DNA from: Aliiroseovarius sediminilitoris
GTDB lineage: Bacteria > Pseudomonadota > Alphaproteobacteria > Rhodobacterales > Rhodobacteraceae
DNA: 64,000 nt
NCBI RefSeq assembly: GCF_900109955.1
Contig: NZ_FOJB01000001.1
Location: forward strand, 1,364,001 to 1,428,000
Reading direction: 5' to 3'
The translations under genes and the position numbers were made by a program. Below are positions 1 through 64,000 of this stretch, in pieces. The stretch's first letter is position 1; every line of letters starts with the position of its first letter. The notes below the pieces were generated by a model that searched no databases, had not been told where the DNA came from, and was given only the letters and a program-made list of their open reading frames with translations.

Positions 1-1
1 C

Positions 2-307
2 GTCTTGATGGGGCAGGCAGCGGCAGAAAACGCCGATGTGGTGTTCGTGACCGATGACAATCCCCGCAGCGAAGACCCCTCCGCGATCCGCGCCATGGTG
101 ATGGGGGGCTGCCCCGAGGCCGTGAATGTCGGCGACCGGGCCGAAGCAATCCTGCGCGGTGTCGATGCGCTTGGCCCCGGTGATGCGCTGTTGATTGCGG
201 GCAAAGGGCATGAGACCGGCCAGACGATTGGTGATGACGTGTTGCCGTTTGACGATGCCGAACAGGCCTCGGTCGCGGTGGCTGCGCTTGACGGGCACAT
301 GGCATGA
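2..307 (+). CDS. murE: UDP-N-acetylmuramoyl-L-alanyl-D-glutamate--2,6-diaminopimelate ligase MurE, C-terminal part
   Basis: Only the last 101 codons are in the window; the gene begins upstream. MurE adds meso-diaminopimelate to UDP-MurNAc-L-Ala-D-Glu in the cytoplasm. The visible part is the C-terminal ligase domain. It contains the DNPR motif (inside TDDNPRSEDP), which in this family recognises meso-DAP rather than lysine, and the GKGHE motif near the end. The stop codon overlaps the murF start in an ATGA, so the two are probably translationally coupled. The identification is firm although the ATP-binding domain is not visible. Confidence 0.95.
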   Translation, partial: VLMGQAAAENADVVFVTDDNPRSEDPSAIRAMVMGGCPEAVNVGDRAEAILRGVDALGPGDALLIAGKGHETGQTIGDDVLPFDDAEQASVAVAALDGHMA

Positions 308-1719
308 CCCTGTGGCGTGCGGAAGATGCCGCGAATGCGACAGGCGGGAAGGCGCGGGGAAACTGGTTGGTCGATGGCGTGTCGATTGACACGCGCACCC
401 TTCAGCCGGGCGACCTGTTCGTTGCGCTGAAAGACGTGCGTGACGGGCATGACTTCGTGGCGCAGGCCCTGGAAAAAGGCGCAGGCGCAGCCATGATCAG
501 CCGCATCCCCGATGGTGTTGCCCCAGACGCGCCCTTGTTGATCGTCCACGACGTGCTGGCCGCGTTGGTGGCGCTGGGCCGTGCCGGTCGCGCACGAACA
601 GATGCGCGCGTGGTGGCGGTGACTGGATCGGTTGGCAAGACCTCGACCAAGGAAATGCTGCGTGCGGTCTTGTCCGCACAGGGTCGCACTCATGCTGCCG
701 AAGCAAGCTATAACAACCATTGGGGTGTGCCGTTGACCTTGGCGCGGATGCCCAAGGATACCGAGTTCGCGGTGATTGAAATCGGCATGAACCATCCCGG
801 CGAAATCGGCCCGTTGTCGCGCTTGACACGGCCCCATGTGGCCATGGTCACAACCGTTGCCGCAGCCCATCTTGAAGCCTTCGACGACCTGCCCGGCATC
901 GCGCGCGAAAAAGGCGCGATCTTCGAGGGGTTGGAGCCGGGCGGTATCGCTGTCATAAACGGCGATCTCGATACCACGCCGGTTCTGGCAAAGGCCGCAA
1001 AGGGATTTCAGACCGAGAGTTTCGGCGAGGGCGCAGCGAACGGCCACCGGCTGACCCATGTCTCGCTGACCCCGGACGCCACGATTTGCAAAGCGTTGAT
1101 CGCGGGCGAGGAGCAGGTGTTCAAAATCGCCTCACCCGGGCGGCATTTCGCGATGAATGCGCTGGGCGCGCTCGTCGCGGCGCGGGCTTTAAGGGCAGAT
1201 ACGACGCTGGCAGCGCGGGCGATGATCCAATGGCAGCCCCCCACTGGGCGCGGCACGCGGGAAGAGATCACGCTGGATGCCCCAGAGGGGCTGACCGTGA
1301 CGCTGATCGACGACGCGTTCAACGCCAACCCCACTTCGATGGCAGCGGCACTGGAGGTGTTGGGCGCGATGCAACCCCTAGATGGCGTGGGGCGCATCCA
1401 GAAAGGCCGCCGGATCGCCATTCTGGGCGACATGCTGGAACTCGGCCCGGACGAGGTTGCCTTGCACGCAGACCTGGCCGATCTGCCCTTTATGTCGGCC
1501 ATCGATCAGGTGCATTGCGTGGGACCGCGGATGCGGGCGCTTTGGGCGCGGCTGGACGGTGATCAGCAGGGGCTTTGGGTCGACACCGCCGCCGAGATGT
1601 CAACACAGGTGCGCCGGTTGATCGACGCGGGTGATGTTGTGCTGGTGAAAGGATCGAAAGGCTCTTTGGTGTCTCAAACTGTTGACGCGATCCGCAAAAT
1701 GGGTCAATCGCTTCGTTAA
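304..1719 (+). CDS. murF: UDP-N-acetylmuramoyl-tripeptide--D-alanyl-D-alanine ligase MurF
   Basis: Attaches D-Ala-D-Ala to UDP-MurNAc-tripeptide, the last cytoplasmic step of the precursor. The protein has 471 residues, normal for MurF. The N-terminal substrate domain is followed by the Mur-ligase P-loop TGSVGKTSTKEML near residue 105 and the conserved DAFNANPTSM segment in the C-terminal half (about residues 337-346). The start is the ATG inside the ATGA overlap with murE. mraY follows after 21 bases, so murE-murF-mraY form one unit. Confidence 0.97.
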   Translation: MTLWRAEDAANATGGKARGNWLVDGVSIDTRTLQPGDLFVALKDVRDGHDFVAQALEKGAGAAMISRIPDGVAPDAPLLIVHDVLAALVALGRAGRARTDARVVAVTGSVGKTSTKEMLRAVLSAQGRTHAAEASYNNHWGVPLTLARMPKDTEFAVIEIGMNHPGEIGPLSRLTRPHVAMVTTVAAAHLEAFDDLPGIAREKGAIFEGLEPGGIAVINGDLDTTPVLAKAAKGFQTESFGEGAANGHRLTHVSLTPDATICKALIAGEEQVFKIASPGRHFAMNALGALVAARALRADTTLAARAMIQWQPPTGRGTREEITLDAPEGLTVTLIDDAFNANPTSMAAALEVLGAMQPLDGVGRIQKGRRIAILGDMLELGPDEVALHADLADLPFMSAIDQVHCVGPRMRALWARLDGDQQGLWVDTAAEMSTQVRRLIDAGDVVLVKGSKGSLVSQTVDAIRKMGQSLR

Positions 1720-1740
1720 TTCCAGAAAAGGGACCGCTAT

Positions 1741-2823
1741 ATGTTGTATTGGTTGACCGAGTTTTCGGACGGCGGCGATGTTTTCAACCTGTTTCGCTAT
1801 ATCACCTTCCGATCCGGCGGGGCCTTCTTCACAGCCCTGATCTTCGGGTTCATTTTTGGCCAGCCGCTGATCAATATCCTGCGCCGTAAGCAAGGCAAGG
1901 GGCAACCGATCCGCGACGATGGCCCTGAAAGCCACAAGGAAAAACAAGGGACGCCGACGATGGGTGGGCTGTTGATCCTGTCGGCGCTTCTTGTGTCCAC
2001 ATTGATGTGGGCGCGGCTGGACAACCCTTATATCTGGATCACGCTGTTTGTCACCTATGGCTTTGGATTGATTGGTTTTGCGGATGACTACGCCAAGGTG
2101 TCGAAAGCCACAACGACCGGGGTGTCGGGCAAGTTGCGTATGGCGCTGGGCCTTCTGATCGCGGCAATTGCGGGCTATCTGGCATCGATAACCCACCCCG
2201 AGGGGCTGCAATTCAAGCTGGCCCTTCCGTTTTTCAAAGATACCCTTGTGAACCTGGGGATATTCTTCATCCCCTTCGTGATGATCGTAATCGTGGGCGC
2301 GGCCAATGCGGTAAACCTGACCGATGGTCTGGACGGGCTGGCCATCATGCCAGTGATGATCGCGGCGGGCACGCTGGGCGTCATTGCCTATGCGGTCGGT
2401 CGCGTTGACTTCACCGAATACCTGGATGTGCATTACGTCCCCGGCACGGGCGAGCTGTTCATCTTCACCTCCGCGCTGATTGGCGGGGGGTTGGGCTTCC
2501 TGTGGTATAACGCTCCGCCTGCTGCCGTGTTCATGGGCGACACCGGATCGCTGGCCCTGGGCGGCGCTTTGGGCGCCATCGCGGTTGCCACCAAGCACGA
2601 AATTGTGCTGGCCATCGTCGGCGGCTTGTTCGTGATCGAAGCGCTGTCGGTCATCATTCAGGTGCTTTATTACAAACGCACCGGGCGCCGGGTATTCCTG
2701 ATGGCCCCGATCCACCACCATTTCGAACATCTGGGCTGGAAAGAGCCGCAGATCGTGATCCGCTTCTGGATCATCTCGCTGATCCTTGCGCTGATCGGGC
2801 TGGCGACACTGAAAGTTCGCTAA
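1741..2823 (+). CDS. mraY: Phospho-N-acetylmuramoyl-pentapeptide transferase MraY
   Basis: Integral membrane enzyme that transfers phospho-MurNAc-pentapeptide to undecaprenyl phosphate, making lipid I. It has 360 residues with about ten hydrophobic segments. The hallmark stretches are all present: GFADDYAKV (Asp pair), [10 protein letters not shown], and the HHHFEHLGW histidine motif near the C-terminus. A Shine-Dalgarno AAAAGGGA lies about 8 bases before the ATG. The usual order in dcw clusters is murF-mraY-murD, as here. Confidence 0.97.
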
Positions 2824-2870
2824 CCGCCGCCACGCAAGTCGCACAGCCCTGGAACCGGTCTGATCGCGGC

Positions 2871-2935
2871 TTCTTCTGGCCTGAAATATCCCGGGGTGAG
2901 GCGCGCTTGCAAAGCGGGCCGAGGGGCAGCGCCCC
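2871..2935 (-). repeat. Intergenic hairpin-plus-GATATTT module, copy A
   Basis: On the minus strand this reads as a hairpin GGGGC-GCT-GCCCC (2923-2935), a second hairpin CGCTT-TGC-AAGCG (about 2905-2917), then the core GGGATATTTCAGGCCAGAAGAA (2871-2892). The same hairpin-then-core arrangement occurs at three other places in the window. It lies in the 196-base gap between mraY and murD, just after the mraY stop. It may act in termination or mRNA 3' end stability; the function is not known to me. Confidence 0.7.
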
Positions 2936-3019
2936 TTTCCCGATCCGCGACATCAGACGAGGGCTTTTGTTTCCGCCCGTCGTGGTCTAGCCATAATGAA
3001 ACGAAGGCAGGAGGCGCGG

Positions 3020-4429
3020 ATGATCCCGGTCAAAGGCTATGAAGGGCAGAAGGTTGCGGTTCTGGGGCTGGGGCGGTCCGGCCTTGCAGCCGCCCATGCG
3101 TTGGAAGCAGGCGGGGCGGACGCCCTGTGCTGGGACGACAGCGCCGAGGCACGCGACCGCGCCGAGGGCCAGGCCTTGATCCTGCACGATCTGTCCAAAC
3201 CGAGTGCGTGGCAGGATGTGGCGGCCCTGATCGTCAGCCCCGGCATTCCACATCTCTATCCCGAACCCAACAAGATCATCGCCGCCGCGATGGAGGCGGG
3301 CGTGCCGGTCGACAACGATATCGGTTTGTTCTTTCGCAGCTTCGCCGACGAGGACTGGGACAGTTTCGATGTCAGCCCGAAGGTCGTCGCGATCACCGGA
3401 TCGAACGGGAAATCCACCACCTCGGCGCTGATCCATCACGTTCTGCAACAGTCCGGGCGTCCGACGCAACTTGCCGGCAATATCGGGCGTGGCGTGCTGG
3501 ATATCGACCGTGCCCATGATGGCGAAGTCGTGGTGCTGGAACTGTCCAGCTATCAGACCGATCTCGCGCGCGCGCTGACCCCGGATGTGGCGGTGTTCAC
3601 CAACCTGTCGCGCGATCATCTGGACCGGCACGGCGGTATGGGCGGCTATTTCGCGGCCAAACGGCGCCTGTTTGCCGAAGGCGGCCCGGATCGCGCGGTG
3701 ATCGGCGTGGACGAGGCCGAAGGTGTCTATCTGGCCGGGCAATTGTCCGAGGGGCCATCGGATGACCGGGTGATCCGCATCTCGGTCGATCGCAAGCTGT
3801 CGGGGCCGGGCTGGCAGGTCTTTGCACGCAAGGGGTTCTTGTCGGAATACCGAAAGGGGCGGCAGGTGGGATCAATTGATCTGCGCAAGATCAAGGGATT
3901 GCCCGGCACGCATAACCACCAGAACGCCTGCGCCGCATATGCGGTCTGTCGCACGCTGGGGCTGGCCCCGAAGCAGATTGAGACCGCGTTTCATGCTTTC
4001 AAAGGCCTGCCGCATCGCTCGCAACTGGTAGGTGAAAGGGATGGCGTGGCCTTCGTCAATGACAGCAAGGCCACCAATGTGGACAGCGCCCGCGCGGCCT
4101 TGTCCGCATTCAAGAACATCCGCTGGATCGCAGGCGGACTGGGCAAGGATGGCGGGATCGAAAGCCTGACTGCCGATGATCTGTCGGGTGTCACCAAAGC
4201 CTATCTGATTGGCCATTCGGCGCGGGAATTTGCCTTACGGCTTGGCGACGTGCCGCATGAAATTTGCGAAACGATGGGGCAAGCTGTGGCCCGCGCAGCC
4301 GAAGACGCTCAATCCGGTGACACAGTTCTTCTGGCTCCCGCCGCCGCCAGCTTCGACCAATACCCGGACTTCGAAAAACGCGGTGAAGACTTCACGCGGC
4401 TGGTGGCGTCGGTTTTATCAGGCAACTAG
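3020..4429 (+). CDS. murD: UDP-N-acetylmuramoylalanine--D-glutamate ligase MurD
   Basis: Adds D-glutamate to UDP-MurNAc-L-Ala in the cytoplasm. The N-terminal Rossmann segment [13 protein letters not shown] is followed by the Mur-ligase P-loop [13 protein letters not shown] and the later [12 protein letters not shown] motif. I chose the ATG at 3020 because AGGAGG lies about 4 bases upstream and the protein then begins [11 protein letters not shown], which fits the family; an in-frame ATG at 2996 would add 8 residues but lacks a good ribosome site. The length is 469 residues. It is separated from mraY by repeat copy A. The following gene is not ftsW, so the cell-wall cluster breaks off here. 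Confidence 0.96.
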
Positions 4430-4464
4430 CATGGCTGTATTCCGCGGCATACGAACTTTGATGA

Positions 4465-4487
4465 AAACCCCTTGTTGTTAAGGGTTT
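4465..4487 (+). terminator. Possible weak terminator or attenuator hairpin after murD
   Basis: AAACCCCTT, loop GTTGTT, AAGGGTTT forms a stem with one bulged C just downstream of the murD stop. No long T-run follows, so it is at best a weak intrinsic terminator. It lies upstream of the DUF3422 ribosome site. Confidence 0.3.
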
Positions 4488-4536
4488 GCATGGGTTGTCG
4501 GCTCTGCTACCTCTGTCGCGAGAGGAGCACGGCCAT

Positions 4537-5823
4537 ATGTTTGCATTGGAAGATTATCCCCATCGCTATGAATTGGCGAACGAGCTACATGCGCGCCCGT
4601 CTCCGGCACTCTCTGCCCCTATTACGGCTGTCTACCTTGCCGTAAAGCGGCCGGAACATGCGGCCAGTCGCAATCGGGATGCGGATCGCGCGCATCTGAT
4701 CGACCTGCTGGACCGCTTCGGAGCGCCGCATCCCAGCCCGGATGCGAACCATTATTTCGGCACCATCGGGCGGTATCAGTTGAAGTGGGAACAACACACG
4801 GAAATCGTGACCTATACGGTCTTCGCAGATGGGGTCGCGTCGCGGGCCTTTGATCCGGCGGCCTTTGATGTTTTCCCCACTGATTGGCTGCAAAATGCAC
4901 CGGGCAAGCGCGTGACTTCAGCCCATATTCGGATCGACAGAATGCCCCTGACCGAGGCCGAGATGAACGAGGCGATCAACAACTGGTTCGTCGCCGAAAG
5001 CGTCGCCGCGACCTGGGTGCTGGACCGCGCCGCTGTCGTGGCAGGGGATTTTCGCATCGACGCGGCGGGACATATGCGCTTCGCGGCATTTATCGGCAAC
5101 GACGCAGGCCCACGGCGCATCGGTCGGATCGTGCAGCGACTGTGCGAGATCGAGACCTATAAATCCTTGTCAATGCTGGGATTGCCGCAGGCGCGCCATT
5201 TGCAGGCCAAACTGGGGTATCTGGATGGGGAGCTGACCAAGCTGGTTGGCGCCATGTCGCGCGATGCCGAAGCGCCCGAGGCGACGCTGGACGAGCTTTT
5301 GCAGATATCTTCCGAGCTTGAGGATTTGACCGCTGCGACCTCGTTCCGGCTGAGCGCAACGACGGCCTATGAGGCGCTGGTAAACCAACGCATTCAGGCG
5401 CTGCGTGAAGAACGGTTCTTGGGGCGGCAGACCATGAGCGAGTTCATGATGCGCCGCTATGACCCTGCAATGCGGACGATTAAAAGTGCCGAACGGCAGC
5501 TGGGCAGCATGGCGCAAAGGGCCATGCGGGCCGGGGATTTGCTGCGAACCCGTGTCGATGTTCAGCGGTCCGAGCAAAATCAGGCCTTGCTGGCCAGTAT
5601 GGATCGTCGCGCGGACATGCAGCTTCGGTTGCAGGAAACGGTCGAAGGGCTGTCGGTCGTGGCGATCAGCTATTACGCCGTGTCGCTGGCGGGCTATCTG
5701 GCCTATCCGTTGACCGAGCTGCTGGGCGTCTCGAAAGGAATGCTCACTGCGGTACTTACACTGCCTGTGGTTGGGCTTGTGTGGCTGGGTGTGCGTCGGA
5801 TCCGGCATTCGATCGGGAAGTAA
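4537..5823 (+). CDS. DUF3422 family membrane-anchored protein
   Basis: A 428-residue protein whose N-terminus (DYPHRYELANELHARP) matches the start of DUF3422 proteins, a family of unknown function in proteobacteria. The body is largely soluble and helical with charged stretches, and the C-terminus has two hydrophobic segments (about residues 370-415), so it looks tail-anchored in the inner membrane. The ATG at 4537 is preceded by AGAGGAG with 9-base spacing; a TTG at 4486 in the same frame is less convincing. Its 3' end overlaps the convergent YeeE-type gene by 68 bases. No function is claimed. Confidence 0.85.
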   Translation: MFALEDYPHRYELANELHARPSPALSAPITAVYLAVKRPEHAASRNRDADRAHLIDLLDRFGAPHPSPDANHYFGTIGRYQLKWEQHTEIVTYTVFADGVASRAFDPAAFDVFPTDWLQNAPGKRVTSAHIRIDRMPLTEAEMNEAINNWFVAESVAATWVLDRAAVVAGDFRIDAAGHMRFAAFIGNDAGPRRIGRIVQRLCEIETYKSLSMLGLPQARHLQAKLGYLDGELTKLVGAMSRDAEAPEATLDELLQISSELEDLTAATSFRLSATTAYEALVNQRIQALREERFLGRQTMSEFMMRRYDPAMRTIKSAERQLGSMAQRAMRAGDLLRTRVDVQRSEQNQALLASMDRRADMQLRLQETVEGLSVVAISYYAVSLAGYLAYPLTELLGVSKGMLTAVLTLPVVGLVWLGVRRIRHSIGK

Positions 5824-6820
5824 GGCGCGCATCCACGCGCCCTGCGGCCCAGGCGCTGGCCGAAATCGTGACCAACGCCAGAACGGCTGCGACGGACAAC
5901 GTCGCTACGCCCGAAATCCCTGCGCCAACCGTGCAGCCTCCGGCCAGAACGCCACCAAAACCCATCAGCGCGCTCCCGGTCAGGTAACGGCCCATCTGGC
6001 CCGGCCCCTCAAAGCCTTGCCATTGGAACCGTCCTGCGATCACGGCAGAGACCAGTGCGCCCAGAACGACGCCTCCGATCAGCCCGGTACCGAAATTGGC
6101 ACCAATCGCCGAGGATGCGCCGGTCCAGAACAGTGTATCCGCAAGCGGTGCCGTAAAAGACAGGCTTTCGAAGGTGATCGGATCGAATTCGTCCTGCAAC
6201 ACCAGACCCGTGCCCACCCAGCCCAGCGGGATCAGAGCACCCAGCAAGGCCGCCAACAGCAGAACACCGGCGCGCGGACGGGCGTTTTGGATAAGAAAAC
6301 CCGCGAGAAGCAGCGGCAGGATCGCGGTCCAAACCGGTAGCGTAGGGGCCGGGATCGCCACGGCCTCAAGCGCCACGCGGGCTGGGGCCAGAAGGCCTTT
6401 CAGGGTTGCCAGCGCAGCAAGGGCTGCCACAAACAGCACGACCAGTGCACGCAGATTGCCCGATGCGCCCAGAACGGCCATCCGAGACAGGCAGCCTCGA
6501 GTCATCACCATGCCAACGCCAAATAGCAATCCGCCGACGATGATTGACAAATAGGGCAGGTCAGCGGCGTAGAAGCGATGAGCCGAGAAATCGATCCATC
6601 CGGCCTGCACAACCGCTTGCGTACCCAGAACCGCGATGGCCAAGGCCGTGACCCAGATCGCAAGGGCTGACCGGTTGTCTTGTCCGCCCCCGATCAGACC
6701 GCGCCGCAAACAGAAGCGCGTGATTTCCGCCAGCACACCAAAAGCCGCGCCCAATCCCAATCCGAACAGGATCGAGGCCGTGCGTGGGGTCAGGGTTTCA
6801 AAGCCAAGGGTCTCAAACAT
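5756..6820 (-). CDS. YeeE/YedE family sulfur-compound transporter
   Basis: A 354-residue polytopic membrane protein with about nine hydrophobic segments. The repeated small-residue motifs with cysteines (TRFCLRRGL near the N-terminus, MTRGCLSRM, and LAGGCTVGAG near the C-terminus) are typical of the YeeE/YedE family, whose studied members import thiosulfate or take part in sulfur transfer. The ATG at 6820 has GGAG 8 bases upstream; an ATG 6 bases earlier is too close to it. The last 22 codons overlap the end of the convergent DUF3422 gene. The substrate is not determinable here. Confidence 0.85.
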   Translation of the reverse strand: MFETLGFETLTPRTASILFGLGLGAAFGVLAEITRFCLRRGLIGGGQDNRSALAIWVTALAIAVLGTQAVVQAGWIDFSAHRFYAADLPYLSIIVGGLLFGVGMVMTRGCLSRMAVLGASGNLRALVVLFVAALAALATLKGLLAPARVALEAVAIPAPTLPVWTAILPLLLAGFLIQNARPRAGVLLLAALLGALIPLGWVGTGLVLQDEFDPITFESLSFTAPLADTLFWTGASSAIGANFGTGLIGGVVLGALVSAVIAGRFQWQGFEGPGQMGRYLTGSALMGFGGVLAGGCTVGAGISGVATLSVAAVLALVTISASAWAAGRVDARLTSRSNAGSDAHPATQAQPQAV

Positions 6821-7021
6821 CTTCATGTCTCCGCATTTGGGAATATGTTCCATCTGACGAGAGATTTTGGCGCTGACAAGGGTATGCAGGACGCAAGGAG
6901 GGACTGGCTGTGGAACAATTTCCCATTCGGGCGCGTGGGTTGCGAATATGTTGTGTCGGGGTGCGCATCCATCAAACCGGTGTTGCTTCACGGGTGAATT
7001 ATCCCGCAGGAACGTTCTTTT

Positions 7022-7936
7022 TTACCGCGCAGCGCGCCGCTGCCGACGCGGGTCCAGCGCGTCGCGCAGACCATCGCCGATATAGTTCACACTTAGCACC
7101 GTCAGCGAAATGGCCAGCCCCGGCCAGACCACCCGTGCAGGCGTCAGAGTCATGTAATTCGTGCCATCAAACAGCATACGCCCCCAACTGGGCACGTCCG
7201 ACGGAAACCCCAGACCCAGAAAGCTCAGCGCGCTTTCGGTCAGGATCGCGTGGCCCACCCCCAGCGTGGCCGATACAACGATCGGGCCAAGGATGTTTGG
7301 CAGGATGTGGCGTCGGATCATCGCGAAAGGGCGCGTGCCAAGGGCGGTGGCCGCCATGATGAATTCACGCTCGCGCAGGGCCAGCACCTCGCCCCGGACG
7401 ATCCGGGCTGTCTGCATCCAACTGGTCAGCCCGATGGCGCAGACGATCAGAAGGAACATGCCAACCTCAGGGCCGAACTGCGCGCGCAGGCTGTCGCGCC
7501 ACAGCATGATCGCCACAAGCAAAAGCGGCAAAAGCGGCAAGGACAGAAACAGGTCGGTCAAGCGCATTAACGGTGCGTCCCAGTGGCGAAACACGCCCGC
7601 CGCCACGCCGATCAATGTGCCCAGACTTACGGCCAGCGCGATCGCCACCAGGCCGACCAGCAACGACACCCGGCCCCCGGACAGCAGCGCGGCCAGAAGA
7701 TCACGCCCCAGTTGATCCGTGCCCAGCGGATGGGCCAGGCTGGGACCTTGGTTCTTGGCGCGGATGTCAATTTGCGCGGGGTCAAGCTGCCAGATCAGCG
7801 GACCGATCACCACCGCCAACGCAATCAAGGCCAGGATCACAGCCCCGATGACCGCGCCGGGATGGGTGCAGAAACGACGCCAAAGGGTCGCGCGCCGAAT
7901 GGGGGGTGGGACGGATACGACCTCTTGCTCAGTCAT
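7022..7936 (-). CDS. Oligopeptide-type ABC transporter permease (OppC/DppC-like)
   Basis: A 304-residue inner-membrane permease. A cytoplasmic N-terminus is followed by one helix, the OppC-type periplasmic segment with HPLGTDQLGRDLL, and the binding-protein-dependent transport domain. The EAA-like loop LGTRPFAMIRRHILPN contacts the ATPase in this family. It overlaps the upstream permease gene by 8 bases, so the two are co-translated. No ATP-binding gene follows; the next minus-strand gene is the YeeE-type transporter about 200 bases on. Confidence 0.92.
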   Translation of the reverse strand: MTEQEVVSVPPPIRRATLWRRFCTHPGAVIGAVILALIALAVVIGPLIWQLDPAQIDIRAKNQGPSLAHPLGTDQLGRDLLAALLSGGRVSLLVGLVAIALAVSLGTLIGVAAGVFRHWDAPLMRLTDLFLSLPLLPLLLVAIMLWRDSLRAQFGPEVGMFLLIVCAIGLTSWMQTARIVRGEVLALREREFIMAATALGTRPFAMIRRHILPNILGPIVVSATLGVGHAILTESALSFLGLGFPSDVPSWGRMLFDGTNYMTLTPARVVWPGLAISLTVLSVNYIGDGLRDALDPRRQRRAAR

Positions 7937-8930
7937 ACCTTATCCTTGGATCCAGCAGGCCATAGACGATATCGGCCAGCAGGTTGAACATCACGATCAG
8001 GACGGCGAACAGAAAGGTCAGCGTTTGCACCAGCGGCACGTCACCGCTTTGAATGCCCGAAATCAGCAACTGCCCCAAGCCGTTTACGCGGAAAACTTGC
8101 TCGGTCACGATGGCGCCCGCGAAGACCTGCGGAATGGCCAGTGAAATAACGGTGATAACCGGGATCATCGCGTTGCGCAACGCGTGGCCCAGCAGGACAC
8201 GAGCCTCGGTCATACCCTTGGCGCGGGCGGTGCGCACGAAATCCTGATGCAAGGTTTCCAGCATTGAGGCGCGCAGATAACGGCTGAATTGGGCGGCGTT
8301 GAACAGGGCCAGCACGGTGACAGGCATGACCATCTGACGAAACTGGACGCCAAAGCTGTGCCAATCCGTGATCCGGTGTGTGGTGTCATAAATCGACGGA
8401 AACCACTCCAGCTTGACCGAGAAGACGAGGATCATCAGAACGCCCAGAAAGAAGCTGGGCACCGAAAAGCCGATCATCGCGATGAGGGTGCCAAGCTGAT
8501 CCACCCAGCCATATTGGTCGCGCGCCGACAGGACCCCCAAGGGCAACGCGATCATCACGCCGATCACCAGCGACAGTCCGACCACCCACAGGGTCTGGGG
8601 CAGGCGGTCGCCGATCAGATCGACAACCGGGGCGTGGGCCGACCAGCTTTGCAGACGCAATCGGTCGCTCTGACTGCCGGTCATCCAGTCCAGCAGGTTC
8701 AGCGGCTCGTTGATGAAAAACTGTTTGCACCACAGAAGATAGCGGACGTAGGTTGGGGCGTCCAAACCAAGACCGGTGCGGATTTGCCCGCGTATTTCTG
8801 GCGGAATGGTCAGGGGCAGATTGGCGGTTGGATCATTTGGTGCAAGGTCGATCAACAAGAAAATCACAAGGCTGATTGCCAGCAATACAGGAATGGAAAA
8901 GGCAAGCCGCCGCAGCGTATAGGTGAACAT
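7929..8930 (-). CDS. Oligopeptide-type ABC transporter permease (OppB/DppB-like)
   Basis: A 333-residue permease with the standard OppB layout: an N-terminal helix ([20 protein letters not shown]), a long periplasmic loop, then five helices and the terminal [17 protein letters not shown], which is diagnostic for this subfamily. The EAA-type loop ([20 protein letters not shown]) is intact. It lies 66 bases after the binding-protein gene and overlaps the partner permease gene. The two permeases would form the channel heterodimer. Confidence 0.93.
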
Positions 8931-8996
8931 GGGACGACCTGCGGTCTTTGGGATTGCCCGTCAGAGTTGACGCGCCTTGCGGTCAGTCTAGCGGGC

Positions 8997-10709
8997 TTAC
9001 CTGGCGCGGGTCCAGTCCGCGATGTTCCAAAGCTCGCTGTCCCATGAGTTCATCCTGACGCCCATAAGCGTGTTGGATCGCGCAGACACATCGCCACGAT
9101 GCACCAAGGGGATCAGAGCACCCGCTTGCATCAACATGTCATTCATGCGCCGCGCGATCCCCGCCCGATCCTCAAGGACCGAGGTCTGCGCCAGCTTGGC
9201 GGCCAGTGCGTCATAGTCGGCGTCACAATAGCGCGGGATGTTGAAACCCAACCAGTTATTGGCCGGCTCGGGGATGCTGTTGCAGGTCCAGTTGTTCAGA
9301 TAGGCTTCGGGATCGGTGCCGGGGAAGAAATTGGTGAACATCTGGATATCGGCATAGAATTTCTGGAACGTGTCCGGGCTGCCTGGGTCGCCGCCGAAAA
9401 ATACCGAAGGATCGATCTGGCGCAATTCGGTTTCGATCCCGATCTCGGACCACCATGACTTCAGAAGTGCCTGTGTGTCCTGCCGCACGGGGTTGGTCGA
9501 GGTCTGGAACAGCACTGACAGGCGCACCCCGTCCTTTTCGCGCACCCCGTCGCCGTCGCTGTCCACCCAGCCCGCATCGTCCAGCAGTTGGCGCGCGCGG
9601 TCCAGATTCTGCGTCAAGCAAGCATCATTGGCGGATGAGGCGTAAATCGCGGGGGCGGGCAGGATGTCACAAGTCGGCCTGCCCGCGGCGCCATATCCCA
9701 GTTCGGCGACCACAGCGCGGTCAATGGCGGCGGACATCGCGGCCAGAACGGCGGGGTCGGTCAGAAACGGATGTGGTCCACCTGCGCGGGTCGAGCGCCG
9801 CTTGCCCAGTGATGGCGATGGGTCGGTGCGGTTGATCATCAACCGTTCGACCGGCGTACCAAAGGATCGGATGATCTGCCCTTTGCCGCCATCGGCCATT
9901 TTGTCCAGAATGGCCGGGTCCACCTGAAGGTTCCACGCATAATCCACTTCGCCGGTTTCCAGCACGGCGCGGGCTGCACTGATCGCGTCGCCGCCGCCCT
10001 TGATGGTCACAGTTGCAAAGCCTGGTTTATCCGGGTCACGATAATGGGGATTGGCCTCGAATGTGACGACATCGCCTGCGCGAAACTCGACCACCCGAAA
10101 CGGGCCGGTGCCGATGGGGGCGGCGTTCTGGGCGGTGCAGCTTTGCGCCGCCGCACCCAAGCAGGCCTGAAACTGCGCTTTTTGCAGAATCGGCGTTTCG
10201 ACCCCGACCAGCGGGCCATAGGGAAAGGGCTTGGGCGCAGCGAATGTCAGACGGACGGTCAGGTCATCCAATGCCTCGACCGTTGTAACATCCGAGAACT
10301 TTCCGACCTGCTGACAGCCACCGTCCGGCGTCATGCAGTAATTTGCCGTGAAAACAACATCATGCGCGGTAAAGTTTGTCCCGTCTGACCAGGTCAGATC
10401 AGGGCGCAATGTCCATGTGATGGTGGTCAGGTCATCCGTGACACCACCATTGGCACGGGTTGGAATGTCGGCTGCCAACCAAGGAACCAGAGTGCCCGTC
10501 TCGTCATAGCGGGCCAGCGGTTCCAGCACCAATGAAGCAGGCTCGATATCTTTCGGACCGCTGGACAGATAGGGGTTCAGGATCGTTGGCGCCTGCCAAT
10601 AGAGGATGTTCAGATGCCCGGATGCGCTGCGCTCGGCCAAGGACGTGACAGGCAACAGCGATATGATAATCCCCGCAGCTATTCCCCAAACAGATCGTCG
10701 GTCGCCCAT
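8997..10709 (-). CDS. Periplasmic peptide-binding protein of ABC transporter (SBP family 5)
   Basis: A 570-residue extracytoplasmic solute-binding protein of the OppA/DppA class. It begins with a signal peptide of about 25 residues (hydrophobic GIAAGIIISLLPV, likely cut after SLA) and has no lipobox, so it should be free in the periplasm. Family features include LNPYLSSGPKDIE near the N-terminus, the ITWTLRPDLTWSDGTNFTAHDVVFT segment of class 5 binding proteins, and the domain of about 250 residues between. It is first in a minus-strand operon with two permeases. Its ligand could be a peptide or another compound such as an opine. Confidence 0.9.
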   Translation of the reverse strand: MGDRRSVWGIAAGIIISLLPVTSLAERSASGHLNILYWQAPTILNPYLSSGPKDIEPASLVLEPLARYDETGTLVPWLAADIPTRANGGVTDDLTTITWTLRPDLTWSDGTNFTAHDVVFTANYCMTPDGGCQQVGKFSDVTTVEALDDLTVRLTFAAPKPFPYGPLVGVETPILQKAQFQACLGAAAQSCTAQNAAPIGTGPFRVVEFRAGDVVTFEANPHYRDPDKPGFATVTIKGGGDAISAARAVLETGEVDYAWNLQVDPAILDKMADGGKGQIIRSFGTPVERLMINRTDPSPSLGKRRSTRAGGPHPFLTDPAVLAAMSAAIDRAVVAELGYGAAGRPTCDILPAPAIYASSANDACLTQNLDRARQLLDDAGWVDSDGDGVREKDGVRLSVLFQTSTNPVRQDTQALLKSWWSEIGIETELRQIDPSVFFGGDPGSPDTFQKFYADIQMFTNFFPGTDPEAYLNNWTCNSIPEPANNWLGFNIPRYCDADYDALAAKLAQTSVLEDRAGIARRMNDMLMQAGALIPLVHRGDVSARSNTLMGVRMNSWDSELWNIADWTRAR

Positions 10710-10992
10710 CAGTCTTGCATCCCCCTCATGATCGGCGTGGCCCCGGTATTGTTCAAACCATCAACTCATGGCATCGGGTGCTGGAATACCGCACTGCCTT
10801 CCTTTGCGTAAAGCCATAGCTGTGTCGTTTGTCAAAGTCACGTCAACACAGATGGAACCGCTGCAAATTTCTCTGGCGTTCTTGCTGAACGGTTGAACCG
10901 GACGAACAACCCGCGCATTGTCACAAACGCGGCGGGGATTCTTTTCTGGGCCGCCGAAATTCAAACCGAAAGCCAAGCAGAAAGGTCCTTCC
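10710..10992. promoter_or_regulatory. Divergent intergenic region between peptide-binding protein and M20 hydrolase genes
   Basis: 283 bases between two divergent starts must hold promoters for both sides. A loose inverted repeat CTGTGT (10820-10825) / ACACAG (10846-10851) is the only symmetric element I notice, and it is too short to call an operator. No clear sigma-70 boxes stand out. Confidence 0.4.
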
Positions 10993-12159
10993 GTGCCGAT
11001 CAGAAACCGATTTCACGAGTTGAAGGACGAAATCACCGCGTGGCGGCGCGATTTTCACGCGCATCCAGAGCTGATGTTCGACACGCACCGTACGGCAGGC
11101 ATCGTGGCCAACAAGCTGCGCGCTTTCGGTTGCGACGAGGTGGTCGAAGGTATCGGACGCACAGGCGTTGTCGGTGTCATCAAGGGGCGATCTGATTCTT
11201 CTGGCCGCGTTATCGGGCTGCGTGCCGATATGGACGCGCTGCCGATCGAAGAGGCGACGGGGTTGGATTACGCCTCGACCAAACCGGGCAAGATGCACGC
11301 CTGCGGCCATGATGGGCACACCGCGATGCTGTTGGGCGCTGCGCAATATCTGGCCGAGACCCGGAAATTCGATGGCACCTGCATCGTGATCTTCCAACCC
11401 GCCGAAGAAGGGGGCGGGGGCGGGCGCGTCATGTGCGAAGACGGGTTGATGGAGCGGTTCGGCATTCAGGAAGTTTACGGAATGCACAACTGGCCGGGAC
11501 GTGATCAGGGGACGTTTGCGATCCGTCCCGGACCGTTCTTTGCGGCGACCGACCTCTTGGATATTCGGTTCGAAGGGCGTGGCGGACATGCCGCCAAACC
11601 GCATGACACAATTGACCCGGTTGTGATGGCCTCTCAGGCCGTTCAAGCCTTGCAGACAATCGCATCGCGCAATGCTGATCCGACCGAGCAGATGGTTGTG
11701 TCGATCACGTCTGTTGAAACAAGTTCCAAAACTTTCAACGTGATACCGCAGGAGGTTCATCTTCTGGGAACGGTGCGAACACTTTCGCAGGAATTGCGCG
11801 ATCTGGCCGAAAAACGGGTCAGCGCGATCTGCAACGGGATCGCGGCGGCCTTTGGCGGCTCTGTCACGGTGCGCTATGAACGAAACTATCCGGTCATGGT
11901 GAATCACGTGGAGGAAACCGACCATGCCGCCCGCGCGGCGCAGGCGGTTGCCGGGACGTGCGAGGAAGCCCCGCTGATCATGGGTGGCGAGGATTTCGCC
12001 TATATGCTGGAAGAACGACCGGGGGCCTATATCCTTGTGGGCAACGGCGACACGGCGATGGTTCACCACCCCGAGTACAATTTCAATGACGAGATCATAC
12101 CGCACGGATGTTCATGGTGGGTCGAGATCGTCGAACAGCGAATGCCAGCGTCAGAGTGA
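10993..12159 (+). CDS. M20 family metallo-amidohydrolase (hippurate hydrolase/aminoacylase-like)
   Basis: Hydrolyses N-acyl amino acids or related amides in the cytoplasm. The 388-residue protein has the M20D pattern: FHAHPEL, LRADMDALPI, MHACGHDGHTAML (C104/H106 metal ligands by numbering from this start), PAEEGGGGG, GMHNWPG and GGEDFAYM near the C-terminus. I chose GTG at 10993 because it gives the usual PIRNRFHELKDEI start and has AGAAAGG 8 bases upstream; an upstream in-frame start at 10918 would add a basic tail unlike the family. Being divergent from a peptide importer suggests use of imported peptides or acylated amino acids, which is inference. Confidence 0.9.
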   Translation: MPIRNRFHELKDEITAWRRDFHAHPELMFDTHRTAGIVANKLRAFGCDEVVEGIGRTGVVGVIKGRSDSSGRVIGLRADMDALPIEEATGLDYASTKPGKMHACGHDGHTAMLLGAAQYLAETRKFDGTCIVIFQPAEEGGGGGRVMCEDGLMERFGIQEVYGMHNWPGRDQGTFAIRPGPFFAATDLLDIRFEGRGGHAAKPHDTIDPVVMASQAVQALQTIASRNADPTEQMVVSITSVETSSKTFNVIPQEVHLLGTVRTLSQELRDLAEKRVSAICNGIAAAFGGSVTVRYERNYPVMVNHVEETDHAARAAQAVAGTCEEAPLIMGGEDFAYMLEERPGAYILVGNGDTAMVHHPEYNFNDEIIPHGCSWWVEIVEQRMPASE

Positions 12160-12172
12160 CCGGTTCCCGTCC

Positions 12173-13180
12173 TTAACCGCCCGTGTGGTTCATGTGACGG
12201 ATCGTCTGGCCCTTCACCCCTTGCCGGGAATAGTCGAAATCATGCCCCTTGGGCTTGCGTCCAATGGCGGCATAAATGGCGTCGATCAGCACTGCATCAC
12301 TTTCCGAGGCGCGCAAAGGCGCGCGCAAGTCTGTCATGCCATCATGACCCAGACAGGTGTAGAACTGACCGGTGCAACTCATCCTTACCCGGTTGCAGCT
12401 TTCGCAGAAATTATGGGTCAGGGGCGTGATCAGGCCGATTTTCTGCCCGGTTTCTTCGACCCGCATATACCGTGCCGGACCGCCGGTGGTCTCGCTCAGG
12501 TCGGACAGTGTCAGGCGTTCAGCCAGTTGCGCGCGCAGGTCCGAGAGCGGCCAGTATTGGTCCAGTCGATCCTCTTCCCCCATATCGCCCATCGGCATGA
12601 CCTCGATAAAGGTCAGGTCCATGCCCTTCTGGGCACACCAATCGACAAGATCGAACAATTCGCTGTCGTTGAAGCCTTTCAGGGCGACGGCGTTGATCTT
12701 GACCTTCAATCCGGCTTCAAGGGCGGCGTCGATGCCACGCATGACCTGCGGCAGCCGGCCCCAACGGGTGATACGGGCAAACTTGTCCTCATCCAGCGTA
12801 TCAAGCGAAATGTTTACCCGTCGCACCCCCGCCGCATACAGATCAGCCGCAAACCGGTGCAGTTGCGACCCGTTCGTGGTCAGCGTCAACTCGTCCAATG
12901 CGCCGCTGTCCAGATGCCGACCCATGCCTTCGAAAAAGCCGATGATTCCTTTGCGGACCAGCGGTTCACCCCCGGTGATGCGCAGCTTGCGCACGCCAAG
13001 GCCAATAAAAGCGGTGCAGATGCGATCCAGTTCCTCAAGCGTCAGAAGGTCTTTTTTGGGCAGAAAGGTCATATTCTCGGACATGCAATAGGTGCAGCGG
13101 AAATCGCACCGGTCCGTGACGGACAAGCGCAGATAGGTGACCGCCCGCATGAACGGATCGACAAGCCGAGGTGTATTCAT
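12173..13180 (-). CDS. moaA: GTP 3',8-cyclase MoaA
   Basis: Radical-SAM enzyme that converts GTP to 3',8-cyclo-GTP, the first step of molybdenum cofactor synthesis. The 335-residue protein carries the N-terminal SAM cluster motif CDFRCTYC (C25, C29, C32), [11 protein letters not shown], and the C-terminal second cluster motif [20 protein letters not shown]. It ends in the conserved Gly-Gly. It converges with the M20 hydrolase gene 13 bases away. No other mo- genes are nearby. Confidence 0.97.
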
Positions 13181-13274
13181 GGGTAGAACCTAAGCACGGG
13201 CGGACGGGCGCGCAAGTCACGATCGGGCGAATTCTGCCGTTGAAACAGACCGCGAATTGCGCCACCCTGTAGAT

Positions 13275-13742
13275 ATGAAACATGTCATTCTCATGCCTGC
13301 TATTTTTCTTACTCTGGCCGGGTGCTCCGGTCTGGATATGAACAATATCATGCCCCGCCCGCCACATTTGCAAAACCAGCCGACATATAACGCCGACTTG
13401 CCGCCTCCTCCGCCAGAGGATGCGATCACGGTGGATGAGCTGGATACCGCCACAGATGAAGACCGGATGGCTGCCGCCACGACCGCGCCCAATGCGGCGG
13501 CGGGATCGCTGGGCGTAACGGTCGCAAGTCTTGGCGACCCGACTGCACCAGGCTTCTGGGTCGAAACGTCGCTGGTGTCATCCGAAACTCAAGGCCGCGT
13601 GCAGTCCAAGACAACCGGTCGAACCGTGAAAGTCACCCTGCGCCCCGCGTCGGGCGGTGGCAGTCGCGTGTCCCTGTCGACGCTTCAATTGCTGGACCTC
13701 GACATCTCGGGTTTGCATGAGCTGGTTGTCTTTGGATCGTGA
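13275..13742 (+). CDS. Small predicted lipoprotein of unknown function
   Basis: A 155-residue protein. The N-terminus MKHVILMPAIFLTLAGC is a lipoprotein signal peptide with lipobox LAGC. A proline-rich low-complexity stretch follows, then a C-terminal domain (about residues 80-155) with DPTAPGFWVETSLV and the terminal LHELVVFGS. I recall similar Rhodobacteraceae proteins being labelled D-galactarate dehydratase; nothing in the sequence supports that activity. The start at 13275 gives a compact signal peptide; an in-frame start at 13257 adds 6 residues. Its stop overlaps the GTG of the acyl-CoA synthetase. Confidence 0.75.
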   Translation: MKHVILMPAIFLTLAGCSGLDMNNIMPRPPHLQNQPTYNADLPPPPPEDAITVDELDTATDEDRMAAATTAPNAAAGSLGVTVASLGDPTAPGFWVETSLVSSETQGRVQSKTTGRTVKVTLRPASGGGSRVSLSTLQLLDLDISGLHELVVFGS

Positions 13743-15403
13743 CCCCGCGTCTGTCTTACGCGGACTGGCTGATCGAAAGCCGGGCGCGCAAACTGATCGT
13801 GCGTTGGGGTGATTGGCGCGACATGCGCGACGATTTCGCGTGGGACATCCCTGAATGTTTCAACATCGCCGAGCGATGCTGTGACAGCTGGGCCGCGTTG
13901 GACGCGGGCCGCGTTGCTCTGACCCATGTGGCACAGAACGGAGCGGCGGACGACTGGAGTTTTGGCGATCTGAAAGCGGCGTCTGACCGGTTGGCGACAG
14001 TTCTGCGGGCGCGTGGTCTTGGCAAAGGCGACCGGATCGCGGTGTTTTTGGGGCAGGGGCCAGAAGTGCTGATCACCCATTTCGCGGCCTATAAGCTGGG
14101 CGCGGTCGTTTTGCCTCTGTTCACCTTGTTCGGCGCTGATGCGTTGTTCTATCGCTTGTCCGACAGTGGTGCGCGAGTGGTGGTTACAGATGCACAAAAC
14201 ACTGAAAAACTGACCGAGATTCGCGACGCCCTTCCCGATCTGGCCGAAGTTTACTCAACCAGTCCGATAGACACGGCGCGGGATTTCTGGGCCGAGATTG
14301 ATGCGGCAGACCCGCTGCCAAGACCTGACGTGACGCTGGCCGAAGACCCGGCGGTGATGATCTATACCTCCGGCACCACCGGGCCGCCCAAGGGCGTTTT
14401 GCACGCGCATCGGTTTCTTCTCGGTCATCTGCCCTGTGTCGAAACCTATAACGAGGATTTTCCGCAGGCCGGCGACAAGGGCTGGACACCCGCCGATTGG
14501 GCGTGGATCGGTGGCTTGATGGATCTGGCCCTGCCGTTTCTCTATTTCGGCGTGCCGATTGTCAGCCATCGGATGCGAAAGTTTGACGCCGATGCCGCCT
14601 ATCGCTTGATCGCGGCGCACAGGATTCGCAATCTCTTCATGCCGCCCACGGCGCTGAAGCTGCTGCGTCAATCGGATGCGCCGGCTGACGATGTCCAGAT
14701 CCGCTCGATCGGGTCGGGGGGGGAAAGCCTTGGGGCAGGCTTGTTGGGCTGGGCGCGAGAAGTGCTCGGCGTGGATGTGAACGAGTTTTATGGCCAGACC
14801 GAATGCAACCTTGTCCTGTCTTCGGTCGCGGGAGCGATGGCCGTCAAACCCGGCAGCATGGGGCAACCCATTCCGGGCCATGATGTGGCCATCATTGACG
14901 CACACGGCAACCCGTCTCCGCCTGGTGAAATGGGCGAGATCGCCGTGCGCACGGGCGACCCTGTTATGTTTCTGAGCTATTGGAACCTACCCGACAAGAC
15001 AGCCGCGAAATTCGATCAAGACTGGATGCGCACCGGCGACCTGGCGGTGCGCGATACCGATGGTTATTTCACCTTTGCGAGCCGGGACGACGACGTGATC
15101 ACGTCGGCCGGCTATCGTATCGGCCCGTCCGAGATTGAAAACTGTCTGCAAACACATCCCGATGTTGCGATGGCAGCCGTGGTGGGAGTGCCAGACCCGT
15201 TGCGAACCGAGGCGGTCAAAGCCTTCGTCGTGTTGCGTGCGGGAGCGAACGAGGCCGGTATGGCCGACCAGTTGATTCAGCTTGTTCGCGATCGGATCAG
15301 CCCCCATGTCGCCCCGCGACTGGTCGAATTCGTCGATGAACTGCCAATGACTGCCACGGGTAAGATCATGCGCAGGGAATTGCGAGAACCAGATGCGCCT
15401 TAA
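13739..15403 (+). CDS. AMP-forming acyl-CoA synthetase
   Basis: A 554-residue ANL-superfamily enzyme that activates a carboxylic acid to its CoA thioester through an acyl-adenylate. Core motifs are present: YTSGTTGPPKGVLHAH (P-loop), FYGQTECN, the hinge-region SRDDDVITSAGYRIGPSEIE, and the catalytic lysine motif TATGKIMRREL at the C-terminus. It resembles the acetyl/medium-chain branch; the substrate is not clear. The GTG start overlaps the preceding lipoprotein stop (GTGA), implying coupled translation. Confidence 0.9.
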   Translation: MTPRLSYADWLIESRARKLIVRWGDWRDMRDDFAWDIPECFNIAERCCDSWAALDAGRVALTHVAQNGAADDWSFGDLKAASDRLATVLRARGLGKGDRIAVFLGQGPEVLITHFAAYKLGAVVLPLFTLFGADALFYRLSDSGARVVVTDAQNTEKLTEIRDALPDLAEVYSTSPIDTARDFWAEIDAADPLPRPDVTLAEDPAVMIYTSGTTGPPKGVLHAHRFLLGHLPCVETYNEDFPQAGDKGWTPADWAWIGGLMDLALPFLYFGVPIVSHRMRKFDADAAYRLIAAHRIRNLFMPPTALKLLRQSDAPADDVQIRSIGSGGESLGAGLLGWAREVLGVDVNEFYGQTECNLVLSSVAGAMAVKPGSMGQPIPGHDVAIIDAHGNPSPPGEMGEIAVRTGDPVMFLSYWNLPDKTAAKFDQDWMRTGDLAVRDTDGYFTFASRDDDVITSAGYRIGPSEIENCLQTHPDVAMAAVVGVPDPLRTEAVKAFVVLRAGANEAGMADQLIQLVRDRISPHVAPRLVEFVDELPMTATGKIMRRELREPDAP

Positions 15404-15436
15404 CGCAGGTATGACCTTATGCAATAGGATTCTAAC

Positions 15437-15637
15437 ATGAAAAAGCTTTTGCGCACGCTTGGTCTGGTGTCGCTTGTGTTTGCCGCCACATCATGGCTGG
15501 CCGAACGGGTGTTTTATGGCGGGGTAGATGAAAACGGAGTGTTGCAAGAAAGCTTGAACCTACCGCTTTCGGTTTTTCTGGGCGTGGCTGGCGGGGTTTG
15601 CCTTCTGCTGTCCTTTGTCGTGAGGCCAAACCGTTAG
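15437..15637 (+). CDS. Small two-helix membrane protein (DUF3955-like)
   Basis: A 66-residue protein with two transmembrane segments (about residues 4-22 and 43-61) around a short loop reading YGGVDENGVLQESLNLP. This loop resembles DUF3955 proteins from memory; the assignment is tentative. AGGA lies about 8 bases before the ATG. The stop overlaps that of the convergent AlkD-like gene. Function unknown. Confidence 0.65.
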   Translation: MKKLLRTLGLVSLVFAATSWLAERVFYGGVDENGVLQESLNLPLSVFLGVAGGVCLLLSFVVRPNR

Positions 15638-16311
15638 GCTAGATACTTCCCGGCCTCCTTCCGCGCAAAGGCTTTCATCCTGTCGCCATGTGCCTCCACA
15701 AAGGCGCGGGTGCGGTCCGGGTCGTGTTTGGACAGATCGCGCAGCCACCAGGCGATGGCCTTCTGGATGAACCACTCCGGGTCATCGACATAGGTCGATG
15801 CCCAGCCAAGCACGCGGTCGCGGATTGCCAATTCCTCTGGCTTGGGGTTGTTCTGCTTTGTCCAGGGCAGGGTGATGACCAGTGCCGCGCGTCGGGTCCA
15901 CATATGGTCGGACTTTGTCCAGCTTTCGACCGTGTTGATGCGTGCCGGGTCGGCCACCAACCGTTTCTGCCCAGCCATGCAGGCGTGGTCAGCAATCGCC
16001 CAACTGTCGAAATCGGCCACCCAGCTTTGAATCAGCGTCCAAGCCGCTTCGTCCGGGCGCAGCCGGGCTTGGGTCAGCAGTTTCGCCGCTGCGATGCGGG
16101 CCTCGAAAATATCCGCCTGCCAAAGCTCATCGGCCAATGTCACGCGGTCCTCGATCGACAGGGACTGCCGCCAGCTTTTTGTCAGGTCATTCAGCGCGGG
16201 GTTTGGGATGCCAAGCACCTCGCGCGTTTGCTTGTGATATGCCGCCATGCTCTCGGCACGGCCCTCTTCGACTTGGGCACGCAGGGCGGTCAGCGCCTCG
16301 TCCAGCGTCAT
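15634..16311 (-). CDS. DNA alkylation repair protein (AlkD-like HEAT-repeat protein)
   Basis: A 225-residue all-helical protein that matches the AlkD/DNA alkylation repair family; characterised members are glycosylases that remove N3- and N7-alkylpurines with stacked HEAT-like repeats. Recognisable segments are LADELWQADIFEARIAAAKLL, WVADFDSWAIADHAC and the C-terminal AIAWWLRDLSKHDPD. The ATG at 16311 sits in an ATGA overlap with the glmS stop; reading further upstream runs inside glmS. Coupling to glmS is unexpected functionally. Confidence 0.85.
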   Translation of the reverse strand: MTLDEALTALRAQVEEGRAESMAAYHKQTREVLGIPNPALNDLTKSWRQSLSIEDRVTLADELWQADIFEARIAAAKLLTQARLRPDEAAWTLIQSWVADFDSWAIADHACMAGQKRLVADPARINTVESWTKSDHMWTRRAALVITLPWTKQNNPKPEELAIRDRVLGWASTYVDDPEWFIQKAIAWWLRDLSKHDPDRTRAFVEAHGDRMKAFARKEAGKYLA

Positions 16312-18128
16312 TCGACTGTGACCGATTTGGCCAGGTTGCGCGGCTGGTCGACGTCGGTGCCTTTGGCAATCGCTGTGTGATAGGCCAGAAGCTGCGCGGG
16401 GATCGCGTAAAGGATCGGCTGGATCAGTTCGGGCGCTTCGGGAAGGGCGAGGGATTGCCACACACCGTCGCCCGCCTCTTTCGCGGCGCGCGCGTCGGAC
16501 ACAAGGACCACGCGCCCCCCACGCGCCATGACCTCCTGCATGTTGGACACGGTTTTGTCGAACAGCCCGTCATGGGGTGCCATGACCACCGTCGGCGTGG
16601 CTTTGTCGACCAACGCAATGGGGCCATGCTTCAATTCACCAGAGGCATAACCTTCGGCGTGTATATAGCTGATTTCCTTTAATTTTAGCGCGCCTTCAAG
16701 CGCCAGAGGGAACATCTGTCCGCGCCCCAAAAACAGCACATCGCGCGCCTCGGCCAGTTTCGCGGCGATCTCTTTTGTCGCGGTGTCGATGGTCAGCGCG
16801 TGGCTCATCAGCCCCGGCAATTGGCGCAGATCGGCCAAATGCGCGGCAAGGCCTGTATCGTCCAGATGGCCGCGGTCATGGGCCGCTTTCAGCGCCATGA
16901 TGGCAAAGCAGGTCAACTGGCAGGTGAACGCCTTGGTGGAGGCCACAGACACTTCTGGCCCGGCATGAATTTCCACCGCCACGTCGCTTTCACGCGCGAT
17001 CGAGCTTTCGGGCACGTTGATCAGGCTGACGATCTTGTCGACCTTGCCTGCTGAATAGCGCAGCGCGGCCAGGGTGTCGGCGGTTTCACCGGATTGGCTG
17101 ACAAAGACGCCAAGCGTCTTAGGCGCAAAGGGGGCTTCGCGATAGCGAAATTCGCTTGCCACGTCGATGTCGATGGGCAGGCGGGCGTAATGTTCGAACC
17201 AGTATTTCGCCACCAGCCCCGCATAGTAAGCCGTGCCGCAGGCCACGATGGACAGGCGATCGACATCGGCAAAGTCAATGCCGCCAAGGTTCATCGCGAT
17301 CCGATCATCCTTCACATAGGCATTCAGCACCTCGCCCACGACAGTGGGCTGCTGGGCAATCTCTTTCGCCATATAGTGTTTGTATCCGCCTTTCTCGATC
17401 CGGGCGGAATCAAGGCGGACCTGTTTCATCGGGCGATTGGCAAGGCGACCGTTGTGATCATAAATCTCGGCTCCGTCGCGGGTGATGACGGCCCAATCAC
17501 CTTCTTCCAGATAGGTGATCTTGTCGGTCATCGGGGCGAGCGCGATGGCGTCGGAGCCGACGAACATCTCGCCTGTGCCATGACCGATCGCCAAAGGGCT
17601 GCCCTTGCGCGCGGCGATCATCAGATCATCCTCGCCGTCAAACAGGAAACACAGCGCAAATGCGCCCTCCAACTCGGCAAGCGTGGCGGCGACGGCCTCT
17701 TTGGGGGATTTGCCGCGGGCGATATGGCTTTGGGCCAGCAGGGCAACGGTTTCCGTGTCCGTCTCGGTCAAGAATTTCAAACCCTCTGCGGCGAGCTTTT
17801 CTCGCAATTCGCGGAAATTTTCGATGATGCCATTGTGCACCACCGCGACCGGTCCCGCCTTGTGCGGGTGGGCGTTTTCGGTGGTGGGCGCCCCGTGCGT
17901 GGCCCAGCGGGTGTGACCGATGCCGGACTTCCCCGCCAGCGGATTGTGGACCAGCGTGTCCGACAGATTCACCAGCTTGCCGACCGCGCGGCGGCGATCC
18001 AGTTCGCCCGCCTCGTTGATGGTTGCAATCCCGGCACTGTCATAGCCGCGATATTCCAGCCGCTTCAGCGCCTCGACCAAGATCGGCGCAGCTTCGTGAT
18101 TGCCCAGGACCCCTACAATACCACACAT
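16308..18128 (-). CDS. glmS: Glutamine--fructose-6-phosphate aminotransferase GlmS
   Basis: Makes glucosamine-6-phosphate from fructose-6-phosphate and glutamine, feeding UDP-GlcNAc and so the mur pathway. The 606-residue length is standard. The N-terminal MCGIVGVLG exposes the Cys2 nucleophile of the class II glutaminase. Two SIS sugar-isomerase domains follow (VACGTAYYAGL and FLGRGQMFPLALEGALKLKEISYIHAEGY), and the C-terminus ends KSVTVE. It starts 2 bases after glmU, so the two form an operon with the AlkD-like gene at the end. Confidence 0.98.
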   Translation of the reverse strand: MCGIVGVLGNHEAAPILVEALKRLEYRGYDSAGIATINEAGELDRRRAVGKLVNLSDTLVHNPLAGKSGIGHTRWATHGAPTTENAHPHKAGPVAVVHNGIIENFRELREKLAAEGLKFLTETDTETVALLAQSHIARGKSPKEAVAATLAELEGAFALCFLFDGEDDLMIAARKGSPLAIGHGTGEMFVGSDAIALAPMTDKITYLEEGDWAVITRDGAEIYDHNGRLANRPMKQVRLDSARIEKGGYKHYMAKEIAQQPTVVGEVLNAYVKDDRIAMNLGGIDFADVDRLSIVACGTAYYAGLVAKYWFEHYARLPIDIDVASEFRYREAPFAPKTLGVFVSQSGETADTLAALRYSAGKVDKIVSLINVPESSIARESDVAVEIHAGPEVSVASTKAFTCQLTCFAIMALKAAHDRGHLDDTGLAAHLADLRQLPGLMSHALTIDTATKEIAAKLAEARDVLFLGRGQMFPLALEGALKLKEISYIHAEGYASGELKHGPIALVDKATPTVVMAPHDGLFDKTVSNMQEVMARGGRVVLVSDARAAKEAGDGVWQSLALPEAPELIQPILYAIPAQLLAYHTAIAKGTDVDQPRNLAKSVTVE

Positions 18129-18130
18129 TT

Positions 18131-19486
18131 TCAGGACCCTTTCTGGCGTCTGGCCTTTGCGGCCTTTAACTTTTCAAACAATTTGAGGGCTAGGCCGGGC
18201 TTGACCTCCATCTTCGCACGGCCCACGGCCATCGCGCCGGCTGGCACGTTTTTCGTGACAACGGTGCCGGTCGCCGTCATTGCCTCATCCCCGACCGAGA
18301 CGGGCGCGACAAGGCAAGTATTCGAACCGATGAAGGTCCGCGCGCCAATATTTGTGTGATGTTTGGAGACACCATCATAATTGCAGGTGATCGTGCCCGC
18401 GCCGATATTGGCGTGCTTACCCACCCGGGCGTCGCCAACATAGGACAGGTGATTGATCTTCGCGCCTTCCTCGATCTGGGCGTTCTTGATTTCCACAAAA
18501 TTGCCGACCTTGGCGTCATTGGCCAATTCGGCTCCGGGCCGCAGGCGGGCATAGGGGCCGACCACGGCACCGCGCGAGACGTGGCATCCTTCAAGGTGTG
18601 AAAAAGCGCGGATCAAAGCCCCGCTTTCCACGGTGACGCCGGGGCCGAAGACCACGTTGGGCTCGATCACGCTGTCGCGTCCGATGACCGTATCATAGGC
18701 AAAATAGACCGTATCGCGAGCGATCAAAGTCACGCCATCTTCCAGTGCGGCATCTCGAGCGCGGGTTTGGAAAACATCCTCGGCATCGGCCAGTTCGGCG
18801 CGGGAATTGATGCCCAGCGTCTCGGCCTCGTCGCAGGTGACGACAGAAGCGGTCAGGCCGCGTGCGCGCGCGACAGATACAATATCGGGCAGGTAGTATT
18901 CACCTGACGCATTGTCGTTGCCGACCCCATCCAGAAGGTCGAACAGGAGCCCGGCGTCTGCGGCGATAACGCCGCTGTTGCAAAGGGTTACGGCGCGTTC
19001 ATCTGCGGATGCATCTTTGAATTCAACAATGCGGTCCAACGCGCCATCCACGACGATCAGGCGGCCATAGCGACCGGGATCGGCGGCGTCGAACCCCAGC
19101 ACAACCACGTCGGCACCCTGAGTGCGCGCGGCGGCCATGGTTTCCAGCGTTTCCGGGCGGATGAACGGGGTGTCGCCATACAGGACGAACACATCGCCCC
19201 CGAACCCATCAAGAGCGGCCCGTGCCTGCTGCACCGCGTGCCCGGTGCCAAGCTGTTCTACCTGCACGGCGATGGATATCTCGGGGTCAATCTCCTTGGC
19301 TGTCGCCTCGACCAACTCGGCGCCATGCCCCACAACCAGCACCACGCGGTCGGGCGACAATGCAGCCCCGGATGCCAGTGCATGGGCAAACAAGGGTGCA
19401 CCTGCAACTTGATGCATGACTTTCGGCAGGTCTGAATTCATCCGTGTTCCCATGCCAGCGGCAAGGACAATCAGGGCGGTCGCCAT
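18131..19486 (-). CDS. glmU: Bifunctional GlmU (GlcN-1-P acetyltransferase / GlcNAc-1-P uridyltransferase)
   Basis: Makes UDP-GlcNAc in two steps. The N-terminal pyrophosphorylase domain shows LAAGMGTRMNSDLPKVMH; the C-terminal half is a left-handed beta helix with hexapeptide repeats and the acetyltransferase segment NYDGVSKHHTNIGARTFIGS. I start at ATG 19486, giving MATALIVLAAG and 451 residues; a TTG six codons upstream is possible. glmU is first in the operon glmU-glmS-alkD-like, and diverges from the HAD phosphatase gene across 132 bases. Confidence 0.97.
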   Translation of the reverse strand: MATALIVLAAGMGTRMNSDLPKVMHQVAGAPLFAHALASGAALSPDRVVLVVGHGAELVEATAKEIDPEISIAVQVEQLGTGHAVQQARAALDGFGGDVFVLYGDTPFIRPETLETMAAARTQGADVVVLGFDAADPGRYGRLIVVDGALDRIVEFKDASADERAVTLCNSGVIAADAGLLFDLLDGVGNDNASGEYYLPDIVSVARARGLTASVVTCDEAETLGINSRAELADAEDVFQTRARDAALEDGVTLIARDTVYFAYDTVIGRDSVIEPNVVFGPGVTVESGALIRAFSHLEGCHVSRGAVVGPYARLRPGAELANDAKVGNFVEIKNAQIEEGAKINHLSYVGDARVGKHANIGAGTITCNYDGVSKHHTNIGARTFIGSNTCLVAPVSVGDEAMTATGTVVTKNVPAGAMAVGRAKMEVKPGLALKLFEKLKAAKARRQKGS

Positions 19487-19561
19487 ATCTATCTGCTCTT
19501 TCAATTTCTTTTGGTCCGTTTTACCCCTTGGGGCGCGGCTCGCAAGCGAAAGCTGTTCAAT

Positions 19562-19579
19562 TAACCTTACGCGAGGTTA
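19562..19579. promoter_or_regulatory. Inverted repeat in glmU/HAD divergent promoter region
   Basis: TAACCT-N6-AGGTTA is a perfect 6-base inverted repeat at the centre of the 132-base gap between glmU and the HAD phosphatase gene. It could be an operator shared by both directions. Its half-site is short, so chance is not excluded. Confidence 0.35.
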
Positions 19580-19618
19580 CAGGCTTTGCGTGGAAATTCC
19601 AAAGGCTGGGAACAAAAA

Positions 19619-20323
19619 ATGACGAACAACGCAACGCCGGTGCGGCGTTCAGGGCGACGAACGGTGATCTTCGATCTGGATGGCACCTTGGCGGATACGT
19701 CCGGCGATCTGATCGCGGCGGCGAATGCGTGTTTCGCGGCGTTGGGGCATGGTGAGGTTCTGGATCCAAGCGTCGATCAACTGACTGCTTTTCACGGTGG
19801 CCGCGCGATGCTGCGGCTTGGTTTTTCGCGGGTGAATGGTGGCGCGGTCAATGACGCTGATATCGAGCGCGAGTTTCCCAATCTCTTGATCGCCTATGAG
19901 GATGACATCGATCGCCACACGCGCCTGTATCCCGGTGCGATGGAGGCGGTCGCGCGACTGCATGACAACGGCTATGCCGTGGGGATATGCACGAACAAGC
20001 CTGAAGGGCTGGCGCGGCTGTTGCTGACGCGGCTGGATATCCTGGGCCATTTTACGTCGCTGATCGGGGCGGATACGTTGCCGACCCGCAAACCGGACCC
20101 GGCCCCGTTTGTCGCTGCGGCGCAGGGCGCAGGCGGCGATCCCGCGCATGCACTTTTGGTCGGGGACACAGAAACCGACCGCAAAACGGCACAGGCCGCA
20201 GGTGTGCCCTGCATCCTTGTGGGGTTCGGTCCGGAGGGGCCGGGCGTGTCGCGGTTGGAACCCGAAGCACTGCTGGATCATTTCGACGATCTGGACGCCG
20301 TGGTGGCGCGGCTGATCGGATAG
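19619..20323 (+). CDS. HAD-superfamily phosphatase (phosphoglycolate phosphatase-like)
   Basis: A 234-residue haloacid-dehalogenase-type hydrolase. Motif I is VIFDLDGTLADTS (both Asp), motif II is in GICTNKPEG, motif III the Lys in TRKPDPAPF and motif IV LLVGDTETDRKTA. The cap arrangement and length fit Gph-like enzymes that dephosphorylate 2-phosphoglycolate, but the family has many specificities. The ATG at 19619 has no strong ribosome site; an in-frame start at 19586 would add 11 residues. A DegT-family gene follows after 51 bases. Confidence 0.85.
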   Translation: MTNNATPVRRSGRRTVIFDLDGTLADTSGDLIAAANACFAALGHGEVLDPSVDQLTAFHGGRAMLRLGFSRVNGGAVNDADIEREFPNLLIAYEDDIDRHTRLYPGAMEAVARLHDNGYAVGICTNKPEGLARLLLTRLDILGHFTSLIGADTLPTRKPDPAPFVAAAQGAGGDPAHALLVGDTETDRKTAQAAGVPCILVGFGPEGPGVSRLEPEALLDHFDDLDAVVARLIG

Positions 20324-20374
20324 CGTCCACCTCCGCCCATTGACGCCAAGCTCAACCCCGCGCAGGGTCGATGT

Positions 20375-21580
20375 ATGACAGAGCGATTCACCGGAAACTT
20401 CACCCAGCAAGAACCGATCCCGGATGAGGGGATCGCGGCAGCATTGGATGTGCTGCGCCATGGGCGTTTGCATCGCTATAACGTGGCCAAGGGCGAGGTG
20501 TCGCAAACCGCGCTTCTGGAACAGGAATTCGCTGCCCTGATGGGGTCGAAATATGCGCTGGCGGTGGCGTCGGGCGGCTATGCGATGGCAACCGCGCTGA
20601 GGGCGGTGGGGGTTGGACCGGGCGACCGGGTGCTGACCAACGCCTTCACACTGGCCCCGGTGCCGGGCGCGATTTCCTCGGTGGGGGCTGTGCCGGTTTT
20701 TGTCGAGGTGACAGAGGCACTGACCCTGGATCTGGATGATCTGGCGGTGAAGGTGGCGGAACCGGATGCGCCCAGGGTTCTGCTGCTCAGCCATATGCGC
20801 GGTCATATCTGTGACATGGATCGGCTGATGGCGATCACGGACGCGGCAGGTGTGAAGGTTATCGAGGATTGCGCCCACACGATGGGCGCGCGATGGAATG
20901 GCACACTGTCGGGGCGGCATGGGGCGATGGCGGCTTACTCGACCCAGACCTATAAACACGCAAACTCGGGTGAAGGCGGGCTTCTGATCTCGGACGATCC
21001 CGACCTGATGGCGCGGGCGATTGTGCTGTCGGGCAGTTATATGCTGTACGAACGGCACTTGGCAGGGCCACCGTCCGAGGTGTTTGAGCGGGTGAAATAT
21101 GTCACCCCCAACATTTCGGGCCGGATGGACAATCTGCGCGCGGCGATCTTGCGGCCTCAGCTTGCGGGCCTGGCGGAGCGGTGTGCCGCGTGGAACGCGC
21201 GCTATCGCGTGGTCGAGGATGGGCTGCGCGACACGCCGGGCCTGACGGTGATCGAGCGACCTGCCGAAGAGGGCTATGTCATGTCCTCGTTCCAGTTCTT
21301 GTTGCTTGATTGGGCCGAAGGCGGTGTGCAGGAGGTGGTGCGCCGATGTGCAAGTCGTGGTGTGGAGTTGAAATGGTTCGGCGGGGCGGAGCCTACGGGC
21401 TTCACCAGCCGCTATGACAGTTGGCGCTATGCAGATGCGCCACGGATGCCAAAGACGGATCGGGTGTTGCGCGGTATTCTGGACCTGCGCGTGCCGCTGA
21501 CCTTCAGCCTGGACGATTGCGCCCAGATTGCCCGGATCATCCGGGATGTGGTCGGACTGGTGTATCAGCAAGCGGAGTAG
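20375..21580 (+). CDS. DegT/DnrJ/EryC1/StrS family PLP aminotransferase
   Basis: A 401-residue fold-type I PLP enzyme of the sugar-aminotransferase family, which transaminates nucleotide-linked keto-sugars or has related roles in cell-surface glycan synthesis. The PLP-binding lysine is K194 in YSTQTYKHANSGEGG, with DCAHTMGA upstream binding the cofactor. AGGG lies 8 bases before the ATG. No glycosyltransferase or nucleotide-sugar gene is adjacent except the divergent glmU operon, so the substrate is unknown. Repeat copy B starts at its stop codon. Confidence 0.88.
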   Translation: MTERFTGNFTQQEPIPDEGIAAALDVLRHGRLHRYNVAKGEVSQTALLEQEFAALMGSKYALAVASGGYAMATALRAVGVGPGDRVLTNAFTLAPVPGAISSVGAVPVFVEVTEALTLDLDDLAVKVAEPDAPRVLLLSHMRGHICDMDRLMAITDAAGVKVIEDCAHTMGARWNGTLSGRHGAMAAYSTQTYKHANSGEGGLLISDDPDLMARAIVLSGSYMLYERHLAGPPSEVFERVKYVTPNISGRMDNLRAAILRPQLAGLAERCAAWNARYRVVEDGLRDTPGLTVIERPAEEGYVMSSFQFLLLDWAEGGVQEVVRRCASRGVELKWFGGAEPTGFTSRYDSWRYADAPRMPKTDRVLRGILDLRVPLTFSLDDCAQIARIIRDVVGLVYQQAE

Positions 21581-21646
21581 GGGCTTCGCCCCAGAGCCAA
21601 ATCGGGGATTTGGCTCTTCCCCAGGATATTTTGGGGCCAGAAGAAA
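21580..21646 (+). repeat. Intergenic hairpin-plus-GATATTT module, copy B
   Basis: In order: hairpin GGGGC-TTC-GCCCC (21580-21592, using the last base of the stop codon), a perfect 11-base stem AGAGCCAAATC-GGG-GATTTGGCTCT (21593-21617), then CCCC and the core AGGATATTTTGGGGCCAGAAGAAA up to 21646. It is on the plus strand right after the DegT-family gene. The strong stems could stop transcription before the leucine operon, although no U-tract follows. Confidence 0.75.
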
Positions 21647-21688
21647 CCGGGTGCCGTGGATGTGACGCTGCGTGAATAAGCGCGCGTA

Positions 21689-21732
21689 TTGACCCGAATC
21701 GGGCTTTGCGCGATTAAATGAACAAGCGTTCA
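21689..21732 (+). promoter_or_regulatory. Candidate ivd promoter with TetR-type operator
   Basis: TTGACC (21689-21694) could be a -35 box, with an AT-rich -10 region (TTAAAT, 21714-21719) 19 bases on. Immediately after it lies TGAAC-AAGC-GTTCA (21719-21732), a perfect 5-base inverted repeat with 4-base spacer. It covers the expected transcription start of ivd, as a repressor site would. The form resembles TetR-family operators upstream of acyl-CoA catabolic genes; no regulator gene is nearby. Confidence 0.5.
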
Positions 21733-21774
21733 ATAATGGCGACTGGCACGGCGCGCCAAATGGAGGATGACCGG

Positions 21775-22935
21775 ATGTTCAACCACACAATGACTTTCGA
21801 CCTGGGAGAGGACGTGAATGCCATGCGCGAAATGGTGCACCGGTTCGCGCAAGACCGGATCAAGCCCATTGCTGCCGAGGTCGACCAGAAGAACGAATTT
21901 CCCAATGATCTGTGGCGCGAGTTTGGTGAGCTTGGACTGCTGGGTGTCACCACGCCGGAAGAATATGGCGGGGCGGGCATGTCCTATCTGGCGCATGTTG
22001 TGATCGTGGAAGAGATCGCGCGGGCGTCGGCCTCGGTCTCGCTGAGCTACGGCGCGCATTCAAACTTGTGCGTGAACCAGATCCGCCGCAATGCGACCGA
22101 AGAACAAAAGCAAAAATACCTGCCCAAGCTGATTTCGGGCGAGCATATAGGGGCCTTGGCCATGTCCGAAGCAGGGGCGGGGTCGGATGTCGTTTCGATG
22201 AAGCTGCGGGCTGAAAAGCGCAATGGCTACTATGTGTTGAACGGCACCAAGTTCTGGATCACCAATGGCCCGGACGCAGACACCCTAGTGGTTTACGCCA
22301 AGACCGACCCGGAGGCTGGCCCGAAGGGCATCACCACCTTCATTATCGAGAAAGACATGAAGGGGTTCAGCACCTCGCCCCATTTCGACAAGCTGGGGAT
22401 GCGCGGGTCGAACACGGCCGAGCTGATCTTTGACGACGTCGAAGTGCCCTTCGAGAACGTGTTGGGCGCGGAAGGTAAGGGTGTTGCCGTGCTTATGTCC
22501 GGTCTGGACTATGAACGTGTCGTGCTGTCAGGCATCGGCACCGGCATCATGGCCGCCTGCATGGATGAAATCATGCCTTACATGAAAGAGCGTAAACAAT
22601 TCGGCCGCCCCATCGGGGACTTCCAACTGATGCAGGCAAAGATTGCCGACATGTATACCGCGATGAACTCGGCCCGTGCCTATGTTTATGAAGTGGCCAA
22701 GGCATGCGATCGCGGTCAGGTCACGCGTCAGGACGCGGCCGCCTGTGTGCTTTATGCGTCCGAAGAGGCGATGAAACAGGCGCATCAGGCCGTACAGGCG
22801 ATGGGTGGATCAGGCTACATGAATGAAACCCCGGTGAGCCGCATCTTCCGCGACGCCAAACTGATGGAGATCGGCGCGGGCACCTCGGAAATCCGCCGAA
22901 TGCTGATCGGGCGCGAATTGATGGGCAAGATGTGA
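21775..22935 (+). CDS. ivd: Isovaleryl-CoA dehydrogenase
   Basis: FAD enzyme that oxidises isovaleryl-CoA to 3-methylcrotonyl-CoA in leucine breakdown. The 386-residue acyl-CoA dehydrogenase has [12 protein letters not shown] and [10 protein letters not shown] flavin motifs and the catalytic base at E247 in [11 protein letters not shown], the position used by isovaleryl-CoA dehydrogenases rather than the C-terminal Glu of other ACADs. The ATG at 21775 has GGAGGA 7 bases upstream; an earlier in-frame ATG at 21718 lies inside the proposed operator. It is first of the operon ivd-(two LprI-like)-mccB-mccA-GST-mvaB-hydratase. Confidence 0.96.
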
Positions 22936-23408
22936 TGGGTTTCCGTCTGGCTGTCGTCGTCATCGCCGTGGGTCTTGCGTTCTTCGCGACGAAGATCGCG
23001 GCACAGGATGTGGTTTTCGACAGCGCGACCGTTGACGCCTGTCTGGCCTCGACGCCCAGTGGCGCGGTTGACCCGTCCTGCATCGGCGTGGCCTCGAACG
23101 CGTGCCAGACGGCAACGCCGGGTGGCGAGACCACGATCGGCATTGCTGACTGTATCCAGGCCGAGACCCAGGCGTGGGATGTACTTTTGAACCGGGAATA
23201 CAAGGCAACGCGCAAGGCGCATGCCGGGGATCAGGTGGTTCTGGACCAGCTTCTGGCCGCACAGCGCGCCTGGATTGCCTTTCGCGATGCGGAATGTGCA
23301 CTGGCCCATGCGCTGTGGCGCGACGGGTCGATCCGGGTGATCGTAGCCGCGAATTGCATGATGGTTCAGACGGCACGTCGGACCATCGAATTGCGTGATA
23401 TGAGGTGA
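22935..23408 (+). CDS. Secreted LprI-like (DUF1311) protein, first of a tandem pair
   Basis: A 157-residue protein with a clear signal peptide ([24 protein letters not shown]). The mature part has six cysteines and the DUF1311 signature LNREYKATRK...LLAAQRAWIAFRDAEC. Some family members (LprI) inhibit lysozyme; the role here is unknown. The ATG overlaps the ivd stop (TGATG), so it is translated with a metabolic enzyme although it is exported. The next gene encodes a paralogue. Confidence 0.85.
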   Translation: MGFRLAVVVIAVGLAFFATKIAAQDVVFDSATVDACLASTPSGAVDPSCIGVASNACQTATPGGETTIGIADCIQAETQAWDVLLNREYKATRKAHAGDQVVLDQLLAAQRAWIAFRDAECALAHALWRDGSIRVIVAANCMMVQTARRTIELRDMR

Positions 23409-23415
23409 CTTTGCA

Positions 23416-24012
23416 ATGAGTTTGACCACCAGACTCCGGGCATCTGGCATGAGGGCCGCACATGTCGCACAAGCGGCGTCCAGGCCCTTGTTCACGGCGG
23501 TTGCGTGGCTGATCCTGGCCGTCCCGGCCCCGGCACAGGATGTCACCTACAGCTTCCACCCCACCACGGACTGCCTGTCCGCCCTGGGGGACGATGGCGA
23601 CCCGATGCGCTGCGTTGGATCGGCGGCCAATTATTGCATGGAGGCAACCGAAGGCGGGGCGAGCACTGTTGGCATGTCGTCCTGTCTTGGGCTGGAATAC
23701 GAGGACTGGGACCGCCGCCTGAACCGCGCCTATGGGCTTTTGATGACCCGGCTGAAGGCCGAAGATGAAGAGATGGCGACGCTTGGGTCAGCGGCCCCCA
23801 AACAAGCCCCCGCGCTTCTGGAAACGCAGCGCGCCTGGATCACCTTCCGCGACGCGTCGTGCGACTATGAACGTTCGAAATGGGGTGGTGGCACGGGCGG
23901 AGGCCCTGCGTCCATTGCCTGCATGCTCCAACTGACGTCCCGCCAGGCGCTTGCGCTGGAGGCGGACCTGAACAGTTACGGTGACGCAATCTGCAACCAC
24001 GAAGGATGCTGA
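23416..24012 (+). CDS. Secreted LprI-like (DUF1311) protein, second of a tandem pair
   Basis: A 198-residue paralogue of the preceding protein. It has a longer N-terminus with signal peptide ending APAQ (about residue 42), then the same pattern: cysteine pairs, [13 protein letters not shown] and [16 protein letters not shown]. An insert of charged and Gly-rich residues lengthens the C-terminal half. An internal ATG at 23449 would give a shorter leader. The gene ends one base before the mccB ribosome-start region, inside the leucine operon. Confidence 0.83.
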
Positions 24013-24013
24013 G

Positions 24014-25618
24014 ATGAAACTGACTTCCCAAGCCACGCCCGGTTCCGAGGCGTATAAAGCCAACCGCGAGGGCCATCTTGAGGCGTTGCAAGTGGTGGCT
24101 GACGCTGCCGAGGCTGCCGTGATGGGTGGCGGGCAGAAATCGCGCGAACGGCACCTGAGCCGCGGCAAGATGCTGCCGCGCGACCGGGTGTCGAACCTGC
24201 TCGATCCCGGATCGCCTTTCCTCGAGGTTGGGGCGACGGCGGCGCATGGTATGTATGACGGGGCTGCGCCCTGTGCCGGTGTTATCGCAGGCATTGGTCA
24301 GGTGCACGGGCAAGAGGTGATGGTGGTCTGCAATGACGCCACCGTCAAAGGCGGCACCTATTACCCGATGACGGTCAAAAAGCACCTGCGCGCGCAGGAG
24401 ATTGCCGAGGAATGCAATCTGCCGTGCATCTATCTGGTCGATAGTGGCGGCGCGAACCTGCCCAATCAGGACGAGGTGTTCCCCGACCGCGACCACTTTG
24501 GCCGCATTTTCTACAACCAAGCGCGGATGTCAGCCAAGGGCATCCCGCAGATTGCCGTGGTGATGGGGTCGTGCACCGCCGGGGGCGCTTATGTGCCTGC
24601 CATGTCGGATGTGACCATCATCGTGAAGGAACAAGGCACGATCTTCCTTGCCGGTCCGCCCTTGGTGAAGGCCGCGACGGGCGAGGTTGTCACAGCAGAA
24701 GACCTCGGTGGCGGTGACGTGCATACGCGCCTGTCCGGCGTTGCCGATTATCTGGCCGAGGATGACGCCCATGCGCTGGCCCTGGCACGGCGCGCAGTGG
24801 AAAGCCTGAATCGCACCAAGCCGATGACGGTGAAGTGGCAGGAACCGGAAGAACCGGCCTATGACCCCGAGGAACTGCTGGGCGTGGTGCCTGCCGACCT
24901 CAAGACGCCTTACGACATCCGCGAAGTGATTATGCGCATCGTCGATGGCTCGCGCTTTGATGAGTTCAAGCCGCGCTTTGGTGACACGCTGGTCACGGGT
25001 TTCGCGCATCTGAAAGGCTGCCCCATCGGGATCATCGCCAACAATGGCGTGATCTTCTCGGAAGCCGCACAAAAGGGCGCGCATTTTGTCGAGCTTTGCA
25101 GCCAGCGGAATATCCCCCTGGTTTTTCTGCAAAACATCACCGGTTTCATGGTGGGCCGGAAGTATGAGAATGAAGGCATCGCACGGCACGGCGCCAAGAT
25201 GGTGACGGCGGTGGCAACGACGAACGTGCCGAAGGTGACGATGGTGGTGGGCGGCTCTTACGGGGCCGGTAACTACGGCATGGCCGGGCGCGCCTATCAA
25301 CCCCGTTTCATGTGGTCCTGGCCCAATTCGCGGATTTCGGTGATGGGCGGCGAACAGGCGGCGGGCGTGCTGGCAACGGTGAAACGCGACGCGATCGAAC
25401 GTCAGGGCGGCGAGTGGTCGGCGGAAGAAGAAGCTGCCTTCAAGCAACCCACCATTGATATGTTCGAGGAACAAAGCCATCCCCTCTATGCCTCGGCGCG
25501 GATGTGGGATGACGGCGTGATCGACCCGCGCAAATCGCGCGAGGTGCTGTATCTGTCGCTTCTCGCCGCGCTGAACGCTCCGATCGAGCCAACGAAGTTC
25601 GGCATCTTCCGCATGTGA
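24014..25618 (+). CDS. mccB: Methylcrotonyl-CoA carboxylase, carboxyltransferase (beta) subunit
   Basis: Transfers carboxyl from biotin to 3-methylcrotonyl-CoA, giving 3-methylglutaconyl-CoA. The 534-residue protein has the two crotonase-like carboxyltransferase lobes, with [35 protein letters not shown] and later [20 protein letters not shown], typical of MccB. The ATG at 24014 has AAGGA 7 bases upstream. mccA follows after a 92-base spacer that holds repeat copy C. Strong assignment from both sequence and operon context. Confidence 0.96.
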
Positions 25619-25624
25619 TCAAAA

Positions 25625-25681
25625 CCGGCCTTTCTTCTGGCCGGAAATATCCTCGGGGGTCCGGGGGCAGACAGCCCCCGG
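25625..25681 (-). repeat. Intergenic hairpin-plus-GATATTT module, copy C, inside an operon
   Basis: On the minus strand: hairpin CCGGGGGC-TGTCT-GCCCCCGG (25661-25681), then the core AGGATATTTCCGGCCAGAAGAAA (25631-25653). An additional stem CCGGCC/GGCCGG (25625-25630 and 25639-25644) brackets the end of the core. It fills most of the gap between mccB and mccA, so it lies within what should be one mRNA and could change the relative output of the two subunits. Confidence 0.75.
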
Positions 25682-25710
25682 TTCCTCCGCCCGAAAAAAG
25701 GAACAGAAAA

Positions 25711-27648
25711 ATGTTCACGAAGATCCTGATTGCCAACCGGGGCGAAATAGCCTGCCGGGTGATCGACACCGCCCGCAAGCTGGGTGTGGCCACGGTGGCG
25801 GTTTATTCCGACGCCGATGCCGCCGCGCGCCATGTAAAGATGGCGGACGAGGCCGTGCATATCGGTCCACCACAACCCGCAAACTCATATCTGAAAGGCG
25901 ATGTGATCATTCAGGCGGCGCTGGACACGGGCGCGCAGGCGATCCATCCCGGTTATGGGTTCCTGTCGGAAAACCCCGATTTCGTGGATGCGGTTGAAAG
26001 GGCAGGGTTGGTCTTTATCGGTCCGTCGTCAGACGCGATCCGCAAGATGGGTCTGAAAGATGCCGCCAAGAAACTGATGGTCGAGGCTGGCGTGCCGGTC
26101 GTGCCCGGGTATCACGGCACGGATCAAGACCCTGCACTGTTGGCGTCTGAGGCCGACAAGATGGGCTATCCTGTCTTGATTAAGGCCGTGGCGGGCGGCG
26201 GCGGCAAAGGCATGCGCCGCGTGGATGACCCCAAGGAGTTTGCGGATGCTTTGGCAAGCGCGCAGGGTGAGGCGAAAACCGCCTTCGGCAACGCGGATGT
26301 TCTGGTCGAGAAATACATCCTGTCACCGCGCCATATCGAAGTGCAGGTGTTTGGCGACGGCACCCAAGCGGTGCACCTGTTTGAACGTGACTGTTCACTG
26401 CAACGCCGCCATCAGAAGGTGATCGAGGAAGCGCCTGCGCCGGGCATGACCGACGAGGTCCGCGCGGCGATGGGCTTGGCCGGCGTTCGCGCCGCCGAAG
26501 CCATCGGGTATAAAGGCGCGGGCACGGTGGAATTCATCGTGGATGGCGCGAATGGACTACGCACCGATGGGTTCTGGTTCATGGAGATGAACACTCGCCT
26601 GCAAGTCGAGCACCCGGTGACGGAAGCGATCACCGGCGTCGATCTGGTGGAATGGCAATTGCGCGTGGCCAGCGGAGAAGGGCTGCCAAAGCAACAGGAC
26701 GAGCTGTCGATCAATGGCCATTCCTTTGAAGCGCGCCTTTATGCCGAGGATGTGCCGAAGGGCTTCCTGCCCGCCACCGGCACGCTGACGCATCTGAAGT
26801 TCCCCGAAGGTGCGCGCGCGGATACCGGCGTGCGGGCAGGGGACACGATCAGCCCTTTCTATGACCCGATGATCGCCAAGATCACGGTGCATGCCGGATC
26901 GCGGGCGGCTGCGTTGCGCCAATTGTCTTCGGCGCTGACCCATACAGAGGTCGCGGGCTCGGTGACGAACCTTGCTTTTCTTGGCGCGCTGACGCGGCAC
27001 GAGGGTTTTGCGGCGGGCGACGTGGACACAGGACTGATCGAACGCGACCTTGAGGCGCTGACCGCTGACCCCGGACCAAGCATGGCTGATGTGGGCGCTG
27101 CCGCTTTGTGCGCGCTTGATCTGCTGAAACGCGAAGGCTCCGGCTTCACGCTTTGGGGTGGGCTCAACCATTTTGTGACGCTGACCCATGGCGACGATAC
27201 GTATGAAGTCGTCGTAACGTCCTACGGCGCCGACCGTCACCTGATCACCGTTGGCGAGGACAGCATCGAAGCGACCTGTCTGAACGGCCAATGGAAGATG
27301 GGCGGCGACCGCGGCCCGCGCGTTGCCAAGGCAGGGAATGTCGTGACAGTCTTCGCTCAAAGCGGGCTTGAGTTCCATGTCGTTGACCCGTTGGATCAGG
27401 ATGCGGGCGCGGGTGCCGGGGCAGGTGTGGTCGAAGCACCCATGCCCGGCCTTGTGAAAACTGTCTTTGCTAAGGCGGGCCAGGCGGTCAAGCAGGGCGA
27501 CCGGTTGGCCATTCTGGAAGCGATGAAGATGGAACACAGCCTGACCGCCGCCCGCGACGGTGTAGTGGCCGAGGTGCTCTGCGCCGATGGCGATCAGGTC
27601 GAAGCGGGTGCCCCGCTTGTGCGGCTTGAGGAAGAAGAGGAAAGCTGA
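25711..27648 (+). CDS. mccA: Methylcrotonyl-CoA carboxylase, biotin carboxylase (alpha) subunit
   Basis: ATP-dependent biotin carboxylase plus biotin carrier in one 645-residue chain. The N-terminal biotin carboxylase domain (KILIANRGEIACR start, ATP-grasp loop GGGGKGMRRV, then MEMNTRLQVEHPVTE) fills about residues 1-450. The C-terminal biotinyl domain has EAMKMEH with the biotin-accepting Lys near residue 606. The ATG at 25711 has AAGGA 8 bases upstream; the frame is open to 25615 but that part is repeat copy C. Its stop overlaps the GST-like start. BirA from 48.6 kb would modify it. Confidence 0.97.
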   Translation: MFTKILIANRGEIACRVIDTARKLGVATVAVYSDADAAARHVKMADEAVHIGPPQPANSYLKGDVIIQAALDTGAQAIHPGYGFLSENPDFVDAVERAGLVFIGPSSDAIRKMGLKDAAKKLMVEAGVPVVPGYHGTDQDPALLASEADKMGYPVLIKAVAGGGGKGMRRVDDPKEFADALASAQGEAKTAFGNADVLVEKYILSPRHIEVQVFGDGTQAVHLFERDCSLQRRHQKVIEEAPAPGMTDEVRAAMGLAGVRAAEAIGYKGAGTVEFIVDGANGLRTDGFWFMEMNTRLQVEHPVTEAITGVDLVEWQLRVASGEGLPKQQDELSINGHSFEARLYAEDVPKGFLPATGTLTHLKFPEGARADTGVRAGDTISPFYDPMIAKITVHAGSRAAALRQLSSALTHTEVAGSVTNLAFLGALTRHEGFAAGDVDTGLIERDLEALTADPGPSMADVGAAALCALDLLKREGSGFTLWGGLNHFVTLTHGDDTYEVVVTSYGADRHLITVGEDSIEATCLNGQWKMGGDRGPRVAKAGNVVTVFAQSGLEFHVVDPLDQDAGAGAGAGVVEAPMPGLVKTVFAKAGQAVKQGDRLAILEAMKMEHSLTAARDGVVAEVLCADGDQVEAGAPLVRLEEEEES

Positions 27649-28325
27649 TGACCTTCCGTCTGCATCACGTGCAATATGCCCGCTCGATCCGCATTTTGTG
27701 GCTGATTGAGGAAATCGGGCTTGAGGAAAAGCTGGGCCGCACGCTTGAGGTTGTGGAATACCAGATCGGCTCGAAACAGATGTATGAGGGCGAACTGCCC
27801 AAAGTCTCGACCGCGTCCCGTGTGCCCGCCCTGGAGATCGGCAACAAGCGGATCAGCGAAAGCGGCGCCATCGTTCAGTATCTGATCGAGGAGTTCGCCC
27901 CCGAGCTGGGTGTGGACCCGGGCGGGGCAGAGCGCACCGACTACCTGCAATGGATTCACTATTCCGAGACCATGGCCAGCCTGGTCGAGCAGTTGAACCT
28001 GCAAATGGTGTTCCTGCGTCCACCTGCGAAACCCAGCCCTATTGTTATCAAGCTGAACGTGGCCCGGTTGCGCCATACGCTCGTTGGGCTTGACGCGCGG
28101 CTGGCAGATCGCGACTGGCTGCTGGACAAAGGTTTCTCGGGCGCTGACATCATGTTGGGCTTCAACCTGTTCGCCGTGCCTTACTATGTGAAGCTGGACG
28201 AGTTTCCCAACATTCTGGCTTATAAGGCGCGGATCGAGGCGATGCCGTCCTATCAGCGGGTCATCGAACGCGAGGGCGAACAACGGTTCTATCAGCAGGA
28301 TTTCTATCCGGTGCCCGAAGAATGA
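27648..28325 (+). CDS. Glutathione S-transferase family protein
   Basis: A 225-residue protein with an N-terminal thioredoxin-like GST domain (FRLHHVQYARSIRILWLIEEIGL, then SRVPALEIGNKRISESGAIVQYL, where ES-A is the glutathione-binding turn) and a helical C-terminal domain. It resembles the fungal/bacterial URE2-like GSTs. The ATG overlaps the mccA stop (TGATG), so it is a genuine operon member. Its task in leucine catabolism is unclear; possibly removal of reactive enoyl-CoA adducts, which is speculation. Confidence 0.85.
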   Translation: MTFRLHHVQYARSIRILWLIEEIGLEEKLGRTLEVVEYQIGSKQMYEGELPKVSTASRVPALEIGNKRISESGAIVQYLIEEFAPELGVDPGGAERTDYLQWIHYSETMASLVEQLNLQMVFLRPPAKPSPIVIKLNVARLRHTLVGLDARLADRDWLLDKGFSGADIMLGFNLFAVPYYVKLDEFPNILAYKARIEAMPSYQRVIEREGEQRFYQQDFYPVPEE

Positions 28326-28344
28326 AACAAGCGGAGTGACGCTG

Positions 28345-29199
28345 ATGGACTATGTGGAAATATTCGAAGTCGGCCCGCGCGATGGGTTGCAGAACGAAAA
28401 ACGCCAGATACTGACCGAAGACAAGATCGCTTTGGTCGATCTTCTGTCCAGCGCAGGCTTCAAGCGGATCGAGGTTGCCAGCTTTGTCAGCCCCAAATGG
28501 GTGCCGCAAATGGCGGATTCTGCGGACGTGCTGTCCGGGATCACTCGGGCCAAGGAGGTGTCCTATGCCGCGCTTACGCCGAACCTGCGCGGGTTCGAAG
28601 GGGCGGTGGCCGCCAACGCTGACGAGATCGCCATTTTTGGATCGGCGTCAGAAGGGTTTTCAAAGGCCAACATTAATTGCACCATCGCTGAAAGCCTTGA
28701 CCGCTTTCAGCCCGTGGCAGACGCGGCGAATGAGGCCGGGATCATGATGCGCGGCTATATCTCCTGCGTGACGGATTGCCCCTTCGATGGGCCGACGCCG
28801 CCCGCCAAGGTGGCCTGGGTGGCAGAGCAATTGGTTGCTATGGGGTGTTATGAAATCTCGCTGGGCGATACGATTGGGCAGGCCACACCCGAGACGATCG
28901 ACGCAATGCTGGATGCCGTGCTGGGCGTGGCGGGGCCGGACATGTTCGCGGGCCATTATCACGACACGGCGGGTCGGGCATGCGACAATATCGAGGCATC
29001 GTTGAAGAAGGGGCTGCGCGTGTTTGACGCCGCCGTCGGTGGATTGGGTGGTTGTCCCTATGCCCCCGGCGCACAAGGCAATGTGGCAACCGAAGCGGTG
29101 CATGACCGCGTAACAGCACTGGGATACACGACCGGGCTGGACCGCGACATACTGGAACAAGCCGCCCAGATGGCGCGGCGGATGCGGGCAGGGGACTGA
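28345..29199 (+). CDS. mvaB: Hydroxymethylglutaryl-CoA lyase
   Basis: Cleaves HMG-CoA to acetoacetate and acetyl-CoA, the final step of leucine degradation. The 284-residue TIM-barrel enzyme has EVGPRDGLQNE at the N-terminus, VASFVSPKWVPQMAD, the metal-ligand pair in FAGHYHDTAG and the catalytic C237 in GGLGGCPYAPGAQGN. The ATG at 28345 has GGAG 9 bases upstream; a GTG at 28336 is directly against that site and unlikely. Confidence 0.96.
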   Translation: MDYVEIFEVGPRDGLQNEKRQILTEDKIALVDLLSSAGFKRIEVASFVSPKWVPQMADSADVLSGITRAKEVSYAALTPNLRGFEGAVAANADEIAIFGSASEGFSKANINCTIAESLDRFQPVADAANEAGIMMRGYISCVTDCPFDGPTPPAKVAWVAEQLVAMGCYEISLGDTIGQATPETIDAMLDAVLGVAGPDMFAGHYHDTAGRACDNIEASLKKGLRVFDAAVGGLGGCPYAPGAQGNVATEAVHDRVTALGYTTGLDRDILEQAAQMARRMRAGD

Positions 29200-29201
29200 T
29201 C

Positions 29202-29984
29202 ATGGGCTACGAGACGGTTTCCGTCAGCACAGATGAGCGCGGCGTCGCAACGCTGCTTTTGGACCGCGCAGACAAGCACAACGCCATGTCGGCACTAATG
29301 ATCGAGGAACTGACTGACGCGGCCCACGCGCTGGGCGCGGATGACGCTGTGCGCGTCGTGATCCTGACCGGGGCGGGCAAGAGCTTCTGCGCGGGCGGCG
29401 ATCTGCGCTGGATGCAGGACCAGATGGCAGCGGACCCGGTGACGCGGGGCGTCGAGGCCAAGAAGCTCGCGATGATGCTGAACGCGCTGAATGAAATGCC
29501 CAAGCCTTTGATTGCCAAGGTTCAGGGGCAGGCGTTTGGCGGCGGTGTCGGTATGGCATCCGTTTCGGATGTGTCCATCGGTGTAACGGGCGCGAAATTC
29601 GGCCTGACCGAGACCCGTTTGGGCCTGATCCCCGCGACCATCGGTCCCTATGTGCTGGCCCGTCTGGGCGAGGCAATGGCGCGCCGGGTGTTTATGTCGG
29701 CGCGGATTTTTGACGCGGAAGAAGCGGTCACGCTGGGCCTTCTGGCGAAAGCCGTCGCGCCCGAGGATCTGGACGCCGCCGTCGAGGCAGAGGTAACGCC
29801 TTATCTGTCCGTCGCGCCAGGCGCGGTCGCTGAAGCCAAAGCCCTGGCCCGTCGCCTTGGTCCGTCGATAACCGAGGCGATCATTGACGAAACCATCGCC
29901 GGTCTGGTCGCGCGCTGGGAAAGTGCTGAGGCGCAGGAAGGCATCGCCGCCTTCTTCGACAAACGCAAACCCAGTTGGGCCTAG
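29202..29984 (+). CDS. Enoyl-CoA hydratase family protein, probable methylglutaconyl-CoA hydratase
   Basis: A 260-residue crotonase-fold protein. The oxyanion-hole segments SFCAGGDLRWMQ and GQAFGGGVGMASVSDVSIG are intact, followed by FGLTETRLGLIPATI. Position at the end of a leucine operon that otherwise lacks the hydratase step implies that it hydrates 3-methylglutaconyl-CoA to HMG-CoA (LiuC/MenGH type). It lies 2 bases after mvaB. The family is certain; the substrate is inferred from context. Confidence 0.9.
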   Translation: MGYETVSVSTDERGVATLLLDRADKHNAMSALMIEELTDAAHALGADDAVRVVILTGAGKSFCAGGDLRWMQDQMAADPVTRGVEAKKLAMMLNALNEMPKPLIAKVQGQAFGGGVGMASVSDVSIGVTGAKFGLTETRLGLIPATIGPYVLARLGEAMARRVFMSARIFDAEEAVTLGLLAKAVAPEDLDAAVEAEVTPYLSVAPGAVAEAKALARRLGPSITEAIIDETIAGLVARWESAEAQEGIAAFFDKRKPSWA

Positions 29985-30239
29985 AACGGACCGAACCGTT
30001 GTGGCGATGTTGCCCCCATGTGATGACCCGACAGTTCCGATTGGAAATGCACCCCGCAATTTCAAGTGAGTGAGTCTCTGTTTTTTTTGTCAGTTTTGCC
30101 GGTCTTTTGCTGCAAGATGGCAAAACGCGATGGATTTTTGGTTAACAGGTGACGAATTTCTGCATGCGCGAAATGCTTAACCTGTGGCTGAAACCCTTGC
30201 AAACAACGGTATACTGATAGGTCTGCCCCCGGTTTTGCG

Positions 30240-30265
30240 ATCGCATTCAAAAACTCGAATGCGAT
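30240..30265. promoter_or_regulatory. 9-base inverted repeat upstream of nuoA
   Basis: ATCGCATTC-N8-GAATGCGAT is a perfect 9-base inverted repeat about 90 bases before nuoA. It could be a regulator site for the complex I operon or an RNA hairpin in its leader if transcription starts at the TATACT box upstream. I do not recognise the half-site. Confidence 0.5.
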
Positions 30266-30275
30266 ATGCACTCGG

Positions 30276-30334
30276 TTGACCCTGCCAACCCGCAAAGGTA
30301 AACCGCTGATAGCTAGCGACAGGCGGGTAAACCG
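30276..30334 (+). promoter_or_regulatory. Candidate nuo promoter with a repeated GGTAAACCG element
   Basis: TTGACC (30276-30281) is followed 17 bases later by TAAACC, a weak -10. The 9-base word GGTAAACCG occurs exactly twice, at 30297-30305 and 30326-30334, 29 bases apart, the first overlapping the proposed -10. This spacing is near three helical turns, as for a pair of protein sites on one face. Confidence 0.4.
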
Positions 30335-30350
30335 TTCAAAGGAGCCACAC

Positions 30351-30716
30351 GTGGAAGACCTTCTCAGAGAATATCTCCCCATTATCATTTTCCTCGGATT
30401 AGCCATTGTTATCGGACTTGTTCTGATCCTTGCAGCCGTCGTGCTGGCAGTCCGCAATCCTGACCCGGAAAAACTCAGTGCTTACGAATGCGGGTTCAAC
30501 GCTTTTGATGACGCCCGGATGAAATTCGATGTTCGGTTCTATCTGGTGTCGATCCTGTTCATCATCTTCGACCTTGAAATCGCTTTTCTGTTCCCCTGGG
30601 CCGTGGCCTTCAAGGATGTCGGGATGGTCGGGTTCTGGTCGATGATGGTGTTCCTTGCTGTATTGACGATCGGCTTTGCGTATGAGTGGAAGAAAGGGGC
30701 GCTCGAATGGGAGTGA
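30351..30716 (+). CDS. nuoA: NADH-quinone oxidoreductase subunit A
   Basis: Small membrane subunit of complex I with three transmembrane helices (121 residues). It contains the conserved [24 protein letters not shown] loop, whose Cys sits near the quinone channel, and ends in WKKGALEWE. The GTG at 30351 has AAAGGAG 6 bases upstream and gives the usual [10 protein letters not shown] start. First gene of the nuo operon; its end overlaps nuoB. Confidence 0.96.
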
Positions 30717-31240
30717 TGACTGGAGCCAACACGGCACAAGGCGACCGCGAACATGGCACGCGCCTGTTGAACGACCAACTGGCCGACAAGGGCTTTTTGC
30801 TGACCACCACAGACGACATCATCAACTGGGCGCGCACCGGATCGCTGCACTGGATGACTTTTGGTCTGGCCTGTTGTGCGGTCGAAATGATGCACGCGTC
30901 CATGCCGCGTTACGACCTTGAACGCTATGGGGTTGCCCCGCGCGCCTCCCCGCGCCAGTCCGACGTGATGATCGTGGCGGGCACACTGACCAACAAGATG
31001 GCGCCCGCGCTGCGCAAGGTATACGATCAGATGCCCGATCCGCGCTATGTGATCTCGATGGGATCGTGTGCCAATGGCGGTGGCTACTACCACTATTCCT
31101 ATTCCGTGGTGCGCGGCTGTGACAGGATCGTGCCTGTTGACATTTACGTCCCCGGCTGTCCGCCAACCGCCGAGGCGCTGGTTTACGGAATCCTGCAACT
31201 GCAACGCAAAATCCGCCGCACCGGCACGATTGTGAGGTAA
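30707..31240 (+). CDS. nuoB: NADH-quinone oxidoreductase subunit B
   Basis: Carries cluster N2, the last iron-sulfur cluster before quinone. The 177-residue protein has the ligands in [18 protein letters not shown] and [13 protein letters not shown] start at ATG 30707 (AAAGGGG 7 bases upstream, 10-base overlap with nuoA); ATG 30716 in the same frame, inside a TGATG overlap, is an equally common start in relatives and would remove three residues. Confidence 0.96.
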
Positions 31241-31243
31241 GCG

Positions 31244-31855
31244 ATGAGCGACGCCCTGAACGAACTTGGGACCCTGCTGGAAGCCAAACGCCCCGATTGC
31301 GTGCTGAACTGGGAGATTGCTTTTGGCGAGTTGACCGTCAATGTGCCCTTGTCGGCGATCCCGGCGTTCATCGAGTTTCTGAAGGCCGACAAGGCTTGCA
31401 TGTTCTCGACGCTCGTGGACATCACCGCGGTGGATTATCCGTCGCGGGAACAGCGTTTCGATGTCGTCTATCACTTCCTGTCGATGTACACGAACCAGCG
31501 CATCCGCGTGAAGGTCGCCATTCGCGAAGACGACATGGTGCCTTCGATCACCGAGGTTCACGCCTCGGCGGGCTGGTTTGAACGTGAAGTGTTCGACATG
31601 TTCGGCATCCTGTTCTCGGGCCACCCGGATCTGCGCCGTATCCTGACCGATTACGGCTTCCGCGGCCATCCGCTACGCAAGGATTTCCCGACCACGGGTT
31701 ATACCGAAGTGCGCTATGACGAGGTCGAGAAACGCGTGGTTTACGAACCTGTGTCGCTGACCCAGGAATACCGCCAGTTCGACTTCATGTCGCCGTGGGA
31801 AGGGGCCAACTATATCCTGCCGGGCGACGAGAAATCTGACGAGGCCAAAGGCTGA
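31244..31855 (+). CDS. nuoC: NADH-quinone oxidoreductase subunit C
   Basis: Peripheral-arm scaffold subunit (203 residues). The 30-kDa subunit signature [33 protein letters not shown] is present, followed by [19 protein letters not shown]. It is a separate gene, not fused to nuoD. It follows nuoB after 3 bases. Unusually, a sulfotransferase gene separates it from nuoD. Confidence 0.97.
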
Positions 31856-31860
31856 ACCAG

Positions 31861-32700
31861 ATGAGCGGGCAAACCTTCATATTCTGCCTTGGGGCAACGA
31901 AGGCTGGCACAAGCTGGCTGTTCGATTACCTGTCGGGCCACCGGGAGTGTCATCTTCCGGCGATGAAGGAACTGCACTATTTCGATGCGTTGGAGCACGG
32001 CACGGGCGATTACTATCGCACGCAGGCGCAGAGCCGTCTTGAGGCCGCCCGCAAAGACCCGTCGACTGCATGGCAGAAGCGGCTGGTGGCCGATCTGGAG
32101 CGCTGGCTGTCAGTGTTCGACGGCAAGACACGCGATGACGCGGCCTATCTGCGCTATGTGCAGAAAGGTGGTGAACAGGCCCGCGTGATCGGCGATTTCA
32201 CCCCCGCCTATGGGCTGCTGAAAGAAAAATCGCTGAAAACCATGGCCGCGCTGACCGACAAGGTGCGGTTTGTTTACCTGATGCGTGATCCGGTGGATCG
32301 GATCTGGTCGAACATCCGTATGATGGTCGGCAATGACGGTTCGGCGCTGGCTGCGAAGGTTGATGGCGTGCTGAACGGCACGGCGGACAATATCCTCGAC
32401 CGCTCGAACTATCGCCGCACGCTGAACCGGCTGACCCGCGCCATCCCGCGCGAGGCGCTGCATATCGAGTTTTACGAACGGCTGTTCACACCCGCCGCCA
32501 TCGAGCGCCTGTGCGCGTTTCTGGGGATCACACCTCAGCCCGCATCGTTCGACCGCGTGGTGCATCAAAGCACGAAAGCCGACCTGCCGATGGGCCAACG
32601 CGCCCAGCTTCAGGCAGCCCTTAAACCGCAATACAATTTCGTCGAGTCGTTCCTGGGTGAGCTTCCGGCGGAATGGACCCAGAAGATGGTGAGCGCATGA
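31861..32700 (+). CDS. Sulfotransferase domain protein inserted in the nuo operon
   Basis: A 279-residue soluble protein. The PAPS-binding 5' loop is near the N-terminus ([17 protein letters not shown]) and the 3'-phosphate motif [13 protein letters not shown] lies in the middle, as in sulfotransferases of the heparan-sulfate type. Such enzymes transfer sulfate from PAPS to sugars, lipids or proteins. It starts 5 bases after nuoC and its stop overlaps the nuoD start, so it is translationally embedded between two complex I genes. The acceptor is unknown; no PAPS synthesis gene is nearby. Confidence 0.88.
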
Positions 32701-33920
32701 TGGACGGATCAAAGGATTTCAACGACGCCCTGACGGGTGAACAGAAGATCCGCAATTTCAACATGAACTTCGGGCCGCAACACCCTGCGGCACACGGAGT
32801 TTTGCGGCTGGTTCTGGAGCTTGACGGCGAGATCGTCGAGCGCTGCGATCCGCATATCGGTCTTTTGCATCGCGGCACCGAAAAGCTGATGGAAAGTCGC
32901 ACCTATCTGCAAAACCTGCCCTATTTCGACCGGTTGGATTACGTGGCGCCGATGAACCAGGAACACGCCTGGTGTTTGGCAATTGAGAAGCTGTGCGGTG
33001 TGGACGTGCCGCGCCGTGGCTCGCTGATCCGGGTTCTGTTCTCGGAAATCGGGCGTATTCTGAACCACCTTCTGAACATCACCACGCAGGCGATGGACGT
33101 GGGCGCGCTGACCCCGCCGCTATGGGGGTTTGAAGAGCGTGAGAAGCTGATGATCTTCTATGAACGCGCTTGTGGCGCACGCTTGCATGCTGCCTATTTC
33201 CGTCCTGGCGGTGTCCACCAAGATCTGCCGCCCGAATTGATCGACGATATCGAGACATGGGCCAACGAGTTCCCTGCCAAGATCGCGGATATCGACGGGC
33301 TGCTGACCGAGAACCGGATTTTCAAACAGCGGAATGCCGATATCGGAGTCGTGACCGAGGAAGACATCCAGAACTGGGGCTTCTCGGGTGTGATGGTGCG
33401 CGGGTCTGGCTTTGCGTGGGATTTGCGTCGCGCGCAACCTTATGAATGCTATGACGAATTCGAGTTCCAGATCCCAGTCGGAAAGAACGGCGATTGCTAT
33501 GACCGCTACCTTGTCCGCATGGAGGAGATGCGCCAGTCGCTGAAAATCATGCATCAGGCGATTGAAAAACTGCGCGCTCCGGATGGGCAGGGCGACGTTA
33601 TGGCACGAGGCAAGCTGTCGCCGCCGCCACGTGGCGAGATGAAACGCTCGATGGAAGCGTTGATCCACCATTTCAAACTTTACACCGAAGGGTTCAAAGT
33701 GCCCGCAGGCGAGGTTTACGCCGCCGTCGAAGCGCCGAAGGGCGAATTTGGCGTCTACCTGGTGGCCGACGGGACCAACCGCCCCTATCGCGCCAAGATC
33801 CGCGCACCGGGTTTTCCGCATCTGCAAGCGATGGATTATATGATGTGCGGCCACCAGCTGGCCGATTGCTCGGCGGTGATCGGCTCTCTGGATGTCGTTT
33901 TCGGGGAGATTGACCGGTGA
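32697..33920 (+). CDS. nuoD: NADH-quinone oxidoreductase subunit D
   Basis: The 49-kDa subunit lining the quinone site (407 residues). Characteristic segments are [45 protein letters not shown] and the C-terminal [17 protein letters not shown]. The ATG at 32697 overlaps the sulfotransferase stop in an ATGA; the next codon is also ATG. The end overlaps the following small gene in a GTGA. Confidence 0.97.
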
Positions 33921-34108
33921 GTGCTGCTGCCGAAACAAAAGATTTCGATGAGTATCTGGACGATGGATATGAGATCAAGTCTATGGTGATTGATGCCGGA
34001 AATTATGTTTTTGCGCTGCAACGTGGTCGCAAAGCTGCGATCTTACATGTCGATGGCATTAACTCCGACTTTCTGGAAACCCTCAAATCAGTCGAGGTTG
34101 GTTACTAA
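33917..34108 (+). CDS. 63-residue protein of unknown function between nuoD and nuoE
   Basis: I do not recognise it. The GTG start overlaps the nuoD stop and the TAA overlaps the nuoE ATG, so it is coupled on both sides. The protein is acidic at the N-terminus ([14 protein letters not shown]) followed by [26 protein letters not shown], which looks like a small beta-rich fold, with no membrane segment. Third positions are richer in A and T than in its neighbours (for example GAAACAAAAGATTTCGAT), which suggests a different history or weak codon selection. Confidence 0.7.
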
Positions 34109-35253
34109 TGCTTCGCCGTCTGTATCATGAACAGCCTGAAAGTTTCGCTTTCACCCCCGCCAACCAGGCTTGGGCCGAAGCGCAGATCACGAAATATCCC
34201 GAGGGGCGTCAGGCCTCGGCGGTGATCCCGCTTTTGTGGCGCGCGCAGGAACAGGAAGGGTGGCTGACCAAGCCCGCGATTGAACATATCGCGGACATGC
34301 TGGGCATGGCGGATATCCGCGTGCTGGAAGTCGCCTCGTTCTACTTCATGTTCCAGCTGCAACCGGTTGGGTCGGTTGCGCACATTCAGATTTGCGGCAC
34401 CACGTCCTGCATGATTTGTGGCGCGGAAGACCTGATCGCGGTGTGTCGCGAGAAGATTGCCGACAAGCCGCATGTCGTGTCCGCAGATGGCAAGTTCAGC
34501 TGGGAAGAGGTCGAATGTTTGGGGGCCTGCACCAACGCGCCGATGGCCCAGATCGGAAAGGATTACTACGAAGACCTGACGGCTGAGAGCCTTGGCAAGC
34601 TGCTGGATGATCTGGCCGCAGGCAAGGTGCCGGTGCCGGGTCCGCAGAACGGGCGCTATGCGTCCGAACCGCTGGCGGGGCTGACCAGCCTCAAGGAATA
34701 TGACAGCGGCAAGACGCAGTATAACGCAAGCGCGCAGCTGGCCACTGATCTTGGCGACACGATCAAGCGGATTGATGGCACCGAAGTGCCGCTTCTGACC
34801 TCGTGGCTGGGCAAGAACGCCACCAGCGGCAAGGCGCAACCGCCGAAACCCGCCGTGGACCCCAAGCCCGCCAATAAGCAAAAACCCGTTCAAAAAGTGC
34901 CCGAGGGTGACAACAAGAAGATTGCCAAGCCTCCGGTAAAACCTGCGGCACAACCGGTTGCAGGTCAGGAAACAAAGAAACCGCGCACCATGAAAGCCCC
35001 CCGCAAGTCGGGTGCGGATGACCTGAAGCTGCTGAAGGGCGTTGGCCCGAAGCTGGAAGGTGTCCTGAACGGCCTTGGCTTCTGGCATTTCGACCAGGTT
35101 GCCAAATGGGGCGCGGATGAAATTGCCTGGGTTGACGATCAATTGTCCTTCAAGGGGCGGATTGAACGCGACGGCTGGGTGGAGCAAGCCAAAATCCTTG
35201 CCGAAGGCGGTGAAACCGAGTTTTCGCGCAAAGGCAAGAAAGGCGAGGTCTGA
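34108..35253 (+). CDS. nuoE: NADH-quinone oxidoreductase subunit E with C-terminal extension
   Basis: Complex I 24-kDa subunit holding the [2Fe-2S] cluster N1a; 381 residues, about twice the usual length. The thioredoxin-like core (residues 1-200) has the four ligands in [10 protein letters not shown] and [10 protein letters not shown] Pro/Lys-rich linker (about 235-290) leads to a helix-hairpin-helix-like domain (residues 290-381: [21 protein letters not shown]...). The next gene carries almost the same domain. A long NuoE is, to my knowledge, common in Rhodobacterales. ATG overlaps the preceding stop (TAATG). Confidence 0.95.
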
Positions 35254-35279
35254 CGGAACCAGGTATGTTGACAGGTCGT

Positions 35280-35378
35280 ATGGAACATAAGCGTATCACA
35301 AGGCAAGAAAACGCCAACGCATCTGTGCGGCCTGATTGTGTGTCCACCATCAACAACAGGGATAGGGACAATGACTAA
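35280..35378 (+). CDS. Possible 32-codon mini-ORF bridging nuoE and the next gene
   Basis: An ATG-started frame (MEHKRITRQE...) in the 117-base spacer, ending TAA 8 bases past the start of the next gene. AGG lies about 6 bases before its ATG. It has no recognisable domain. It may be chance in GC-rich DNA; it is listed because three other nuo spacers show the same arrangement. Confidence 0.2.
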   Translation: MEHKRITRQENANASVRPDCVSTINNRDRDND

Positions 35379-36186
35379 AGATACCGGGTTTTTCACCTGC
35401 AAGAACATCTGCTGGATTATCGGCGCTTTGCTGGGGTTCGCAATTTTTCTGATGATCCCAAGCTGGATTTTAGGCCTGATTGTCGGCATCATCGTGGCAG
35501 TTGGCGCGGCGATACTGCTGCAAAAATACCTTTGTGGCGAAGTGGTTGATACACGGCCCGCCAAGGGCTCCATGACCGCCGCAAGTCTGAGCGGCAACAC
35601 CGCCAGAACAACAGCGGATACGGCAGGCAAGGACGAGGTGGCGGCTTCGGCAGCCAGCATCCCCGCCGCTGCAATGGACGGCGCGCCGGTGCCGGTCGAG
35701 GCCGCGACCGCGCCTGCTGCACCGACAACAGCCGAAAAGCCTGCCACGAAAGAAGCACCCGCCGCGAAGCCTGAGGCCAGGAAAGCGGCTGCGAAGAAGC
35801 CAGCTGCCAAGAAAGCTCCAGCGAAAACAGCCGCCAAGACTGCTTCCAAGACGGCTGCGGCCAAACCCGCCGCTGCGGTGGCATCCGCGCCGACCGGCAA
35901 GCCCAAAAAGCCGCGCACCCTGAAAGAACCGCGCAAATCCGGTGCCGATGATCTGAAACAACTGAAGGGTGTCGGTCCGAAGTTGGAGCAGACGCTGAAT
36001 GGTCTGGGTTTCTGGCATTTCGATCAGATCGCAAAGTGGACAGCGGACGAGATTGCCTGGGTTGACGACAACTTAAGCTTCAAAGGCCGGATCGAACGTG
36101 ACGGCTGGGTAGACCAAGCCAGGACTTTGGCCGAGGGCGGGGAAACCGCATTCTCGAAAAAGGTCAAGAAGGGCGATGTTTATTAA
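35371..36186 (+). CDS. Membrane-anchored protein sharing the NuoE C-terminal domain
   Basis: A 271-residue protein in three parts. Two hydrophobic helices lie at residues 13-53 (CWIIGALLGFAIFLMIPSW and the next), a low-complexity Ala/Pro/Lys linker resembling histone H1 at about 100-175 (AAKKPAAKKAPAKTAAK), and residues 179-271 are about 77 of 92 identical by eye to the NuoE tail. Codon third positions differ between the two copies, so the protein sequence is being conserved. The ATG at 35371 follows AGGGA. It may tether or partner NuoE at the membrane; this is inference. Confidence 0.8.
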   Translation: MTKDTGFFTCKNICWIIGALLGFAIFLMIPSWILGLIVGIIVAVGAAILLQKYLCGEVVDTRPAKGSMTAASLSGNTARTTADTAGKDEVAASAASIPAAAMDGAPVPVEAATAPAAPTTAEKPATKEAPAAKPEARKAAAKKPAAKKAPAKTAAKTASKTAAAKPAAAVASAPTGKPKKPRTLKEPRKSGADDLKQLKGVGPKLEQTLNGLGFWHFDQIAKWTADEIAWVDDNLSFKGRIERDGWVDQARTLAEGGETAFSKKVKKGDVY

Positions 36187-36189
36187 AGG

Positions 36190-36426
36190 ATGACACAGAT
36201 CATGCACACCGATCCAAAAAACAACGTACAGCGGGAAGGGCGCCTGGCAGGTCTTGTCATCGCCTTCACCGGTGCGTTGTGGCTCGGTGGCACTTGGGTT
36301 GGGAAAAGCCTCGATTGGTCCAACAGGACCATGGCGTTGGTGGATCTTCTGGCCCTTGCCGGGTTCTTGTTTGGCCTGGTGGTAACGTATCGGATCTGGC
36401 GCAAGCGCCGGACGGATGAAGGATAA
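36190..36426 (+). CDS. DUF5337-like small membrane protein
   Basis: A 78-residue protein with two transmembrane segments (about 20-38 and 49-66) ending in basic YRIWRKRRTDEG. It matches, from memory, DUF5337, a small Rhodobacterales family found next to nuoF. The start may be ATG 36190 or ATG 36202; AAAGGA overlaps the first and is 11 bases from the second. Seven bases before nuoF. Possible accessory or assembly factor of complex I, unproven. Confidence 0.75.
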   Translation: MTQIMHTDPKNNVQREGRLAGLVIAFTGALWLGGTWVGKSLDWSNRTMALVDLLALAGFLFGLVVTYRIWRKRRTDEG

Positions 36427-36432
36427 GAACGA

Positions 36433-37728
36433 ATGCTGCAGGATAAAGACCGGATCTTTACCAACCTTTATGGCATGCACGACCGCACCCTTGCGGGCGC
36501 AAAGCAGCGCGGCCATTGGGATGGCACCGCCGGGATCCTCAAGAAGGGTCGGGACTGGATCATCGAGCAGATGAAAGCCTCGGGCCTGCGTGGTCGCGGC
36601 GGGGCGGGGTTCCCGACCGGTCTGAAATGGTCTTTCATGCCGAAGGAAAGTGACGGTCGCCCGGCCTATCTGGTGATCAATGCGGACGAATCCGAGCCCG
36701 GCACCTGCAAAGACCGCGAGATCATGCGCCACGATCCGCATACACTGATCGAGGGCGCGCTGATCGCCTCTTTCGCGATGAACGCAAACACCTGCTACAT
36801 CTATCTGCGCGGCGAATATATCCGCGAGCGCGAGGCGTTGCAGGCCGCGATTGACGAGTGTTATGACGCGGGCCTGTTGGGCAAGAATGCGGCCAAGTCC
36901 GGTTGGGATTTCGACCTGTTCCTGCATCACGGGGCGGGTGCCTATATCTGTGGCGAAGAAACCGCGCTTCTGGAAAGCCTTGAGGGCAAGAAGGGCATGC
37001 CGCGCATGAAGCCGCCATTTCCGGCGGGTGCCGGACTGTATGGCTGTCCGACCACGGTGAACAACGTGGAATCGATTGCCGTTGTGCCGACCATCCTGCG
37101 GCGCGGGCCGGAATGGTTTGCGGGCTTTGGCCGCCCCAACAACTCCGGCACCAAGCTGTTTGGCATCTCGGGTCACGTGAACAACCCCTGCGTGGTTGAA
37201 GAGGCAATGTCGATTTCCTTCGAGGAACTGATCGACAAACATTGCGGCGGTATTCGCGGCGGCTGGGACAACCTGAAAGCCGTGATCCCCGGTGGCTCGT
37301 CTGTGCCCTGCGTGCGCGGTGAGAACATGCGCGACGCGATCATGGATTTCGACTATCTGCGCGGCGAGCTTGGCTCGGGTCTGGGCACCGCGGCCGTGAT
37401 CGTCATGGACAAGCAGACCGACATCATCAAGGCGATCTGGCGCCTGTCCAAGTTCTACAAGCACGAAAGCTGCGGCCAGTGCACGCCGTGCCGCGAAGGC
37501 ACCGGCTGGATGATGCGCGTGATGGACCGTCTGATGCGCGGCGAAGCCGAAGTGGACGAGATTGACATGCTGTGGGATGTGACCAAACAGGTCGAAGGCC
37601 ACACGATCTGTGCGCTTGGCGATGCGGCCGCATGGCCGATCCAAGGTCTGATCCGCAACTTCCGGGACGAGATCGAAGACCGCATTCGTGTAAACAAGCA
37701 AGGCAAAGCCAGCATCGCGGCGGAATGA
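36433..37728 (+). CDS. nuoF: NADH-quinone oxidoreductase subunit F
   Basis: The 51-kDa subunit that binds FMN and NADH and holds cluster N3 (431 residues). It shows [17 protein letters not shown] for nucleotide binding, [15 protein letters not shown], and the cluster ligands [12 protein letters not shown] plus the Cys in [10 protein letters not shown]. It starts 6 bases after the DUF5337-like gene. The stop TGA overlaps the ATG of a mini-ORF that spans the following spacer. Confidence 0.97.
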
Positions 37729-37877
37729 GCCGACGCGCAATTGAAATGAAAGACACGATGATGAATATGCAACGCAACATACTGAAAACTGGCGCCTCTG
37801 CGTCCGTTTCTGCGTGTTGTTATTGCATGACAACATTGTGCATCCCCACCTCCTTTTCAACAAAAGGAGATTTGTGA
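37725..37877 (+). CDS. Possible 50-codon Cys-containing leader ORF between nuoF and the DUF5333 gene
   Basis: The ATG overlaps the nuoF stop (ATGA) and the TGA overlaps the ATG of the next gene (TGATG), so ribosomes could pass through without a gap. The peptide has a Cys cluster [10 protein letters not shown] at residues 30-39, encoded at 37812-37841. The last third of the ORF contains a hairpin that hides the ribosome site of the next gene. No homologue is known to me, and its own ribosome site is poor, so it would rely on coupling to nuoF. Confidence 0.4.
37850..37869 (+). promoter_or_regulatory. Hairpin sequestering the DUF5333 Shine-Dalgarno sequence
   Basis: CTCCTTTT-CAAC-AAAAGGAG is a perfect 8-base stem with a 4-base loop. 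Its right arm is the whole ribosome-binding site of the gene starting at 37877 (7-base spacing). In the mRNA this would block initiation unless a ribosome translating the overlapping mini-ORF melts it. Confidence 0.55.
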
Positions 37878-38296
37878 TGATGAAACTTCGTACTTTTGCT
37901 TTCGCCACGGCCATGGCGGCAACCGCCGCCACCGGTGCGGCCTCGTCCGTGGATTATGCGGCATTGCGGGACGACAGCCGGATGCATGAAGAACTTTTGG
38001 GCGCTTCGATCGCCTATTTGATCGACGAGAACTGCCCGACCATTCGGCTGCGGAAATTCCGACTTTTGAACAAGGCGTTTTCGCTGCGCAAACATGCCAT
38101 GACGCTTGGCTATTCCTCGAAAGAGGTGCTGGCCTATGTGGAAAGCAAGGCCGAACAAGACCGTTTTCGCGCAATCGCCGAGCCGATGCTGGCCAAGCGT
38201 GGCGTAAAGCCGGGTGATGAAGAAAGCTACTGCGCGGTTGGACGGGCAGAGATCAAACAGGGCTCCTTTGCTGGATCGTTACTTTACGAAAGCTAG
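37877..38296 (+). CDS. DUF5333-like secreted protein in the nuo operon
   Basis: A 139-residue protein with a signal peptide ([22 protein letters not shown]). The mature domain has two cysteines (ENCPTIRL and [11 protein letters not shown]) that probably form a disulfide in the periplasm, with charged helices between. It matches, from memory, DUF5333, a Rhodobacterales family found between nuoF and nuoG. The ATG at 37877 has AAAGGAG 7 bases upstream, within a hairpin. Function unknown; a periplasmic protein in a complex I operon suggests a role in assembly or quality control, which is speculative. Confidence 0.82.
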
Positions 38297-38355
38297 GGGC
38301 AGACATGTGCGGGCGCGGGGAAAACCCCGGCCTGCGGAACGAAAAAGGGACCGTG

Positions 38356-40377
<2,022 letters not shown>

Positions 40378-40399
40378 GAACAGGGGCAGGACCGGGGAC

Positions 40400-40534
40400 A
40401 TGTTTGATCACCCAAACGGCAACAGCGAACAGAAAGACCTGCTTGCAGGATTTGTCGGCGTTGCTGTGCATCCCTTTGGTTCTGCAACGGAAAATAAATA
40501 CCGACGGTCTGAGGGCATGACGCGACATGGTTGA
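40400..40534 (+). CDS. Possible 44-codon mini-ORF bridging nuoG and nuoH
   Basis: An ATG-started frame ([18 protein letters not shown]...) that fills the 149-base spacer and ends TGA 8 bases past the nuoH ATG start. CGGGGA is directly upstream. No domain is visible. It may serve translational coupling or be chance. Confidence 0.25.
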
Positions 40535-41564
40535 ATTCTTCACGACAACATATCTGGGCATTGCCCTTCTGATTATCGGACAAAGTCTGCTGATCGTGGT
40601 TCCGCTTCTGGTGGCGCTGGCCTTTCTTTTGTATTTCGACCGCAAGGTTTGGGCGGCTGTGCAGATGCGCAAAGGACCGAACGTGGTGGGCGCGTTCGGC
40701 GTGCTGCAATCTTTCGCGGATTTCATCAAATATGTGCTGAAGGAAATCGTGGTGCCCGCGGGTGCGGATCGCTTCGTCTTTTTCCTTGCTCCGATGATGA
40801 GCTTCGTTCTGGCCATGGTTGCCTGGGCTGTGATCCCGTTCAATGACGGCTGGGTTCTGGCTGATATCAACGTGGCGATCCTGTTCGTTTTCGCGGTCTC
40901 TTCGCTAGAGGTGTATGGCGTGATCATGGGCGGCTGGGCGTCGAACTCGAAATACCCGTTCCTTGGCTCGCTGCGGTCGGCTGCGCAGATGATTTCCTAC
41001 GAGGTTTCGATCGGCCTGATCATCATCGGTGTGATCCTGTCCACCGGGTCAATGAATTTCGGGGACATCGTGATGGCGCAAGACGGCAAGGGGCTGCTCA
41101 GCTGGTATTGGTTGCCGCATTTCCCAATGGTGTTTCTGTTCCTGATTTCCGCGCTGGCCGAAACCAACCGCCCGCCGTTCGACCTGCCCGAGGCTGAATC
41201 GGAACTGGTGGCCGGGTATCAGGTTGAATATTCATCGACTCCCTTCCTTCTGTTCATGATCGGTGAATATGTGGCCATCGTTCTGATGTGCACGCTGATT
41301 TCGATCCTGTTCTTCGGCGGCTGGCTGTCGCCGGTCGAGTGGCTGCCCGACGGCATCCTGTGGCTGTTCGCGAAGATTTTCTTCTTCTTCTTCGTGTTCT
41401 CGATGATCAAAGCGATCACGCCGCGCTATCGCTATGACCAGTTGATGCGCATCGGTTGGAAAGTCTTCCTGCCGCTGTCACTGGCATGGGTTGTTCTGGT
41501 CGCATTCTTCGCCCAATACGGGGCATTCTGGGGCACTTACGCCCGCTGGACAGTAGGGGGCTGA
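40527..41564 (+). CDS. nuoH: NADH-quinone oxidoreductase subunit H
   Basis: Eight-helix membrane subunit at the quinone entrance (345 residues). It contains the loops [44 protein letters not shown] and the C-terminal [20 protein letters not shown], all typical. A run of four Phe codons near the end of the penultimate helix is seen as TTC repeats. It follows nuoG after 149 bases, the longest gap in the nuo genes. Confidence 0.97.
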
Positions 41565-42059
<495 letters not shown>

Positions 42060-42079
42060 GTGACCGCGAAGGATAACCC

Positions 42080-42487
42080 ATGAACGATTTCTCCAAACTA
42101 TATGCACAGATGATGGAGCAGGGGCAGGAAATGCTCCGCAACTTCAACCCTGCTTTGGAGACGTTCAAACCGCAGGGTTTTGACAAGATGCTGCCCACCA
42201 TGCCGAAAGACATGATGGACATGATGTTTGGCAACGCCTTCAACAAGGACGGGTTGGACGCGAAAACGCGGATGCTGATCACGCTGGCCGGGCTGACCGT
42301 GCTGGGTGCGCAGGCTGAGCCGCAGATCAAGCTGACCGTGCGCCACGCCTTGGAAGCGGGTGCAACTGAAAAAGAGATCGCCGAGGTGATCTATCAAATG
42401 TCGATGCTGGGTGGTCTTCCGGCCATGACCCGTGCATTGGAACTGGCGCAAGCCGTGTTTGACGACAACGAGGAGGGGGACGCATGA
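42080..42487 (+). CDS. Carboxymuconolactone decarboxylase-like protein in the nuo operon
   Basis: A 135-residue all-helical protein of the CMD/AhpD superfamily, with the conserved [54 protein letters not shown]-type core. The AhpD CxxC catalytic pair is absent, so peroxidase activity is unlikely. An N-terminal Met-rich extension ([12 protein letters not shown]...[11 protein letters not shown]) precedes the domain. It lies 20 bases after nuoI and its stop overlaps nuoJ (ATGA). Role in complex I is unknown. Confidence 0.85.
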
Positions 42488-43098
42488 GCGTTGCCGATTT
42501 CGCATTTTACCTCTTTGCCCTGACCACCGTGGTGGGCGGGTTCTTTACCGTGATGGCAAGAAACCCCGTCCATTCTGTCTTGTGGCTGATCACCGCTTTC
42601 GTTGGCGCCACAGGGCTGTTCGTTCTGCTGGGGGCCGAATTTGTCGCGATGCTTCTGATGATCGTCTATGTGGGCGCAGTAGCGGTTTTGTTCCTGTTCG
42701 TTGTGATGATGTTGGACGTGGACTTCGCCGAGTTGAAGGCCGAGATGTCCAAGTCGTTGCCGTTGGCACTGTTGATCGGTGTCATCCTGTTGATGGAGTT
42801 GAGCACGATCTTCGGGGTCTGGCAATTCTCGGACGGGGCCGAAGCGGCGCGTGCCGCCGTAACACCGGCTCTGGACGTTGCACATAACACGCAGGCGCTG
42901 GGGCAGATCCTTTACACCGACTACATCCTGCTGTTCCAGCTGGCTGGCTTGATCCTTCTGGTCGCCATGATCGGCGCCATCGTTCTGACGCTGCGCCACC
43001 GCACCAATGTGAAACGTCAGAATGTGATCGCCCAGATGCACCGCGACCCTGCCAAGGCGATGGAGATCATCGACGTGAAACCGGGCCAGGGTTTGTAA
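42484..43098 (+). CDS. nuoJ: NADH-quinone oxidoreductase subunit J
   Basis: Five-helix membrane subunit (204 residues). The segment [54 protein letters not shown] holds the pi-bulge helix important for coupling. ATG overlaps the CMD-like gene stop. The soluble C-terminus ([25 protein letters not shown]) is as in Rhodobacter relatives. A 93-base spacer precedes nuoK. Confidence 0.96.
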
Positions 43099-43121
43099 GT
43101 GGGACTGCGAGCAAAGCTGTG

Positions 43122-43205
43122 ATGAAAACGAATAACAAGACTGGGGCGCGCTGCACCGGCAGCCAAGCCCGGAACGAAGGGACGCAAGCACATGGTTGGA
43201 CTTGA
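43122..43205 (+). CDS. Possible 27-codon mini-ORF bridging nuoJ and nuoK
   Basis: Starts at an ATG 23 bases after the nuoJ stop ([11 protein letters not shown]...) and ends TGA 14 bases inside nuoK. No ribosome site of note and no domain. Low confidence as a gene; it repeats the pattern seen in other nuo spacers. Confidence 0.15.
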
Positions 43206-43497
43206 ACATTATCTCGCGGTTGGGGCGGCCCTGTTCGTCATCGGCATATTCGGGCTGTTCCTGAACCGCAAGAACATCATCATCCTGTTGATGTCGATCG
43301 AACTTATGCTGCTTGCGGTGAACATAAACCTCGTGGCCTTCTCGTCCTATCTTGGCGATCTGGCCGGGCAGGTCTTCACCCTGTTCGTTCTGACCGTTGC
43401 CGCCGCCGAGGCCGCCATCGGCCTGGCGATCCTGGTCAGTTTCTTCCGCAACCGTGGCACTATTGATGTCGAAGACGTCAACGTGATGAAAGGCTAA
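43192..43497 (+). CDS. nuoK: NADH-quinone oxidoreductase subunit K
   Basis: Three-helix subunit (101 residues) with the two conserved membrane glutamates in [16 protein letters not shown] and [13 protein letters not shown], part of the proton path. Ends [15 protein letters not shown] lies 9 bases before the ATG. nuoL follows after 6 bases. Confidence 0.97.
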
Positions 43498-43503
43498 CGG
43501 CAA

Positions 43504-45654
43504 ATGGTACAAATCATCCTTTTTGCCCCGCTTGTCGGCGCGCTGATTGCAGGCTTCGGCCATCGGGTCATTGGCGACAAGGGCGCACAGGTGTTGACCA
43601 CCGCGCTGTTGTTCCTTGCGGCGCTTCTGTCCTGGGTTGTGTTCTTGGGTCTTGGGTCCGAGACCCAGCAGATCCATCTGATGAATTGGGTGCAGTCCGG
43701 CACGCTGAGCGTTGACTGGTCGATCCGACTGGACCGCCTGACCGCGATCATGCTGATCGTTGTCACCACGGTCTCGTCGCTGGTTCACCTCTATTCAATG
43801 GGCTACATGGCCGACGATCCGCAGTTCGAAGGCGAAAGCTATCGCCCCCGTTTCTTTGCCTATCTCAGCTTCTTCACCTTTACGATGTTGACGTTGGTCA
43901 CCTCCGACAACCTGTTGCAGATGTTCTTTGGCTGGGAAGGCGTGGGCGTCGCGTCGTATCTGCTGATCGGCTTCTATTACAAGAAACCGTCGGCCAACGC
44001 GGCGGCGATCAAAGCCTTTGTGGTCAACCGGGTCGGTGACTTCGGCTTTGCGCTGGGAATCTTTGGCCTGTTCTATCTGACCGACAGTATCCGCTTTGAC
44101 GACGTATTCGCGGCCGCTCCCGCGCTGGCCGAGACCGAGCTTCGCTTCCTCTGGCGCGATTGGAACGCGGCCAACCTTCTGGCGTTTCTTCTGTTCGTGG
44201 GGGCCATGGGGAAATCGGCGCAGCTGTTCCTGCACACCTGGTTGCCCGACGCGATGGAAGGCCCGACCCCTGTGTCGGCCCTGATCCATGCCGCGACCAT
44301 GGTGACCGCCGGGGTCTTCCTTGTCGTCCGCATGTCGCCTTTGATGGAATACGCACCGGAAGCCACCAGTTTCATCGTCTTCATTGGCGCCACGACCGCG
44401 TTCTTCGCCGCTACGGTGGGCCTTGTGCAGAACGACATCAAACGTGTGATCGCCTATTCGACCTGTTCACAACTTGGCTACATGTTTGTGGCTGCGGGCG
44501 TCGGTGTCTATTCGGTCGCCATGTTCCACCTGCTGACCCATGCGTTTTTCAAAGCCATGTTGTTCCTGGGGGCGGGGTCCGTGATCCACGGAATGCACCA
44601 CGAGCAGGATATGCGGAACTACGGCGATCTGCGCAAGAAACTGCCCGTCACCTTTTGGGCGATGATGATCGGCACGCTGGCCATCACGGGGGTTGGCATA
44701 CCGCTGACCACCATCGGCTTTTCGGGCTTCCTGTCGAAAGACGCGATCATCGAAAGCGCCTATGCAGGCACAAATGGTGGCTATGCCTTCTGGATGCTCG
44801 TGATCGCGGCCGTTTTCACCAGCTTTTACAGCTGGCGCCTGATGTTCATGACGTTCTACGGCAAGGCACGCGGCGACAAACACACGCATGAGCATGCACA
44901 TGAAAGTCCCATGGTCATGCTGGTGCCGCTTGGCGTGCTGGCGCTTGGGTCGATTTTTGCAGGTATGATCTGGTACGGTTCGTTCTTTGGTGATCACAAC
45001 AAGGTCAACACATTCTTCGGAATCGAGACGCATGCCGAAGCCGCAAGCGAGGACGGGGAAACCAATGAGAGCGTCATCGGTGATCAGACCGAAGACGCAG
45101 CCGTCGCAGATACAACCCAATCCGAGGGTGAGGACCCAGGCGGCACCGAGGATGACCCTGGCCACGCTGCTGTAACTCCCACCAGTCACGCAGAGGCTCC
45201 GAAAGGCGCGATCTACATGGCAGCCGACAACACCGTGATCGACGATGCGCACGATGCGCCCGCTTGGGTGAAGGTGTCGCCCTTCATTGCAATGCTGATC
45301 GGGTTGGCCACGGCGTTCTGGTTCTATGTCTTGGACAAAAGCGTTCCCAAGCGATTGGCCGACACGTTCCCGCATGTCTATCAGTTCCTGCTGAACAAAT
45401 GGTACTTCGACGAAATCTACAATGTGATCTTCGTGAAGCCCGCCTTTGTCATTGGCCGCGTCCTGTGGAAACGGGGGGATGGCAATGTCATTGACGGCTT
45501 CCTGAACGGTGTTGCTATGGGCGTCGTGCCCTGGTTCACCAAACAGGCTGGCCGGGCACAAACCGGTTACGTCTTCTCTTACGCTTTCGCGATGGTCCTA
45601 GGCATCGTCGCTCTGGTGACAATCATGATCCTCTTCAGCGGTGGAGCGCAATAA
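43504..45654 (+). CDS. nuoL: NADH-quinone oxidoreductase subunit L with acidic insert
   Basis: Distal antiporter-like proton-pumping subunit (716 residues). It has [49 protein letters not shown] and the long lateral helix at the C-terminus. Residues about 510-586 form a hydrophilic, strongly acidic insert ([19 protein letters not shown]...) between transmembrane helices, absent from the shorter E. coli protein; a length of this order is usual in Rhodobacter relatives from memory. Its stop overlaps the nuoM ATG (TAATG). Confidence 0.97.
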
Positions 45655-47198
45655 TGAACAACCTGCTTTCCATCATCACTTTCCTGCCGCTGGTCGCGGC
45701 TGTGATCCTTGCGCTGTTCCTGCGTGGCGATGACGAAGCGGCCGCCCGTAATGCCAAATGGCTTGCGCTGGCGGCAACTTTGGCGACCTTCCTGTTCTCG
45801 CTTCTTCTGCTGACCGGGTTCGATTCTGCTGACACGGGCTTCCAGTTCGTCGAAGAGGGCAGCTGGATCATGGGTCTTAAATACAAGATGGGCGTCGACG
45901 GGATCTCGGTCCTGTTCGTCATGCTCACCACCTTCATGATGCCCCTGACCATCTGGGCAAGTTGGGGCGTCAAGTCCCGCGTAAAGGAATACATGATTGC
46001 CTTCCTGCTGCTTGAAACGCTCATGCTGGGCGTGTTCATGGCGCTGGACCTGGTGCTGTTCTACCTGTTCTTCGAAGCGGGTCTGATCCCCATGTTCCTG
46101 ATCATCGGGATCTGGGGCGGGAAAGAGCGGATCTATGCTGCGTTCAAGTTCTTCCTTTATACGTTCTTTGGTTCAGTCCTGATGCTGGTCGCGTTGGTCT
46201 ATATGTATGTGGACGCGGGCTCGACCGACATTCCGACCCTGATGACCCACAAGTTTGGATCTGACACGTTCAGCTTTTTGGGCATTCAGATCGTGGGCGG
46301 TGTGCAGACCATGCTGTTCCTCGCCTTCTTCGCCAGTTTCGCGGTGAAATTGCCAATGTGGCCCGTGCACACCTGGTTGCCGGATGCACACGTGCAAGCC
46401 CCCACGGCGGGTTCGGTCGTGCTGGCGGCAATCTTGCTGAAAATGGGTGGCTATGGCTTTCTTCGGTTCAGCTTGCCGATGTTCCCTGTCGGAACGGATG
46501 TTCTGGCGACTTACGTGCTGTGGCTTTCGGTGATTGCCATTGTCTATACCTCGCTTGTGGCGCTGGTGCAGGAAGACATGAAAAAGCTGATCGCCTATTC
46601 GTCCGTGGCGCATATGGGCTATGTCACGGCGGGTATCTTTTCGCTCAATCAACAGGGTGTGGATGGGGCGATCTTCCAGATGCTGAGCCACGGTTTCATC
46701 TCGGGTGCGTTGTTCCTGTGTGTGGGTGTCATTTATGACCGGATGCACACCCGCGATATCGACGCCTATGGTGGTGTAGTGAACCGGATGCCAGCCTATG
46801 CGCTGATCTTCATGTTCTTCACCATGGCCAATGTCGGCCTTCCGGGCACCTCGGGCTTCGTGGGGGAATTCCTGACGCTGGTCGGCATGTTCCAGGCCAA
46901 CACCTGGATCGCGCTTGTCGCCACATCTGGTGTGATCTTCTCGGCGGCGTATGCGCTGTACCTGTATCGCCGCGTGGTCCTGGGCGATCTGATCAAGGAA
47001 AGCCTGAAGTCAATCACCGATATGGACAGGCGCGAGAAGATGATCTTCGCCCCGCTGGTGTTCATGACCCTGCTTCTGGGTATCTATCCAAGCCTCGTGA
47101 CCGACCTGATCGGCCCTTCGGTTGAGGCCCTTCTGACCAACTTCCACGCCGCCATTCCTGCTGACGTTGCAGAGATGGCCCAGACTGCATCGCATTAA
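45654..47198 (+). CDS. nuoM: NADH-quinone oxidoreductase subunit M
   Basis: Antiporter-like proton-pumping subunit (514 residues, about 14 helices). It shows [18 protein letters not shown] with the functional Glu, [23 protein letters not shown], the pump lysine in [15 protein letters not shown] and [14 protein letters not shown]. Overlaps nuoL by one base; nuoN follows after 12 bases. Confidence 0.97.
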
Positions 47199-47210
47199 GG
47201 GAGAGCGCAG

Positions 47211-48647
47211 ATGAACTCTGTTGATATTCAAACGGTTCTGCCCGAACTCGCTTTGGCCATCTATGCGATGGTTGCCCTTCTGGGTGCGGTCTATACCGGC
47301 AAGGATGCACTGGCCAAACCGATCACATGGATCACCGGTGCCGTCATGGTGGTCATTGCGCTGATGGTCGCCGGGGGCGACGGGGCGACAGCGGCGTTCG
47401 GGGGCATGTTCCTTGACGATGCCTATGCCCGCTTTGCCAAGGTCGCGATCCTGCTGGCCGCCGCTGCGGTTCTGGTAATGGGCGAGGCGACGATGTCGCG
47501 TCGTGGTCTGCTCAGGTTCGAATATCCGATCCTCGTGGCACTTGGCACTGTTGGCATGATGATGATGGTGTCAGCAGGTGATCTGATGTCACTATACATG
47601 GGGTTGGAACTGCAATCGCTGTCGCTTTATGTCGTGGCGTCGCTGAACCGCGACAGTGTAAAATCGACCGAGGCCGGTCTGAAATATTTCGTGCTGGGTG
47701 CGCTGTCCTCGGGGCTTCTGCTTTATGGCGCTTCGCTGACCTATGGCTATGCCGGCACGACGCTGTTCTCTGGCATTATCGACGCTGCCAGTGACGGCCA
47801 TGTGGGCCTTGGTATGCTGGTCGGTCTGGTCTTCGTCGCGGCCGGTCTGGCCTTCAAGGTTTCCGCCGTGCCGTTCCATATGTGGACGCCGGACGTTTAC
47901 GAGGGCGCACCAACCCCGGTCACCGCCTTCTTCGCCACTGCGCCGAAATTGGCTGCGATGGCCTTGTTTGGTCGTGTTCTGTTTGACGCGTTCGGCCAGG
48001 CCATCGGTGACTGGCAGCAAATCATCGCGCTTCTGGCGGTGCTGTCGATGTTCCTTGGTGCCATCGCCGCCATCGGTCAGACAAATATCAAACGCCTGAT
48101 GGCCTATTCGTCGATCGCGCATATGGGGTTTGCCCTGCTGGGTCTGGCCGCTGGCACGGAATACGGCGTTCAGGCGATGTTGCTCTATATGGCGGTTTAT
48201 CTGACCATGAATGTTGGCACCTTTGCCTTCATCATGTCGATGGAACGTGACGGTCGCCCGATTGCTGACATCTCGGCGCTGAACCAGTTTGCTGTAAATG
48301 ACAAACTGCGGGGGCTGGCAATGTTGGTGCTGTTGTTCTCGCTGGCCGGGGTACCACCGATGCTGGGATTCTTTGCCAAATACGGTGTGCTGATTGCGGC
48401 TGTTCAGGCGGGCCTGACATCGCTCGCCGTGGCCGGTGTAATCGCGTCGGTCATCGGGGCCTTCTATTACCTGCGCATCGTCTACTTCATGTATTTCGGG
48501 GAAGAAGGCGAGGGGCTTGAGCTTAACATGTCGCCCGCCGCTTGGGTGGCGCTGGTCGGATCGGCGGCGATTGTCGTTCTGGGTGTCGTGAACTTCTTTG
48601 GCATCGAAACTGCCGCCGCTGCGGCCGCTGAAGCCCTTGTCAAATAA
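47211..48647 (+). CDS. nuoN: NADH-quinone oxidoreductase subunit N
   Basis: Third antiporter-like subunit (478 residues). Conserved segments are [58 protein letters not shown] and [20 protein letters not shown]. Last of the 14 nuo genes; its 3' end overlaps the likely birA start, and no terminator lies between. Confidence 0.97.
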
Positions 48648-49401
48648 AAGCCACACGGCTTGGCCCGAAGGCGTTGGCAAACGCATTCTGGATCAGGTCG
48701 ACAGCACGAACGAAGAGGCCCGGCGCGTCGCGCCGGGTCTTTTGGGTCCGACATGGATCCTGGCGCATCGGCAAACTGCGGGGCGGGGGCGCAGGGGAAG
48801 GGCCTGGGCGGATCCCAAGGGGCATTTCTCGGCAACGCTGGTCATGCGCCCGTCCGAGCCACCCGCGCAGGTAGCGCTCAGAAGTTTTGTGACGTCGCTC
48901 GCGCTTTTTGATGCCTTCGTCATGGCCACCGGGCGTGCCGCTGCGTTTTCCCTGAAATGGCCCAATGATGTGCTGCTGAACGGCGGAAAAGTGGCAGGTA
49001 TCCTGCTGGAAAGCGCAGGGATCGGGACGCAGGTCGGTCATTTCGCCATCGGTGTTGGTGTCAATCTCATCGACGCGCCCGTCGGTGTGGCAATTGAAAG
49101 CCGGGCCGTCGCGCCGGTCAGTCTTGCGGGGGAAACGGGTGTCAACCTGACGCCAGAGGCGTTTCTTGACTTACTGGCCCCGGCTTATGCGCAGCATGAG
49201 GCAACCTTTACCACCTATGGCTTTGCCCCGATCCGCGAGGCGTGGTTGGCCCGCGCCGCCCGTCTGGGCGAGGTGATCACCGCGCGGACTACGCGATCGG
49301 AACACCGAGGACGGTTCGACACGGTGGACGAAGACGGCAACCTTGTCCTATCAACGACCACATCCCGCGTGGTGATCCCCGCGGCCGAGATTTTCTTCTG
49401 A
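48637..49401 (+). CDS. birA: Biotin--[acetyl-CoA-carboxylase] ligase BirA
   Basis: Attaches biotin to carrier lysines, here for MccA and acetyl-CoA carboxylase. The catalytic domain shows [10 protein letters not shown], the biotinyl-AMP loop [14 protein letters not shown] and [19 protein letters not shown]; there is no N-terminal DNA-binding domain, so it is not a repressor. No ATG fits: I choose TTG at 48637 (254 residues), overlapping the nuoN end by 11 bases; the frame is open further back inside nuoN. The start is uncertain by some codons. Confidence 0.9.
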
Positions 49402-49411
49402 GGGGGGCGTC

Positions 49412-50191
49412 ATGCTTCTGGCCATCGACTGCGGCAACACCAACACGGTTTTCTCGATCTGGGACGGCGACAGGTTTCTGTGCACCCTGCGCACATCGAC
49501 CCACCATTCGCGCACCGCGGATGCCTATTTCACGTGGTTCTCGACGCTGATCAACCATTATGGGATCAAACCGGATATCGAGGATGTGGTGGTCAGTTCG
49601 ACCGTGCCGCGTGTGGTGTGGAACCTGCGTGTGTTTGCAGATCGGTTCTTTGGATGCCGCCCACTGGTGGTTGGCAAACCCGATTGCCTGCTGCCGACAC
49701 CCCCGCGCGTCGATCAGGGCGCCGTTCCCGGCCCAGACCGGCTCGCCAATGCGGTGGCGGCGTTCGAACGCTATGGCGGCGATTGCATGGTTGTCGACTT
49801 TGGCACCGCCACGAATATCGACGTGGTGGCCCATGACGGTGCCTATATCGGGGGGGTGATCGCGCCCGGTGTGAACCTGTCGCTTGAGGCTTTGCACCAA
49901 GGGGCAGCCGCGCTGCCCCATGTGGATGTGACCCAGCCTGACAAGGTGATCGGCACCAACACGGTGGACTGCATTCAATCGGGTATCTTCTGGGGCTATG
50001 TCGGCCTTGTGCAAGGGCTGGTGCAGAAGGTGAAAGATGAATACGGTCTGCCGATGAAAGTGATTGGCACCGGTGGTCTTGCGCCGCTGTTCGAGCAGGG
50101 CGCGCATCTCTATGACGAGATCGACCACGATCTGACCATGCATGGGCTGGTCAGCATTTACGAATATAATAAGGAACAGGGCAATATATGA
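49412..50191 (+). CDS. coaX: Type III pantothenate kinase CoaX
   Basis: Phosphorylates pantothenate, the first step of coenzyme A synthesis. The 259-residue acetate-kinase-fold protein has the N-terminal phosphate loop AIDCGNTNTVFSIW, GPDRLANAVAAFERYGGDCMVVDFGTATNID and PGVNLSLEALHQGAAALP. It follows birA after 10 bases and overlaps rnj (ATGA). Confidence 0.96.
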   Translation: MLLAIDCGNTNTVFSIWDGDRFLCTLRTSTHHSRTADAYFTWFSTLINHYGIKPDIEDVVVSSTVPRVVWNLRVFADRFFGCRPLVVGKPDCLLPTPPRVDQGAVPGPDRLANAVAAFERYGGDCMVVDFGTATNIDVVAHDGAYIGGVIAPGVNLSLEALHQGAAALPHVDVTQPDKVIGTNTVDCIQSGIFWGYVGLVQGLVQKVKDEYGLPMKVIGTGGLAPLFEQGAHLYDEIDHDLTMHGLVSIYEYNKEQGNI

Positions 50192-51861
50192 GTGCTGACC
50201 GTCTGATTTACCTCCCGTTGGGGGGCGCCGGCGAGATCGGCATGAACGCCTATGTCTATGGCTATGGGAAGCGGGGCAAGGAACGGCTGATCCTTGTGGA
50301 TCTGGGCGTCACTTTTCCGGACATGGACACGACACCGGGTGTGAACCTGATCATGCCGGATGTCACGTGGCTGGCTGACAATGCGGATCGTCTGGAAGCG
50401 ATCTTCATCACCCATGCGCACGAGGACCATGTGGGCGCCGTCGGGCGGCTGTATTCCCGGCTGAAAGCGCCAATCCACGCGCGCCCCTTCACCCGCTACC
50501 ACGCACAGCGGAAGATGGAGGAAGCCGGGCAGGTGCCCGAAGTGGTGATTGCCGCCGACAGCTACCCGCAGGTGATCGAAGCCGGGCCATTCAAGGTCAG
50601 CTTCCTGCCGCTCAGCCACTCGATCCCCGAAAGCGCCGGGCTGGTGATCGACACGCCCGCAGGTCGGATTGTGCACACAGGCGACTTCAAGCTGGATGAA
50701 ACCCCCGTCCTGGGCGACGCGTTCGACGAGGTGTTGTGGCGCGAGATCGCAAAGCCCGGGAACGGCCAGCCTGTGAAGGCGCTGGTTTGCGATTCAACCA
50801 ATGTATTTTCGACCCACCCCGGCCGGTCCGAGGCCGAGGTTGGCCCGGAACTGGTGAAACTGATCGGGGATGCGCCGCATATGGTGGTGGCGACGACCTT
50901 TGCGTCAAATGTGGCGCGGGTGAAGCAACTGGCCGAAGCAGGGAAGGCCGCGGGGCGGTCGGTCTGTCTGCTGGGTCGCGCGATGCGGCGAATGATCCAG
51001 GCGGGTGTGGAAACCGGCATATTGGCGGATTTTCCCACGACAGTCTCGGTTGAAGATGCACGCGATATTCCGCGCGAGAGCCTGATGTTGATCGTCACCG
51101 GCAGCCAGGGCGAGCGGCGGGCGGCGTCGGCCCAACTGGCGCGCGGCAAGTATATGGGGCTGTCCATGGCGGAAGGGGACATGTTCCTGTTCTCGTCCAA
51201 GACCATTCCGGGCAATGAACGCGGCGTGATCCGCATCATGAATGCGTTTTCCGAGATGGGCGTGGATATGGTTGCCGAAAGTGATCTCTATCACGTTTCG
51301 GGCCACGCAAACCGACCTGATCTGCAACGGGTGCACGATATGATCAACCCCCAGATGGTGATCCCGATGCATGGCGAGCATCGCCACCTGCGCGAACACG
51401 CCAAACTGGTGGAAGAGGGTGGCCGTAATGCGTTGGTCGTCGTGAACGGTGCGGTTTGTGACCTGACTGGGGACATCCCGCACATTGTCGAGCATGTGGA
51501 CACAGACCGGATCTATCTGGATGGCGACATTCTGATCGGATCGCTGGATGGGGTGGTGCGTGACCGTATCAGACTGGCCCTGAACGGCCATGTGATTGTG
51601 AACGTGATTGTCGAAGGGGACGAACCATTGGGCGATCCCTGGGTCGAGCTGATGGGATTGCCGGAAATTGGTAAATCAAAAGCCCCGCTGGTGGATGTTC
51701 TGGAAGAAGATCTAGGGCAATTCCTGATGCGCGCCGGGCGCAAAACGCTGCGTGACGACGACAAACTGGGAGAGGAGTTGAAACGCCTTGCCCGTAAGGC
51801 CACCAATGACGAGATCGGGCGCAAACCCGAAGTGACCGTGGTGGTCAGTCGTCTGGAGTAG
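50188..51861 (+). CDS. rnj: Ribonuclease J
   Basis: Metallo-beta-lactamase/beta-CASP ribonuclease acting in mRNA decay and rRNA maturation (557 residues). The zinc motif is HAHEDHVGAVG (H76, H78, D80, H81), followed by LPLSHSIPES, HTGDFKLD and the beta-CASP motifs, including GHANRPDL and PMHGEHRHLREH. The C-terminal domain is as in alphaproteobacterial RNase J. Last gene before the terminator at 51935. Confidence 0.95.
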   Translation: MSADRLIYLPLGGAGEIGMNAYVYGYGKRGKERLILVDLGVTFPDMDTTPGVNLIMPDVTWLADNADRLEAIFITHAHEDHVGAVGRLYSRLKAPIHARPFTRYHAQRKMEEAGQVPEVVIAADSYPQVIEAGPFKVSFLPLSHSIPESAGLVIDTPAGRIVHTGDFKLDETPVLGDAFDEVLWREIAKPGNGQPVKALVCDSTNVFSTHPGRSEAEVGPELVKLIGDAPHMVVATTFASNVARVKQLAEAGKAAGRSVCLLGRAMRRMIQAGVETGILADFPTTVSVEDARDIPRESLMLIVTGSQGERRAASAQLARGKYMGLSMAEGDMFLFSSKTIPGNERGVIRIMNAFSEMGVDMVAESDLYHVSGHANRPDLQRVHDMINPQMVIPMHGEHRHLREHAKLVEEGGRNALVVVNGAVCDLTGDIPHIVEHVDTDRIYLDGDILIGSLDGVVRDRIRLALNGHVIVNVIVEGDEPLGDPWVELMGLPEIGKSKAPLVDVLEEDLGQFLMRAGRKTLRDDDKLGEELKRLARKATNDEIGRKPEVTVVVSRLE

Positions 51862-51870
51862 AAGATCGTG

Positions 51871-51922
51871 CCGCGCCATGCGCGGCAGCCTCCGGCGGGG
51901 ATATTTTGGGGCCAGAAGAAAA
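51871..51922 (+). repeat. Intergenic hairpin-plus-GATATTT module, copy D
   Basis: Hairpin CCGCGC-CAT-GCGCGG (51871-51885) followed by CGGGGATATTTTGGGGCC and AGAAGAAAA to 51922. Its core is nearly identical to copy B. It begins 10 bases after the rnj stop and is directly followed by the strong terminator. Confidence 0.72.
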
Positions 51923-51934
51923 CGGGCCAAAGAA

Positions 51935-51964
51935 AAAGACCCGCATGTTCAGGTGCGGGTCTTT
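51935..51964. terminator. Strong bidirectional terminator between rnj and DEAD-box helicase
   Basis: AAAGACCCGCA-N8-TGCGGGTCTTT is a perfect 11-base stem bordered by A-rich sequence on the left and CTTT/T-rich sequence on the right. It separates the convergent rnj and helicase genes and can stop transcription from both sides. It ends the roughly 21.5-kb nuo-birA-coaX-rnj unit. Confidence 0.88.
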
Positions 51965-51984
51965 CTTGCTTATGCGAGGGCGAA

Positions 51985-53394
51985 TTAGCCGGTGCGACGT
52001 TCGTCGAAGCTTTTGGCAATGAAATCGGGCAGGTGGTCGCCCATGCCGACCGATTTGTTGTCGCTCTTCTGGTTGCGGCGCTCGCTGCGGGCGCGCTGCG
52101 GTTTCTTTTCTTTCACCGGTTGCGCTGTGGGTTTGATCGGGGCGGCATCCTCCGGTTTGGCATCGGGCTTGCCGCGGCGGGGACGCTTGGGTGGGGCGCT
52201 TTCTTTCGCGTCATCATCGTCCTTGCGGGCTGGCGCGGGTTTTTCGTCCAACGGGTTGTCGACGCGGGGAATCTTGTTTTCGATCAGCCGTTCGACCGCA
52301 TCAAGATTCTTTTCGTCGCGCGGCTCGCAGATCATGATCGCCTTGCCGTCACGCCCCGCCCGGCCTGTCCGTCCGATCCGGTGCACATAGTCCTCGGCAT
52401 GGCCGGGAACGTCGAAGTTGAACACATGGCTTACATTCGGGATGTCCAGCCCGCGGGCGGCCACGTCAGACGCACATAGAAAGCGCAATGTTCCGGCGCG
52501 GAAGCCGTCAAGCACCTCGGTGCGCTTGGACTGTTCCAGATCGCCGTGGATCGGCGCGGCGTCATAGCCGTGTTTCTTCAGGCTTTTGGCAGTGGTGTCC
52601 ACATCGGTCTTGCGATTGCAGAAGATAATCGCGTTGGTGCAGGCATCGCCTTCCCGGTCAATCAGGGCACGCAGGATCTTGCGCTTTTCGGTTGCTGCGC
52701 GATCCCGGCGCGAGGCTTTGAACATGCAAAGTTCCTGGGTGATCGTCTCGGACGCGGTGGCCTGACGGGCCACTTCAATCCGGGCCGGGTTGGACAGGAA
52801 GGTGTTGGTGATCCGCTCGATTTCGGGCGCCATTGTGGCCGAAAAGAACAGGGTCTGACGGGTGAAGGGGGTGAGCGAGAAGATCCGCTCGATATCCGGG
52901 ATAAAGCCCATATCGAGCATCCGGTCCGCTTCGTCCACCACCATGATCTGCACGCCGGTCAGCAAAAGCTTGCCGCGTTCGAAATGGTCCAGCAGGCGAC
53001 CGGGGGTGGCGATCAGCACGTCAACGCCGCGATCAATCAACTGGTCTTGTTCTTTGAAGCTGACACCACCGATCAAAAGCGCCTTGGTCAGTTTGACGTG
53101 TTTGGCATAGGTGTCGAAGTTTTCGGCCACCTGGGCGGCCAGTTCGCGCGTCGGGCACAACACCAGCGACCGTGGCATCCGCGCGCGGGCACGGCCACGG
53201 GCAAGAGCCGTGATCATTGGCAGGGTAAAGCTGGCGGTCTTGCCGGTGCCGGTCTGGGCAATGCCCAGCACATCGCGCCCTTCGAGCGCATGTGGAATGG
53301 CACCTTCCTGAATGGGGGTCGGGGTCTCGTAGCCCGCTTCGTCGATGGCTTTCAGCACCTTGGGGCTGAGTTTCAAGTCAGAAAATTTGGTCAT
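51985..53394 (-). CDS. DEAD-box RNA helicase (RhlE-like)
   Basis: ATP-dependent RNA helicase of 469 residues. All motifs are readable: Q motif and PTPIQEGAIP, AQTGTGKTAS, PTRELAAQ, VVDEADRMLDMGF, SATMAPEI, ASDVAARGLDIPNV and HRIGRTGRAG. The C-terminal 90 residues are Lys/Arg/Pro-rich (APARKDDDDAKESAPPKRPRRG), typical of an RNA-binding tail. Such helicases act in ribosome assembly, RNA decay or cold adaptation; convergence with RNase J is suggestive but not proof of a joint role. Confidence 0.93.
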   Translation of the reverse strand: MTKFSDLKLSPKVLKAIDEAGYETPTPIQEGAIPHALEGRDVLGIAQTGTGKTASFTLPMITALARGRARARMPRSLVLCPTRELAAQVAENFDTYAKHVKLTKALLIGGVSFKEQDQLIDRGVDVLIATPGRLLDHFERGKLLLTGVQIMVVDEADRMLDMGFIPDIERIFSLTPFTRQTLFFSATMAPEIERITNTFLSNPARIEVARQATASETITQELCMFKASRRDRAATEKRKILRALIDREGDACTNAIIFCNRKTDVDTTAKSLKKHGYDAAPIHGDLEQSKRTEVLDGFRAGTLRFLCASDVAARGLDIPNVSHVFNFDVPGHAEDYVHRIGRTGRAGRDGKAIMICEPRDEKNLDAVERLIENKIPRVDNPLDEKPAPARKDDDDAKESAPPKRPRRGKPDAKPEDAAPIKPTAQPVKEKKPQRARSERRNQKSDNKSVGMGDHLPDFIAKSFDERRTG

Positions 53395-53540
53395 GTATGT
53401 CCTGTTTCACGGACAACACTGGCCCGTGCGGATGGGAAGGGAAGGCCCGTATGGCCGGTGCGCAGGTCTTGCGTCCCTTCAATATGCCCTGTGGGTAAAG
53501 AAAAACCGGGGCGCGGTCAATGACATGGGTGGGTTTGTGG

Positions 53541-54203
53541 TCAATCCAGGTGAGGCTTTGGAATTGTTGCCACAGTCGGGACGCTATGATGCAGGATTGG
53601 CCGGTATCCCGAGCGGAGAACTCCGATCAACGGGGCTGGGGTCAAAACGACCTGCGGACCCAGTGGTTTGATGGCTTTGGGGCCGTAACCGCCGGTCCGA
53701 AAAGGATAGATATAGGCGTCAAGGATCAGGTGAGGGGTGCCTGCGTGCAGGATGAAGCTGCCATTTGGCAAGGTTTCCGCGTCGGCGTGATGTCGGATCT
53801 GCGCCCGTGTGTGGCTGACCCGGCTGTGGTGTAATGTTCTGTCGATTTCTTTATGGCCAACCGTGCTGCACTGCGCTGTGTGCCACGCCGCTTTAAAAGC
53901 GCGATAGGCGTCGGGGCGGCAATAGGCGCAGGGACGGTGGCCTGCGGTCAGGGCGACGGCCTCGTCAAGAAAGAACAGCGGTGTCCATCCGCGTGCGGGC
54001 GCAGGGCCATGATACCGCCCTTTGGGGTGGCTCAGGGTGCAAATGATCCAGTGCTGGTGTTTCCAGCGCGACGTGCCAAGTTTGCCGCCGGTGAAAGGCA
54101 GGATCCCGCGATTTCCGGTGAACATGCCGCGTGCTGAATCTGCGACGATCTCACCCGTTGGCAACACGCGGTTTTGCAAGGGCGAGCGGCGCGACAGGGA
54201 CAT
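53541..54203 (-). CDS. Conserved hypothetical protein with GHRPCAYC motif
   Basis: A 220-residue protein I cannot assign. The middle has VALTAGHRPCAYCRPDAYRAFKAAW, where CxxC plus nearby His may bind a metal; similar sequences occur in other bacteria from memory. Flanking parts have many His, Trp and Pro and no signal or membrane segment. It starts 4 bases after the prfC stop on the same strand, so it is probably co-transcribed with prfC. Function unknown. Confidence 0.7.
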   Translation of the reverse strand: MSLSRRSPLQNRVLPTGEIVADSARGMFTGNRGILPFTGGKLGTSRWKHQHWIICTLSHPKGRYHGPAPARGWTPLFFLDEAVALTAGHRPCAYCRPDAYRAFKAAWHTAQCSTVGHKEIDRTLHHSRVSHTRAQIRHHADAETLPNGSFILHAGTPHLILDAYIYPFRTGGYGPKAIKPLGPQVVLTPAPLIGVLRSGYRPILHHSVPTVATIPKPHLD

Positions 54204-54207
54204 CGGG

Positions 54208-55815
54208 TCAGACCATCATTTCCTTCGTCGCAGACAGTTTCAGCGCCGGATAATCACGTTCAACCCGGTCGATATCCCATTGAAGGCGCGTTAGAAACAC
54301 CGGATCGCCGTCATTGTCATGCGCGATGTGCTGCTTGTTGGCATTCACCAGCTTTTCAACCTCATCCTTTGCACCAATGATCCAGCGGGCCGATGTGAAT
54401 TGCGAGGCTTCAAAGCGCACGGGCAAGCCATACTCCTGTTCAATCCGACTGGCCAGCACCTCGAATTGAAGCGCGCCGACAACACCGACGATGAAACCCG
54501 ATCCGATATTGGGTTTGAACACTTTGGCAGCGCCTTCTTCGGCAAACTGCATCAGCGCTTTTTCAAGGTGCTTGGCCTTCATCGGATCGCCCGCGCGCAC
54601 GCCCTGTAAAAGCTCGGGTGCGAAAGATGGGATGCCGGTGGCGCGGATCATCTCGCCTTCGGTCAGGGTGTCGCCGATGCGCAACTGTCCATGGTTCGGG
54701 ATGCCGATGATGTCGCCCGCCCAGGCTTCTTCCGCCAATTCGCGGTCCGAGGCGAGGAAAAGCACCGGGTTGGACACCGCCATCGGTTTCTTCGACCGCA
54801 CATGGGTCAGCTTCATGCCGCGCTTGAAATGGCCCGAGGCCAGCCGCATGAAGGCCACGCGGTCGCGGTGTTTTGGGTCCATGTTGGCCTGCACCTTGAA
54901 CACGAAGCCTGCGACCTTGGTTTCCTCGGGTGCGATGGCGCGGGGGCTGGCCTGCTGGGGTTGCGGCTCGGGGCCATAATCGGCGATGCCCTGCATCAGT
55001 TCCTGCACCCCAAACGAGTTGATGGCTGAGCCGAACCAGATTGGGGTCATGTGACCTTCCAGAACAGATTGAGGGTCGAGCGTGGGCAGCAATTCGCGCG
55101 CCATTTCGACTTCCTCCAGAAATTTTTCAAGCATGTGCGCGGGCACGTGTTGGGCCAGTTTGGGGTCGTCCAGCCCGTTGATTTCAACGGTTTCGGCGAC
55201 CACATTTCGGTCGGCGCGGTCCATCAGCTCCAGCCGGTCATTCAGAAGATCATAGCAGCCAAGGAAGTCGCGGCCCATACCGATGGGCCAGCTTGCCGGG
55301 GTCACATCAATGGCGAGGTTTTCCTGAATTTCATCAATGATGTCAAAGGTGTCCCGGCTTTCGCGGTCCATCTTGTTGCAGAAGGTCAGGATCGGCAGAT
55401 CGCGCAGGCGGCAGACTTCGAACAGTTTTTGAGTTTGGCTTTCCACACCTTTTGCGCCGTCGATCACCATCACTGCGGCGTCCACGGCGGTCAGCGTGCG
55501 ATAGGTATCCTCGGAAAAATCCGAGTGGCCGGGCGTGTCCACCAGATTGAAGCGATACTTGCCGAAATCGAACGACATCGCCGAGGCCGAGACCGAGATG
55601 CCCCGATCCTGCTCCATCTTCATGAAGTCTGACCGCGTGCGCCGCGCCTCGCCCTTGGCGCGCACCTGTCCGGCCATCTGAATGGCGCCACCATACAAAA
55701 GGAATTTTTCGGTCAGGGTCGTCTTGCCGGCGTCCGGGTGGCTGATGATCGCAAAGGTGCGACGGCGTGCAATCTCGGGCGGCAATTCGGGGCGGTTTGA
55801 TGCGGTGTCTAACAT
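54208..55815 (-). CDS. prfC: Peptide chain release factor 3
   Basis: Translational GTPase that recycles RF1/RF2 from the ribosome (535 residues). G motifs are AIISHPDAGKTTLTEK (G1), VDTPGHSDFSEDTYRTL (G3) and FCNKMDRES (G4). The RF3-specific C-terminal part includes GVVGALQFEVLASRIEQEYGLPVRFE. I start at ATG 55815 (MLDTASNRPELPPEIARRR); an upstream in-frame start at 55851 would add 12 residues unlike the family. Confidence 0.95.
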   Translation of the reverse strand: MLDTASNRPELPPEIARRRTFAIISHPDAGKTTLTEKFLLYGGAIQMAGQVRAKGEARRTRSDFMKMEQDRGISVSASAMSFDFGKYRFNLVDTPGHSDFSEDTYRTLTAVDAAVMVIDGAKGVESQTQKLFEVCRLRDLPILTFCNKMDRESRDTFDIIDEIQENLAIDVTPASWPIGMGRDFLGCYDLLNDRLELMDRADRNVVAETVEINGLDDPKLAQHVPAHMLEKFLEEVEMARELLPTLDPQSVLEGHMTPIWFGSAINSFGVQELMQGIADYGPEPQPQQASPRAIAPEETKVAGFVFKVQANMDPKHRDRVAFMRLASGHFKRGMKLTHVRSKKPMAVSNPVLFLASDRELAEEAWAGDIIGIPNHGQLRIGDTLTEGEMIRATGIPSFAPELLQGVRAGDPMKAKHLEKALMQFAEEGAAKVFKPNIGSGFIVGVVGALQFEVLASRIEQEYGLPVRFEASQFTSARWIIGAKDEVEKLVNANKQHIAHDNDGDPVFLTRLQWDIDRVERDYPALKLSATKEMMV

Positions 55816-55940
55816 GGGATGGCATATAGCGACGGGGGCGGGGCGGCGCAATAAGGATGCGCTTTCCTCGATCCGAAGGCCCTGCTAGGTCTGGATGGAA
55901 TATGGGCGACCAAAACGCCCCTCGGATATGGGAGAGACAA

Positions 55941-56720
55941 ATGGATCTGGGAATATCAGGCAAACGGGCGCTCGTCTGCGCGTCGTCAAAGGGTTTGGGG
56001 CTGGGTTGCGCGCAGGCCTTGGCACGCGAAGGGGTGTCGCTGGTGATGAACGCGCGCAGTGACGGACCGCTTGACGCGGCGGCTGAAGCGATCCGTGCAG
56101 ACACTGGCGCCGATGTCGTGACGGTTGCCGCTGACGTGACGACAGATGACGGGCGCGCACGTGTGCTGAAGGCAGCAGGCGAGGTCGACATCCTTGTGAC
56201 CAATGCGGGCGGTCCGCCGCCAGGCATGTGGTCGGATTGGGACCGCGATGATTTCATTGCTGCGTTCGATGCGAACCTGCTCGCCCCAATTGCTCTGATG
56301 CAGGCACTTGTCCCCGGTATGGCGGAGCGCGGATGGGGACGGGTGGTGAACATCACCAGCTTCTCGGTCAAGGCACCCATCCCGGTTCTGGGCCTGTCCA
56401 ACACGGCGCGCACCGGGTTGACCGGGTTTGTTGCAGGCACGGCGCGCCAGGTGGCCGGGCAGGGTGTGATCATCAACAACCTTTTGCCCGGCATCCATGA
56501 CACGGACCGGGCTGCGGCACTGGACAAGGGCGTGGTTGACGCGCAGGGCGGCTCCATTGATGCGGCCCGTGCCGCCCGCGAAGCAACCATCCCCGCTGGT
56601 CGCTATGGCACGATCGAAGAATTCGGCGCCACCTGTGCGTTTCTGTGTTCGCAACATGCAGGCTTCATGGTCGGGCAGAACGTGCTTTTGGACGGCGGTG
56701 CGGTAAACGCGACGATCTAG
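55941..56720 (+). CDS. Short-chain dehydrogenase/reductase with altered catalytic residues
   Basis: A 259-residue SDR with the Rossmann glycine motif ASSKGLGLGCA and VTNAGGPPPG. The catalytic Ser is S140 (NITSFSV), but the usual YxxxK is replaced: S153 and R157 occupy the Tyr and Lys positions (LSNTART). This is a feature of an SDR branch annotated as 3-oxoacyl-ACP reductase-like. GGAGAG lies about 4 bases before ATG 55941; the frame is open upstream to 55857. Substrate unknown, and normal reductase chemistry is doubtful. Confidence 0.85.
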   Translation: MDLGISGKRALVCASSKGLGLGCAQALAREGVSLVMNARSDGPLDAAAEAIRADTGADVVTVAADVTTDDGRARVLKAAGEVDILVTNAGGPPPGMWSDWDRDDFIAAFDANLLAPIALMQALVPGMAERGWGRVVNITSFSVKAPIPVLGLSNTARTGLTGFVAGTARQVAGQGVIINNLLPGIHDTDRAAALDKGVVDAQGGSIDAARAAREATIPAGRYGTIEEFGATCAFLCSQHAGFMVGQNVLLDGGAVNATI

Positions 56721-56805
56721 GAGCGCGCTGCGGTTTTTTCTGGGTTGTTCTTGGGACTGCGATGGGCAACCTTGCCGCAGCGAACAGAGGAAAAAGGATG
56801 AGCAG

Positions 56806-57849
56806 ATGCAGATGAACAAACTGGCAGGCGGCGAGTTGGAGGTCAGCGCGCTGTGTCTTGGCTCGATGTTATGGGGATCCACCAATACCGAGGCCGAGGG
56901 CCACGCACAGATCGACATGTCCCTGGATCACGGGATCAACTTTATCGACAGTGCCGAGATGTATCCGGTCAATCCGATCAAGGCGGAACGATGCGGCCGG
57001 TCCGAGCAGGTGATCGGAAGCTGGATCGCCAAAACCGGGCGGCGCGACGATGTGGTCATCGCCACCAAAGTGTCGGGCGACAATCCGGGCTGGAAACGGG
57101 GCGGCAAGGGTTATAATGGGGCGATCATTCACGAAGCAGTGGACGCAAGCCTGACCAACCTGAATACCGACTATATCGACATCTATCAGACCCATTGGCC
57201 TATTCGCGGCAGCTATGCGTTTCGGCAGAACTGGACCTTTGACCCATCCGGCCAGAACAAGGACGAGGTCGAAGCGCATATGCGTGACGTGTTGCAGGCA
57301 ATGGCCGATGTCGTGGCCACAGGCAAGGTGCGCCATTTCGCGCTGTCCAACGAAAGCGCCTGGGGCACCGCTGAGTGGCTGCGCATCGCGCGCGAAATGA
57401 ACGCGCCCGAGGTGATCTCGGTCCAGAATGAATACAGCCTGATGCACCGCCTGGCCGATACGGATCTGGCCGAGCTTTGCATGAATGAAGGCGTGCGCGT
57501 CTTGGCCTATTCCCCGCTGGCCACCGGTCTTCTGACGGGCAAGTATCAGAACAATGCGGTGCCCAAGGGATCGCGGCTGGACCTGTCTCCGGGACTGGGT
57601 GGGCGCGCGACACCAAGGGCGTTCGAGGCGGTGGACGCCTATCTTGCCTTGGCGAAAAAACACGGGTTGGATCCGGTGCATTTGGCGCTGTCCTTCTCGG
57701 TCTCGCGCCCTTTCATGGGGTCGACCATTTTCGGGGCTTCTTCACTGGAACAGCTGACTCGCATTCTGGAAGGCAAGGACTTGATCCTGTCGGACGAGGT
57801 GATGAAGGACATTGACAAGACCCACCGCGCCCATCCGATGCCGTTCTGA
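56806..57849 (+). CDS. Aldo/keto reductase
   Basis: A 347-residue NADPH-dependent oxidoreductase of the Tas-like AKR branch. The catalytic tetrad is visible: D48 and Y53 in FIDSAEMYP, K88 in VVIATKVSG and H130 in YQTHWP. The C-terminal cofactor-binding segment is STIFGASSLEQL. AAAAAGGA lies 7 bases before the ATG. It follows the SDR after 85 bases and may share its transcript. Substrate unknown. Confidence 0.92.
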   Translation: MQMNKLAGGELEVSALCLGSMLWGSTNTEAEGHAQIDMSLDHGINFIDSAEMYPVNPIKAERCGRSEQVIGSWIAKTGRRDDVVIATKVSGDNPGWKRGGKGYNGAIIHEAVDASLTNLNTDYIDIYQTHWPIRGSYAFRQNWTFDPSGQNKDEVEAHMRDVLQAMADVVATGKVRHFALSNESAWGTAEWLRIAREMNAPEVISVQNEYSLMHRLADTDLAELCMNEGVRVLAYSPLATGLLTGKYQNNAVPKGSRLDLSPGLGGRATPRAFEAVDAYLALAKKHGLDPVHLALSFSVSRPFMGSTIFGASSLEQLTRILEGKDLILSDEVMKDIDKTHRAHPMPF

Positions 57850-57904
57850 GGGTCGGTGGCAGGTTTTTCTGTGTGCAACCGTAACCAATCGAAGGATGAG
57901 TGCG

Positions 57905-58426
57905 ATGAAAAGACGTCAGATGCTGACCATGACGGGCGCGGCCGCGGTGGCCGCAAGTCTGACGGCCTGCGGCGGTGGCGGCGCTGGTGTCGAGTTTCAT
58001 CGCAGCAGGACCCGACAACTCAGCTCGACCACACGCTTTGATGCCGCGCGTTTTGCCGGGCGTTGGGAAATCCGGGGTGAGTTCGTCTATCCAGGTGAAA
58101 AACCGTCTTTTGGAGCGGTGAACCTTACCCAAAGCAACGGCAAGATTGTGGCCTTGGATGTCTATGGCCCGTCAGGTTTGCTGGATAGATATGAAACAAA
58201 GCAACCCGCCCCCGGTCGCATCTCTGTAGGAACGCCGCCATTTGATACGCAATATTGGGTGTTGTGGGTGGACGCGGATTACCGCACTGCCGCCATCGGC
58301 ACCCCGTCGGGCAGCTTCGGCTGGATCATCGACCGTTCGCGATCTGGCGGCGAGGATCGGATCAAAGCAGCGCGTGATGTATTGGGCTTCAACGGCTATA
58401 ACCTGTCGCGGCTTCAAACACGTTAA
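57905..58426 (+). CDS. Lipocalin-like lipoprotein
   Basis: A 173-residue envelope protein. The N-terminus MKRRQMLTMTGAAAVAASLTACGGGG has a lipoprotein signal with Cys following SLTA, preceded by a basic RR start. The mature domain shows the lipocalin signature at DAARFAGRWEIRGEF and the closing YRTAAIGTPSGSFGWIIDRS, as in bacterial Blc-type lipocalins that bind lipids. AAGGA lies 8 bases before ATG 57905. It stands 55 bases after the aldo/keto reductase gene. Confidence 0.82.
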   Translation: MKRRQMLTMTGAAAVAASLTACGGGGAGVEFHRSRTRQLSSTTRFDAARFAGRWEIRGEFVYPGEKPSFGAVNLTQSNGKIVALDVYGPSGLLDRYETKQPAPGRISVGTPPFDTQYWVLWVDADYRTAAIGTPSGSFGWIIDRSRSGGEDRIKAARDVLGFNGYNLSRLQTR

Positions 58427-58467
58427 CCCGGCTGGCGTTTCGGCCGTCCCTGTGCCAAAGGGACAAT

Positions 58468-59373
58468 ATGCAAGCCTGGATCCCCATCACCATCGCCGCC
58501 GCGTTTTCGCAAAACCTGCGGTTTATGCTGCAAAAGCGGCTGAAAGATACTCGGCTGTCATCCACCGGGGCGACGCTGGCGCGGTTCGTCTATTCCGCGC
58601 CGCTGGTGGCGCTGATCTTTGTTCTCTATCTGTTTGTGACCGACCAGGCCGCGCCGGTGCCGGGCAGACGGTTCTTTCTGTTCGCCATGACGGGCGGTGT
58701 TGCTCAAATTCTGGCCACGATCTGCGTGGTTGCCTTGTTTGCCGAACGCAACTTTGCCGTAGGTATTACCTTCAAGAAGACCGAGGTCGTGTTGACCGCG
58801 TTGGTCGGGCTGGCGGTGCTGGGCGAGGGCGTCGGGCTTGCCGGCGGGTTGGCAATTGCCGTCGGATTTTTTGGGTTGATCCTTCTGTCCGATCCTCCCA
58901 GCGGCGGCAAGATCGGCTGGAAACGCTTCTTCAACCGGGCCGCAGCCTTGGGGCTGGGAGCAGGGTTGTTGTTTTCGGTCTCGGCCATCGGTTATCGCGG
59001 GGCGACTTTGTCGCTGCCTGTGCAGGATGTGATCGCGCGTGCGGGCTTCACGCTTGCAGTCGTTACGGCCTTCCAGTCCGTGATCATGATTGTCTGGATG
59101 ACCCTGCGCGAAAAAGGCGAATTTACCCGTGTTCTTGCTGCGTGGCGGGTGGGCGCGCTGGTGGGGGTAAGTTCGATGATCGGCAGTTTCTGCTGGTTCA
59201 CGGCTTTTGCCCTGCAGAACGCGGCGCTGGTCAAAGCGCTGGGGCAGGTTGAACTGCTGTTCTCTTATGCCGCGACGTTGTTCGTGTTCCACGAAAAGGT
59301 CACGGGTCGCGAATATGCAGGCACAGCGTTGATCCTGATCTCGGTGCTGGTTCTGGTGCTGTTCCTGAAATAG
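58468..59373 (+). CDS. EamA/DMT-superfamily transporter
   Basis: A 301-residue inner-membrane protein with ten hydrophobic segments in two EamA-like halves (AERNFAVGITFKKTEVVLTALVG in the first, ALVKALGQVELLFSYAATLFVFHEKV in the second). Family members export small metabolites or amino acids. It is 41 bases after the lipocalin gene and converges with the NUDIX gene 3 bases away. Substrate not predictable. Confidence 0.88.
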   Translation: MQAWIPITIAAAFSQNLRFMLQKRLKDTRLSSTGATLARFVYSAPLVALIFVLYLFVTDQAAPVPGRRFFLFAMTGGVAQILATICVVALFAERNFAVGITFKKTEVVLTALVGLAVLGEGVGLAGGLAIAVGFFGLILLSDPPSGGKIGWKRFFNRAAALGLGAGLLFSVSAIGYRGATLSLPVQDVIARAGFTLAVVTAFQSVIMIVWMTLREKGEFTRVLAAWRVGALVGVSSMIGSFCWFTAFALQNAALVKALGQVELLFSYAATLFVFHEKVTGREYAGTALILISVLVLVLFLK

Positions 59374-59376
59374 CCG

Positions 59377-60090
59377 TTAACCGGCTGCGGTCAGAGGCCC
59401 GACGCCGCCCAGACGCTCAAACAGGCTTTCCTCGTCCGAATTGTTGAAGAACGGCACCTGTGCAGGCGCACCCAGATCGGGCAGGTTGCCGACAATTTCG
59501 GCCAACACAACCTCGGTGATAAAGGGCAGATCGAAGCGGCGCACGTCGTCCAGCGGGATCCATTGCAGGTGGCTCAGCTCGTCCGAGGCGCGTGAGAAAT
59601 CGTCGATATCGGTGTGCAACTCATCGGCATCCACCGCGAAAAACCGCGCATCGAACCGACGCGGGCGCCCTCGTGGGGTGATGGCGCGGAAAACGAATGC
59701 CATGCCACGGGCCGAAGGGATCAGGCCTTCATTCGCGAAGGCGTCCCATCCTTTGGGAATGTTTCCCTTCCAGTTTCCGGGTGCGGCCAGCATCTGCCCG
59801 GTTTCTTCCCAAAGCTCGCGTATAGCGGCCACCAGAAGGGCCGATGACAGGCTGGGGTCGGCCTGTTCGCCCAACCGCGTGCGGCAGGGTTCAGCACCGC
59901 TTTCGGCCAATGGAACACGGCTGTCGGTGGGGTCAACTGCCCCGCCGGGAAAGACAAACTTGTTGGGCATGAACGCAGCATGTTCGCCGCGCTGGCCCAT
60001 CAGAACCTGCGGGCGTGTGGACTTGTCACGGATCAGAATGACAGTTGCTGCGTCGCGAATGATCTTAGATTTGTCCAACGACCTGTCCAT
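59377..60090 (-). CDS. NUDIX hydrolase
   Basis: A 237-residue hydrolase for nucleoside-diphosphate-X compounds, possibly CoA derivatives. The Nudix box is FVFPGGAVDP...AIRELWEETGQ with an insert of about 40 residues between the GG and the REUxEE part, as in the NUDT7/NUDT19-like branch. It lies 4 bases before the DUF983 stop on the same strand, so the two form an operon in the order DUF983-NUDIX. Confidence 0.87.
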   Translation of the reverse strand: MDRSLDKSKIIRDAATVILIRDKSTRPQVLMGQRGEHAAFMPNKFVFPGGAVDPTDSRVPLAESGAEPCRTRLGEQADPSLSSALLVAAIRELWEETGQMLAAPGNWKGNIPKGWDAFANEGLIPSARGMAFVFRAITPRGRPRRFDARFFAVDADELHTDIDDFSRASDELSHLQWIPLDDVRRFDLPFITEVVLAEIVGNLPDLGAPAQVPFFNNSDEESLFERLGGVGPLTAAG

Positions 60091-60094
60091 TTTC

Positions 60095-60523
60095 TTAACC
60101 CTCTGTCCCAGTTTTCACCGCAAACCCATGCATCCGCTTGGCCCATTGAAACCCGACCATGAACCCCTTGAACCGCGGCAGCAGATACAACGAAGCTGCA
60201 ACCGTGCCGACGGTGAAGATCGACGCCAACACCATCGGTTCCTGCACGAAATTCACATAGGTAATGTGCAATAGCGGTGCCATCAGGTGCCCAACAACCA
60301 GAATAGTCAGATAGGCAGGGCCGTCATCGGCCCGGTGGTGATACAATTCTTCCCCACAAACCGTACAACTGTCATGCACTTTCAGATAGCCCTGAAACAT
60401 CTTTCCGGTGCCGCAGTTCGGGCAGCGTTTCCGCCAGCCTTTTTTGATCGCGGGTTTCAGCTGGCGTTCTTGCCCGTCATCGTGGGTAGCGATGCCAGGT
60501 GTTATCGTCATCACGTCGGTCAT
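60095..60523 (-). CDS. DUF983 family zinc-ribbon membrane protein
   Basis: A 142-residue protein. The cytoplasmic N-terminal half has a zinc ribbon with CPNCGTGKMFQGYLKV and CTVCGEEL, followed by DDGPAYLTILVVGHL and two transmembrane helices (about residues 70-88 and 98-115). DUF983 is widespread in alphaproteobacteria, function unknown. First gene of a small minus-strand operon, divergent from the EF-hand gene. Confidence 0.88.
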   Translation of the reverse strand: MTDVMTITPGIATHDDGQERQLKPAIKKGWRKRCPNCGTGKMFQGYLKVHDSCTVCGEELYHHRADDGPAYLTILVVGHLMAPLLHITYVNFVQEPMVLASIFTVGTVAASLYLLPRFKGFMVGFQWAKRMHGFAVKTGTEG

Positions 60524-60608
60524 TCAAAAAATCCTCTGTCGCGCACCAGACCATACTAAGGAATGACGTGCAGAAAATCATGCAGCGATTTCGGTCTTGC
60601 GGCGGGAT

Positions 60609-60690
60609 GTCGCGATTTTTTCTCAAGTCGCGACGGAAATGCAGACTTGCCCCGTTCAAGGGATATGACGCCGGGCAGAAACTGGCCCGG
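60609..60690. promoter_or_regulatory. Symmetric elements upstream of the EF-hand gene
   Basis: The word GTCGCGA occurs at 60609-60615 and again at 60627-60633 (its core TCGCGA is palindromic), 18 bases apart around a T-run. A stem CCGGGC-N8-GCCCGG lies at 60671-60690, 30 bases before the ATG. These sit in the 196-base gap between the divergent DUF983 and EF-hand genes and may include a regulator site. Confidence 0.35.
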
Positions 60691-60719
60691 TGCAAACAGG
60701 CAAGGAAAAGGAATACATC

Positions 60720-61304
60720 ATGACTGTTACGAAAAAACACGCCGCAACGGCAATTGCTTTGGTGCTGGGGGCAGCTGTCACGCTTGGCTCGACCTCTGCG
60801 ATGGCATTTGGCGGGAAGGACGGACGAGGCGTGGATGGCCCGCGGGGCGGGTTCATGCAGATGGAATTCGCCGATCTGGATATCGACGCAAACGGCCAGA
60901 TCACCGTCGATGACCTGCAGGCAAGCGCGCAGGCTCGTTTCAGCGCTGCGGACGCAGATGGGAACGGAGAGTTGACGGCAGAAGAACTGCAAACGCAACG
61001 CAACGCGAAGATGGCCGAGCGTCAGGCGAAAGCTGGCGATCAGCAAAAACGCTCTGACCCGATGGCCGAGAAACGGATGGGCTGGATGATCGAAGAGATG
61101 ATCGCCAAGCGTGATGCCAACGGCAATGGCACCTTGAGCCTTGATGAGATGTCTCCGGATCAGGCGCGGCTGGATCGCATGATCGATCGCTTTGACACCG
61201 ATGATGACAACGCATTGTCGCAGGCTGAATTTGACGCGGCGCAAAAGCAAGCCTTCATGCGCGGGCACGGCAAAGGTGGTAAAGGCAAGCGCAACGGCGG
61301 CTAA
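60720..61304 (+). CDS. Secreted EF-hand calcium-binding protein
   Basis: A 194-residue protein with a signal peptide (about residues 1-29, ending AMA). Four EF-hand loops are readable at residues 54-65 (DIDANGQITVDD), 78-89 (DADGNGELTAEE), 122-133 (DANGNGTLSLDE) and 149-160 (DTDDDNALSQAE, where Asn replaces the central Gly). The C-terminus is a Gly/Lys tail. AAAAGGA lies about 8 bases before the ATG. It precedes the ECF sigma factor gene by 78 bases on the same strand. Confidence 0.9.
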   Translation: MTVTKKHAATAIALVLGAAVTLGSTSAMAFGGKDGRGVDGPRGGFMQMEFADLDIDANGQITVDDLQASAQARFSAADADGNGELTAEELQTQRNAKMAERQAKAGDQQKRSDPMAEKRMGWMIEEMIAKRDANGNGTLSLDEMSPDQARLDRMIDRFDTDDDNALSQAEFDAAQKQAFMRGHGKGGKGKRNGG

Positions 61305-61382
61305 AACACAGGTCGGTCCCCGCGTCATGCAGGGGCTGACCCACCCGTTGTCACGTGCGGGCTTTGGGGCTAGGCAGGACGG

Positions 61383-61970
61383 ATGGAAATGGCCTTGGAC
61401 GCGTATGCTGATGCTTCGAATGACGCGCTTCTCGTCTTGTACGGGAATGGTGATCCAATGGCGGCAGAGCTGCTGACCCGTCGGCTTGCGCCGCGGGTTC
61501 TGGGGTATGCAGCCCGCCTGTTGGGGGGCGACCGGGCCGAGGCTGAAGATGTGACGCAGGAGGCGATGTTGCGTCTTTGGAAGATTGCTCCGGACTGGCG
61601 CACCGGTGAAGCGAAAGTGTCGACATGGCTGTTCCGGGTCGTGTCCAACCTTTGCACAGACAGGCTGCGCAAGCGGCGCACGGTCGACATCGACGCAATT
61701 GACGAACCTGCCGATGACACGCCCGGCGCGGTCGACCGGATGATTCAGGCGGATCGGGCTGCGGCCCTGCAAGCCGCACTGAACAGTTTGCCAGACCGAC
61801 AACGGATCGCGGTCACGCTGCGCCATATTGAAGGGGAGACCAACCCCGACATCGCGCAGATCATGGATATCAGCGTCGAGGCGGTGGAAAGCCTGACCGC
61901 CCGAGGCAAGAGAGCGCTGGCCAAGGCTCTGGCAAGCCAGCGAGAGGAGTTGGGATATGGCAAAGACTGA
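61383..61970 (+). CDS. ECF-type RNA polymerase sigma factor
   Basis: A 195-residue sigma-70 family protein with region 2 (GDRAEAEDVTQEAMLRLWK, then STWLFRVVSNLCTDRLRK) and region 4 (LPDRQRIAVTLRHIEGETNPDIAQIMDIS, helix-turn-helix). An alternative start is ATG 61389. An imperfect hairpin (61311-61341) lies between it and the EF-hand gene. Two membrane proteins follow with overlapping starts, an arrangement like CnrH-CnrY-CnrX, where they control the sigma factor. Confidence 0.92.
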   Translation: MEMALDAYADASNDALLVLYGNGDPMAAELLTRRLAPRVLGYAARLLGGDRAEAEDVTQEAMLRLWKIAPDWRTGEAKVSTWLFRVVSNLCTDRLRKRRTVDIDAIDEPADDTPGAVDRMIQADRAAALQAALNSLPDRQRIAVTLRHIEGETNPDIAQIMDISVEAVESLTARGKRALAKALASQREELGYGKD

Positions 61971-62397
61971 CAAGAATATGTTGGATGATCACGAGTTGGA
62001 GGCATTTTTCGATGCGGCCCGGTTCGATCCCACCACGCCGTCTGAGGCGTTGATGGCCGCCATTCTTGACGATGCCGCGACCGAGCAGGCCGGTCGGGAT
62101 ACGCCCGCGCCTTCTTTGACAGACATCCCGACCGTCAAAGAAAGCGGTGGACGCCGCGCAGGTGGGTTTTGGACCGACCTGAAGGCAAGCCTTGGCGGAT
62201 GGCCCGCCCTTGCAGGCATGGCGACGGCAACTGTCGCCGGGGTCTGGATCGGGTTTGCCGCTCCGACCCAGCTTGAGGTGATGTCAGGCGGACTTGTTTT
62301 AAGCGGCGATTATGCCGAGACCGAGGAAACCTATGCGCTGGAGGATCTTGCCCCCGGCTATCTGGGAACCGGCGTTTTGATGGAGGATGAGGGATGA
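61957..62397 (+). CDS. Single-span membrane protein, probable anti-sigma factor
   Basis: A 146-residue protein overlapping the sigma gene by 14 bases. A cytoplasmic acidic N-terminal region (about 1-78, with DDHELEAFFDAARFDPTTPSEALMAAIL) precedes one transmembrane segment (about 81-101) and a short periplasmic tail. This topology and position fit an anti-sigma factor. Relatives in Rhodobacteraceae are, as I recall, sometimes misnamed dihydroorotate dehydrogenase; no such fold is present. Assignment is from context. Confidence 0.7.
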   Translation: MAKTDKNMLDDHELEAFFDAARFDPTTPSEALMAAILDDAATEQAGRDTPAPSLTDIPTVKESGGRRAGGFWTDLKASLGGWPALAGMATATVAGVWIGFAAPTQLEVMSGGLVLSGDYAETEETYALEDLAPGYLGTGVLMEDEG

Positions 62398-62906
62398 GCA
62401 CACCCACTTTACCGCCGACCGACCAAGCTGATGCCGGGCGTCGGAAATGGTTGCGCGTCCTGCTGGCGGTGTCGTTGACGTTGAACTTGCTGGTCTTCGG
62501 GCTGGTGATTGGTGCGAAATGGGGCGACCATCGCAACCAGGGGTTTGAGCCACGTGGTCCCAATCGGGCTGCGATCCGCGATCTGGGATTTGCGCCGTTG
62601 GCTGGCGCGCTGGACCGCTCTGATCGACGCGAGATCGGCAAGACCCTTCGGGACCGCAGTGGATCCTTTGCCGACAACCGCAAAGCGCTGGAAGCCGAGT
62701 TCCAGAGCATGTTGTCTGCCTTGCGCGCAGAGCCGTTCGACCCGGATGTGCTTTTGTCGACGATGAACCAGCAATCCGAACGGCTGCGTCAACGCGGTGA
62801 ACTTGCCCGCACTGTCTTGGTGGATCGGATTGGAAAAATGACCATGTCTGAACGGCTTGAGTTTGCCGACCGGATCGAAAAATCCGTGCGCAAGCGCGCG
62901 CCCTGA
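62394..62906 (+). CDS. Periplasmic metal-sensor-like membrane protein (CnrX/ZraP-like)
   Basis: A 170-residue protein with one N-terminal transmembrane helix (about 19-41) and a helical periplasmic domain with LRDRSGSFADNRKALEAEFQSMLSALRAEPFD, matching the periplasmic heavy-metal sensor family. Few His, Met or Cys are present, so metal binding is not obvious. ATG overlaps the preceding stop (ATGA). It likely completes a three-gene sigma/anti-sigma/sensor module. Confidence 0.8.
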   Translation: MSTPTLPPTDQADAGRRKWLRVLLAVSLTLNLLVFGLVIGAKWGDHRNQGFEPRGPNRAAIRDLGFAPLAGALDRSDRREIGKTLRDRSGSFADNRKALEAEFQSMLSALRAEPFDPDVLLSTMNQQSERLRQRGELARTVLVDRIGKMTMSERLEFADRIEKSVRKRAP

Positions 62907-62955
62907 ACGAACCTGCATCACAGGACATCTGATTGGCCAATTGCGTGCGGAACCT

Positions 62956-64000
62956 TCAGGCTGCGTCCGACACAAAAGTGACTTGGTTGCGGCCGTCTGA
63001 CTTGGCGCGATAAAGCGCCTGATCGGCAAATTGCAACAGTTCGTGGGCCGAGCTTGCGCTTCGGGGCGCATCACTTGAAACGGCCACACCGATCGACAAG
63101 GTTACATCGATACCTTTGGGTACACCGCCTGAGGCAATCGGTCGATCGCCCACCGCGTGTCGCAGCCGTTCCGCCATCGTTTGGGCCTGCCTGCGGGTGA
63201 CGCCGGGCAGGGCGATCAGAAACTCCTCTCCGCCATATCGGGCCAGCAGATCCATGTCGCGCAGATTGGTCTTTAGCCGTTTTGAAACCTCGACCAAAAC
63301 GTCGTCGCCAACCGGGTGGCCGAACCTGTCATTGATGGATTTGAACCGATCAAGATCCAGCACCATGATGGCATAGGGTTGGTCTTTCAACTGCGCTTCC
63401 CGCTCCAGCCGATCCAGATAGCTTTGGGCAAAGCGGCGGTTGTGCAGGCCCGTGAGCGGATCGCGCAGCGCCAGTGCCAGGTTGGTGTCAAAGTTCTTGC
63501 GCAGGTCGTCACCCTCAAACTTCCGGGCCAGCAGTCGCGTCAGGCGCAATGACAGCTCACGCGCATCAAAACCGGGCCGAAGCACGGCATTTGCCCCCAA
63601 ATCAAGCGCCATGGAACTGGGCGAAGGGGTTTCGCCACAATCCTGCACCACGATGACCGAATGGCGCGTGGTTTGACGTGACCTGAGTTCGCTGACCAGG
63701 CGCAAACCATCAGAAGTTTCGTTGAGTGTCGAGGCAATTACGAAAGCGTCAGGGACGTTTCCCGTGGCGCCAACATCCTCAAGCGCCTGAGATTGCGTCA
63801 TAATATCAATGCGATGCCGAATTTCTGTGGCAAGGTGCATCCGCCAATAGATGCCGGTTTCGGCATCCGGGGCGATCAATGCAACCCGCGCATGGCGCGC
63901 GAACAGCGCAGGCGCTTCGGCGCATCCGAAGTCGCGCGAAAGTTCGCGCCGACGCATGACTTCGCTATCTGCCCCGCGCGCCCGGATCAGGTTGCGCACC
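62956..64000 (-). CDS. GGDEF diguanylate cyclase, PleD-like, incomplete at the window end
   Basis: At least 347 residues are visible and the 5' end probably lies beyond the window. A receiver-like domain without a clear phosphoacceptor pattern (VALIAPDAETGIYW... to about residue 155) precedes a full GGDEF domain: DPLTGLHNRR, DLDRFKSINDRFGH, active-site RYGGEEF and the inhibitory site RDMD five residues before it. It should make cyclic di-GMP and be product-inhibited. It converges with the metal-sensor gene across 49 bases. PleD itself has two receiver domains, so it may be pleD. Confidence 0.88.
   Translation of the reverse strand, partial: VRNLIRARGADSEVMRRRELSRDFGCAEAPALFARHARVALIAPDAETGIYWRMHLATEIRHRIDIMTQSQALEDVGATGNVPDAFVIASTLNETSDGLRLVSELRSRQTTRHSVIVVQDCGETPSPSSMALDLGANAVLRPGFDARELSLRLTRLLARKFEGDDLRKNFDTNLALALRDPLTGLHNRRFAQSYLDRLEREAQLKDQPYAIMVLDLDRFKSINDRFGHPVGDDVLVEVSKRLKTNLRDMDLLARYGGEEFLIALPGVTRRQAQTMAERLRHAVGDRPIASGGVPKGIDVTLSIGVAVSSDAPRSASSAHELLQFADQALYRAKSDGRNQVTFVSDAA

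Follow-up and report, generated by a model that had tools for sequence, protein, structure and literature searches.

The window analysed here is a stretch of 64,000 nucleotides from the 3.41-Mb genome of Aliiroseovarius sediminilitoris (genome G000). It carries a gene that we take to be nuoF, a name taken over from the preliminary description of this DNA, and behind it a gene for a DUF5333 protein (Table 1). The spacer between the two genes is filled by a frame of 50 codons, which starts at ATG 37725 in an ATGA shared with the nuoF stop (nuoF ends at 37728) and stops at 37875-37877 in a TGATG shared with the DUF5333 ATG at 37877. The preliminary description had read this frame as a leader and had inferred that its cluster of Cys codons would sense cysteine supply through a hairpin that masks the Shine-Dalgarno (SD) sequence of DUF5333. 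The frame, the Cys cluster and the hairpin were all recovered at the positions given for them, the hairpin pairing CTCCTTTT (37850-37857) with AAAAGGAG (37862-37869) over 8 bp, 100% complementary, around a loop of 4 nt. The description had missed that the Cys codons themselves lie in another inverted repeat (37815-37823/37827-37835). Also, a second uncharacterised gene of the complex I operon, the small DUF5337 gene (PF17272, 36190-36426), lies directly before nuoF.

Table 1. Features of the spacer between nuoF and DUF5333 and of its flanking genes, with the basis of each assignment.
Feature	Position	Strand	Basis
nuoF (assumed name), gene upstream in the operon	36433..37728	+	ORF list; relatives of nuoF precede DUF5333 in genus loci
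Spacer-filling ORF, 50 codons	37725..37877	+	Frame open in 19/19 distinct genus sequences
Inverted repeat across the "Cys codons"	37815..37835	+	Arms 37815-37823/37827-37835, 89% complementary
15-bp palindromic element, window copy TGTTATTGCATGACA	37818..37832	+	Family consensus TGHTATTGMATADCA
Predicted -35 hexamer TTGCAT	37823..37828	+	Inference from constant spacing relative to the -10 and to the ATG of leaderless genes
Putative -10, CCCACCT (CCCATCT in the family), which overlaps the anti-SD arm	37845..37851	+	Inference
Putative start site of transcription within the loop of the hairpin, at about 37859	37857..37861	+	By analogy with leaderless genes that carry this element
SD-masking hairpin, predicted to be whole only in read-through mRNA	37850..37869	+	Inverted repeat, folding, stem comparison
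Shine-Dalgarno AAGGAG of DUF5333	37864..37869	+	Sequence
DUF5333 gene (PF17267), exported-looking protein	37877..38296	+	ORF list, Pfam; export signal by eye
Element form for a DNA bait, TGTTATTGCATAACA			

DUF5333 was detected in 28 of 61 genomes (the window's own and its relatives) and in 293 of 394 Rhodobacteraceae genomes, nearly one per genus. We compared 138 DUF5333 loci, namely the window, 19 members of its genus, 8 loci from the 61-genome set and 110 further family loci; these 110 of the 118 non-genus loci are the best-scoring further family matches (30 loci and 80 short regions) and not a random draw. The genus set covers 19 of the 20 other members, the twentieth, 56% complete, having given no DUF5333 match. 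Start codons of DUF5333 were picked by a script, and export signals and leaderless starts were judged by eye or by script rather than with a dedicated predictor. At two genus loci (L008 and L017), an extra small gene for an exported- or lipoprotein-looking product lies between nuoF and the spacer element.

Within the genus, the frame was open in all 19 distinct sequences, with stops in frame +1 in 18 of them and in frame +2 in 6, and its stop lay in an ATGA or TGATG with the DUF5333 start at 19 of the 20 loci. The start within the nuoF stop held in the window (ATGA), as had been described, but in the genus at 2 of 20 loci only, the window and L009 (GTGA); the remaining loci had in-frame starts further downstream. 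The sequence CYC was kept at all 20 loci, and the first and last Cys of the cluster originally described vary. Changes creating a stop were fewer on the genus tree than expected (2 against 6.8 ± 2.5), and the openness of the frame may be mildly favoured. We saw no selection on the amino acids of the spacer peptide, the outcome of the dN/dS comparison that had been suggested for it: pN/pS was 0.79 in the frame against 1.06 and 0.69 in the shifted frames (13 genus pairs), and the 76 synonymous changes counted on the genus tree outside the core gave no excess over a null of 71 ± 7.

The Cys codons fared differently in other genera. A stop codon fell within the CYC triplet (codons TGH TAT TGM) at 38 of 94 loci, and the second Cys was replaced by Trp at 6 of the 94, so that the Cys codons, kept in the genus as predicted, are not the conserved feature. 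ORFs bridging the spacer in any frame were present at 29 of these 94 loci, against 16.2 ± 3.2 expected from a null that shuffles the coding sequence of the upstream gene and is therefore rough, and absent from 65. In the frame of the Cys codons, 19 loci had such an ORF (14 with CYC, 3 with CYW and 2 with a different first residue).

The codons TGT TAT TGC ATG sit in a 15-bp palindrome, TGHTATTGMATADCA, of which the window block reads TGT TAT TGC ATG ACA. The window differs from the family palindrome at one of the 15 positions (G for A, 37829), and this G is common to the genus loci. The core TATTG[N][A/C]T[A/G] was found no more than 140 nt upstream of the chosen DUF5333 start at 114 of the 138 loci (20 in the genus and 94 in other genera); from base frequencies alone, we estimate about one match per 100 such stretches. 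Over 95 loci (the window and the 94 of other genera) the profile is T-G-H-TATTG-M-A-T-A-D-C-A, in which the search itself imposed TATTG and T(+7); it placed no condition on G(-2) and C(+10), and these were found at 95/95 and 94/95 loci. The 24 loci without a core upstream of the script-chosen start include some at which the DUF5333 start falls within the preceding gene or at its end, as well as at least one miss of start choice, L024, with the core just after the chosen start. By eye, a further string, CATATC, is seen repeatedly a short way past the upstream gene's stop codon at many non-genus loci, and is present also at the palindrome-lacking loci L055, L058, L064 and L065.

The palindrome is not confined to DUF5333. 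The exact pattern TGHTATTGMATADCA gave 51 sites in 43 of 120 Rhodobacteraceae genomes, against 1 for the reversed control, the window's own site with its G for A lying outside these 51. A class-wide set of 142 genomes, 140 from outside the family, yielded 9 sites in 8 genomes (control 0), and the combination with the -10 part described below yielded 34 sites in 32 of 394 family genomes (control 0). Sixteen of the 51 sites adjoin known DUF5333 matches, and when the other 35 were fetched, 3 more turned out to be DUF5333. Among the 32 that remained, 25 precede an exported-looking protein (export signal or lipobox by eye; at L147 the start is 139 nt away) and 7 do not fit (L152, L156, L158, L169, L171, L177, L180). 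The proteins behind these sites comprise small proteins of a CYADYK type, lipoproteins, an OmpA/glycine-zipper protein (PF00691) and cytochromes c, one of which passes PF00034 while another has no Pfam match.

The CYADYK-type genes provide a ruler. Their ATG lies 25-26 nt after the element at 11 of 12 family loci (56 nt at the twelfth) and 25 nt after it at all 8 loci in the genus, one of them in the window's genome, and some element sites leave no room for a leader peptide before the gene. In the window's genome, the element (L029, G000:C1:228329-228341, minus strand) stands 25 nt before the ATG of an exported-looking protein of 95 aa, GCYADYKAKQDDPLRLHYGV, which has no Pfam match; the arrangement is repeated at 7 further genus loci. 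A 13-bp core matched in 21 of 21 genus genomes. The 30 core loci examined there included 8 CYADYK-type genes, 9 DUF5333 genes, 1 other secreted protein and 11 loci that do not fit (10 without a fitting gene, and L030 without an assigned gene), which means that chance core sites exist.

In many loci the palindrome is followed in fixed register by CCCATnT. The string CCCA occurs at +24 from the element at 33 of 95 loci, against 0-4 at each of 12 shifted registers, and is absent from that position at 62. The window has CCCACCT (37845-37851) at offset +24, a variant of CCCATCT and not the commonest form; with its element and a -10 in register, it has both sequence parts of the bipartite class TGHTATTGMATADCA / CCCATnT, a class defined here. 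CCCATnT differs greatly from TATAAT. A pattern containing CCCAYCT, allowed one mismatch in 21 genomes, returned DUF5333 sites and a recurrent match that by eye reads as coding sequence.

Because the CYADYK-type genes have no room for an SD and keep a constant distance to their ATG, their mRNA would be leaderless, which would place TTGMAT at -36 to -31, with a box such as CATGGT following after another 17 nt. By analogy, the same ruler puts the DUF5333 start site at about 37859 (offset about +38). We thus regard it as likely that this spacer serves the nuo operon as an internal promoter, with the palindrome over the -35, CCCACCT as the -10 and a start near 37859. What looks like a cysteine leader between nuoF and DUF5333 is more likely a hidden promoter, of a type found repeatedly in this family ahead of genes whose products are exported, beside a hairpin that can hide an SD, and the Cys codons would be a by-product of its -35 element.

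The masking of the SD, also part of the preliminary description, was supported by folding. Positions 37834-37889 (56 nt) have a folding energy of -13.8 kcal/mol with a z of -2.67, a value that 4 of 200 shuffled sequences matched, and the SD was closed at 17 of the 20 genus loci: in read-through RNA its probability of being unpaired was 0.00-0.04 at 16 loci and 0.21 at L020, against 0.71-0.92 at the three unmasked loci (L005, L006, L010). In RNA starting at the predicted promoter, it was 0.53-1.00 at all 20. Over 90 loci, read-through RNA had a mean of 0.311, against 0.445 with the sequence ahead of the SD shuffled (p 4e-9), and promoter-born RNA had a mean of 0.591. The SD begins at least 5 nt after the predicted start at 90/90 loci with an SD found, a weak check given that the search for the SD was limited to a distance of 18 nt from the ATG. 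Over the 19 genus sequences, 91.4% of the stem cells are paired. Compensatory change was found at its closing pair (UA in 7, GC in 5, CG in 2, unpaired in 5), the only one of the eight pairs to change on both sides. At L091, L100, L101, L102 and L121, a long hairpin (e.g., CGTTCTGG...CCAGAACG) stands directly before the DUF5333 SD, near the place of the -10, and its arms covary by eye.

With an internal promoter, two mRNAs would differ in their access to ribosomes. Transcription from the promoter would begin in the hairpin loop, at about 37859, and the mRNA, beginning just before the SD, would lack the anti-SD arm and be translated freely. In the read-through mRNA from nuoF, the -10 sequence would be part of that arm and the SD would be folded shut. 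The output of DUF5333 would then be set mainly by the internal promoter, and the mask may owe its origin to the -10 box forming part of the anti-SD arm. In certain phage T4 genes, too, translation depends on the promoter that made the mRNA: early read-through transcripts hide the ribosome site, which is accessible in late transcripts born at a promoter. In contrast to them, the -10 region itself would here supply part of the masking arm.

The palindrome has a further property within the operon. Its outer arms, beyond the palindrome, are complementary at positions 4 and 5 at 59 and 60 of the 95 DUF5333 loci (null 41 and 43), without excess at position 6; at 41 element sites before other genes, the counts were at chance level (13 and 16 against 15.4 and 16.0). 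Such pairing is more than a simple promoter would call for. The shuffle nulls of this analysis ignore the relatedness of the loci. Since the outer arms pair at DUF5333 and not at the other sites, the element within the operon seems to be kept as an RNA hairpin too. As a possible extension, one sequence may do three jobs: it may be the -35 palindrome of a candidate regulator of exported proteins in Rhodobacteraceae, a -10 box with a second role in the anti-SD arm, and a hairpin selected only at this intra-operon promoter. The origin of the mRNA would then decide the translation of DUF5333, and complex I would be tied to a regulon that includes cytochrome c.

These observations have to be weighed against other readings of the spacer. 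In a cysteine-responsive translational attenuator, ribosomes that stall at the Cys codons under cysteine shortage would fail to open the hairpin over the SD. Both the hairpin and the cluster of Cys codons are real, CYC is kept throughout the genus, and 14 of the 19 same-frame bridging ORFs in other loci retain it, but the stops and Trp codons in the triplet outside the genus, the lack of a synonymous excess and the presence of the same bases before unrelated genes that have no leader make cysteine sensing highly improbable. A purely RNA motif was our first idea and was dropped, as the same bases stand at a fixed distance from leaderless start codons. In its fuller form, in which there is no promoter and the two hairpins serve a binding protein or are the target of an RNase, this reading would account for the pairing of the outer arms of the first hairpin at DUF5333 loci and for the UA, GC and CG closing pairs of the SD stem. 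It is nevertheless quite improbable, given the same bases 25-26 nt before the start codons of other genes, the chance-level pairing of the outer arms at the 41 other sites and the register of CCCA. Rfam had no match in the window at the gathering threshold, the two hits near the site having E above 1.

Coupling by ribosomes without any sensing may coexist with the promoter: ribosomes leaving nuoF would open the hairpin as they translate the spacer ORF, and would then start anew at DUF5333. The open frame of the genus, its stop overlapping the DUF5333 start, the deficit of stop-creating changes and the excess of bridging ORFs speak for it, while a pN/pS that does not stand out from the shifted frames, the 65 loci without a bridging ORF and the roughness of the null count against it; we see it as possible, on the unlikely side. 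The promoter could also belong to the RpoH class (RpoHI/RpoHII) rather than serve a separate DNA-binding regulator, which we think unlikely. RpoHI/RpoHII promoters of R. sphaeroides have TTG at -36 to -34 and a CAT-like -10 with a conserved A-12, and both factors act at cycA P1, which has G at -36 (PMC3441632). The sites described here share the TTG and have a similar -10; cytochrome c genes are likewise among the element sites. However, the passages on these promoters describe little -35 information beyond TTG and make no mention of a palindrome (PMC3441632), whereas here about ten nearly fixed palindrome bases extend over the -35 and the targets are mostly small and exported-looking. By eye, the CAT at DUF5333 is one base further than at RpoH promoters, while several leaderless sites have the usual spacing.

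Several other known systems were compared with the site. A sigma54 site was rejected by eye, as the spacing is wrong, and so was a Zur-like box, whose centre differs from the Zur consensus. CenR and NtrX are R. sphaeroides regulators of genes for envelope or exported proteins; the CenR regulon motif is TGA-N8-TGA (PMC9275681) and NtrX sites are GCA-N9-TGC (PMC7240162), and neither matches TGHTATTGMATADCA. The CutF/cutO system of Rhodobacter capsulatus (PMC9973294) resembles the spacer in having a small upstream ORF with Cys codons and a stem-loop that shields the next SD. CutF binds Cu, is exported, contains CxxxC and ends in a proline-rich stretch (PMC9973294). In contrast, the spacer peptide has by eye no Sec export signal, CxxxC or proline-rich stalling end, and other genera do not keep its Cys codons as codons. 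A copper-sensing nascent peptide of the CutF kind was therefore rejected.

No mention of DUF5333 was found in the literature searched, and among papers matching the element strings none was on Rhodobacterales, judged by title. The element was not named in titles or abstract openings among the top literature matches listed, and prior publication is possible.

The same promoter type stands before small exported proteins, lipoproteins and cytochromes c in Rhodobacteraceae, and one regulator or sigma factor thus probably links these sites; by eye, no regulator gene behind its own element site was noticed among the fetched loci. One short motif makes a candidate regulon testable across many Rhodobacteraceae genera. 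If the promoter reading is true, an uncharacterised gene of the complex I operon would be linked with cytochromes c and small exported proteins. Our data also call for caution with "leader peptides" rich in special codons, which can be promoter elements read in frame. In two genera (L246 and L186), the element also stands before a secreted-looking protein with the sequence CPPGLAKKTPxCVPPG; one of the two was tested and had no Pfam match.
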